Origin: Actinomycetota bacterium
GTDB lineage: Bacteria; Actinomycetota; Acidimicrobiia; Acidimicrobiales; AC-35
DNA length: 36,452 nucleotides
Assembly (NCBI GenBank): GCA_005884125.1
Contig: VAXP01000119.1
Coordinates: 81,708-118,159, forward strand
Reading direction: 5' to 3'
In this document: positions 1 to 36,452 of the stretch, piece by piece
Position numbering within the stretch: position 1 is the stretch's first letter
Layout: each line of letters starts with the position of its first letter
Notes under the pieces: model-generated
What the model was told of the DNA's origin: nothing
What the model saw: the letters and a program-made list of their open reading frames with translations, nothing else
Database searches by the model: none
Position numbers and translations under genes: made by a program

Positions 1-725
1 TCGCCGTGGGTGACGAACACCTCGACCAGGGCCTCAGCCGCGGCCACGGCCCCGGCCCGGGGCAGGAAGTCGGCCAGCTCGATGGCCAGCACCGGCACCG
101 TGCCCAGGCTGCCGCCGGCCCACAAGCGGTAGCCGGCACGGCCATCGACCATGCGGGACTCGAACCCGCCGTCGTTGATACGAGCGTGAGCCCGGCAGGC
201 CGGACAGCCGCCGAAGGCGAAGTTGATCCTGCTCGGCAGCTGGCAGTTCAGCTCGGCCGAGCGGGCCAGGATGGCCGTCGAGACCGCCTCGGCGTCGGGC
301 CTGCAGTCGAAGGGCTCCTCGAGCCCTACCCCGGCGTCGGGGCAGGCCATGACGTTGCGCATGGTGTGCCCGCACGCCGATCGGTTGTTCAAGCCGGTGG
401 CCTCGACGGCGCTCAGGACATCGCGCACCTGTGTCGCCTCCACGTGGTGGAGCTCGACGTCCTGCCTGGTGGTGAGGTGGAGCCAGCCGTGGCCGTAGCG
501 GTCGGCTATTTCCGCCAGACCCCGGGCCTGCTCCCCTTCGAGCGTGCCCGCCGGAACGCGGCAGCGGACCATGAAGACCCCGGGCTGGACCTGGGCGCAC
601 ACGCCGTGGGTCTTGAGGGCGTAGCGATCCTCGGCCGTGAGCCAGCTGTCGCCCTCCGCGGCCAAACGATCCAAGTCCACGTTGAGCCCAGCTCGCTTGG
701 CCGCGGGAATGTCGGGCGCTCCCAT
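1..725 (-). CDS. Sirohaem nitrite/sulfite reductase, N-terminal half (runs off the left edge)
   Basis: The minus-strand frame stays open for 241 codons from an ATG at 725 to the window edge, so the C-terminus is missing. It reads as a ferredoxin-dependent nitrite/sulfite reductase, which carries out six-electron reduction of sulfite or nitrite at a sirohaem–4Fe4S centre in the cytoplasm. Visible marks are an early GDSWL motif, KTHGVCAQ, the half-domain signature HLTTRQDVELHHV at about residues 81–93, RNVMACPDAG, and the family's LPSRINFAFGGCP followed by RINDGGF. An in-frame stop two codons upstream fixes the start. AGGGG lies only one base from the ATG, so the ribosome site is poor. Sulfite and nitrite cannot be told apart without the missing half. 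No sulfate-assimilation gene lies beside it in the window. Confidence 0.82.
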   Translation of the reverse strand, partial: MGAPDIPAAKRAGLNVDLDRLAAEGDSWLTAEDRYALKTHGVCAQVQPGVFMVRCRVPAGTLEGEQARGLAEIADRYGHGWLHLTTRQDVELHHVEATQVRDVLSAVEATGLNNRSACGHTMRNVMACPDAGVGLEEPFDCRPDAEAVSTAILARSAELNCQLPSRINFAFGGCPACRAHARINDGGFESRMVDGRAGYRLWAGGSLGTVPVLAIELADFLPRAGAVAAAEALVEVFVTHG

Positions 726-876
726 CCCCTAGACCCAATCATGCGGACTTTGCCCCTTTGTTCCCCGGAGGAGAACAGCGAGCAACGAGACGGTGGCACC
801 CGCACGCGGAGCGCTGCCACGGCTCGGAAACGAGCGCGAAACGTCGGGTCGCGGGGGAGGTTTCCGTACCGGCGCG

Positions 877-1131
877 TCAGGCGAGCCCCGCGCACCGCCA
901 GCAGGCCCCGGAACGAGCGACTGGATCGCTGTGCACGGCGAGGTGGGAGGGCCACAGCACCGCTGCGCCACTGCTGTGACCGCCGACGCGGATGCCGACC
1001 CGGTTGGGGTGGCCCTTGTGCGTGTCGACGCTTGCCACGACGCCGCGAGTCAGGGTCAGCTCGGCAGAGCGCGGATCGTGGACGAGCACATGGTCGTCCA
1101 TCCGTAGACCGTTCCACTCGAACCTCAACAT
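877..1131 (-). CDS. Hypothetical 84-residue protein ending in a CxxC motif
   Basis: This is a short cytoplasmic protein of unknown function. It starts MLRFEWNGLRMDDHVLVHDP, continues with a probable small beta-barrel (RGVVASVDTHKG, VGIRVGG) and ends in SGACWRCAGLA, where the CxxC pair could bind metal or be redox active. The ATG at 1131 overlaps the last 7 bases of the preceding small gene, so the two are probably translationally coupled. It is the last member of the string that begins with hsp20. The roughly 150 bases between its stop and the sulfite-reductase start hold no further gene that I can support. The layout resembles small uncharacterised actinobacterial proteins, but I recognise no named family. 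Confidence 0.6.
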   Translation of the reverse strand: MLRFEWNGLRMDDHVLVHDPRSAELTLTRGVVASVDTHKGHPNRVGIRVGGHSSGAAVLWPSHLAVHSDPVARSGACWRCAGLA

Positions 1132-1572
1132 GGCTTGGCTCCTGACGGCGCGGGGCCGACGCCCACCAGCCCTGGCCACCCGGGAGGCCGGGTCTGCTCG
1201 TCTCGTGCGGGCCACGGGTTGGCTGGAAGGGGGCCAGCGGGATCGTCGCCCGAACCCGCAAGCGGGGTCCCCGCCTCGGTGCGGGGCGCGGACAAGATGT
1301 TGAGGCCGACGCATCTGCTCCAGCTGTGGGCGAAGCCCTCGAGCGGGGGCGCAGTGCCAGCCCGATAGGTGCGGGCGTCGGCGGTGCGGATTCGCACACG
1401 AGGGGTCCTCTGGTGGCCCCATGCGATCGCTTCCTCAGCGCTCGGCTCTCGAGCTTGATCGACGAGGTGGTCACCCCCGCTCCCCGAGTACCAGTAGCAG
1501 AGGAAGTCGCCCTTGTCCTGATCAACGACGAGCCAAACGGTGCCGTCGCCGTACCGCGGCCGGCGGAGTCAT
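1125..1572 (-). CDS. Hypothetical protein with a probable 5' frameshift
   Basis: The frame is open from 1568 down to the TGA at 1125–1127 and looks coding. It contains GTVWLVVDQDKGDFLCYWYS and, further on, AWGHQRTPRVRIRTADARTY, with mostly G/C third positions. It has no ATG, GTG or TTG until a GTG at 1397, which has AGAGGA upstream and would yield 90 residues. An ATG at 1572, just beyond the stop of the preceding gene, opens a different frame (MTPPA then arginine-rich) that dies after 16 codons. Removing one base near 1555–1560 would join that ATG to the good frame and give about 148 residues. I infer a one-base insertion (real or assembly error), or else a shorter protein from 1397. Function is unknown. 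Confidence 0.5.
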
Positions 1573-1573
1573 C

Positions 1574-1921
1574 TCATCGCCGTGCCACCGCTATATCGCC
1601 CACGCGCGGCTTGACACCGAGGAGTGCGATCGCCGCTTCAAGGATGGCTGCACCCCGGCGGGCCACGGCATCCTCGGGGTGAGTGCGTAGGTGCGTACGG
1701 CCGAGATTCAAAGCGTGCGCCATCGTCGCGGGCCCGTGGTGCGCGGCGCGAAGCAGCTCGAGAGCAAGCCCGAACCGGTCGTGCTGCGCGGGCGCATCAA
1801 CCAGCTCGAGAGCGCGCCGCCAGACCAGCTGGGCTCGTTCCGGGGCTCGCCCAGCGGGCGCCAGGGTCCCCGTACGACGGTGCCCGGTGGCGGTGGGTGC
1901 TTCGTCCAAGTCAACGGGCAC
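1574..1921 (-). CDS. Hypothetical 115-residue helical protein
   Basis: This is a predominantly helical, leucine- and alanine-rich protein with no membrane segment. Recognisable stretches are ERAQLVWRRALELVDAPAQH, GPATMAHALNLGRTHLRTHP and the C-terminal GVKPRVGDIAVARR. I chose the GTG at 1921 because GGAGG sits five bases upstream. An ATG at 1966 is in frame but would overlap the preceding gene by 56 bases, whereas the GTG overlaps it by 11. It is the third gene of the hsp20-led string. No family was recognised. The tandem helices suggest a protein-binding role, but that is only inference. Confidence 0.6.
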   Translation of the reverse strand: MPVDLDEAPTATGHRRTGTLAPAGRAPERAQLVWRRALELVDAPAQHDRFGLALELLRAAHHGPATMAHALNLGRTHLRTHPEDAVARRGAAILEAAIALLGVKPRVGDIAVARR

Positions 1922-2138
1922 GACGCCCTCCGATCGGCGGGTCGCTGTCCGACGTGACAGGCCCACGCTCCCTTTGGCCCAAAAGAGCGAGCCGGCAGGG
2001 CGGACACAACCACCACTCAGGCAGGGCGACCCGGTCGAGCGTGGGGTCGCCCGGCCACATCGCCCTGCACCGCCCGCACTGGCGAGGGGCCACCGTGAGC
2101 TCGCCCTCGCCTGGTCGCGGCAACTCGCCGGTCAACAT
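1911..2138 (-). CDS. Small zinc-ribbon-like protein (75 residues)
   Basis: This is a short protein with two CxxC knuckles about 24 residues apart (RQCGRCRAMW and WWLCPPCR), the usual layout of a treble-clef or zinc-ribbon fold that binds one zinc. A charged tail follows. The ATG at 2138 lies two bases after the hsp20 stop (TGAGCATG), so it is almost certainly translated by coupling to hsp20; there is no separate Shine-Dalgarno site. Its C-terminus overlaps the next gene. The function is unknown. Being cotranscribed with a small heat-shock protein, it may have a stress-linked role. Confidence 0.62.
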   Translation of the reverse strand: MLTGELPRPGEGELTVAPRQCGRCRAMWPGDPTLDRVALPEWWLCPPCRLALLGQRERGPVTSDSDPPIGGRRAR

Positions 2139-2140
2139 GC

Positions 2141-2578
2141 TCAGGCGGTGACCGAGGCTGCCTCGACGGCCTCTGCCACGCTCCCCACGTGGGTGACCTC
2201 GACCTTGTGGGGCTTGGCCTGCTCTGCCACCGGGATGGTGATCGTGAGCACGCCCTCGTGATAGAGGGCACTGATGTTGTCGCGGTCCAGGCTCTCCCCC
2301 AGGAACAGCTGACGGCTGAACTGGCCGTGGGCCCGCTCCACCACCTGGATCTCGTCACCTTCGGCCACTTCCGGCGTGCGCGTCGCCCGCACCGTGAGGA
2401 CGTCCCTCTCGACGGTCAGATCGATCGAGCCGGGATCGGCGCCGGGCAGGTCGAGATGGACCTTGAACTCGTTACCCCGGCGGTAGGCGTCTACCGGCGC
2501 CTGGCGAACACGGCGTCCGCTGAGCAACTCCTCGGCGATCCGGTCGAACTCGCGAAACGGTTCGAATCGCATCAACAT
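2141..2578 (-). CDS. Small heat-shock protein, Hsp20/alpha-crystallin family
   Basis: This is an ATP-independent holdase that binds unfolding proteins in the cytoplasm as large oligomers. The 145 residues start MLMRFEPFREFDRIAEELLS, an N-terminal arm typical of actinobacterial Hsp20. The alpha-crystallin domain covers about residues 25–125, with FKVHLDLPGADPGSIDLTVE, LTVRATR, the FSRQLFLGESLD strand and the hallmark HEGVLTITIPVAE. AAAGGA lies just upstream of the ATG. The gene heads a run of small genes and is divergent from a MarR-like regulator gene. No CIRCE or HAIR box is seen in the 132-base gap, so heat control is not evident there. Confidence 0.93.
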   Translation of the reverse strand: MLMRFEPFREFDRIAEELLSGRRVRQAPVDAYRRGNEFKVHLDLPGADPGSIDLTVERDVLTVRATRTPEVAEGDEIQVVERAHGQFSRQLFLGESLDRDNISALYHEGVLTITIPVAEQAKPHKVEVTHVGSVAEAVEAASVTA

Positions 2579-2641
2579 GGTCGGATCCTTTCGTTGACCT
2601 TCGAGCCGCGGGCTGTCTGCGACCGCCCATACGCCGGAGGT

Positions 2642-2657
2642 CTACGAGAGATCGTAG
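2642..2657. promoter_or_regulatory. Inverted repeat in the hsp20/regulator divergent gap
   Basis: CTACGA-GAGA-TCGTAG is a perfect 6+4+6 inverted repeat. The adjoining bases 2656–2710 are the most AT-rich patch of the neighbourhood and include the palindrome TTCTAGAA at 2685–2692. Either could be an operator for the facing winged-helix regulator, or the first could form a small hairpin in the hsp20 leader. No experimental support is available from sequence. Confidence 0.35.
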
Positions 2658-2710
2658 TCTAGTTCTCCAGCACTAGCAATTTACTTCTAGAATTTCGGCT
2701 AGTCTTCAAG

Positions 2711-3028
2711 GTGATGACGAAGTGGAGCTTCCTCACCAACCATGCCCAGGTGCTGCTCTGTATTGCCCACGACCCCGGGGTGCGGCTGCGTGACATCGCC
2801 ACGACGGTAGGCATCACCGAGCGCAGCGCCTACGGGATCGTGACCGACCTGAGCGCCGCGGGTTACGTCGTAAAGGGGAAGGATGCCGACGGCCGTCGCA
2901 ACCGCTACGAGATCCAGACCCATCTCCCGCTACCAGAACCGATCGGCCAGGAACGAACGATCGGTGAGGTCTTGAACGTACTCGTCGACAGCAAGACCAC
3001 CAAAGCGGCCCGACGAACGCGAGGTTGA
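2711..3028 (+). CDS. Winged-helix (MarR-like) transcriptional regulator, 104–105 residues
   Basis: This is a small cytoplasmic DNA-binding protein. After FLTNHAQVLLCIAHDPGVRL comes RDIATTVGITERSAYGIVTD, a clear helix-turn-helix, then AAGYVVKGKDADGRRNRYEI, the beta wing, and a short tail. There is no ligand or dimer domain beyond this, so it is a minimal MarR-type protein of a kind common in Actinobacteria. The start is GTG 2711 or ATG 2714. TAGTCT lies 5 bases before the GTG (8 before the ATG), suggesting a leaderless or nearly leaderless transcript. It is divergent from hsp20, which makes that operon and itself plausible targets. Confidence 0.8.
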   Translation: MMTKWSFLTNHAQVLLCIAHDPGVRLRDIATTVGITERSAYGIVTDLSAAGYVVKGKDADGRRNRYEIQTHLPLPEPIGQERTIGEVLNVLVDSKTTKAARRTRG

Positions 3029-3110
3029 GCCCGGGGACGGCCCACGCATCGCGACCTAGCGGACCAGGTCCAACAGGCCGGTCTGTGGCAACGAGGCGGA
3101 TCATCCCGTC

Positions 3111-3686
3111 TCAGGACGAGATGTCGTGCTCGCTCGCCTCGAAGTTGACGCCCGCGGTCTCGACGACACTTGCGTCGCGTCCGGGGGCAGCCTGCCAGCC
3201 CCAGTACATGTTGGTGTGGGCTATCACCTTGTCGGCCGGTGGCAGACCGTACCGGGAGAAGTCCTCGGTGGTGTGGGCGTCGCTTACCAGGATCGTGTCG
3301 TAGCCGCGCGTGAAGGCGCCGTGGATCGTCGCGCGGATGCAGGCGTCGGTTTGCGCGCCGGTGACAACGAGCCGACCCACACCCCTCTGCGCGAGCTCGG
3401 CTTCCAAGGTGGTGTCCTCGAAGGAGTCGCCGTACCTCTTGTGCACCACCGGCTCGCACCCCTGACGCTGCAGCTCCGGCACGTACCGCCAGCCGTCGCT
3501 GTTCTCAGGAAGGTGATCATCGGAGTGCTGAACCCAGATCACCGGGACCTGCCGGGCCCGGGCGCTGTCGATCAAGGTGTTGATGTTCGCGATCACCTCA
3601 TCGCGGCGGTGGGTGTTGGCCACAACGGCGTTCTGCACATCGACCACCAGCAGGGCGGTGTTGGGACGGTCTCGCAGGCTGGTCAT
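3111..3686 (-). CDS. Isochorismatase-family cysteine hydrolase
   Basis: This is a cytoplasmic alpha/beta hydrolase of the isochorismatase/nicotinamidase superfamily. The 191 residues contain the triad expected for the family: Asp16 in LLVVDVQNAVV, Lys83 in VVHKRYGDSF and Cys116 in VVTGAQTDACIRATI, with the cis-peptide-type Gly-Ala before it. GAGGAA upstream of the ATG is a good ribosome site. Substrate is not readable; family members split amide or vinyl-ether bonds in compounds such as nicotinamide, carbamoyl adducts or isochorismate. It lies alone between a regulator gene that converges on it and a 67-residue unknown, so context does not help. Confidence 0.88.
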   Translation of the reverse strand: MTSLRDRPNTALLVVDVQNAVVANTHRRDEVIANINTLIDSARARQVPVIWVQHSDDHLPENSDGWRYVPELQRQGCEPVVHKRYGDSFEDTTLEAELAQRGVGRLVVTGAQTDACIRATIHGAFTRGYDTILVSDAHTTEDFSRYGLPPADKVIAHTNMYWGWQAAPGRDASVVETAGVNFEASEHDISS

Positions 3687-3768
3687 GCTCGTTCCTCGGC
3701 TCGTCGACCGCTCATCGTCAATGGAGTACCTATCACGCCTACCAGGAGCGAGTCGTCCACTGCGATCG

Positions 3769-3972
3769 TCAGCCCTCGAGCGCGGCCAGGATCAGGCTCC
3801 AAGACGCCAAGCCGTGCTCGCACCAGGCATCTGGCGCCACAAGGCACTCGTCAGGGCAACGGGACACCCCGTCGGCTTCCCACTCCGCCAGGGTCTCCGC
3901 GTCGGGTGGCGCCCAGCCACTGTTGGTCTCGAACCATCCGTGGGCGTTGCGGATCGCCCCGGCCTTGGTCAT
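3769..3972 (-). CDS. Hypothetical 67-residue acidic protein
   Basis: This small protein is rich in tryptophan and acidic residues: HGWFETNSGWAPPDAETLAE, then EWEADGVSRCPDECLVAPDAWCEHGLASW. Three cysteines and a CEHG motif near the end suggest a metal site or a structural disulfide-free knuckle. The ATG at 3972 is chosen as the simplest start. An in-frame GTG at 4014 would add 14 residues (MPIHDVVGHDAEVA). Neither has a strong Shine-Dalgarno sequence. It follows the VOC gene by about 100 bases on the same strand. I do not recognise a family. Confidence 0.5.
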   Translation of the reverse strand: MTKAGAIRNAHGWFETNSGWAPPDAETLAEWEADGVSRCPDECLVAPDAWCEHGLASWSLILAALEG

Positions 3973-4072
3973 GGCCACTTCGGCATCATGTCCGACCACG
4001 TCATGGATAGGCACCTTGTGGAGGTATCGGTCGCCGACGCAGGCCGCCTGTATCCGGGCCTGGCTGGACGAG

Positions 4073-4447
4073 TCAGCCCTCAGCGATCCGGGTGGCGATC
4101 TGGAAGACGTTTCCGAACCGATCGCGCACCATCGCCCGTCGGTCGCCGTATGGGGTGTCGAGTGGTTTCTCCAACGTCGTGGCCCCGCCGCGAATCGCCC
4201 GTTGGTAGACCTCGTCTGCGTCATCGACGTAGACGTAGAGGAAGGCAGGGAAGGCATCGCGTCCGCCACTGGTGGACGACACCATGATGAGCGAGTCACC
4301 GATTCGCAGCTCGGCGGGGCGGCCGGGGTCGACGGCTCCCGTCGCGCCGAACACCGCCCGGAGAAACCCGACCTGGGCGTCGACGTCGTCGACGACGATA
4401 CGAGGTGTGACCGACCGATACCCACCCGGGTCGGAGGTGTCAGGCAT
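4073..4447 (-). CDS. VOC-superfamily protein (glyoxalase/PhnB-like)
   Basis: The 124 residues form one vicinal-oxygen-chelate module built from two beta-alpha-beta-beta-beta units. Visible parts are SVTPRIVVDDVDAQVGFLRA, the strand ELRIGDSLIMVSS, FLYVYVDDADEVYQRAI and the closing DRFGNVFQIATR. Members of this family are metal-dependent isomerases, dioxygenases or drug-binding proteins. The PhnB-like spacing fits, but substrate cannot be assigned. GGAGAAG upstream of the ATG is a good ribosome site. A tRNA gene lies about 110 bases upstream on the same strand. Confidence 0.85.
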   Translation of the reverse strand: MPDTSDPGGYRSVTPRIVVDDVDAQVGFLRAVFGATGAVDPGRPAELRIGDSLIMVSSTSGGRDAFPAFLYVYVDDADEVYQRAIRGGATTLEKPLDTPYGDRRAMVRDRFGNVFQIATRIAEG

Positions 4448-4557
4448 GCCGACTTCTTCTCCGCTCCGCCCTCTTGGTTCGCGGATTGACTTCCGCCGGC
4501 CTCAGCCAACCGGCAAAGAAGCTGGCCGTCCGCCCTGTCCCGCGACACAGCAAGTCG

Positions 4558-4630
4558 TGGAGGTGATGGGACTCGAACCCACGGCCTCGACATTGCGAAC
4601 GTCGCGCTCTACCAACTGAGCTACACCCCC
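4558..4630 (-). tRNA. tRNA-Ala (anticodon CGC)
   Basis: A 73-base cloverleaf is visible on the minus strand. The 7-bp acceptor stem pairs GGGGGTG with CACCTCC. The D-arm contains AGCTCAGTTGGTAGAGC. The anticodon loop TTCGCAA gives anticodon CGC (reads GCG, alanine). The T-arm contains GGTTCGAGTCC, and the discriminator base is A. The 3' CCA is not encoded. The translin/GlpR block ends to its right on the same strand and the VOC gene follows it. Confidence 0.97.
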
Positions 4631-4662
4631 GCTGCGGAGGTCATCGTAGTGCCGGCCGGAGA

Positions 4663-5343
4663 TCAGGCCTGCTGGGTGCTCTCGATGGCCCGCTGCAGCC
4701 GAGCTTGCAGAACGGTGGTCGTGACGTCGGCCCGGCTGCGCTCGAGCACGGCCCGCAGGGCGTCCGACGCCCTCCTCAGCCCGCCCGTGAGCGCGTCGGG
4801 GTAGTCGATGGTGACGAGGAGGTCGTACACGTCCTCCATGGCCACGAGAAGGTGCTCGCCCCGGTCGAGCTCGCCTGCACGCAGCCGGTCCAGGAGATGG
4901 CGGCGAAGCTCGGAGGCGGCCTCGGCCAGCCCGTTGAGCCATGCCGCGAGGCCCACGCCGATCTCCTGGTGATCGGGGAGAGGGTCGCCGGCAACCAGGG
5001 CCACGGTGAGAAGGGCCTCGGCGTACTCCTTCTCGGCGTCGTGCAGGAAGCCGGCGAAGGCGACGTGCGGGTGCGGCCTCAGCGCGTCCTGGGCCTCGCC
5101 CAGGGCGGCGTGGGCGTCGGCCACCAGCTCCCTGGCGGTGCCTGGTTCGAGACGGTGCACGGCCCTGATGGCCCGTCCGCAGGCGCGGACCGTCCTCCGG
5201 CAGGCGGCCAGGGCCACCTCGCGGGCGCGGTGGGCGGCGTCCAGCTCGGCCCGCAGGGGCTCGGCCAGGGCGAAGAGCTCCTCGCTGCGTTGGGAGCCGC
5301 TGGTGACGGGCCCCTTTCCGGCGCCCGGGCCCCGACTGGCCAC
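4663..5343 (-). CDS. Translin-family protein
   Basis: This is an all-helical, 226-residue cytoplasmic protein of the translin/TRAX superfamily, whose characterised members bind RNA or single-stranded DNA as octamers. Family features in order are a long N-terminal helix (ELDAAHRAREVALAACRRTV), HVAFAGFLHDAEKEYAEA in the middle, DHQEIGVGLAAWLNGLAEAA, VYDLLVTIDYPDALTGGLRR and VLERSRADVTTTVL near the end. The GTG at 5343 is 9 bases after the glpR stop with only a weak ribosome site. It appears to be the last gene of the plsY-to-glpR run. The role of bacterial translins is not established; the eukaryotic function should not be transferred. Confidence 0.78.
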   Translation of the reverse strand: MASRGPGAGKGPVTSGSQRSEELFALAEPLRAELDAAHRAREVALAACRRTVRACGRAIRAVHRLEPGTARELVADAHAALGEAQDALRPHPHVAFAGFLHDAEKEYAEALLTVALVAGDPLPDHQEIGVGLAAWLNGLAEAASELRRHLLDRLRAGELDRGEHLLVAMEDVYDLLVTIDYPDALTGGLRRASDALRAVLERSRADVTTTVLQARLQRAIESTQQA

Positions 5344-5352
5344 GGCCGCCCG

Positions 5353-5901
5353 CTAGTTGGCGGACCGGCGCAGCAGGAGTGCGGGTTCCTGGGCCTGGGG
5401 TGGGGGCAGGAAGCGCAACTTCATCTCCCTCTCGGCCGCCAGGTTGCGCAGGTGGATGAGCACGGCCACGTAGGCGGCGAGGAGCAGACCCAGCCCCGCG
5501 GCCAGGGCCCACAGGACATGCAGGCCGGGAAGGGCGCCGAGGCCGGCGCAGCCCAACGTGCCGCCCACCAGCACGACGAACACGTCGCGCCGGCGTCTCA
5601 GCGTGCGCTGGCGTCGCAGGGCGGCGGTCGTCGTCCGCCTGGTGATGACAGCCGTGGCACCCCGCACCACGGAGCCGGGCGAGCCGGCGGAGGGGGGGTT
5701 CACCGGGGCTCGGGGACGCTCAGGAGCCAGGCGGTATGCGGCGGGGACGGTCCGGGGACCTGTGCGCTGGAGTATCCGCAGCTGCCTGCGGAAGTCTCCG
5801 ATGGAGTCGCCGAGTCTGGCCTCGGCCTGTCTGCGCCAGAAGGAGGGCACGAGCACCAGGGCCCATACGACAGCCAGGAACAGCAACACCAAGATGGTCA
5901 C
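5353..5901 (-). CDS. glpR: GlpR/SepX-like membrane protein
   Basis: The 182 residues start with a membrane helix (residues 2–20) followed by LVPSFWRRQAEARLGDSIGD. A basic, proline-rich cytoplasmic linker follows, then two more predicted membrane helices (about 106–124 and 127–149) and a short tail. The start matches the actinobacterial divisome membrane protein called GlpR in Corynebacterium and SepX in Streptomyces, which anchors the MoeA-like protein Glp at the septum. The position, downstream of galU, a MoeA/Glp homologue, moaA and moaC, is the position known for those genes. Similarity in the linker cannot be judged by eye, so the assignment rests on topology, the VPxxxRRQ motif and neighbours. 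The 192-base leader contains a palindrome. Confidence 0.68.
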   Translation of the reverse strand: MTILVLLFLAVVWALVLVPSFWRRQAEARLGDSIGDFRRQLRILQRTGPRTVPAAYRLAPERPRAPVNPPSAGSPGSVVRGATAVITRRTTTAALRRQRTLRRRRDVFVVLVGGTLGCAGLGALPGLHVLWALAAGLGLLLAAYVAVLIHLRNLAAEREMKLRFLPPPQAQEPALLLRRSAN

Positions 5902-6037
5902 CCCTCGACCTACCTTTGCTTGTCGCGGAACGTAGCGTCGGCCGGGTCGAGACGGGTGGATGCGGCGGTGGGGCAGACGGAATGGGCGGTTCTTACTACG
6001 CCTCCGCGGCCGGGGTCCATAGCCTGCGACCGCCCGA

Positions 6038-6060
6038 TTCGCTAGCGAACAGCTAGCGAA
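6038..6060. promoter_or_regulatory. Palindrome and tandem 9-mer upstream of glpR
   Basis: TTCGCTAGCGAA (6038–6049) is a perfect 12-base palindrome. GCTAGCGAA is repeated directly at 6041–6049 and 6052–6060, one helical turn (11 bases) apart. The site lies in the 192-base gap between the moaC stop and the glpR start, where no gene is seen. A protein operator upstream of glpR is the likeliest reading; a processing site is possible. Confidence 0.4.
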
Positions 6061-6093
6061 GGAGGACCCGTAGCTAAGGGCGCAGCCAGGGGG

Positions 6094-6600
6094 CTAGAAG
6101 GCCGGTGCGGCGCCGTCGGTGGTGCCACTACGGCGCCACGTCCCCGCCTTGCCGCCCATCTTCTCCCACAGGGCGAGCTCTCCGATCGTCATGGACCGGT
6201 CGCTCGACTTGCACATGTCGTAGATGGTGAGCGCGGCCACGGCGCAGGCCGTCATGGCCTCCATCTCCACGCCCGTGCGGTCGACCGTCTCGACCTGGGA
6301 CTCCACCTCCACGAAGTCGTCGCCGATGGTGAAGTTCACGTAGACCGACCCGATCGTCAGCTGGTGGCACAGGGGGATGAGGTCGGGCGTGCGCTTGGCC
6401 GCCTGGATTCCCGCGACCCGGGCCACGCCCAGGACGTCGCCCTTGGTAACTGCGTTGCTGGCCACCTTCGCCGTGGTCTCGGGCGCCATGAAGACCTTGC
6501 ACCGGGCCAGGGCACGGCGGTGGGTGGGCTCCTTGGGCGTGACGTCGACCATGCGGGCGCGGCCGAGAGGGTCGAGGTGGGTGAGGCCGCGGTCGGACAT
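6094..6600 (-). CDS. moaC: Cyclic pyranopterin monophosphate synthase MoaC
   Basis: MoaC converts the 3',8-cyclo-GTP product made by MoaA into cyclic pyranopterin monophosphate in molybdenum-cofactor synthesis. The 168 residues show all family marks: VDVTPKEPTHRRA, PDLIPLCHQLTIG at about 72–84, VDRTGVEMEAMTACA at 107–120 and LTIYDMCKSSDRSM at 124–137, including the catalytic-type lysine after Cys130. Length is normal. It lies 75 bases downstream of moaA on the same strand. The short tail GTTDGAAPAF is unremarkable. Confidence 0.97.
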   Translation of the reverse strand: MSDRGLTHLDPLGRARMVDVTPKEPTHRRALARCKVFMAPETTAKVASNAVTKGDVLGVARVAGIQAAKRTPDLIPLCHQLTIGSVYVNFTIGDDFVEVESQVETVDRTGVEMEAMTACAVAALTIYDMCKSSDRSMTIGELALWEKMGGKAGTWRRSGTTDGAAPAF

Positions 6601-6675
6601 GGCGCAAGTCTAGAGAAGGCTCCGGACGCCCGCCCCGGGGACCGGACCCGCCCCCCGGGGCAGCCGGGGCCGGGA

Positions 6676-7665
6676 TCAGCCCCCGATCTGGCTCATGCTG
6701 CGGGCGGGGCGGACGAAGCTGACCTTGCCGATGCTGTGCCCGGCCCACTTGCGCCCGACCTCGTCCACGATGGCGGCGGCGAGGTCGTCGTCGCTGCCTC
6801 CGCTGCGCAGCACCGTCCTCAGGTCGGCCTCGCGTACCGCGAACAGGCAGCTGCGGAACTGGCCCTCGGCCGTGAGGCGGACCCGGTCGCAGCTGGCACA
6901 GAAGGGCTGGGTGACGCTGGCGATGACGCCGATCTCCCCCGCTCCGTCCCGATAGCGCCAGCGGGCCGCGGGCTCGGGTCCCCGCCAGGCGGGCTCGAGC
7001 GGGAAGACGGCGTCGATGGCGTCCACGATCTCCTGGGCAGGCACGACCTGGTCCTTGGTCCAGCCGCCGTCGGCGTCCAGGGGCATGAACTCGATGAACC
7101 TGGGCTGCACGCCCTTGTCCCGACCGAAGGCGGCGATGTCCACCACCTCGTCGTCGTTCACGCCCCGGATGATCACGGCGTTCACCTTGACGGGGTCGAA
7201 CCCCGCGTCCACGGCGGCGTCGATGCCGTCGAGAACGCGCCCCAGCGCGTCGCGTCGGGTCATCTCGGCGAAGCGCTCGGGGCGGAGCGAGTCGCAGGAG
7301 ATGTTGATGCGGCCGAGCCCGGCCCGGCGCAGCTTGTCCGCCAGCAGACCCAGCGTGGCTCCGTTGGTCGTCATGGCCAGGTCGACACCCAAGCCCGCCA
7401 GCATCTCGACCAGCACGGGCAGGTCGGCCCGCACCGTGGGCTCCCCTCCGGTCAGGCGAACGGATTCCAGGCCGAAGCGCTCGACCATCAGTCGCGCCAC
7501 GCGGGTGATCTCCTCGAAGGAGAGCAGCTGGTCACGGGGCAGCCACTGCAGGCCCTCTGCCGGCATGCAGTAGGTGCAGCGGAACGAGCAGCGGTCGGTG
7601 ACCGAGATGCGCAGATCGCGAACCACGCGGCCGAAGGAGTCGACCAGCGGCGGGGAAGAGGTCAC
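6676..7665 (-). CDS. moaA: GTP 3',8-cyclase MoaA (radical SAM)
   Basis: MoaA rearranges GTP to 3',8-cyclo-GTP in the first step of molybdenum-cofactor synthesis. The radical-SAM cluster motif CSFRCTYC (residues 26–33) follows LVDSFGRVVRDLRISVTDR. RLTGGEPTVR and the SAM-binding strands are present. The C-terminal second 4Fe4S site is shown by CASCDRVRLTAEGQFRSC. The chain ends in Gly-Gly (SQIGG), the tail needed for catalysis in the family. I chose GTG 7665 because the protein then begins where relatives do. A GTG at 7728 overlaps the upstream moeA stop (GTGA) and would add 21 arginine-rich residues; it may be the coupled start. Confidence 0.95.
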   Translation of the reverse strand: MTSSPPLVDSFGRVVRDLRISVTDRCSFRCTYCMPAEGLQWLPRDQLLSFEEITRVARLMVERFGLESVRLTGGEPTVRADLPVLVEMLAGLGVDLAMTTNGATLGLLADKLRRAGLGRINISCDSLRPERFAEMTRRDALGRVLDGIDAAVDAGFDPVKVNAVIIRGVNDDEVVDIAAFGRDKGVQPRFIEFMPLDADGGWTKDQVVPAQEIVDAIDAVFPLEPAWRGPEPAARWRYRDGAGEIGVIASVTQPFCASCDRVRLTAEGQFRSCLFAVREADLRTVLRSGGSDDDLAAAIVDEVGRKWAGHSIGKVSFVRPARSMSQIGG

Positions 7666-7724
7666 CCGTTCACGATACCCGGGTGGGCGGGAGCGCCATT
7701 CGGGCCCGTGCTCGGCCCGCTCCC

Positions 7725-8945
7725 TCACGTGAGGAGCATCGCCTCCACCGTCGCCCCCGCTTCCACCCCGGGACCATCGGGCAGCACCACCAGGGCGTTG
7801 GCCAGGGCCATGGCCCTGAGCAGGTGCGAGGCCTGCCCTCCGGAGGACCGGACGTGGACGCGACCGTCGTCACCGGTCTGGGCCACGGCCCGTACGAAGT
7901 GCACCTTGCCGTCGGTCTCGCGACGGAGATTCTCGTCGGCCAGCGCCCGCACCCTGGGCCGGTCGATCCGGGGGTGGCCCATCATGCGCAGCAGCCCGGG
8001 TCGGGCGAAGAGCTCGAAGCTGACCATGGAGGAGACGGGATTGCCGGGAAGCCCGAACACGGGCGTGCCGCCCACGGTGCCGAAGGCGAAGGGCTTGGCC
8101 GGGCGGATGGCGACCTGCATCCAGCGCATGGTCCCCTGGCTCAGCTCGTCGAGGACGGCCTTCACGTAGTCGAAGTCGCCCACGCTGACGCCGCCGCTGG
8201 TCACGATGGCGTCGCACCCCTCCAGCCCCCGCTCGACGGCGGCGCCGATGACAGCGGGGTCGTCGCGGGCGATGCCCAGGTCGATGACCTCGAACCCCGA
8301 CGAGCGGGCCAGGGCCAGAAGGGCCGGGCGGTTGGCGTCGCGGATCTGGCCCGGGCGCAGGGGAGCGGAGCCCTCTACCAGCTCGTCGCCGGTGGACAGC
8401 ACGCCCACACGCGCCCGGCGCACGACCTCGACCCGGTCCAGGCCCACGCTGGCCAGCACCCCGACGTGACCGGGCCCGAGCACCGTGCCCGGACCGAACA
8501 CCTCCGCCCCGGCGGCGAGGTCGTCCCCGGCCCGGCGCACGTGGTCTCCGGGCCGAGCCTCGGCTTCGACGAGCACGGCCGAACCGTCCTCCGTGGGCCG
8601 GGTCCGCTCCACCATCACGATGGCGTCGGCGCCGGGCGGCAGGGGGGCGCCGGTCATGATCCGCACCGCGCATCCGGGGCGCACCTCGACGTCGGGCGCG
8701 GCGCCGGCGGCCAGCGTGCCCGACACCTGGAGCTTGACCGGGGCGTCCGGCCCGGCAGCGGCGGTGTCCTCGCTTCTCACCGCGTAGCCGTCCATGGCCG
8801 TGTTGTCGAAGGGCGGCACGGGACCGGCGGCGCGCACGGCCACCGAGGTGGCGCAACCCACGGCCTCGGACAGGGGGACCGGGACCGAGGCCAGCGGCCT
8901 GCACGCGGCCAGAACCAGGGCCCTGGCCTCTTCCAAGGGGATCAC
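7725..8945 (-). CDS. MoeA/Glp-family molybdopterin molybdotransferase
   Basis: This 406-residue gephyrin-like protein has the four MoeA domains. Motifs are PPFDNTAMDGYAVR near residue 45, RIMTGAPLPPGADAIV, VGVLSTGDEL, DAIVTSGGVSVGDFDYVK and VFGLPGNPVSSMVSFELF. MoeA inserts molybdate into adenylated molybdopterin. In Actinobacteria a paralogue at this exact locus (galU–glp–…–glpR) is Glp, which binds FtsZ and the membrane protein GlpR. The active-site motifs here look intact, so it could be an enzyme, a division protein or both. It starts 10 bases after galU and its stop overlaps a possible moaA start. Confidence 0.93.
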   Translation of the reverse strand: MIPLEEARALVLAACRPLASVPVPLSEAVGCATSVAVRAAGPVPPFDNTAMDGYAVRSEDTAAAGPDAPVKLQVSGTLAAGAAPDVEVRPGCAVRIMTGAPLPPGADAIVMVERTRPTEDGSAVLVEAEARPGDHVRRAGDDLAAGAEVFGPGTVLGPGHVGVLASVGLDRVEVVRRARVGVLSTGDELVEGSAPLRPGQIRDANRPALLALARSSGFEVIDLGIARDDPAVIGAAVERGLEGCDAIVTSGGVSVGDFDYVKAVLDELSQGTMRWMQVAIRPAKPFAFGTVGGTPVFGLPGNPVSSMVSFELFARPGLLRMMGHPRIDRPRVRALADENLRRETDGKVHFVRAVAQTGDDGRVHVRSSGGQASHLLRAMALANALVVLPDGPGVEAGATVEAMLLT

Positions 8946-8955
8946 GGGCCCGCCC

Positions 8956-9846
8956 CTACGACTCCCCCGTCCCGCCGCCGCGGCCCAGGAGGTCGTCCAG
9001 GAACCTGCGCAGCTCCGGGCCCAGGTCGGGCCTCTCCAATGCCAGCTCCACCGTGGCCCGCAGGTAGTCGAGCTTGTTGCCCGTGTCGTAACGGCCCCCC
9101 TCGAAGATCTGGCCGTAGACCCCTTCCTCGAGGAGCAGACCGATGGCGTCGGTGAGCTGGATCTCGCCCCCCCTTCCCGGCTGCACCCGCTCCAGGGCCC
9201 CGAAGATGGAGGGGGTGAACACGTAGCGCCCGATGACGGCCAGGTTGGACGGCGCCTCCTCCGGCGACGGCTTCTCCACGATGTCGAGGACCTTCACCAC
9301 GCGCGGCTCGACCGCCTCGGGGCGCACGCAGCCGTAGCTGCCCACCTCGGCCGGCTGCACGGGCTTGAGCGCGATCACGGAGCGACCGAGGCGCTCGTAG
9401 GCGGCGAGCATGTCCTCCAGGGCGTGGACCCGCTCGGCCATGATGTCGTCTCCCAGGAGCACGGCGAAGGGGGCGTCGCCCACGTGGTCCCGGGCCACGG
9501 AGACAGCGTGCCCCAGGCCCTTGGGCTCGCCCTGGCGGATGTAGTGGATGTCGGCCATCTCGGCGATGGCCCGGACCTCCTTCAGCTCGTCGTGCTTGCC
9601 CGCCTTCTCCAGGTAGAACTCCAGCTCGAAGGAGCGGTCGAAGTGGTCCTCCAGGCTGCGCTTGTTGCGGCCGGTGATGATGAGGATGTCGCGGATGCCG
9701 GCGCGCACCGCCTCCTCCACCACGTACTGGATGGCGGGCTTGTCTACGAGGGGCAGCATCTCCTTGGGCTGGGCCTTGGTGGCGGGGAGGAAACGCGTGC
9801 CCAGACCGGCAGCGGGGATGACCGCCTTGGCGACCGGGCTCGTCAC
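8956..9846 (-). CDS. galU: UTP–glucose-1-phosphate uridylyltransferase GalU
   Basis: GalU makes UDP-glucose from UTP and glucose 1-phosphate for envelope polysaccharides and glycolipids. The 296 residues open with KAVIPAAGLGTRFLPATKAQ and PKEMLPLVDKPAIQYVVEEA, the nucleotide-binding and lysine motifs. Further on come GLGHAVSVARDHVGDAPFAV, LLGDD and the C-terminal EGGRYDTGNKLDYLRATVEL. Length is typical. Its ATG overlaps the plsY stop by 4 bases, so the two are coupled. Confidence 0.97.
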   Translation of the reverse strand: MTSPVAKAVIPAAGLGTRFLPATKAQPKEMLPLVDKPAIQYVVEEAVRAGIRDILIITGRNKRSLEDHFDRSFELEFYLEKAGKHDELKEVRAIAEMADIHYIRQGEPKGLGHAVSVARDHVGDAPFAVLLGDDIMAERVHALEDMLAAYERLGRSVIALKPVQPAEVGSYGCVRPEAVEPRVVKVLDIVEKPSPEEAPSNLAVIGRYVFTPSIFGALERVQPGRGGEIQLTDAIGLLLEEGVYGQIFEGGRYDTGNKLDYLRATVELALERPDLGPELRRFLDDLLGRGGGTGES

Positions 9847-10460
9847 GGCCCCGGTTCTATCTCAAACCACGTCCCCGGCCGCCCCGGCCCCAGCAGTCCC
9901 TCGCGGCCGCGGGCCAGACGGCCCAGGTTGGAGGCGTGGCGGACGAGCACCAGCGCCGCGACCAGGGCGAAGCCGGCGACCTCGGTTGCGTCCCGGCCCA
10001 GCGCGGCCGCGAGCACGGGCGCGGCCAGGGCCGAGGCCAGGGAGGCCGGCGAGGCCCGCCTCGACAGGCGCACCACCAGGAACCACAGCACGGCCGTGAT
10101 GGCCACGACGGGGGGGTCGACCACGGCGACGAGGCCCACCGAGGTGGCCACGCCCCGGCCGCCGCGGAGGCGCCGCTGGGGCGGGAAGCAGTGACCCACC
10201 ACGGCCGCGGCCCCGGCGGCCAGCGCGAGGCGGTGCCCGCCCACCAGAAGGCCGGCCGCCGCGGGCAGGGCCCCCTTGACCACGTCGCCCGCGAACACCA
10301 CCAGCCCGGGGCCCGGGCCGGCGATGCGGTAGACGTTGGTGGCGCCGGGGTTGCCCGAGCCTTCGGCGGTCACGTCCCGCCCCGACCGGCGGGCCACCAG
10401 CCGGGCCGTGGGGAACGTCCCGATCAGAAAGCCGCAGGCGACGACGAGCGCGGGGACCAC
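9843..10460 (-). CDS. plsY: Glycerol-3-phosphate acyltransferase PlsY
   Basis: PlsY is an integral membrane enzyme that transfers an acyl group from acyl-phosphate to glycerol 3-phosphate, making lysophosphatidate. The 205 residues carry the three conserved loops: GSGNPGATNVYR near residue 34, DVVKGALPAAAG, and GHCFPPQRRLRGGRGVATSV, plus a late RHASNLGRLARGRE. Hydrophobic helices lie between. The GTG at 10460 has no Shine-Dalgarno sequence, but TAGCAT sits exactly 6 bases upstream, so the message is probably leaderless. It is the first gene of the run that continues through galU to glpR. Confidence 0.95.
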   Translation of the reverse strand: MVPALVVACGFLIGTFPTARLVARRSGRDVTAEGSGNPGATNVYRIAGPGPGLVVFAGDVVKGALPAAAGLLVGGHRLALAAGAAAVVGHCFPPQRRLRGGRGVATSVGLVAVVDPPVVAITAVLWFLVVRLSRRASPASLASALAAPVLAAALGRDATEVAGFALVAALVLVRHASNLGRLARGREGLLGPGRPGTWFEIEPGP

Positions 10461-10472
10461 GGAGCAATGCTA
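10461..10472 (-). promoter_or_regulatory. Predicted leaderless promoter (-10 box) of plsY
   Basis: On the minus strand TAGCAT is followed by six bases (TGCTCC) and then the plsY GTG start. A TANNNT box at this spacing places transcription at the start codon, the usual layout of actinobacterial leaderless genes. No convincing -35 box is seen. Confidence 0.5.
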
Positions 10473-10494
10473 GGGAGGCCGGCAGCGGGTAGAG

Positions 10495-10521
10495 TTAGCA
10501 CTCAAGGTTCGCGAGTGCCAG
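10495..10521 (+). promoter_or_regulatory. CIRCE-like element (HrcA operator) upstream of the FmdB-type gene
   Basis: TTAGCACTC, nine bases, then GAGTGCCAG. The CIRCE consensus is TTAGCACTC-N9-GAGTGCTAA; here the left arm is perfect, the spacer is exactly nine and the right arm matches 7 of 9. Actinobacterial CIRCE sites often use CCAG or CTAG at the outer positions. The site is 50 bases upstream of the FmdB-type start, and a possible -10 (TAGAGT, 10490–10495) abuts it. HrcA normally controls groES/groEL, neither of which is in the window. Confidence 0.62.
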
Positions 10522-10571
10522 CCCGGGCAGGTGCCGGGCCTGGGTGAGTCCGCTCGGAGGGCGCCAGAGAG

Positions 10572-10955
10572 ATGCCGACCTACGAGTACGTCTGCAAGCA
10601 GTGCGGGGAGCACGTCGAGGTGGTGCAGTCCTTCAAGGACGAACCGCTCACCATGTGCCCGCATTGCGGCGGAACCCTGCGCAAGGTCTTCGGCTCGATC
10701 GGGATCAGCTTCAAGGGCAGCGGCTTCTACCGCACCGACAGCCGACCGGCCCGCTCCGAGTCCTCCCGATCCGGTGACGGGTCCAAGTCGGCCTCGGGCG
10801 ACTCGGGCAAGTCGTCCGGGTCGAAGGCGTCGGGCTCCTCGGGCTCCTCGGGCTCGGGCGGCTCCTCGGGCTCTTCGGGCTCGGGCGGCTCCTCGGGCTC
10901 CTCGGGCTCGGGCGGCTCCTCGGGCTCGGGCGGCTCCAAGGCCGAAGCGGGCTAG
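10572..10955 (+). CDS. FmdB-family zinc-ribbon protein with Ser/Gly repeat tail
   Basis: The first 50 or so residues are the small FmdB-type regulatory zinc ribbon: MPTYEYVCKQCGEHVEVVQ, then MCPHCGGTLRKVFGSIGISF. The four ligands are Cys8, Cys11, Cys29 and Cys32. KGSGFYRTD closes the domain, as in relatives. From residue 60 to 127 the chain is serine/glycine only, with a few charges, probably disordered. The family is widespread and often annotated as a transcriptional regulator, but its real role is unproven. GGAGGG lies 11 bases upstream of the ATG. A CIRCE-like site upstream hints at HrcA control. Methylthioadenosine phosphorylase follows by 22 bases. Confidence 0.9.
   Translation: MPTYEYVCKQCGEHVEVVQSFKDEPLTMCPHCGGTLRKVFGSIGISFKGSGFYRTDSRPARSESSRSGDGSKSASGDSGKSSGSKASGSSGSSGSGGSSGSSGSGGSSGSSGSGGSSGSGGSKAEAG
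10833..10934 (+). repeat. In-frame 27-base tandem repeat encoding Ser/Gly tail
   Basis: About 3.5 copies of a 27-base unit translate to GSSGSSGSG blocks in the C-terminal tail of the FmdB-type protein. Units are nearly identical at the DNA level (one TCC/TCT difference), so copy number is likely to vary between strains by slippage. There are no spacers, so it is not a CRISPR. Confidence 0.85.
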
Positions 10956-10977
10956 CGGGCAGTAGCGTCCGCCGGCG

Positions 10978-11787
10978 GTGGCCGGGCCACAGGCGGAGAT
11001 CGGGGTCTTGGGCGGGAGCGGCTTCTACGAGTTCCTCCCCGACTTCACCTCGCTGACCGTGCACACCCCCTACGGAGCGCCGTCGGCACCGGTGGCCGTG
11101 GGCGAGGTGGGGGGCCGGCGGGTGGCCTTCCTCCCCCGCCACGGCCTGCACCACGAGCTGCCCCCCCACCGCATCAACTACCGGGCCAACTTGTGGGCCA
11201 TGCGGGAGCTGGGGGTGCGCCGCATCGTCGGGCCCTGCGCGGCCGGGAGCCTGCAGCCCCACGTGCACCCGGGCGAGATGGTGGTCTGCGACCAGCTCGT
11301 GGACCGCACCTGGGGCCGGTCGGACACCTTCTTCGACGGCGCCGTGGTGGGCCACACCGCCTTCGCCGATCCCTACTGCCCCGAGCTGGCCGCGGTGCTG
11401 GTCGACGGGGCCGGACGCGCCGGGGTGAGCGTCCACCCCCGAGGGACGGTGGTCGTCGTCCAGGGCCCGCGCTTTTCGACCCGGGCCGAGTCGGGCTGGT
11501 ACCGGGCCTCGGGCTGGGAAGTGGTGAACATGACCCAGTACCCCGAGGCCGCGCTGGCCCGTGAGCTGGGGATGTGCTTCGCGGGCCTGGCCCTGGTCAC
11601 CGACTACGACACCGGGCTGGAGGGGGTGGAGGGCATCGAGGCCGTCACCATGGACGCCGTCTTCGAGATGCTGCGGGCCAACGTGGCCCGCACCCGCGAC
11701 CTCCTCTTCGCCGCCATACCGGCCATCCCCGCCCGGCCCGGGTGCCGCTGTCACGAGGGGCTGGCCGCGGGGCCGCTGGGGCCCTGA
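10978..11787 (+). CDS. mtnP: S-methyl-5'-thioadenosine phosphorylase (MTAP family)
   Basis: This enzyme splits 5'-methylthioadenosine with phosphate to adenine and 5-methylthioribose 1-phosphate in methionine salvage. The 269 residues contain IGVLGGSGFYEFL (phosphate-binding glycines), FLPRHGLHHELPPHRINYRA, the MTAP/PNP block VVVVQGPRFSTRAESGWYRA, EVVNMTQYPEAALARELGM and the base-binding VTDYDTG. TQYPE and the Asp of TDYD favour 6-amino purines over inosine-type substrates. GTG 10978 lacks a clear ribosome site; TAGCGT lies 9 bases upstream, suggesting a near-leaderless start. Convergent with the TldE gene. Confidence 0.93.
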   Translation: MAGPQAEIGVLGGSGFYEFLPDFTSLTVHTPYGAPSAPVAVGEVGGRRVAFLPRHGLHHELPPHRINYRANLWAMRELGVRRIVGPCAAGSLQPHVHPGEMVVCDQLVDRTWGRSDTFFDGAVVGHTAFADPYCPELAAVLVDGAGRAGVSVHPRGTVVVVQGPRFSTRAESGWYRASGWEVVNMTQYPEAALARELGMCFAGLALVTDYDTGLEGVEGIEAVTMDAVFEMLRANVARTRDLLFAAIPAIPARPGCRCHEGLAAGPLGP

Positions 11788-11810
11788 GGCCCGGGCTCGG
11801 AGCGGGCTCG

Positions 11811-13166
11811 CTAGGTACCGCCCAGGCTGACGTCGGCGATGGCCACCGTCGAGCCCGCGGCGGAGGACGGGAGAAACTCGAGGTCGTCGGCCACGGCAAC
11901 CACCCGCTGCAGCATGCGCTGCAGGGTGGAGGCGATGGTGACCTCGCGCACCGGTTCGGCCAGCTCGCCGCCGCGGACCATCAAGCCCTCGGCGCCCACC
12001 GAGAAGTCCCCGCTTATGGGGTTCACGCCCGAGTGCACGCCGCTCACGGCCTGGACGAAAAGGCCCTGGCCCACCAGGGCCAGCACCTCCTGGGGCGAGT
12101 GCGGGCCCGGGGGCAGGGCCAGGGCCCGGCAGCCCACGTGCGGCGTGCCCTTGAAGCCGCCGCGCAGGGCCGAGCCCGTGGATGCGCTCCCGGCCCGGCG
12201 GGCCGAGTACGAGTCCCACAGGAAGCCCTGGAGGACGCCGTCCGCGAGCAGCACGTTGCGCCGGCAGGCCAGTCCCTCCCCGTCGTGGGTCGAGGCCCGG
12301 TAGGCGCGGGGATCGGTCGGGTCCTCCACCAGGGTGAGGGCGGGCACCCCGACCTGCTCGCCGAGCCGGTCGGCGAAGAGCGAGCGCCCCTTGAGCACGG
12401 CCTCGCCCGAAAGGGTGCCACCCAGGATGGAGAGCAGCGTCGCCGTCACCCGGGGATCGAGCACCACGGTGACGCGGGCCGAGGGGGCCTTGCGCGACCC
12501 GAGCAGGCGCGTGGCCCGCTCCACGGCGTCCACCGCAGCCCGCTCGACGTCCAGGTCGGCCAGGTCGCGACCGACGGACAACCCGTAGCCCGTCTGGGTC
12601 TCTCCCCTCTCCTCGGCCAGGGCCATGGCGGCCAGGTTGCAGGCCGTGCGCCGGGACGACACGGCGATGCCGGCCGTGCTGGCCACGGCCGCCTCCACCT
12701 GGGCGTCGGCGTACTCGGCCACCCGCACACCCCTGACCCTGGGGTCGGCGGCCCGCACCCGGCGCTCGAGCTCGAGGGCCAGCTCCACCTTGCGGGCCGA
12801 GCTCACGCCGGCCAGACCGTCCCGCCACAGCTCGAGCGCCGCCGCCTCCACCCCGTCGGGCTGGGCCAGGCCCACGTGCTCGTCGGGCGTGGCGAAGGCG
12901 GCGTTGTCCCTGGCCTCGGCCAGCGTCTCTTCCAGGACCGCCTCGTCGAGAGAGCCGGCGTAGGCGAAGCCCTGGCGGTTGCCGGTCACGACCCTGATCC
13001 CGGCTCCGGCCGAGTCGGCCGAGGACAGCGACTCCACCTCGCCCTCGTAGGCGCGCACCTCGACCTCGCGGGCCGAGCTCACGTAGGCCTCGACCTGTTC
13101 GCCATCCCTGGCCCAGCCCACCACCCGCCGGGCCAGGTCGAGGAGCTCGGGCCGGGACTCAGCCAC
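11811..13166 (-). CDS. TldE/PmbA-family protein
   Basis: This 451-residue partner of TldD lacks its zinc site. In other bacteria the TldD/TldE heterodimer is a peptidase that trims ribosomally made peptides and acts on unfolded substrates, with TldE structural. Features are AYVSSAREVEVRAYEGEVES, AGIRVVTGNRQGFAYAGSLD, a middle hinge with VVLDPRVTATLLSILGGTLS and the C-terminal SGVNPISGDFSVGAEGLMV. There is no HExxxH motif, as expected for TldE. Its start overlaps the end of TldD by 8 bases. I see no candidate precursor peptide next to the pair, so a housekeeping role is likelier than a modified-peptide cluster. Confidence 0.92.
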   Translation of the reverse strand: MAESRPELLDLARRVVGWARDGEQVEAYVSSAREVEVRAYEGEVESLSSADSAGAGIRVVTGNRQGFAYAGSLDEAVLEETLAEARDNAAFATPDEHVGLAQPDGVEAAALELWRDGLAGVSSARKVELALELERRVRAADPRVRGVRVAEYADAQVEAAVASTAGIAVSSRRTACNLAAMALAEERGETQTGYGLSVGRDLADLDVERAAVDAVERATRLLGSRKAPSARVTVVLDPRVTATLLSILGGTLSGEAVLKGRSLFADRLGEQVGVPALTLVEDPTDPRAYRASTHDGEGLACRRNVLLADGVLQGFLWDSYSARRAGSASTGSALRGGFKGTPHVGCRALALPPGPHSPQEVLALVGQGLFVQAVSGVHSGVNPISGDFSVGAEGLMVRGGELAEPVREVTIASTLQRMLQRVVAVADDLEFLPSSAAGSTVAIADVSLGGT

Positions 13167-14547
13167 CAGCCGTTCCCCCCACTGTCATCTGCGTGACCCG
13201 CAGCGTGGGCTGGCCGCAGCCCACGGGCACGCTCTGACCGTCCTTGCCGCAGGTGCCGGGGATGGTGGAGAAGTCGTTCCCCACGGCGTCGATGTGGCGG
13301 AGCACGTCGGGGCCGTTGCCGATGAGGTTGGCGTCCCGGAGGGGCTCGGTCACCCGGCCGTGCTCGATCAGGTAGGCCTCGGTCATCCCGAACACGAAGT
13401 CGCCCGTGGCCGTGTTGACCTGGCCGCCCCCGAGCTGGGCCACGTAGATGCCGTGGGGGGTCTGGCGCACGATCTCGTCGGGGTCCTCGGTCCCGTTCAC
13501 CAGGTAGGTGTTGGTCATCCTGACCATGGGCAGGTGCTGATAGCTCTCCCGCCTGCCGTTGCCCGAGGACTCACGGCCCTCCTTGCGGGCCCGCAGCAGG
13601 TCCCACATGTAGTCGGTGAGGACACCGTCGTTGATGAGGACGTTGCGCCCGGTGGGCCTGCCCTCGTCGTCGACGGCGAAGGTGCCCCAGTCGTCTCCCA
13701 GGGTGCCGTCGTCCACCATGGTGACGAGGGGGCTGGCCACCTGATCGCCCACGCGGCCGGCGTAGACGGAGCTGGCTTTCTTCACCAGGTCGGCCTCCAG
13801 GCCGTGGCCGCAGGCCTCGTGGATCATCATGCCGCCGCTCCCGCTGGCCACCACCACGGGGACCACGCCGCTGGGCGCGGGCCGGGCCGAAAGCTTGGTG
13901 AGCGCGCGGCGGGCGGCCCGGCGGGCCAGGTCCTCCACCTCGACCCGGTCGAAGAGCTCGAAGCCCACGGTGAGGGCGGCCGTCTGGTAGCCGGTCTGCA
14001 GGCCGGTGTCGCCGGCGGCGACGCAGCTGACGGAGAAGCGGGTGCGGACCTGGTCGTCCTCGGCCAGCACCCCGTCGCTGTTGGCGACCAGGATGCGCCT
14101 GCGGCTGTCGCTGTAGCCCACCGTGACCTGGCGGATGGCGCCGCCTGCACCCCGGGCGGCGTCGTCGGCCCGGGCCAGGAGCTCGACCTTGCCCGCCTTG
14201 GCCACCGTCTCGGGCGGCACCGCGGCCGGGCGGGACCGCACCGGGCGTCGGGTGAGGGCCACCTCTCTCACGCCTCCGCCGCCGCCCCTGGCCGCGGCGG
14301 CCGCGGCCTCGGCCGCCTGGCGCAGGCCGGACTCGGACAGCTCGGCGGTGTGGGCGAAGCCGGTGGTGTCGCCCACCACCACGCGCACCCCTGCGCCCCG
14401 GTCGCGACCCGAGCTCACCTGCTCGACCCGCCCGTCGTCGAGGGCAGCCGAGACGCCCCGGCGATCCTCCACGAACAGCTCGGCGAAATCGCCGCCCGTG
14501 AGCAGAGCGGCACCGAGCACGCGCCGGACCACGGCCTCTTCGATCAT
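13159..14547 (-). CDS. tldD: TldD-family zinc metalloprotease
   Basis: This is the catalytic subunit of the TldD/TldE protease. The 462 residues carry the zinc motif HEACGHGLEADLV (His243, Glu244, His248), the N-terminal swivelling domain (FAELFVEDRRGVSAALDDGR) and the conserved C-terminal CGKDGQSVPVGCGQPTLRV. Length is normal. GGGAGGAGC lies immediately upstream of the ATG. It is the first gene of a two-gene operon with TldE and is divergent from a FlK-like thioesterase gene, 62 bases away. Confidence 0.95.
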   Translation of the reverse strand: MIEEAVVRRVLGAALLTGGDFAELFVEDRRGVSAALDDGRVEQVSSGRDRGAGVRVVVGDTTGFAHTAELSESGLRQAAEAAAAAARGGGGGVREVALTRRPVRSRPAAVPPETVAKAGKVELLARADDAARGAGGAIRQVTVGYSDSRRRILVANSDGVLAEDDQVRTRFSVSCVAAGDTGLQTGYQTAALTVGFELFDRVEVEDLARRAARRALTKLSARPAPSGVVPVVVASGSGGMMIHEACGHGLEADLVKKASSVYAGRVGDQVASPLVTMVDDGTLGDDWGTFAVDDEGRPTGRNVLINDGVLTDYMWDLLRARKEGRESSGNGRRESYQHLPMVRMTNTYLVNGTEDPDEIVRQTPHGIYVAQLGGGQVNTATGDFVFGMTEAYLIEHGRVTEPLRDANLIGNGPDVLRHIDAVGNDFSTIPGTCGKDGQSVPVGCGQPTLRVTQMTVGGTAGG

Positions 14548-14597
14548 GGCGCTCCTCCCGCAGGGGTGCGTTCTGCCGTGAACGCAACCGGGCGACG

Positions 14598-14609
14598 TAT
14601 GGTACCGGC
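14598..14609 (+). promoter_or_regulatory. Predicted leaderless promoter (-10 box) of the thioesterase gene
   Basis: TATGGT (14598–14603) followed by six bases and the GTG start at 14610. This is the same box-to-start spacing as at plsY. There is no Shine-Dalgarno sequence between box and start, which supports a leaderless message. Confidence 0.5.
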
Positions 14610-14987
14610 GTGGGACTTGAACCGGGGCTGGTGGGGAAGGCGACGTTGACCGTCGCCCAGGAGGACACCGCCATCGCCCTGGGTTCGGGTGACGTTCCCG
14701 TTCTCGGCACCCCGCGGCTGGTGGCGCTGTGCGAACAGGCGGCGTGCAGCGCGGTGGAGGGGAGGATGGCGCCGGGAACCACCACCGTGGGCATGCGCGT
14801 CCAGTTCGACCACATGGCGCCCACGGCCGTGGGTGGCGTGGTCAGCGCCGAGGCGACGCTCGAGAGGGTCGAGGGGCGCCGCCTCACCTTCACCGTGTCG
14901 GCCAGCGACAACGGCGGGCTGGTGGGCGCGGGAAAGCTGACGCGCGTGGTGGTCGAGCTGGAGCGCTTCTTGAAGAGGAGCCTCTAG
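14610..14987 (+). CDS. FlK-like hotdog thioesterase
   Basis: This 125-residue hotdog-fold protein resembles fluoroacetyl-CoA thioesterase FlK. The three FlK catalytic residues are present at matching spacing: Thr34 in VLGTPRL, Glu42 in VALCEQAACSAV and His68 in VGMRVQFDHMAPT, each eight positions earlier than in FlK. The helix that follows and the strand LTFTVSASDNGGLVGAGKL fit a hotdog domain. Most such actinobacterial proteins are general acyl-CoA thioesterases, so activity on fluoroacetyl-CoA should not be assumed. The start is GTG 14610, probably leaderless. No fluorinase genes are nearby. Confidence 0.85.
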   Translation: MGLEPGLVGKATLTVAQEDTAIALGSGDVPVLGTPRLVALCEQAACSAVEGRMAPGTTTVGMRVQFDHMAPTAVGGVVSAEATLERVEGRRLTFTVSASDNGGLVGAGKLTRVVVELERFLKRSL

Positions 14988-14994
14988 CGCCCGT

Positions 14995-15020
14995 GCCGGC
15001 CGGCGCGGCCTGGGGCCGGC
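14995..15020. terminator. Possible GC-rich hairpin between convergent genes
   Basis: GCCGGCC (14995–15001) and GGCCGGC (15014–15020) form a 7-bp stem with a 12-base loop, between the thioesterase stop and the end of the ThDP-enzyme gene, which converge here. There is no T-run. In DNA this GC-rich a 7-bp stem can arise by chance. Confidence 0.35.
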
Positions 15021-16637
15021 TCAGGCCAGGTTGGACGAGCGGGGGTAGGCCACCGAGGGGTCGGTGAGCACGTTGACCAGGTAGGGCACGCCCGAGGCGA
15101 AGGCCCGGTCCAGGGCGGGGCCCAGCTCCCCCGGGCGCTCGACGACCTCGCCCGCGCCGCCCAGGGCCCGGACCACCTCGTCGTAGCGACAGCCGGGCTG
15201 CAGGTCGGCGGCCACGTCGTAGCCGTAGAGGGCCTGCATGGGGTGCTTCTCCAGGCCCCATATGCCGTTGTTGCCCACCACCATCACCACCGGCAGGTGA
15301 TGGCGCACCAGCGTGTCGACGTCCATGCCGCAAAAGCCGATGGCCCCGTCACCCAGGCAGGCCACGACCTGGCGCCCGGGATGGACGACGGCGGCCGCGG
15401 CTGCGTAGCCCATGCCCGTTCCCAGGCATCCGTAGGGTCCGGGGTCGAGCCAGCAGCCGGGCCGGTAGGAGTCGATGAGCTTGCCCGCGTAGGACACGAA
15501 GTCGCCGCCGTCTCCGATCACGACCGCGTCACGTGCCAGCTTGCGGCGCAGCTCGCCGTAGACGCGAGCGGGGTGGAGGGGCGAGGTGTCGGCCTCGAGC
15601 TCCGCCCGCTCCCCGTCCCGGCGGGCCTTCTCCTCGGCCCCCAGCTCGGCTATCCACGGCTCGTGATCGGCCCGCGGTCCCGACCACGACGCCAACCCCT
15701 TGAGGATGGCGCCCAGGTCGCCGGCCGGCGACGCGGCCGTCTCCACCCGGGCCGAGCGCTGCTCGACGCTGTCGACGATGTGGACCACGGCGGCCGACCC
15801 GAAGTGGCCGAACGACAGGCGGAAGTCGAGGGGCGTTCCCACGACCACCACCACGTCGGCCTCGCGCAGCTTCGAACGGGTGCGGGCGAAGGCCAGCTCG
15901 TGGTCGGCGGGGAGGCAACCCCGGCCCAGGCCATTGACGAATGTGGGGACACGCAGCTCCTCCACGCAGCTCCGCAGCGCCTCCCACGCCCCGTCCCACC
16001 ACACGTCGCCCCCGGCGACCAGGGCGGGCCTGGAAGCGCCGGCGATCAGGGCGGCCGCCCTTTCCACCTCGTCGGGGTCGGGCTCCGCTCCCCTGGGGGT
16101 GGCGACGGGCTGCTCGTCCGACTCGCCGTGGGCGAACACGACGTCGAGGGGGAAGTCGACGAACACCGGACCCCGGTGGGGAGTGAGCGCCGTCGCGACC
16201 GCCTCGGCCACCAGCTTGGGGATGTCGCCCGTCGAGGTGGCCGTGGTCGCCAGCTTGGTGACCGACGCCACGATCGGGACATGGTCGAGCTCCTGGAGCG
16301 AGCCCGAGCCCCAGCGGCTCTGGGGGGCCCGACCGGCCAGCACCACCAGGGGCGAGCCGTTCATGTGGGCGGTGGTGATGGCGCTCACGCCGTTGGTCAC
16401 ACCCGGCCCGGCCGTGAGCACGGCCACCCCGGGACCCCGCGTCAGCTTGGCCATGGCCTCGGCCGCGAACGTGGCCGTCTGCTCGTGGCGAACGTCGACT
16501 ATGCGGACGTCGCGCTTCACGCAGGCGTCGAGGAAGGGGAAGATGTGGCCGCCCGAGAGGGTGAAGACGGTGTTCACGCCCCGGTCCACGAGCGGCGCCA
16601 GCGCCAGCTCGCCACCGTGACCCGACAGTCGGGTCAT
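15021..16637 (-). CDS. ThDP-dependent acetolactate-synthase-like enzyme (IlvG type)
   Basis: This is a 538-residue thiamine-diphosphate enzyme. The N-terminal Pyr domain has FTLSGGHIFPFLDACV and the activating glutamate Glu52 in DVRHEQTATFAAEAM. A central domain and then the PP domain follow, with VIGDGGDFV, LGDGAIGFCGMDVDTLVRHH and the ThDP/magnesium motif ending VVGNNGIWG. It resembles the actinobacterial IlvG-type acetolactate synthases, which often lack a regulatory subunit. No ilvN lies nearby, so a non-anabolic role is possible. Its ATG overlaps the stop of the upstream hydrolase by 4 bases (ATGA), implying coupled translation and a shared pathway. Confidence 0.88.
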   Translation of the reverse strand: MTRLSGHGGELALAPLVDRGVNTVFTLSGGHIFPFLDACVKRDVRIVDVRHEQTATFAAEAMAKLTRGPGVAVLTAGPGVTNGVSAITTAHMNGSPLVVLAGRAPQSRWGSGSLQELDHVPIVASVTKLATTATSTGDIPKLVAEAVATALTPHRGPVFVDFPLDVVFAHGESDEQPVATPRGAEPDPDEVERAAALIAGASRPALVAGGDVWWDGAWEALRSCVEELRVPTFVNGLGRGCLPADHELAFARTRSKLREADVVVVVGTPLDFRLSFGHFGSAAVVHIVDSVEQRSARVETAASPAGDLGAILKGLASWSGPRADHEPWIAELGAEEKARRDGERAELEADTSPLHPARVYGELRRKLARDAVVIGDGGDFVSYAGKLIDSYRPGCWLDPGPYGCLGTGMGYAAAAAVVHPGRQVVACLGDGAIGFCGMDVDTLVRHHLPVVMVVGNNGIWGLEKHPMQALYGYDVAADLQPGCRYDEVVRALGGAGEVVERPGELGPALDRAFASGVPYLVNVLTDPSVAYPRSSNLA

Positions 16638-17491
16638 CGAGGGACCCGGCGGCGCACGACTTCGTCGAGAAAGCCCGACAGCGCCTGCCACCAGGGCTCC
16701 TGGGCCTCGAACTGGGGCGAGTGGCCGGCGTCTGCGATCAGGGCCAGCCGCGCTCCCGGTATGGCCCGGGCCAGGCCCTGGGCGTCGCCGCGGAAGGGCT
16801 CGTCCTGCTCGCCCACGATCACCAGGGTCGGCACCCGCAGGTCGGCCAGGGCGCCCAGGCGGTCCTCCTGGCCCAGCATCTCGTCCACCGTGCCCAGCCA
16901 CATGTCGGCCGACGCGGCCAGCGTCTTGCCCTCGCAGAACTCCCGGTAGCCGGCCCGCTCGGCCAGGAGGCGCTGGTGGGCCGGCGTGTCCAGCGGTCCT
17001 TCCGTCTCCTGCTGGGCCTTGACCAGCGCGGCGGTGCCCCCCTCGGCCACGATGGCCTTGGCCACGTCGATGAGGCCGGCGTCCAGCCCCTTCACGGGAC
17101 CGTGGCTGGTGTCCATGAGGACGAGGGAGTCGAGGCGCTGGGGACGGGCCAGGGCCACCAGTTGGGCCACCATGCCCCCCATGGAGTGTCCCAACAGGCT
17201 GAACCGGGGCCACCCCAGGGCGTCGGCCAGGGCGACCACGTCGGAGGCGAAGGTGGCCAGGCCGTAGGCGTCGGTTCCGGGCGGGGCGTCGCTCTCGCCG
17301 TGACCCCGCAGGTCGGGGACCACCGCGTGCCAGCCCCGCTCGGACAGGAGCGGCACCGCCTCGGCGAAGTCCTCCTTGGCGCCGCAGAACCCGTGCACCA
17401 GGAGCAGGGGTTGGCCGCCCCCGTCCGCCTCCAGCACCTCCAGGTTCACCTCGCCGGCGCGCACCCTGCGCTTCGGGCCAGCCATGAGCAT
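16634..17491 (-). CDS. Alpha/beta-fold hydrolase
   Basis: This 285-residue cytoplasmic hydrolase has the standard triad: Ser in LLGHSMGGMVAQLVAL, Asp in VIVGEQDEPFRGD and His in LIADAGHSPQFEAQ. The oxyanion motif is LLLVHGFCGAKEDF, and PDLRGHGESDAPPG is typical of the family. The start is ATG 17491 (MLMAGPKRR) or ATG 17485 two codons on. Both follow closely on the stop of the lipoprotein frame. Coupling to the ThDP enzyme suggests the pair process one metabolite, for example a beta-diketone or ester, but substrate is not readable. Confidence 0.9.
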   Translation of the reverse strand: MLMAGPKRRVRAGEVNLEVLEADGGGQPLLLVHGFCGAKEDFAEAVPLLSERGWHAVVPDLRGHGESDAPPGTDAYGLATFASDVVALADALGWPRFSLLGHSMGGMVAQLVALARPQRLDSLVLMDTSHGPVKGLDAGLIDVAKAIVAEGGTAALVKAQQETEGPLDTPAHQRLLAERAGYREFCEGKTLAASADMWLGTVDEMLGQEDRLGALADLRVPTLVIVGEQDEPFRGDAQGLARAIPGARLALIADAGHSPQFEAQEPWWQALSGFLDEVVRRRVPR

Positions 17492-17495
17492 CAGG

Positions 17496-18334
17496 TCAGC
17501 TTGGCACGGGGGGGGCTGGATCCTCGACCGTGGCCGGCGCGCCGAAGTCGTAGAAGTCGACGGTGAGCACCCCGATGGGGACGTTGTCGGCCGACACGGT
17601 CGTGGCACCCGGCCCCGGCCGTCGATCCACACGTCGGCCGGGAACCGGGGCGAGCCCCACCCGGCCGCGGCCCGCAGCTCCGAGGCCAGGGTCGCCGGCC
17701 CCCCACCGTCGAGCACCGCGGCGGCGGCCACGTCCAGGTCCAGCGTGAGCTGGTAGCGGATGGTCGACGCCCCCCTCACCTCGGCGCCCCCGTAGGTCGT
17801 CACCTCGGTGGCCCCCGCCAGGGCGGCCAGCTCGAGGCCGGCGCCGGGCCTGCGCAGCAGCCCCTCCACGGCCCGGTCCGCGCCCAGGCGCGACACGGCG
17901 GCGGCGCCCAGCCCCGGGAGCGTCCCCGGCAGCCAGGGCGCGCCGGCTACCGGGGTGCCGGCGGGAGGCGCACCGGCGGCGGGGGTGCGGACCCAGCCCC
18001 GCACCCCGTCGAGCACCAGGTCGACGGGCCTTCCGCCCCCGGCCGCGGCCCGCACCGGGGCCAGCCTCAACCGGGCCCGCACCGCGTCGGGGAGGAACCG
18101 CACCACGCCCGAGCCGGCCAGGCGCTCCCCCACCCCGATGTCCACCTTGGCCGTTCCCGCGGCCCTGGTGAGCCCGGGCGCGGCGCCGACCACGGACCGG
18201 GGCGCCCCCTTGGGACCCCCGCTGCGGTCCCCGCCGCAGGCCGCCCCCGCCAATGCCACCACTGCCGCGAACAGCACCAAGGCCGTCCGCGGCGCCCGCC
18301 TCCTGCCCACGCGCCCACAGCTCGCTGCGGTCAC
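17496..18334 (-). pseudogene. LppX/LprG-like lipoprotein gene with a one-base frameshift
   Basis: From the GTG at 18334 the chain has a signal peptide (RTALVLFAAVVALAGAAC) whose cysteine is a lipobox candidate. It is followed by a beta-rich domain with KVDIGVGERLAGSGVVRFLP, RPVDLVLDGVRGWVRTPA, TTYGGAEVRGASTIRYQLTL and RFPADVWIDGRGRV. At about 17606–17608 the sense frame shifts: the next frame gives ATTVSADNVPIGVLTVDFYD, then FGAPATVEDPAPPVPS and a TGA at 17498. One missing base (CGGGT-GCC for CGGGTNGCC) accounts for it. Uncorrected, the first frame runs on into the hydrolase gene as a false 566-residue fusion. The type is mycobacterial LppX/LprAFG, which carries lipids across the periplasm. 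Confidence 0.7.
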
Positions 18335-18404
18335 GCGGAGGCCTCCGATGCGACGGTCCAGGACCGGAACGGGGTTACGCTACCCGGGCAGGGAGGAGGC
18401 TCGT

Positions 18405-19364
18405 TTGCGCCTGTTGAAGGCCAGCTGGCCTGTCGTGCGCGTCGTGTTGAGCGTCGTCATGCTGGCGGTGCTGGTGTCGCGCCTGCACGGGCGCAGCAGC
18501 GGGTTGCTGGCCATCCGTCGCTCGGGATCCATCGCCCTGGTGGCGGCGGCGTGTGCGGTGACCCTGGTGGGCATCGTCTTGTCGGCCGTGCGCTGGCAGC
18601 GGGTCCTGAGCGCGCTGGAGCTGCCCAGCCACATCGGCATCCTGCTGCGCCACTACCTGGCCGGATTGTTCGTGGGCAACTTCCTGCCCTCCACCATCGG
18701 CGGGGACGTGCTCAGGGTCAGCCGGCTGGCCGCCGACGACGTGGACACCTCGGCCAGCTTCGCCTCCGTGGTGCTCGAGCGCATGAGCGGATGGATCGTG
18801 CTGCCCGTCATGTCGCTGGTCGGCCTGGCCCTCAACCCCAGCCTGTTCCGCCTGGTGCCCGCGAGCAAGGGCGCGGTGGCCATGTGCGCGGCAACCCTGG
18901 TCCTGCTCGCCGTCGTGCTCGTCCTGGCCGCCCACCCCAACCTGGGCGGGCGCCTGGCTTCGCGGGAGGGTTGGCTGCGCTTCATGGGGGCCGTGCACCT
19001 GGGCCTCGACCGCTTCCGCCGCCAGCCCTGGGCCGCGGTCGAGGTGATCACGGCCGGGTTCGCCTACCAGCTGACCATCGTGCTGGCCGCCTTCATCGGC
19101 GGGCACGCCCTGGGCCTCCACGTGGGCTGGACGGCCATGCTGGCCTTCGTCCCCGTGGTGGCCATCGTCCAGGTCCTGCCCATAACGGTGAGCGGGCTGG
19201 GGGTGAGGGAAGGGGCGCTCGTGCTCTTCCTCGGCCCGCTGGGCGTGAGCACGAGCAGCGCCATCGCCCTGGGCCTGCTCCTCTACCTGATGAACCTCGT
19301 GGTCAGCCTGCTCGGGGCGCCAGCGTTCGCATGGGGCGGACGGTCCCGGCGGGCGGTGGCGTGA
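18405..19364 (+). CDS. Flippase-like/UPF0104 integral membrane protein
   Basis: The 319 residues are mostly membrane helices of the lysylphosphatidylglycerol-synthase transmembrane (UPF0104, AglD-like) type. Marks are VGIVLSAVRWQRVLSALEL, the conserved LAGLFVGNFLPSTIGGDVLR, SVVLERMSGWIVLPVMSL and PITVSGLGVREGALVLFL. Relatives move or transfer lipid-linked groups; the substrate here is unknown. The start is TTG 18405 because GGGAGGAGG lies five to six bases upstream and the preceding frame is only an extension. Its stop overlaps the start of the next gene, a PAP2 protein (GTGA). Confidence 0.88.
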   Translation: MRLLKASWPVVRVVLSVVMLAVLVSRLHGRSSGLLAIRRSGSIALVAAACAVTLVGIVLSAVRWQRVLSALELPSHIGILLRHYLAGLFVGNFLPSTIGGDVLRVSRLAADDVDTSASFASVVLERMSGWIVLPVMSLVGLALNPSLFRLVPASKGAVAMCAATLVLLAVVLVLAAHPNLGGRLASREGWLRFMGAVHLGLDRFRRQPWAAVEVITAGFAYQLTIVLAAFIGGHALGLHVGWTAMLAFVPVVAIVQVLPITVSGLGVREGALVLFLGPLGVSTSSAIALGLLLYLMNLVVSLLGAPAFAWGGRSRRAVA

Positions 19365-20320
19365 AGGCGGCGGCCCCGGCCCCCGACCAGGCGGCCCCGC
19401 AGGCCGCGGCGCGCCCGGCGGCGCGGCCGCGCTGGTGGCGGGAGCTGCTGTACATCCTGGCCTTCTACTCCATCTACACCGCCATCAGGAACACTCAGGG
19501 ATCGGCGTCGGTCTCGGTGGCCCACGCCTTCCGCAACGCCCGCAGCGTGATCGGTCTGGAGCGCACGCTGGCCCTGTTCCACGAGCAGGCCGTCCAGCAC
19601 TTCTTCCTGGGGCAGGGCTGGCGGCCCTTCCTGTCGTTCTGGGACGTGTTCTACGGCACGGCCCACTTCGTCGTCACCGCCGCCGCCCTCATCTGGATGT
19701 TCCGGGCCTTCCCCCGGCGCTACCCCCTGTGGCGCAACACCCTGGCCGTGACCACGGCCCTGGCCCTCATCGGCTTCGCCACCTTCCCGTTGATGCCGCC
19801 CCGGCTGCTGGAGACGGTCGACCCCCGCTACCACTTCGTCGACACGCTGCGGGCCGTGGGGGGGCTGTGGTCCTTCGACTCGGGCGCCATGCAGAAGGTC
19901 TCCAACCAGTACGCGGCCATGCCCAGCCTCCACTTCGCCTGGGCCCTGTGGTCCACGTGCGTGATCCTCCCGGCCGTGCGCAGCAACTGGCGGAGGGCGC
20001 TGGCCATCGCCTACCCCGGCCTCACCCTGTTCGCCATCGTCGTCACCGCCAACCACTACGTCATCGACGCGGTGGGCGGCGCCGTCGCCCTTGGCGTGGG
20101 CTTCCTGCTGGGCTCGGCCCTCACCGCCGTCCTCGACCGCAGGAGCCGTCGTCGGCGGGGCGGGGGGCGCGCCGCAGGCGAAGTGCGCGTCCCCCCGGCC
20201 GCGGCCGGCCCCGCACCGGGGCCGGTGTCGCCCCGCCCGGCCTGGGAGGCCGGGCCCGCGCCCTCTCCCGCCCCGTCCTCCGCCTCCTCCCCCGCGTCCT
20301 GCAGTCGAGCCCGCGGCTGA
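19361..20320 (+). CDS. PAP2-superfamily membrane phosphatase/phosphotransferase (Aur1-like)
   Basis: This 319-residue membrane protein has the acid-phosphatase/inositol-phosphotransferase motifs: FPLMPPRLLE, NQYAAMPSLHFAWALWST (His191) and VVTANHYVIDAVGGAVALG (His232 and Asp236). Six hydrophobic segments are apparent. The N-terminus is alanine/proline-rich, and the last 80 residues are a low-complexity Pro/Ala/Arg tail. The family dephosphorylates lipid phosphates or moves phospho-head groups; FPLMPPRLL is typical of the Aur1/IPC-synthase-like branch in Actinobacteria. The GTG at 19361 overlaps the flippase-like stop by 4 bases, so the two probably act on one lipid. Confidence 0.88.
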   Translation: MKAAAPAPDQAAPQAAARPAARPRWWRELLYILAFYSIYTAIRNTQGSASVSVAHAFRNARSVIGLERTLALFHEQAVQHFFLGQGWRPFLSFWDVFYGTAHFVVTAAALIWMFRAFPRRYPLWRNTLAVTTALALIGFATFPLMPPRLLETVDPRYHFVDTLRAVGGLWSFDSGAMQKVSNQYAAMPSLHFAWALWSTCVILPAVRSNWRRALAIAYPGLTLFAIVVTANHYVIDAVGGAVALGVGFLLGSALTAVLDRRSRRRRGGGRAAGEVRVPPAAAGPAPGPVSPRPAWEAGPAPSPAPSSASSPASCSRARG

Positions 20321-20414
20321 CCAGCCCGCGGCGGCGGGGCGTTCTGCCCGGAGTCACACCCCGGCGCTACCCTGAGTCGCCCCACCCGTTCCGCTTCCTC
20401 TTACTGGGAACCCG

Positions 20415-22331
20415 ATGATCCTGGAGACGATCGAGAGCCCCGCCGACCTCCGCGGGCTCTCCTACGCCGAGCTCGACGGGCTGGCCGAGGAGATCCGGGC
20501 CTTCGTCGTCCAGGCCGTGCTCAGGACGGGCGGCCACCTCGGCTCCAACCTGGGGGTGGTGGAGCTCACCCTGGCCGTGCACCGCGTCTTCGACTCGCCC
20601 CGCGACATCATCGTGTGGGACACCGGCCACCAGGCCTACATACACAAGATCGTGACCGGCCGCCGCGACCGCTTCCCGACCCTGCGCCAGGCGGGCGGGC
20701 TGTCGGGCTACCCGTCCCGGCGGGAGTCCGAGCACGACTGGGTCGAGAACAGCCACGCCTCCACCGCCCTCTCCTACGCCCACGGCCTGGCCACCGCGGT
20801 GGAGCAGACGGGCGCCGACCGGCGGGTGGTGGCCGTGGTCGGCGACGGGGCCATGACGGGAGGGATGGCCTTCGAGGCCCTCAACAACCTGGGCCACAGC
20901 GGCACCCGGGTCGTCATCATCCTCAACGACAACGGCCGCTCCTACGCCCCGACGGTGTCACGCCTCTCGGAGAGCCTGACCCGGCTGCGGCTCAACCCGT
21001 CGTACGTGTCGACGCGGACGTGGCTGGAGCAGCTCCTGCGGGAGCTGCCCGCGGTGGGCGGCCTGGCCCAGGCCGGCCTCCAGGGCATCCGGGCCGCGCT
21101 GCGGGAGGTGCTCGAGCCCAGGGACTTCTTCGCCGCCCTGGGCGTGCGCCACGTGGGCCCCCTCGACGGCCACGACATCGCGGGCATGGAGCAGGCCCTT
21201 GGGGACGCGGCCGAGTACGACGGTCCCATCGTGGTCCACGTCCTCACCCAGAAGGGGCGGGGCTACGGCCCGGCCGAGGACGACGACGTCCAGTGCCTCC
21301 ACGACTTCAAGGTCCCCGGCGCCACCCCCACCGCCTCCCTCACCGGGTCCGAGTACAAGGAGGCCTTCACCGAGGCCCTGCTGCAGCTGGCCGAGCGCCA
21401 CCCCCAGGTCGTGGCCATTACCGCGGCCATGCCCGGCCCCACCGGGCTGCTCCCCTTCCAGGAGCGCTTCCCCGAGCGGTTCTTCGACGTGGGCATCGCC
21501 GAGCAGCACGCGGTGACCACCGCCGCGGGGATGGCCATGGGCGGCCTCAGGCCGGTGGTGGCCGTGTACTCGACCTTCCTCTCCCGGGCCCTGGACCAGG
21601 CCAACCTCGACGTGGGCCTCCACGGCCTGCCCGTGGTCTTCGTCCTGGACCGGGCCGGCATCACCGGCGACGACGGCCCCTCCCACCACGGCGTGCTCGA
21701 CCTGGCCCTCACCCTCAAGATCCCGGGCATGACCGTGTTCGCCCCCTCCTCGGCCCAGGAGGTGGGCGTCATGCTGAGGGACGCCCTGGACCTGGACGGC
21801 CCCGCGTCCATCCGATGGCCCAAGGGGCCGGCCCGCCAGGTCACCGTCGAGCAGGTCGGATCGGGCCTGAAGGCCCGGCGGGCCCACCCCAGGGCGGACG
21901 CCGGCTCAGACGCCGGCGAGGGCGGCCGCGACGTGTGCTTGCTGGCCGTGGGCAGGATGCTGGAGGCGGCCGAGCGGGCCGCGGCCGAGCTCGAGGCAGA
22001 AGGGGTCGCCACCACCGTCTGGGACGTGCGGGTGGTCAAGCCCCTGGACCCGAGCATGATCGCCGACGCCCGTCGCCACCGGCTGGTGGTGACCGTGGAG
22101 GACGGCATCCGCATCGGGGGGGCGGGGTCGTTCATGGCCGACGCCATCGCCTCGCTCGACCCGGGACGGCAGTCGCCCCCGGTGCTGGTGCTGGGCACGC
22201 CGCCCGAGTACATCGCCCAGGGCAAGCCCGCGGCCATCCTCGCCTCCCTGGGCCTGGACGGGCCCGGCATCGCCGCATCGGCCCGGGCCACGTTGGGCGC
22301 GGCCAGCACCATCCGCCTCGACCTCGACTGA
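20415..22331 (+). CDS. dxs: 1-deoxy-D-xylulose-5-phosphate synthase
   Basis: Dxs condenses pyruvate and glyceraldehyde 3-phosphate, the first step of the MEP isoprenoid pathway. The 638 residues are full length. Motifs are RTGGHLGSNLGVVELTLAVH (His41), VWDTGHQAYIHKIVTGR, the ThDP motif VVGDGAMTGGMAFEALNNLG, GIAEQHAVTTAAGMAMGG and LDRAGITGDDGPSHHGVLDL. The C-terminal transketolase domain is intact. The 94-base gap upstream holds no strong Shine-Dalgarno sequence or gene. Its position after two membrane-lipid genes may reflect isoprenoid-lipid metabolism. Confidence 0.97.
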   Translation: MILETIESPADLRGLSYAELDGLAEEIRAFVVQAVLRTGGHLGSNLGVVELTLAVHRVFDSPRDIIVWDTGHQAYIHKIVTGRRDRFPTLRQAGGLSGYPSRRESEHDWVENSHASTALSYAHGLATAVEQTGADRRVVAVVGDGAMTGGMAFEALNNLGHSGTRVVIILNDNGRSYAPTVSRLSESLTRLRLNPSYVSTRTWLEQLLRELPAVGGLAQAGLQGIRAALREVLEPRDFFAALGVRHVGPLDGHDIAGMEQALGDAAEYDGPIVVHVLTQKGRGYGPAEDDDVQCLHDFKVPGATPTASLTGSEYKEAFTEALLQLAERHPQVVAITAAMPGPTGLLPFQERFPERFFDVGIAEQHAVTTAAGMAMGGLRPVVAVYSTFLSRALDQANLDVGLHGLPVVFVLDRAGITGDDGPSHHGVLDLALTLKIPGMTVFAPSSAQEVGVMLRDALDLDGPASIRWPKGPARQVTVEQVGSGLKARRAHPRADAGSDAGEGGRDVCLLAVGRMLEAAERAAAELEAEGVATTVWDVRVVKPLDPSMIADARRHRLVVTVEDGIRIGGAGSFMADAIASLDPGRQSPPVLVLGTPPEYIAQGKPAAILASLGLDGPGIAASARATLGAASTIRLDLD

Positions 22332-22442
22332 GGCGACGGGCCCGGACCCCGGGCGGTGACGGAAATGGCCCCTCTGGGCCCTCGACCCACGATCGGGGCG
22401 TTCCCTACCCTCCATGGGCACCCAACACCCAGGAGGAGACGC

Positions 22443-22832
22443 ATGGCGCATCCCAACGAGGAACTGCTGCGGCGGGCCTACGAGGCCTTCGGCAAGGGGG
22501 ACATCGACACCGTCCTCGGCGCGTTCGACGACGACATCGTCTGGCACGTGCCCGGTCGCAACCCCATCGCAGGCGACTACAAGGGCAAAGCCGAGGTCAC
22601 CGCGTTCTTCGGCAAGATCCTCGAGCTGTCCGGCGGCACCTTCAAGCTCGAGGTCCACGACGTGCTGGCCAACGACGAGCACGTAATCGTCCTCTCCCGC
22701 CTGACCGGCGAGCGCGCGGGCAAGCGCCTCGACGACAACGCCGTGCACACCTGGCATGTCGAGAACGGCAAGGCCACCGAGTTCTGGGGCGTCTCGCTCG
22801 ACCCCTACGCCGAAGACGAGTTCTGGAGCTAG
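22443..22832 (+). CDS. SnoaL-like/NTF2-fold protein
   Basis: This is a single 129-residue cone-shaped NTF2 domain: NEELLRRAYEAFGKGDIDTV, then IVWHVPGRNPIAGDYKG, VTAFFGKILELSGGTFKLEV and WHVENGKATEFWGVSLDPY. Relatives are polyketide cyclases, ketosteroid-isomerase-like enzymes or ligand-binding proteins; catalytic residues cannot be assigned. AGGAGGAG lies 4–5 bases before the ATG, so it is likely well translated. It follows dxs by 111 bases on the same strand and ends before a strong hairpin. Confidence 0.88.
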   Translation: MAHPNEELLRRAYEAFGKGDIDTVLGAFDDDIVWHVPGRNPIAGDYKGKAEVTAFFGKILELSGGTFKLEVHDVLANDEHVIVLSRLTGERAGKRLDDNAVHTWHVENGKATEFWGVSLDPYAEDEFWS

Positions 22833-22899
22833 TCCACTCCTGGGGCACACGAGCCGCGGCGGGGACAGCCAGCCGACCCGCTCAGCACCGACTCGAACG

Positions 22900-22960
22900 G
22901 ACCGACCGACTCCGCAACCACGCCGCCATGGCCGGCGGAGTGGTGCGGAGACGGTCGGTC
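22900..22960. terminator. Long bidirectional hairpin terminator between convergent genes
   Basis: The arms run from GACCGACCG (22900–22908) through CTCCGC and end in CGGTCGGTC (22952–22960). The stem has about 27 bases per arm with two mismatches and one bulge around a 6-base ATGGCC loop. It sits in the 150-base gap between the SnoaL-like gene and the convergent thiolase gene, where nothing else is seen. There are no T-runs on either side, but its strength and place fit a two-way terminator. Confidence 0.65.
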
Positions 22961-22982
22961 TGTGTCTATCCCGGAGCTGGAT

Positions 22983-24185
22983 TCAGGCAGAAGGTTCGCT
23001 GCCCACGACGCTGACGAAGCTGACGCACTGGCCGGGCGCACCGCCCAGGTTGTGGGTGAGCGCCAGCTTCCGGCCCCGCTCCACCGCCGCGACCCGGCGG
23101 GCCTCGGGGGCCTGGCCCCGGAGCTGGAGCCAGCACTCGAAGAGCATGCGCAGCCCCGACGCCCCGATGGGATGGCCGAAGGACTTGAGGCCGCCGTCGG
23201 GGTTCACGGCCAGCTCCCCGTCCAGGTCGAAGGTGCCGGCCAGCACCTCCTTCCAGGCGAAGCCACGCTCGGCGAAGCCCAGGTCCTCCATGAGGACGAG
23301 CTCGGTGGGCGTGAAGCAGTCGTGCACCTCGGCCATGGCCAGCTCGGCCCGAGGGTCGCTGATGCCGGCCTGGCTGTAGGCGTCCTGGGCCGAGCGCACC
23401 ACCTCGGTGAAGGTGGTGTAGTCGTAGTCGGGGTCGATGGGCCCGGCCGCGGGGCCGGACACGAAGGACAGCGCCTTCACGTACAGGGGGTTGTCGGTGT
23501 AGCGGTGGGCGTCCTCGGCCCGCACGATCACGGCCGCGGCCGAGCCGTCGGAGACGCCCGAGCAGTCGAAGATCCCCAGCTGGCCCGCCACCAGCGGGGA
23601 GCAGGCGATCGTCTCCTTCGACACCTCCTTGCGGAACTGGGCCCGCGGGTTGAGAGCGCCGTTGTGGTGGTTCTTCCAGGCGATGCGGGTGAAGACTTCC
23701 TTCATCTCGTCGGGGTCCACGCCGTACTTGGCCGCGTAGGCGGGGGCCAGGAGGCTGAACATGGCCGGCGCCGTCAGCGGCGCGGTGGTGCCGTCATTCG
23801 GCGGCGCGCTCCCCACCAGGCCCGAGAAGCCGGAGTCCTTGAGCTTCTCCACCCCCACGGCCATGGCCGTGTCGTAGGCGCCCGAGGCCACCGCGTAGCA
23901 CGCGTTGCGGAAGGCCTCCGAGCCGGTGGCGCACATGTTCTCCAGGCGGGAGACGGGCTTGTAGTCGATCTTCAGCGGCCGCGACAGGGTGAGGCCGCTG
24001 ATGCCCGAGCCCATGGTGCCCAACCAGAAGGCGTCGATGTCGTCGAGCTTGACCCCGGCCGAGCCCAGGGCCTCGGTGGTGGAATCGACCAGGAGCTCGT
24101 CGGTGCCCTTGTGCCAGTGCTCGCCGAAGGGCGTGCACCCCATGCCCACGATGGCCACCCGGTCGCGGATCCCCCTTGACGCCAT
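22983..24185 (-). CDS. Thiolase-family (SCP-x type) acyltransferase or lyase
   Basis: This 400-residue protein of the thiolase fold opens RVAIVGMGCTPFGEHWHKGT. It has the nucleophile Cys85 in SRLENMCATGSEAFRNACYA, an EVHDCFTPTELV block and the GHPIGASGLRM histidine motif near the end. SCP-x-type thiolases commonly pair with OB-fold (DUF35) proteins, and in Ltp2–ChsH2 the pair acts as an aldolase in steroid side-chain breakdown. Here the partner, a fused HMG-CoA-synthase-like/OB-fold protein, is directly upstream with a 4-base gap. Whether this one condenses or cleaves is open. Confidence 0.88.
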   Translation of the reverse strand: MASRGIRDRVAIVGMGCTPFGEHWHKGTDELLVDSTTEALGSAGVKLDDIDAFWLGTMGSGISGLTLSRPLKIDYKPVSRLENMCATGSEAFRNACYAVASGAYDTAMAVGVEKLKDSGFSGLVGSAPPNDGTTAPLTAPAMFSLLAPAYAAKYGVDPDEMKEVFTRIAWKNHHNGALNPRAQFRKEVSKETIACSPLVAGQLGIFDCSGVSDGSAAAVIVRAEDAHRYTDNPLYVKALSFVSGPAAGPIDPDYDYTTFTEVVRSAQDAYSQAGISDPRAELAMAEVHDCFTPTELVLMEDLGFAERGFAWKEVLAGTFDLDGELAVNPDGGLKSFGHPIGASGLRMLFECWLQLRGQAPEARRVAAVERGRKLALTHNLGGAPGQCVSFVSVVGSEPSA

Positions 24186-24189
24186 TGCC

Positions 24190-25635
24190 TCACGCTCCCT
24201 TCTCGACAGCGGCCGCCAGAGGGCGGGCCTTCCAGAAGTAGTTGTGGACGTCGCCCGCGGTGAACAACCGCCGGAACGTCATCTCCACCCGATCTCCCAC
24301 CTTCACCTTGGTCGGGTCCACGTCGGTCATCTCGCACTGCAGCCGCCCGCCCTGGTCGAAGTCCACCACCACCACGACCACGGGTGGGGACAGCGAGAAG
24401 GCGAGCCGGTCGACCGTGAACGTCACGACGGTACCGGGCACGTCGGCCAGGCGCTCGGGGACCATCTGGTCCACGGCGTGGCACTTCACGCACACCCGGG
24501 AGGGCGGGAGGTGACGGGCCCCGCAGGCCACGCACCGGCTGGCCGTGAAGGCGAACTTCCAGTCCTCGTGGCGGTGGGACACGGGGGCGGAGGGGGCCTC
24601 GGGGTCGGGCCGGCGGGGCGGCTCCCGGCGCAGCTGGCCCCGCCAGGTGAGGAAGGTGGGATACGACACCTGGCCCTGGCCGGAAGCCAGCTGGTCGGCG
24701 ACCGTCACCCGCCGGCGTCCGTTCTGGTAGGCGGTCAGGGCCTCGGTGGTGCGCCACAGCTGCACGTCGGCGCCGTCGGCCAGGGTGATGACGGCGATGA
24801 CCTGCCCCGGCCGGGCCCGGTCCATGGTCGCGGCCAGGGCCAGGGGTCCCTGGGCCGTTCCCGTGCTGCCCACCGCCGGGGTCACCTCGTCGGCGACCAG
24901 GGCCTCGGCCCGGGCCCCCAGGGAGGCCGACAGCCGGCGGGCGGCGCGCGGGTGGGTGCCGGCCACGATCACGTGGTCCAGCGCCTCGGCCGTGAGCCCG
25001 GCCGCCTTCAAGGCGTCGGTGACCGCGGCCTCGGCCAGGGGCAGGTAGGCCTGCTCGCCGAAGCGCTCCTCCCACACGTGGGAGGAGGACTGCCCGGGCA
25101 GGCGCCAGCGGTCCAGGAACTCGGCGGTGGCCGAGGCGGCGGCGACGGGCTCGGCCACCACGCCGGGGCCGTCACCCAGGAGCAGGGCGGCGGCGCCGTC
25201 CCCGCCCCCCGTCTCGTCTCCGCTGCCGGGGAGCCCGCCCCTGACGTCGGACAGCAGCACCAGGGCCACCCTCCCGGCGCCGGCGGCGTCGAGGCCGGCC
25301 CGCAGGGCGCCCACGCCGGAGCGCACGGCCCCGGCCATGTCGACGGCGAGCGCCGCCTGGTCCAGTCCCAGGGCGGCGTGGATAGCCGTGGCGTTGGTCT
25401 TGTCGGCGTAGGCGGGATCGGCGGTGGCGAAGTAGACGACCTCGGGTGCCGAGTCGGGCCCGGCCGCGGCCAGCGCCGCCCGTCCCGCCTCCACGGCCAT
25501 CGACGTGGTGTCTTCGTCGTAGCCGGCCACGGCCCGGGCCCCCGGCCCGGCGGTCGTGCCCAGGGCGGCGCCGATCTCCGAGCGCGCCAGACGGTAGTAA
25601 GGCAGGTAGCTGCCGTAGGCCAGGATGCCGGGCAT
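24190..25635 (-). CDS. HMG-CoA-synthase-like protein fused to a zinc-ribbon/OB-fold (DUF35) domain
   Basis: This 481-residue fusion has a thiolase-fold domain (about 1–310) with GYDEDTTSMAVEAGRAAL, VYFATADPAYADKTNATAIH and VAGTHPRAARRLSASLG. A zinc ribbon follows, with Cys368, Cys371, Cys382 and Cys385 (CVACGARHLPPSRVCVKC), and then an OB fold with VVVVVVDFDQGGRLQCEMTD. The condensing domain contains no cysteine at all, so the usual nucleophile is lost; the matching stretch is DMAGAVRSGVGAL at 99–111. GAGGAGAAG upstream of ATG 25635 fixes the start over a longer frame. It probably scaffolds or hands acyl-CoA to the thiolase that follows. Confidence 0.85.
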   Translation of the reverse strand: MPGILAYGSYLPYYRLARSEIGAALGTTAGPGARAVAGYDEDTTSMAVEAGRAALAAAGPDSAPEVVYFATADPAYADKTNATAIHAALGLDQAALAVDMAGAVRSGVGALRAGLDAAGAGRVALVLLSDVRGGLPGSGDETGGGDGAAALLLGDGPGVVAEPVAAASATAEFLDRWRLPGQSSSHVWEERFGEQAYLPLAEAAVTDALKAAGLTAEALDHVIVAGTHPRAARRLSASLGARAEALVADEVTPAVGSTGTAQGPLALAATMDRARPGQVIAVITLADGADVQLWRTTEALTAYQNGRRRVTVADQLASGQGQVSYPTFLTWRGQLRREPPRRPDPEAPSAPVSHRHEDWKFAFTASRCVACGARHLPPSRVCVKCHAVDQMVPERLADVPGTVVTFTVDRLAFSLSPPVVVVVVDFDQGGRLQCEMTDVDPTKVKVGDRVEMTFRRLFTAGDVHNYFWKARPLAAAVEKGA

Positions 25636-25675
25636 CAGCTTCTCCTCACGGCGGCCCCGGGGTGGGGAGGCCGCG

Positions 25676-25699
25676 CTTGACCAATCGGTCAAGAGCCTA
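25676..25699 (-). promoter_or_regulatory. Palindromic operator CTTGACC-N4-GGTCAAG with a -10-like box
   Basis: The perfect 7+4+7 palindrome (25676–25693, spacer AATC) is 41 bases upstream of the OB-fold fusion start. On the minus strand TAGGCT (25694–25699) directly abuts it, so a -10 box would place the start of transcription inside the palindrome. The same arms occur at 31613–31630. The pattern is typical of TetR-family operators in Actinobacteria. Confidence 0.65.
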
Positions 25700-26431
25700 G
25701 CCCGGCCCGCCGGGCCCGTGACCCTCCAGGGGCAGGGCCAGCTCGGGACTGTCGTTGCGCACGTCGTTGACCTCGGGGCCGACGGGGAACATCTCCAGCT
25801 CCTCGGCCGCGGTGGGGACGAGCAGGCCGCTCACCACGTCCAGGTCCTCGTTGCCGGGGTCGAGCCAGCCCTCCCAGCGGGCGCGGGAGAGCATCACGGG
25901 CATGCGGTCGTGGACCCGGCCCACGAGCTCGTCGGCCTCGGTGGTGATGATGGTGCACGACCTCAGGGGGTGGGCCTCAGGGTCGTCCGGGGGCCGCCAC
26001 AGGTCCCACAGCCCGGCGAAGGCCATGGGCTCGCCGTCCCTGCGGCGGATGAGGAAGGGCTGGCTCCGGCCCCGGCCCGACGGGCCCCGGCGCCACTCGT
26101 AGAAGGCGTCGGCGGGGACGATGCAGCGCCGGCGCTGGAGGGCCCGCTTGTAGGCCGCGCCCGTCCGCAGCTTCTCGACCCGGGCGTTGATCATGCGGTT
26201 GCCCACCGAGGGGTCCTTGGCCCAGTTGGGCACCAGCCCCCATCGGAAGGGGCCCAGGCGGCGGGTGCCCGAGGACCGGGACGTGGCCAGGGCCCACACC
26301 TTGGTGGTGGGGGCCACGTTCCAGCGGGCCGACGCGGCTTCGCCCGCCTCGTCCTCGTCCACCACCTCGTCGGCGCCGAAGCGCTCGGCCAGCAGGGACG
26401 GGGGCGTGGTGGCCACGTAGCGGCCGCACAC
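25697..26431 (-). CDS. SOS-response-associated peptidase (SRAP/YedK family)
   Basis: YedK/HMCES proteins cap abasic sites in single-stranded DNA by bonding them to the exposed N-terminal cysteine. With GTG 26431 as start the protein begins MCGRYVATTPP, so Cys2 becomes the catalytic residue after methionine removal; this decides the start. Other marks are WGLVPNWAKDPSVGNRMINA with the active-site Asn, FYEWRRGPSGRGRSQPF with the Glu, and VHDRMPVMLSRARWEGWLD with the His. At 244 residues the length is usual. GAGGAGG lies just upstream. The stop overlaps the -10-like box of the next operon downstream. Confidence 0.93.
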   Translation of the reverse strand: MCGRYVATTPPSLLAERFGADEVVDEDEAGEAASARWNVAPTTKVWALATSRSSGTRRLGPFRWGLVPNWAKDPSVGNRMINARVEKLRTGAAYKRALQRRRCIVPADAFYEWRRGPSGRGRSQPFLIRRRDGEPMAFAGLWDLWRPPDDPEAHPLRSCTIITTEADELVGRVHDRMPVMLSRARWEGWLDPGNEDLDVVSGLLVPTAAEELEMFPVGPEVNDVRNDSPELALPLEGHGPGGPG

Positions 26432-26451
26432 CCTCCTCGACCCCTCTGCCC

Positions 26452-27453
26452 CTACCCGGAGGGAGCCGCGCCCATGGCCGCCCGCAGGGTGGCCTCGACC
26501 ACCGCGGCGCGGTCGGGGCCCCAGGGCAGGGGGAACACGATGGGCACCTCCACCCCGCCCTGAACGTAGGCCTGCACCGTGGCCCGCACGTGGTCGGCGT
26601 CGCCCATGACGTCGATGCCGTCCACCATGGCGTCGGACACCGCGGCCACCGCCCCCTCCCGGTCGCGGGCGGCGTGGCGCTCGCGCACCGCGGCCACGGC
26701 CTCGCCGTAGCCGGCCTCGATGAAGTTGCGGGCATAGGCGTCGACCACGGCGTAGGAGAACAGGTCGCGCCTCGCCGCCTCGACGCCGTGCTCCCGCTCG
26801 CACACGCCGACGTGGACGTAGGCGTACACGGTGGCGTCGCCGCCCTTGCGGACCTGCTCGACCGACCAGGCGACGTGCGAGGCGGGCAGGTAGTTGAGCA
26901 GGACACCGTCGGCGATCTCACCGGCCAGGCGGAGCATGCCCTGATTGAGGGCGCCGATGACGATCTTGGGCCGGCGCTCGCCCAGGCGCAGGCCCAGGCG
27001 GAAGCCGGAGACCCGGTAGAAGTCGCCCTCGAAGTCGACGCGCTCGCCCGACAGGCACTCCCGCAGCAGCGTCACGAACTCCCGCACCTGGGCCAGGGGG
27101 CGCTCGCCGTAGTGGGCGCCGTGCCAGCGCCCGGCCACCACGGGCGAGGAGATGCCGACCCCCAGGATCACCTCCCGCTGCGGGGCCAGGGACTGGAGGG
27201 TGCCCCCGGCCATGGCCAGGAGCGGCGGGGTGCGCAGCTGGAGGGCGAGCACCCCGGTGGCCAGGTCCAGGCCGGGGGCGACCTGGGACACCGCCCCCAG
27301 GGTGGAGAAGGCCTCCGGCCCCGCCGCCTCGGCCACCCAGAGGGAGCGGTATCCCAGCTCCTGGCCCCGACGGGCCGCCTCCAGGGTGAAGGGCAGGCCC
27401 AGGCCCTGGAGGCTGGCCGCGGTGAGGCCGACGGGCACGGGGGCGGGGGGCAT
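26452..27453 (-). CDS. LLM-class (luciferase-like, probably F420-dependent) oxidoreductase
   Basis: This is a 333-residue TIM-barrel flavin/F420 enzyme. Marks are GYRSLWVAEAAGPEAFSTLG, LDLATGVLALQLRTPPLLAM, REVILGVGISSPVVAGRWHG, FEGDFYRVSGFRLGLRLGER and RLAGEIADGVLLNYLPASH. In Actinobacteria such proteins usually bind F420, although FMN is possible. The C-terminal part with GDADHVRATVQAYVQGGVEV is standard. The substrate is unknown. The ATG at 27453 has no Shine-Dalgarno sequence, and the 205-base gap to pilB shows no gene or convincing element. Confidence 0.87.
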   Translation of the reverse strand: MPPAPVPVGLTAASLQGLGLPFTLEAARRGQELGYRSLWVAEAAGPEAFSTLGAVSQVAPGLDLATGVLALQLRTPPLLAMAGGTLQSLAPQREVILGVGISSPVVAGRWHGAHYGERPLAQVREFVTLLRECLSGERVDFEGDFYRVSGFRLGLRLGERRPKIVIGALNQGMLRLAGEIADGVLLNYLPASHVAWSVEQVRKGGDATVYAYVHVGVCEREHGVEAARRDLFSYAVVDAYARNFIEAGYGEAVAAVRERHAARDREGAVAAVSDAMVDGIDVMGDADHVRATVQAYVQGGVEVPIVFPLPWGPDRAAVVEATLRAAMGAAPSG

Positions 27454-27658
27454 CGGGCGGGCACGGTAGCGGACGGCGCCGGCCCGGAGACCCTGGAGGC
27501 CGCCCGGGCCGCAGCCCTGCCCGGCCCCGCCACTCTCAGTACGATCTCAGCTACCAACAGTGTCAACGTCCCTAAGGAACGGGCCGGCCGCGCCGTTAGT
27601 AAGGAGTGAAAGGCGCCCCACCCCGTGCCGTTGGCACCCGATTGGGCGGAACGCGAGC

Positions 27659-29449
27659 ATGGAGACCATGGACCTGAGGCCGCCGCCCCCCGAGCCGGAC
27701 ACGGCTGAGGCGCGCTCCGACCAGGCCTCCCCTCGCCCCGGCCGCTTCGCCGGCACCCGGGCCATGGGCCGGCCCAAGCTGGGCCAGGTCCTGATCATGC
27801 AGGGCTCGGTGACCGAGGACGAGCTGGAGGCGGCCCTGGAGGCCCAGCGGGCCACGGGTGAGCGCATCGGGCGCATCCTCGTGGACGAGGGCGTCATCAC
27901 CGAGATCCAGCTGGTCCAGGCCCTGGCCGCGGCCTCGGGGGTCGACTTCGTCGACCTGAGCGAGCGCATCCTCGACCCCACCGCGGCCCGGCGCATCCCC
28001 GAGCCCTTCGCCCGCCGCAGCAAGGCCGTCCCCATCGCCTGGGAGGACGACCGCCTGGTGGTGGCCATGGTGAACCCGTCGGACGTGTTCACCCTGGACG
28101 ACCTCCGCACCATGAGCGGCGTCCCCGTCCGCCCCGTCATGGCCGACGAGCGCCAGCTCATGAAGGCCCTGGAGGGCGTGTGGCGGGGCGGCGCCGACGC
28201 CGAGGCCATGCTGCAGCTGGCCAGCGACGAGCTGGACGAGGACGACCTACCCGGAGGCGTCGCCGACACCACGGCCGACGCCCCCGTGGTGCAGTTCGTC
28301 AACGAGCTTCTGACCCGGGCCGTGCACGAGCGGGCCTCGGACATCCACCTCGAGCCCACGGGCGGGAGCCTGCGGGTGCGCTTCCGCGTGGACGGCGTGA
28401 CCCACGACGTCATGAACGTGCCCCGCCAGCTCCAGGCCCCGGTGATCTCCCGCCTCAAGATCATGGGCGACATCAACATCGCCGAGCACCGCCTGCCCCA
28501 GGACGGTCGGGTGACGATGTCGGTCGAGGGCCGGGCCGTGGACATCCGCATGGTGACGCTGCCCACCGCCTTCGGCGAGGCCTTCGTGCTCCGGCTTCTC
28601 GATCGCGACTCGGCCCTGCGTCCCATCTCCGATCTGGGCTTCATGCCCGAGCCCTTCGAGTCCTACACCAAGGCCTACAACGAGCCCTACGGCGCCATCC
28701 TCGTCACCGGGCCCACGGGTTCGGGCAAGTCGTCGACCCTCTACGCCACGCTCAACGAGATCAACGACCCCGGTCGCACCATCGTGACGGTCGAGGACCC
28801 CATCGAGTACCGCATGCCCGGCATCAAGCAGGTGCAGCTGAACATGAAGGCGGGCCTCACCTTCGCCTCCGCCCTGCGCTCCATCCTGCGGGCCGACCCC
28901 GACGTGGTGCTGGTGGGCGAGGTCCGCGACGTGGAGACGGCCCGCATCGCCATCGAGGCCGCCCTCACCGGCCACAAGGTGCTCTCGTCCCTGCACACCA
29001 ACTCGGCCGCGGCGACGCCCGCCCGCCTGGTGGACATGGGCGTCGAGCCCTACCTGGTCACCTCCGCCCTCAGCTGCGTGCTGGCCCAGCGCCTGGTGCG
29101 CCAGCTGTGCAAGTGCCGCGAGCCCATCGAGCCCGAACCCTCCGACCTGGAGCAGGCCGGGTGGCCCGCGGGCGCCCGTCCGGCCGAGGAGCTGCAGGCC
29201 CGCTTCTGCCGGGCCGTGGGCTGCGACTTCTGCGGCGGGACCGGATACCGGGGCCGCTTCGCCGTGTTCGAGGTCATGCCCATGAGCCCGGAGATCTGCC
29301 AGCTCGTGCTGCGCCGGGCCTCGGCCGGTGAGGTGTCCAAGCTCGCCGTCGAGCAGGGCATGCTGACCATGCGCATGGACGGGCTGCGCAAGGCCGCGGC
29401 CGGTCTCACCACCATCGAGGAGGTCCTGCGGGTCATCCCCGCAGGCTGA
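27659..29449 (+). CDS. pilB: Type IV pilus/type II secretion assembly ATPase PilB (GspE family)
   Basis: This cytoplasmic AAA-type ATPase drives pilus extension. The 596 residues have an N-terminal GspE-N domain (LGQVLIMQGSVTEDELEAAL), a second domain with ASDIHLEPTGGSLRVRFRVD, Walker A VTGPTGSGKSSTLYATL, the Asp box TVEDPIEYRMPGIKQVQLN, Walker B RADPDVVLVGEVRDVETARI, and a four-Cys zinc site (CKC and CDFC). A His box (GHKVLSSLHTNSA) is present. ATG 27659 has only a weak ribosome site; a frame start at 27560 and a later ATG at 27668 are alternatives. No pilC, pilT or pilin gene lies within the window. Confidence 0.93.
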   Translation: METMDLRPPPPEPDTAEARSDQASPRPGRFAGTRAMGRPKLGQVLIMQGSVTEDELEAALEAQRATGERIGRILVDEGVITEIQLVQALAAASGVDFVDLSERILDPTAARRIPEPFARRSKAVPIAWEDDRLVVAMVNPSDVFTLDDLRTMSGVPVRPVMADERQLMKALEGVWRGGADAEAMLQLASDELDEDDLPGGVADTTADAPVVQFVNELLTRAVHERASDIHLEPTGGSLRVRFRVDGVTHDVMNVPRQLQAPVISRLKIMGDINIAEHRLPQDGRVTMSVEGRAVDIRMVTLPTAFGEAFVLRLLDRDSALRPISDLGFMPEPFESYTKAYNEPYGAILVTGPTGSGKSSTLYATLNEINDPGRTIVTVEDPIEYRMPGIKQVQLNMKAGLTFASALRSILRADPDVVLVGEVRDVETARIAIEAALTGHKVLSSLHTNSAAATPARLVDMGVEPYLVTSALSCVLAQRLVRQLCKCREPIEPEPSDLEQAGWPAGARPAEELQARFCRAVGCDFCGGTGYRGRFAVFEVMPMSPEICQLVLRRASAGEVSKLAVEQGMLTMRMDGLRKAAAGLTTIEEVLRVIPAG

Positions 29450-29468
29450 GCCTCCGCCGAAGGTGTAG

Positions 29469-29491
29469 CCCCGGGCGTTACCATCCCGGGG
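29469..29491. terminator. Hairpin between pilB and the PsiE-like gene
   Basis: CCCCGGG (29469–29475) and CCCGGGG (29485–29491) form a 7-bp stem with a nine-base loop. It starts 20 bases after the pilB stop and ends two bases before the PsiE-like GTG. Because it runs up to the next start codon it could also mask translation initiation. There is no T-run. Confidence 0.45.
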
Positions 29492-29493
29492 AC

Positions 29494-30006
29494 GTGCAGC
29501 GATCAGCCGTGAGCGGCCAAGAGTCCCAACATGGGTGGGACGCGCGCCGCCAGGAGCGGGAGCGCACGCCCCGCCACATCCTGCCCCTGGTCTGGGCCGA
29601 GGACGCGATGCACTACGCCGTGGCCGCCGTGCTGGTGGCGGTGGCCGCCGTCTTCCTGGTGCACACCGTGGCCGACGCCCTGCGCAGCCACCAGGCCTTC
29701 CCGGACGCGGTGCTCTCCCTCATCGAGAGCCTGCTGTTCGTGATCATCGTGCTCGAGCTGTTCACCACGGTGGTGTCGCACTTCCGGGAGGGAGGCTTCC
29801 AGCTCAAGCCCTTCCTCATCATCGGCATCGTGTCGGGCGTGCGCCACGTGCTCACGGCCGGAGCCCGCACCGCGCTCGACGCCCACTTCGACAAGATCAT
29901 GATCGAGCTGGGTGTGAACACCGGGATCGTGGTGGGCCTGGTCGTGGCCCTGGTGCTCGTCCACCGCTCCGAGCGCCCCGGGCTGGGCGGCGGCATCGAG
30001 GAGTAG
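29494..30006 (+). CDS. PsiE-like membrane protein
   Basis: The 170 residues hold four membrane helices: AMHYAVAAVLVAVAAVFLVH, VLSLIESLLFVIIVLELFTT, FLIIGIVSGVRHVLTAGART and TGIVVGLVVALVLVH. FLIIGIVSGVRHVL and the flanking WAEDAMHYAVA match the PsiE (phosphate-starvation-inducible E) domain, whose function is unknown. The start is GTG 29494 or GTG 29509; the conserved EDAMHY sits near residue 36, so the protein starts upstream of the ATG there. It follows pilB by 44 bases, separated by a hairpin. I see no Pho-box to support phosphate control. Confidence 0.8.
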   Translation: MQRSAVSGQESQHGWDARRQERERTPRHILPLVWAEDAMHYAVAAVLVAVAAVFLVHTVADALRSHQAFPDAVLSLIESLLFVIIVLELFTTVVSHFREGGFQLKPFLIIGIVSGVRHVLTAGARTALDAHFDKIMIELGVNTGIVVGLVVALVLVHRSERPGLGGGIEE

Positions 30007-30010
30007 GGCC

Positions 30011-31549
30011 TCAGGCCACGGCGGCGGCCGTCCAGGCCCGGCGCTCCTCGTCCAGGGGCGCCTCCTCCACCGTCCCCCCCGGGCCGAGCACGACGGTGGC
30101 CCTGCGCCCGGCGTCGTAGCGGGGCCAGGCGCCGGTCACGCCGTCGGCGGGCTCGCCCGTGCGGGCGAACGAGAGCCAGGCCTGCTGCATGCGGGCGGCC
30201 AGGGCGTCGACCTCGGGGCCGGCGCCGGTGAAGGTGGAGATGCCGGGGTACACGTGGGTGCCCCACACGAAGGGGATCTCCAGCGCGTGGCAGGAGCGCA
30301 GGGCCCCGCCGAAGGCGGGCGACTCCCAGGTGAACAGGTAGGCGTGGACGGGCGCGCCCACCCGGGCCTGGGCCTCGGCCAGGCGGATGGCGGGCAGCCG
30401 GAACACCAGGTCGGACTGCACGGCCACCCAGAGGTCCCTCGGCGTCACGGGCTGGCCCCGCCCGGCCCGGGCCCCGGTGTAGGTGCGCAGCACCTCGCCC
30501 ACCTCGGCACCCAGGCGCCCGTTGCCCGCGGCGAGCAGGGCCGAGAGCCGGCGTTGCAGGTGCTCGTCGTCCAGCCTGGCCGCGCCGGGGTCGGCCATGG
30601 CGAACATCTCCCACTCGTCGCGGTTGGTGCCGGAGATGGTGGCCACCCCGGCCGACAGCCCCGCGGCGATGGCCTCGCTGGGGTGGCGCTCCAGCACGGC
30701 GCCGTCGACCACGGGCTGCAGGGGCAGGCCCTGGGCCATGCCCCGGCGGGCCCACAGGCCCTCCTGGGCCTCGAGCAGGGCGCCCAGGGGGAGGGCCCGG
30801 GCCCGCTCCGGCTCCAGCACGTCGCAGCCCGCGGCGTGGAGCACCGACTCGGCCGTGGGCCCGGCCTCGTCCATGGGCAGGGCCGCGGGCGAGCCGCTCT
30901 GCATGATGGCCCGGAGGAAGAGCCCGGCCGCGGCGGGCGTCCCCATGAGCGTGCCCACGCTCATGGCCCCGGCCGACTCGCCGAACACCGTCACCTTCCC
31001 GGGGTCGCCGCCGAAGGCCTCGACGTTGTCCCTCACCCAGGTGAGGGCGGCGATCTGGTCGAGCAGGCCCCAGTTGCCCGCCGCCCCCGACTCCGGGTCG
31101 CGCAGGACGGGGTGGGCCAGGAAGCCGAGGGCGCCCAGGCGGTAGTTGACGGTGACGACGACCACGTCGCCCCCGCCGGCCAGGAAGCGGCCGTTGTAGA
31201 TGGGAAGGGACCCGGCCCCGGTGAGGAACCCGCCCCCGTGGATCCACACCATCACCGGCCGGGGCGGCGCCGGGGTGGAGGGGGTCCACACGTTGAGGGT
31301 GAGGCAGTCCTCGTCCGTCTCCAGGGCCGGCCCGGGCATGATCCGCTCGGTCGCCCCCGGCACCTGGGGGGCGGCGAAGCCGGCCTTGGTCGCGTCCCGC
31401 ACCCCGGTCCACGCCTGCGGGGGTCGGGGCGCCCGCCAGCGCAGGGGGCCCACCGGTGCCCGGGCGTAGGGGATGCCCCGGAAGACGTGCACGCCGTCTC
31501 GCTCCACGCCCTCGATGCGCCCATCCCGAGTCGTGACCGTCGGTCCCAC
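30011..31549 (-). CDS. Type-B carboxylesterase
   Basis: This 512-residue esterase has the cholinesterase/carboxylesterase fold: FRGIPYARAPVGPLRWRAP near the start, SEDCLTLN-type DEDCLTLNVWTP, oxyanion VWIHGGGF (104–107), nucleophile Ser192 in VTVFGESAGAMSVGTLM, a Glu in GTNRDEWEMF and the His in CHALEIPFVWG. There is no signal peptide, so it is probably cytoplasmic. GTG 31549 is preferred because GGGAGG lies eight bases upstream. A shared operator at 31613–31630 lies between it and the divergent ABC exporter; TTGACC-N19-TAGTCT forms its promoter. Substrate is unknown. Confidence 0.92.
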   Translation of the reverse strand: MGPTVTTRDGRIEGVERDGVHVFRGIPYARAPVGPLRWRAPRPPQAWTGVRDATKAGFAAPQVPGATERIMPGPALETDEDCLTLNVWTPSTPAPPRPVMVWIHGGGFLTGAGSLPIYNGRFLAGGGDVVVVTVNYRLGALGFLAHPVLRDPESGAAGNWGLLDQIAALTWVRDNVEAFGGDPGKVTVFGESAGAMSVGTLMGTPAAAGLFLRAIMQSGSPAALPMDEAGPTAESVLHAAGCDVLEPERARALPLGALLEAQEGLWARRGMAQGLPLQPVVDGAVLERHPSEAIAAGLSAGVATISGTNRDEWEMFAMADPGAARLDDEHLQRRLSALLAAGNGRLGAEVGEVLRTYTGARAGRGQPVTPRDLWVAVQSDLVFRLPAIRLAEAQARVGAPVHAYLFTWESPAFGGALRSCHALEIPFVWGTHVYPGISTFTGAGPEVDALAARMQQAWLSFARTGEPADGVTGAWPRYDAGRRATVVLGPGGTVEEAPLDEERRAWTAAAVA

Positions 31550-31598
31550 GATCGCACCTCCCAGGGGGCTCGGGGCCCGAGCCCGCGCTCCGCAGGAC

Positions 31599-31642
31599 AG
31601 ACTACGGCCCAACTTGACCCGCTGGTCAAGCGCCCCCATCAT
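31599..31642. promoter_or_regulatory. Divergent promoters sharing the palindrome CTTGACC-N4-GGTCAAG
   Basis: The 7+4+7 palindrome (31613–31630, spacer CGCT) has a -35-like TTGACC in each arm, one per strand. Plus strand: TTGACC (31614–31619), 17 bases, CATCAT (31637–31642), 6 bases, then the ABC ATPase ATG, so leaderless. Minus strand: TTGACC, 19 bases, TAGTCT (31604–31599), serving the esterase. A dimer bound here would block both. Arms are identical to those at 25676–25693. Confidence 0.68.
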
Positions 31643-31648
31643 GCGTGG

Positions 31649-32641
31649 ATGCCTCCGGCGAGCCCTGCCGTGGAGGTCGAGCACCTCGTCAAGCGCTTCG
31701 GGCCCTTCACGGCCGTGAACGACATCTCCTTCACGGTCGAGCCCGGCGAGCTCTTCGGGTTCCTCGGGCCCAACGGGGCGGGCAAGACCACCACCATCTC
31801 CATCCTCTGCACCCTGCTCACCCTCACGGGCGGAAGGGCCACGGTGGCGGGCCACGACGTGAGCGCCGAGCCCGACGCGGTGCGGGCCAGCATCGGCCTG
31901 GTCTTCCAGGAGCTGACCCTGGACGACCTGCTCACCGGGGAGGAGAACCTGCGCTTCCACGCCACCCTGTACGGCATCCCCCGCAGCGAGCTGGCCGAGC
32001 GCATGGGCCCGCTGCTGGAGATGGTGGGGCTGACCGAGCGGGCCCACGACCGGGTGCAGGTCTACTCGGGCGGGATGAAGCGGCGCCTGGAGATCGCCCG
32101 GGGCCTGCTCCACTCCCCCCGGGTGCTGTTCCTCGACGAGCCCACCATCGGCCTCGACCCCCAGACCCGGACCCACATCTGGGAGTACGTCGACACCCTG
32201 CGGGGCGAGGAGGACACCACCATGTTCCTCACCACCCACTACATGGACGAGGCCGAGCGCTGCGAGCGCATCGCCATCATCGACCACGGCCAGATCGTGG
32301 CCATCGACACCCCCAGCGCCCTCAAGGCGTCGGTGGGAGCGGACACCGTCACCGTGGCCACGGCCGACGACGCCCTGGCCCGCAAGCAGATCGCCCAGGG
32401 CCTGGGAGCGGAGGGCGAGCTCACCGGGGAGGGCGTGCGCCTCAGGGTGCCCAACGGCGAGGCCTTCGTTCCCCGCCTCTTCGACCACCTGGCGGTGGGC
32501 GTGACCAACGTGAACGTGCGCCGGCCCACGCTGGACGACGTGTTCATGAAGTACACGGGGCGCGACCTGCGCGATGCCGATTCGGGCATGGGCGAGCGCA
32601 TGCGCATGAACCCCATGGTCCGCAGCTTCAGGGCCCGCTGA
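31649..32641 (+). CDS. ABC transporter ATP-binding protein (DrrA-like)
   Basis: This 330-residue ATPase powers a two-component exporter with the permease that follows. Motifs are Walker A FLGPNGAGKTTTISILC, Q-loop VFQELTLDDLLTGEEN, signature VYSGGMKRRLEIARGLL, Walker B VLFLDEPTIGLD, and the switch His in LTTHYMDEAERCERI. A C-terminal extension of about 100 residues with PTLDDVFMKYTGRDLRDA is typical of DrrA/NodI-type drug or lipid exporters. ATG 31649 follows a -10-like box by six bases; a GTG at 31670 is possible. The stop overlaps the permease start by one base (TGATG). Confidence 0.94.
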   Translation: MPPASPAVEVEHLVKRFGPFTAVNDISFTVEPGELFGFLGPNGAGKTTTISILCTLLTLTGGRATVAGHDVSAEPDAVRASIGLVFQELTLDDLLTGEENLRFHATLYGIPRSELAERMGPLLEMVGLTERAHDRVQVYSGGMKRRLEIARGLLHSPRVLFLDEPTIGLDPQTRTHIWEYVDTLRGEEDTTMFLTTHYMDEAERCERIAIIDHGQIVAIDTPSALKASVGADTVTVATADDALARKQIAQGLGAEGELTGEGVRLRVPNGEAFVPRLFDHLAVGVTNVNVRRPTLDDVFMKYTGRDLRDADSGMGERMRMNPMVRSFRAR

Positions 32642-33486
32642 TGGCCACGCTCGACGTCGCCGCCGGCCGCCTGGGCGGGGGCGCGGGGGCGCGCAGCGGC
32701 GCCCTCTCCCGCAACGCCCGCACCGTGGCCATGGTCTGGGAGCGGGAGCTGATCCGCTTCCGCCGCTCCCAGGCCCGCATCATCACCGGGCTGGCCCAGC
32801 CCCTGCTCTTCCTGGTCGTGCTGGGCGCGGGGCTCTCGAAGTTCATCGGCAGCCGGGGCGCGGCGGGCGTCAGCTACCAGCAGTACCTGCTCCCCGGCGT
32901 CATCGCCATGTCCGTGCTGTTCTCCAGCCTGTTCTCGGCCATCTCCATCGTGTGGGACCGCGAGTTCGGCTTCCTCAGGGAGATGCTGGTCGCCCCCGTG
33001 TCCCGCACCGCCCTGGTGCTGGGCAAGGCCGTGGGCGGCGGGACCGTCTCCATCCTCCAGGGCATCGTCCTGCTCGTGGCCGCCCCCTTCGTGGGCGTGC
33101 ACCTCACGTTCCTCAACGTGGCCGAGATGATCGGCCTGCTCATGGCCCTGGCCTTCGGCCTGGTGTCCTTCGGGATCGTGGTGGCCTCGCGCATCCAGCG
33201 CATCGAGAGCTTCCAGGTGGTGATGTCGCTGGTGGTCAACCCCATGCTGTTCCTGTCGGGGGCGATCTTTCCCCTACAGCGGCTGCCGGGCTGGCTCGGC
33301 GTGGCCGTGAAGGTCAACCCCGCCACCTACGGCGTGGACCCCATCCGCAGGGTGATCCTGGGCGACAAGGGCGCCCTCACCATCGGGGGCGGCATCGTGC
33401 CCATCTGGGCCGAGGTCCTCATCGTGCTGGCCATGGGCACGGCCATGCTGGCCCTGGCCGTGCGCTCCTTCCGCCGCACCGAATGA
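32641..33486 (+). CDS. ABC-2 type permease (DrrB-like)
   Basis: The 281 residues have about six membrane helices, with the ABC-2 pattern FRRSQARIITGLAQPLLFLV, FSSLFSAISIVWDREFGFLR, MLVAPVSRTALVLGKAVGGG and the conserved LVVNPMLFLSGAIFPLQRLP followed by NPATYGVDPIRRVILGD. It pairs with the DrrA-like ATPase (overlap of one base). DrrAB-type exporters move drugs, antibiotics or lipids; the cargo here is unknown. A strong hairpin follows the stop by nine bases. Confidence 0.94.
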   Translation: MATLDVAAGRLGGGAGARSGALSRNARTVAMVWERELIRFRRSQARIITGLAQPLLFLVVLGAGLSKFIGSRGAAGVSYQQYLLPGVIAMSVLFSSLFSAISIVWDREFGFLREMLVAPVSRTALVLGKAVGGGTVSILQGIVLLVAAPFVGVHLTFLNVAEMIGLLMALAFGLVSFGIVVASRIQRIESFQVVMSLVVNPMLFLSGAIFPLQRLPGWLGVAVKVNPATYGVDPIRRVILGDKGALTIGGGIVPIWAEVLIVLAMGTAMLALAVRSFRRTE

Positions 33487-33494
33487 CAAAACCC

Positions 33495-33538
33495 GGGGCC
33501 GGGGTCCTCGTGACGTCCGGGTGAACAACCCCGGCCCC
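33495..33538 (+). terminator. Terminator-like hairpin after the ABC exporter
   Basis: GGGGCCGGGGT (33495–33505) pairs perfectly with ACCCCGGCCCC (33528–33538), an 11-bp stem with a 22-base loop that starts eight bases after the permease stop. There is no T-run, so a Rho-independent terminator of the GC-rich actinobacterial type is likely but not sure. Confidence 0.55.
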
Positions 33539-33576
33539 TGCGAATGCCGTGTCCGAATCGGGGGTATAGCGGGGTC

Positions 33577-33765
33577 GTGTTACGCACGCGACATGTCTCC
33601 ATGGAGGGCTTCATCTGGGTGGTGGTCGGTCTGATCGTGGCGGCCAACCACCACTTCTTGGACCACACGACGACAACCAGCTCCAAGATCGGGTCCGCGG
33701 TGCTGGCGGTCATGCTCTGGCCACTGGTACTGCTCCACATCCACCTGGGGCACATCGGCATCTGA
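33577..33765 (+). CDS. Tiny membrane protein, 62 residues (or 54 from ATG 33601)
   Basis: The protein has two hydrophobic helices, MEGFIWVVVGLIVAANHHFL and GSAVLAVMLWPLVLLHIHLG, joined by a polar loop (DHTTTTSSK). Histidines (NHHFLDH, LHIHLGHIGI) line the ends of both helices and could bind metal or a cofactor. The start GTG 33577 has TATAGC exactly six bases upstream, which fits a leaderless gene; ATG 33601 lacks a ribosome site. It is convergent with the cupredoxin gene. It is known only as a small hydrophobic open frame, so the function is unassigned. Confidence 0.5.
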   Translation: MLRTRHVSMEGFIWVVVGLIVAANHHFLDHTTTTSSKIGSAVLAVMLWPLVLLHIHLGHIGI

Positions 33766-33846
33766 CGAACGGCGACGCCCGGGGGGCCCCGCCGACCCAC
33801 TCCGTGTTTGCGCCGGGCCGCGGACGGCCGCGCCCGGCTGGCGAGG

Positions 33847-34266
33847 TCAGCTGGACGCGGTGAGCGTGCCCCGCATGCTGACGGGATGGACGACGCAGTA
33901 GAAGGCGTAGGTCCTGCCCGCCACCAGGTTCTCGGTGCCGTTGACCGCGGTCTGACCCGCCGGGATGGTGGCGCTCCAGAAGACCGGGCACTGGCCCACG
34001 GCGAAGCCCGCGGCGGCACAGGCCGGCGTGTCCGGTCCCAGGTCGGTGGAGACCACGTTGTGGGAGACCACGTCGGCGTTGGCGAACGTGAGGGGGGCGC
34101 CGGGCTGGGCCACGACGGTGGGGGTGGCGAAGCCGGCCAGGAAGGCCCCCGGGCCCGCGATCACCGCGGGGGGCACGGCCGCGGCCGCCTGCGCGGGCAC
34201 CCGGGCGGCGAAGGGCAGCAGCCCCGCGGCCGCCACCACCAAGGCCACCGTCGCTCGTCTGGGCAT
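33847..34266 (-). CDS. Secreted cupredoxin (plastocyanin/azurin-like)
   Basis: The 139 residues begin with a signal peptide (VALVVAAAGLLPFAARVPAQ) and then form a single blue-copper domain. Type-1 copper ligands are placed at His69 (VVSHNVVST), Cys124 and His127 (FYCVVHP) and Met131, matching the expected Cys-x2-His-x3-Met pattern. It is probably periplasmic or cell-surface and carries one electron. Two extra cysteines (83 and 93) may form a disulfide. It lies immediately downstream of the PQQ-type beta-propeller gene (30-base gap), which suggests that it may accept that protein's electrons. Confidence 0.85.
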   Translation of the reverse strand: MPRRATVALVVAAAGLLPFAARVPAQAAAAVPPAVIAGPGAFLAGFATPTVVAQPGAPLTFANADVVSHNVVSTDLGPDTPACAAAGFAVGQCPVFWSATIPAGQTAVNGTENLVAGRTYAFYCVVHPVSMRGTLTASS

Positions 34267-34296
34267 GATCTCCAGGTCCTTTCCTTCAGAGTCCTC

Positions 34297-35916
34297 TCAC
34301 AGGCCGTAGGCGACCACGTAGCCGGCTTCGGCCGCGTACACGGTGTGGCGGGCGATGGCGACACCCGCGCTGGACACGTCCGACACGGGCTGGCCCACGT
34401 CGCCCGCCAGCGGGTGCTTGAGCACGGGGGCGCCGGTGCCGGCGTCGAAGGCGTCCAGGAAGCCGGCGTTGTCCACGGTGTAGGCCACGCCGTTGGCCGT
34501 CGACGTCGACTCGTAGTGCACGCCGTCGCCCACGGGCGTGCCCCAGCGGTAGGCGCCGGTGAGGCCGAGGGAGACCATGATCCCGCCCGGCGCGCCCTCT
34601 CCGTAGATCCCGTTGGCGTCCGAGGCGGTGGATGCCGCGTTGCAGGCCGCGCACGGTCCCCCGATGGGCGTGGTCCACGACTTGTTCATCGTTGCCGCGT
34701 CGACGGCGTGGTACACGCCCGACTTCTGCAGCTCGCCCACCACCAGGCCGCCCGGCCCGACGATGAGGTTGGGCGAGGCGCCGAAGTCCAGGTCGAGCTG
34801 GAGGCAGGCCACGCTCCAGCCGTTGACGCCGTCACCGCCTACACCCGCCTCCACGTTGCCGGCGTTGGCGCACGCGGGCTGGCGGTCCAGCCCACCCGCG
34901 TAGTTCTCGGGGTTGCCCTTGTAGACGCCGACGATGGTGCCCAGCAGGGGCGGGGCGGAGTGAAAGTCGATCTTGAGGATGGCGTCGGAGTTGGGGTGCT
35001 CGATGGCCGCGTTGCAGGGCTGGCCGGGCAGGGTGCCCACGCACTGGGGGAACTGGGAGGGGTCGGCGCCGGGCGCGGGGTGGCCGCCGGGGTTGCCCGT
35101 GCCCACGTAGGCGTAGCCCCCCACGGGGTCGATGGCGGCGGTGGCCCATACCGACGCGCCCCGGTACCCCAGGGCGTAGTCGGCGTCGGGGATGATGTAG
35201 GTGTGGGCCAGGCGGCTGCCGGTGGCCTCGTCCAGGATGACGAAGCCGCCCCGGGCGTCGGCGGTGAACTCGCTGCCGTAGAAGCCGAGGAAGACCTTGC
35301 CGTTGGCCACCGTGGGCCCGGCGTTGTCCCCCGACACCGCGCCCCAGGGACCGTCGGTCACCGAGTCGACGGGCAGGCTCGTCCACTGGGTGGCCCCGGT
35401 GAGCTCGTCCAGCGACACGACGAAGGGCCCGCCCGTCTGGTCCACGGCCACGATGACCCGGTGGGCGGCCGAGTCCACCGCCGGGGCCCCGACGAGCAGG
35501 CCGCCCAGGCCCGCGGGCGTGGAGGGCGACACCAGCTGCACGCTCCACACCACCGCGCCCGTGTCGGCGTTGAGGGCGAGCATGCGTCCCGAGCTGGTGC
35601 CGAAGAAGACGCAGCCGTCGGCCACCGCCGGCGTGGTCTGCACCGTCCCCCCGCCGCCGGCCGCGGTCGAGAAGCTCCAGTGGGCCTTCAGGGAGGCCAC
35701 GTTGGCCGCCCCGATGCTCGACTCCTGGTCCTGGGTCCGGGAGTTGGACAGGTCGTGGCCGTAGGAGGGCCAGGACCCGCCGCCGGGGTCGACGGAGGCG
35801 CAGGCGGGGGCGGCCGAGGTGGGCGGGGCGCCCACGGCCAGGCCGGAGACGGTGAGGGCCAGGCCGGTCACGGCCGTGAGGGCCAGTCGCGCCCTGATCC
35901 TGGTGCGGCCGGCCAT
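34297..35916 (-). CDS. Secreted PQQ-type beta-propeller protein
   Basis: The 539 residues start with a signal peptide (ARLALTAVTGLALTVSGLAV then AAPACASVD). A beta-propeller follows, built of PQQ-enzyme-like repeats with ALNADTGAVVWSV, SLDELTGATQWTS, YVGTGNPGGHP, HAVDAATMNKSWTT and DAFDAGTGAPVLKHPLAG. WPSYGHDLSNSR near the start is typical of the PVA-dehydrogenase/PQQ-dehydrogenase group, but I see no clear CxxCH haem site. It may be a dehydrogenase or only a structural or BamB-like propeller. ATG 35916 is chosen for the signal peptide; GGAGG lies eleven bases upstream. Cupredoxin genes flank it on both sides. Confidence 0.82.
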   Translation of the reverse strand: MAGRTRIRARLALTAVTGLALTVSGLAVGAPPTSAAPACASVDPGGGSWPSYGHDLSNSRTQDQESSIGAANVASLKAHWSFSTAAGGGGTVQTTPAVADGCVFFGTSSGRMLALNADTGAVVWSVQLVSPSTPAGLGGLLVGAPAVDSAAHRVIVAVDQTGGPFVVSLDELTGATQWTSLPVDSVTDGPWGAVSGDNAGPTVANGKVFLGFYGSEFTADARGGFVILDEATGSRLAHTYIIPDADYALGYRGASVWATAAIDPVGGYAYVGTGNPGGHPAPGADPSQFPQCVGTLPGQPCNAAIEHPNSDAILKIDFHSAPPLLGTIVGVYKGNPENYAGGLDRQPACANAGNVEAGVGGDGVNGWSVACLQLDLDFGASPNLIVGPGGLVVGELQKSGVYHAVDAATMNKSWTTPIGGPCAACNAASTASDANGIYGEGAPGGIMVSLGLTGAYRWGTPVGDGVHYESTSTANGVAYTVDNAGFLDAFDAGTGAPVLKHPLAGDVGQPVSDVSSAGVAIARHTVYAAEAGYVVAYGL

Positions 35917-36035
35917 CGTCCCCGCTGCCTCCAATCCCGCCCTGCTGACCACCGCCCGGGCCCGCGGCGTTCGCCCCTTTGCGGCGCTTTGCCCCATATA
36001 CGTTCGACCCGGCGCCGGGGATTCCTCCCGCCCCG

Positions 36036-36452
36036 CTACCCCGTGACCTTGAGCGATCCCCGCATGAAGGGATGGACGCGGCAGAAGTAGGTGTAGACGG
36101 TCCCGGCCGGGGTCCCGGCGGGCACGGTGAAGCTGAAGGTGTTGGTGTTGGCCGCGGCGGTGAAGCCCGGGGGTCCCCAACCCAGCTCACCGGTCCCCTG
36201 GCTGCCCGAGGGCTGCTGGGACGAGTCGAACCCGCCCGGGGCGTCGCTCGTCCAGGTGGCCAGGGGGTAGGCCTGGCCGTAGTCGAGGTTGCAGGGGCTG
36301 GCGCAGCTGGTCACGGTGTGGAAGATCGAGGCGTAGGCGTCCTGGTTGGTGAAGGTGACCGTCTGGCCGCCGGTCACCCCGGCCGGGGGCTGTCCGTTGC
36401 CCCCGGGCTGGAAGCCGAACCCTGTGATCTGGACCGATTTCGTGGCCGGGGT
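36036..36452 (-). CDS. Cupredoxin-domain protein, C-terminal part (runs off the right edge)
   Basis: The frame is open from the window edge to a TGA at 36036 and gives 138 residues without a start, so the N-terminus lies outside. It is a second blue-copper domain with SVQITGFGFQPGG, the first ligand His in ASIFHTVTSC, and the closing YFCRVHPFMRGSLKVTG (Cys, His and Met ligands). A disulfide-like pair (TSCASPCN) lies after the first ligand. A PSGSQGTGELGWG loop is inserted. It is probably secreted like its neighbour, but the signal peptide is not in view. It is upstream of the PQQ-type gene by 119 bases. Confidence 0.83.
   Translation of the reverse strand, partial: TPATKSVQITGFGFQPGGNGQPPAGVTGGQTVTFTNQDAYASIFHTVTSCASPCNLDYGQAYPLATWTSDAPGGFDSSQQPSGSQGTGELGWGPPGFTAAANTNTFSFTVPAGTPAGTVYTYFCRVHPFMRGSLKVTG

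Follow-up and report, generated by a model that had tools for sequence, protein, structure and literature searches.

In Mycobacterium tuberculosis (Mtb), HrcA directly represses three Hsp60/Hsp10 genes together with ruc (Rv0991c), and the level of Ruc goes up when cells are heat shocked or hrcA is mutated (PMC7448276). Ruc binds one zinc, becomes a chaperone upon oxidation, and passes its clients to DnaKJE, and mutants in which its cysteines are replaced by serine are active without oxidation (PMC7448276). The ruc promoter carries an additional SigH site that overlaps the HrcA site (PMC7448276); ChIP-seq in Mtb gave a GGAA-GTT box as the SigH motif, and Rv0991c is SigH dependent (PMC4803200). 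Ruc is analogous to Hsp33 (HslO), in which a four-cysteine zinc center likewise unlocks a holdase upon oxidation, but there is no sequence relationship between the two, Ruc being a single small zinc ribbon with a disordered tail, and a differing activation mechanism is expected (PMC7448276).

The locus described here lies in a stretch of 36,452 nucleotides, referred to as the window, and comprises the following features:

9843 to 10460, minus strand: plsY, the divergent neighbor (open reading frame and profile matches)
10490 to 10495, plus strand: TAGAGT, probable -10 element of the fmdB promoter (TANNNT register across the class)
10495 to 10521, no strand assigned: predicted CIRCE operator for HrcA (consensus scan, genome-wide core count, and conservation before fmdB)
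10572 to 10955, plus strand: fmdB/ruc-like gene, 127 amino acids (open reading frame and profile matches; cysteine numbers as in Mtb Ruc)
10978 to 11787, plus strand: mtnP, S-methyl-5'-thioadenosine phosphorylase (NF005876, 358.5 bits; cut-off, 306)

The initial annotation had placed a CIRCE/HrcA site upstream of an FmdB-type gene, describing it as a perfect left arm, a 9-base spacer, and a right arm with two changes of a kind seen in Actinobacteria, an account that holds in each of these respects. Read on the plus strand, positions 10495 to 10521 consist of TTAGCACTC (left arm), AAGGTTCGC (spacer), and GAGTGCCAG (right arm), so that, against the consensus used for scoring, TTAGCACTC-N9-GAGTGCTAA, the left arm and the core are perfect and both mismatches fall in the right arm. 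The attribution to Actinobacteria is correct, since GAGTGCCAG is the most frequent right arm at named fmdB-CIRCE loci (81/115 among the matches listed). Nothing else in the whole window matches the CIRCE consensus at up to three mismatches; shuffled sequences gave none, and the chance expectation was 0.00. The fmdB open reading frame begins 50 bases 3' of the site. We consider it very probable that the site works as an HrcA operator, predicted to repress ruc/fmdB and probably mtnP too, and that the gene product is a Ruc-like chaperone; by analogy with M. tuberculosis, the gene would be expected to be repressed by HrcA and induced by heat in the present organism, and its product to bind zinc and act as a chaperone.

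The fmdB product matches TIGR02605 at 69.3 bits (cut-off, 31.3) and PF09723 (CxxC_CxxC_SSSS) at 60.7 bits (cut-off, 34.4), and no second FmdB/CxxC_CxxC_SSSS protein was detected when its own genome was searched with the window protein. Its zinc ribbon reads C8-x2-C11-x17-C29-x2-C32 and is followed by an FKGSGFYRTDS motif and by a C-terminal tail that is, by sequence, Ser/Gly-rich, hydrophilic, and of low complexity. The CxxC-N17-CxxC spacing is common to 146/156 CIRCE-linked proteins among the matches listed. A search for a solved structure of a relative returned only matches to Gly/Ser linkers. Cysteines 8, 11, 29, and 32, the hydrophilic tail, and the HrcA site (a predicted operator here) are all features shared with Mtb Ruc. 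The FmdB family is named after a putative regulator, most of its members have no assay behind them, and the tail of the window protein is unlike that of Mtb Ruc, all of which would fit a product that is controlled by HrcA but is an FmdB-type regulator or some other zinc-ribbon protein rather than a Ruc-like chaperone. We regard this as unlikely, given that the cysteine spacing is identical to that of Mtb Ruc, that the tail is hydrophilic and of low complexity, and that the regulon is the same. For the preferred reading of a Ruc-like chaperone, the putative activity is assigned by family, because the Ser/Gly-repeat tail is of its own kind. The proposed tie between FmdB and protein-folding stress is supported by the Mtb homologue, Ruc, which is an HrcA-repressed, heat-induced chaperone (PMC7448276).

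Conservation in relatives, the check put forward in the initial annotation, was observed both near the window's organism and across Actinobacteria. Among 28 relatives that have fmdB and were not chosen for having the site, 18 carry the operator, with zero to two core mismatches, 19 to 59 bases before the start. Counted as GCA[C/G]TC-N9-GA[C/G]TGC within 110 bases, and with the window's own genome included, the operator was present in 17/29 fmdB upstream windows compared to 0/603 control windows of the same loci. Of 395 genomes in the class, 45 showed a strict arrangement of CIRCE, gap, and MPTY start (reversed control, 0), although at least one of the 45 matches (G074) appears to be a spurious start. 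Scanning of GTDB genomes gave at least 119 loci, of which at least 115 have a P-Y-Y-C-C FmdB start and nearly all come from Actinobacteria, including Streptomyces, Micromonospora, Actinoplanes, Amycolatopsis, Lentzea, Arthrobacter, Cellulomonas, Gordonia, and Tsukamurella. A Rhodospirillales match (L094) proved to be a spurious start and was rejected as FmdB. The operator-fmdB arrangement may extend beyond the phylum, as bacterium HR29 (L078), which is not titled as an actinobacterium, has a perfect TTAGCACTC-N9-GAGTGCTAA upstream of a gene for a four-cysteine FmdB.

About one-third of the relatives with fmdB have no recognizable operator, though nearly all encode HrcA. Joint loss of HrcA and operator has little power as a test because nearly all relatives keep HrcA; the sole genome with neither HrcA nor a perfect CIRCE core, G408 (89% complete), has no site at fmdB either, which is consistent. 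At L062, L261, L274, L279, L281, L282, L286, and L287, the operator has variant arms, GCAGTC and/or GACTGC, which are symmetric on both sides in two of these loci (L062 and L274). Such variants suggest shifted HrcA specificity in some lineages.

Placement of plsY on the minus strand was also as first annotated. Its start is separated from the operator by 34 bases, so any plsY promoter would be close to the site or overlap it, and the order plsY-operator-fmdB recurs in 13/16 class loci with a divergent plsY, a set partly selected for the operator. The operator might therefore serve plsY, or both divergent genes, and tie phospholipid synthesis to heat shock. However, the operator stays 12 to 71 bases before fmdB where galU or another gene is the neighbor (among the matches listed), divergent plsY genes stand without any operator in unselected relatives (L054, L059, and L064), and the in-register -10 faces fmdB. 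Since the position of the operator tracks fmdB instead, plsY was rejected as its target; we find a role in plsY control improbable and take the gene, judging from its arrangement, to be probably a bystander outside the HrcA regulon. On the other side, mtnP begins 22 bases after fmdB, and because it occupies the same place in 17/53 class loci (gaps of -21 to 57), it may be carried along with fmdB and is possibly cotranscribed with it. The two genes are adjacent and codirectional in many Streptomyces as well.

The whole genome (3,741,061 bases in 183 contigs) contains four perfect GCACTC-N9-GAGTGC cores compared to none for a reversed control pattern. They precede groES-groEL (L002), a second groEL on the other strand (L004), hrcA (L003, where a dnaJ-like open reading frame comes after hrcA), and the fmdB gene of the window. 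HrcA itself is encoded once (E value, 2e-48), so that HrcA and operators at chaperonin genes co-occur in the same genome as the window site. The four sites would make up a complete, small HrcA regulon, of which the window site is one of four members. Its partners are those of the M. tuberculosis regulon (Hsp60/Hsp10 genes and ruc) with the addition of hrcA itself, and the locus further differs from Mtb ruc in having mtnP downstream and plsY divergent. Relative to the chaperonin regulon under CIRCE and HrcA, the palindrome, the 9-base spacer, and the promoter-overlapping position are the same, while the target here is a small, redox-type chaperone (by family) rather than a chaperonin. A reading of the palindrome as a repeat of chance or structural origin rather than an HrcA site is hardly credible, as the negligible chance expectation, the location of the other three cores, the empty control windows, and the combination of conservation with genome-wide specificity speak strongly against it.

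The promoter differs from that of Mtb ruc in having no GGAA box in register and a housekeeping-type -10, TAGAGT, instead. The operator begins with the last T of this element, and a TANNNT ending on the first or second operator T was found in 33/38 distinct promoters of the class (shuffled upstream sequences: mean, 2.1; maximum, 8). In Corynebacterium, TAGAGT is a reported SigA-type -10 (PMC3489674). The candidate -35, ATGCTA, is weak (3/6), and a strict sigma-70 scan gave no match. Outside the class, GGAA lies exactly 19 bases before a GTT that runs into the operator in 53 of 114 promoters (among the matches listed, an uneven sample weighted toward Streptomyces), whereas this SigH/SigR-type box occurs in only 1/38 promoters of the window's class, a difference that points to a different sigma factor. 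In the upstream regions of L066 to L184, the box was seen mainly in Streptomyces and Pseudonocardiales. A GGAA 19 bases before an operator-overlapping GTT was not found at the window site, and a SigH/SigR promoter was rejected there despite a SigH-like sigma factor encoded in the genome (251.0 bits, slightly below the 251.55 cut-off), which does not appear to be used at the fmdB promoter. Retention of the repressor site alongside a putative change of sigma factor, with a housekeeping-type -10 in the class and a SigH/SigR box elsewhere, appears to be new.

Three operator-linked FmdB proteins were found to lack cysteines. A search of 151 genomes of the family (f2) to which one of them belongs gave matches in 137; this family is in the same order as the window's organism and is probably Ilumatobacteraceae. 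We read 52 distinct f2 loci from more than 20 genera (L242 to L274, L277 to L296, and L063); residues 1 to 45 of FmdB contain no cysteine in 51 and a single cysteine in one. The Cys-less proteins align to the window protein with 51% identity over 77 positions and retain a KKVF-PVG-TFKGGGFYKTDS motif, and their match to TIGR02605 is weak and below the cut-off. The operator is kept in 14 of the 52 distinct f2 loci, several with the GACTGC arm change. Because Cys-to-Ser mutants of Ruc are active without oxidation, Cys-less FmdB proteins may, by analogy, be naturally always-on Ruc proteins. An FmdB almost identical to the f2 proteins is encoded at L084 (CAMDLK010000004.1), from a MAG titled Bifidobacterium breve, a label that is probably wrong. 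We lean slightly toward a history in which HrcA control of ruc/fmdB is ancestral in actinobacteria and the operator persisted through an exchange of sigma factor, with one family losing the zinc/redox center, which would presumably leave it an always-active Ruc with HrcA as the only switch in some lineages.

Under the mechanism we propose, an HrcA dimer in the unstressed cell would occupy the palindrome, overlapping the -10 and the expected transcription start, and exclude RNA polymerase; with transcription expected to start inside the operator, bound HrcA should block initiation. Misfolded protein would then withdraw active HrcA, so that groES-groEL, the second groEL, hrcA, and fmdB would all be derepressed. 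Upon oxidation, the FmdB zinc ribbon would lose its zinc and form disulfides, freeing a disordered tail that could hold unfolded clients for DnaK.

The link between HrcA and FmdB is sound yet not new in kind, as it is already established for Mtb Ruc. Within the literature covered, we found nothing joining HrcA and "FmdB" by name, because the Mtb work uses Rv0991c and Ruc. What appears to be new is the organism, how broadly the site is conserved, the difference in sigma factor, and the family without cysteines, and no publication describing either of the last two was found within an incomplete coverage of the literature. Proteins of the FmdB type occur widely, and most carry no annotation beyond zinc-ribbon or putative regulatory protein; the conserved HrcA operator supports a chaperone reading of those in actinobacteria. 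Methylthioadenosine salvage may be coexpressed with this chaperone. The conserved operator also indicates that what holds for Ruc in M. tuberculosis, control by HrcA, is the rule throughout the lineage. The Cys-less family is a natural test of the need for a redox switch.
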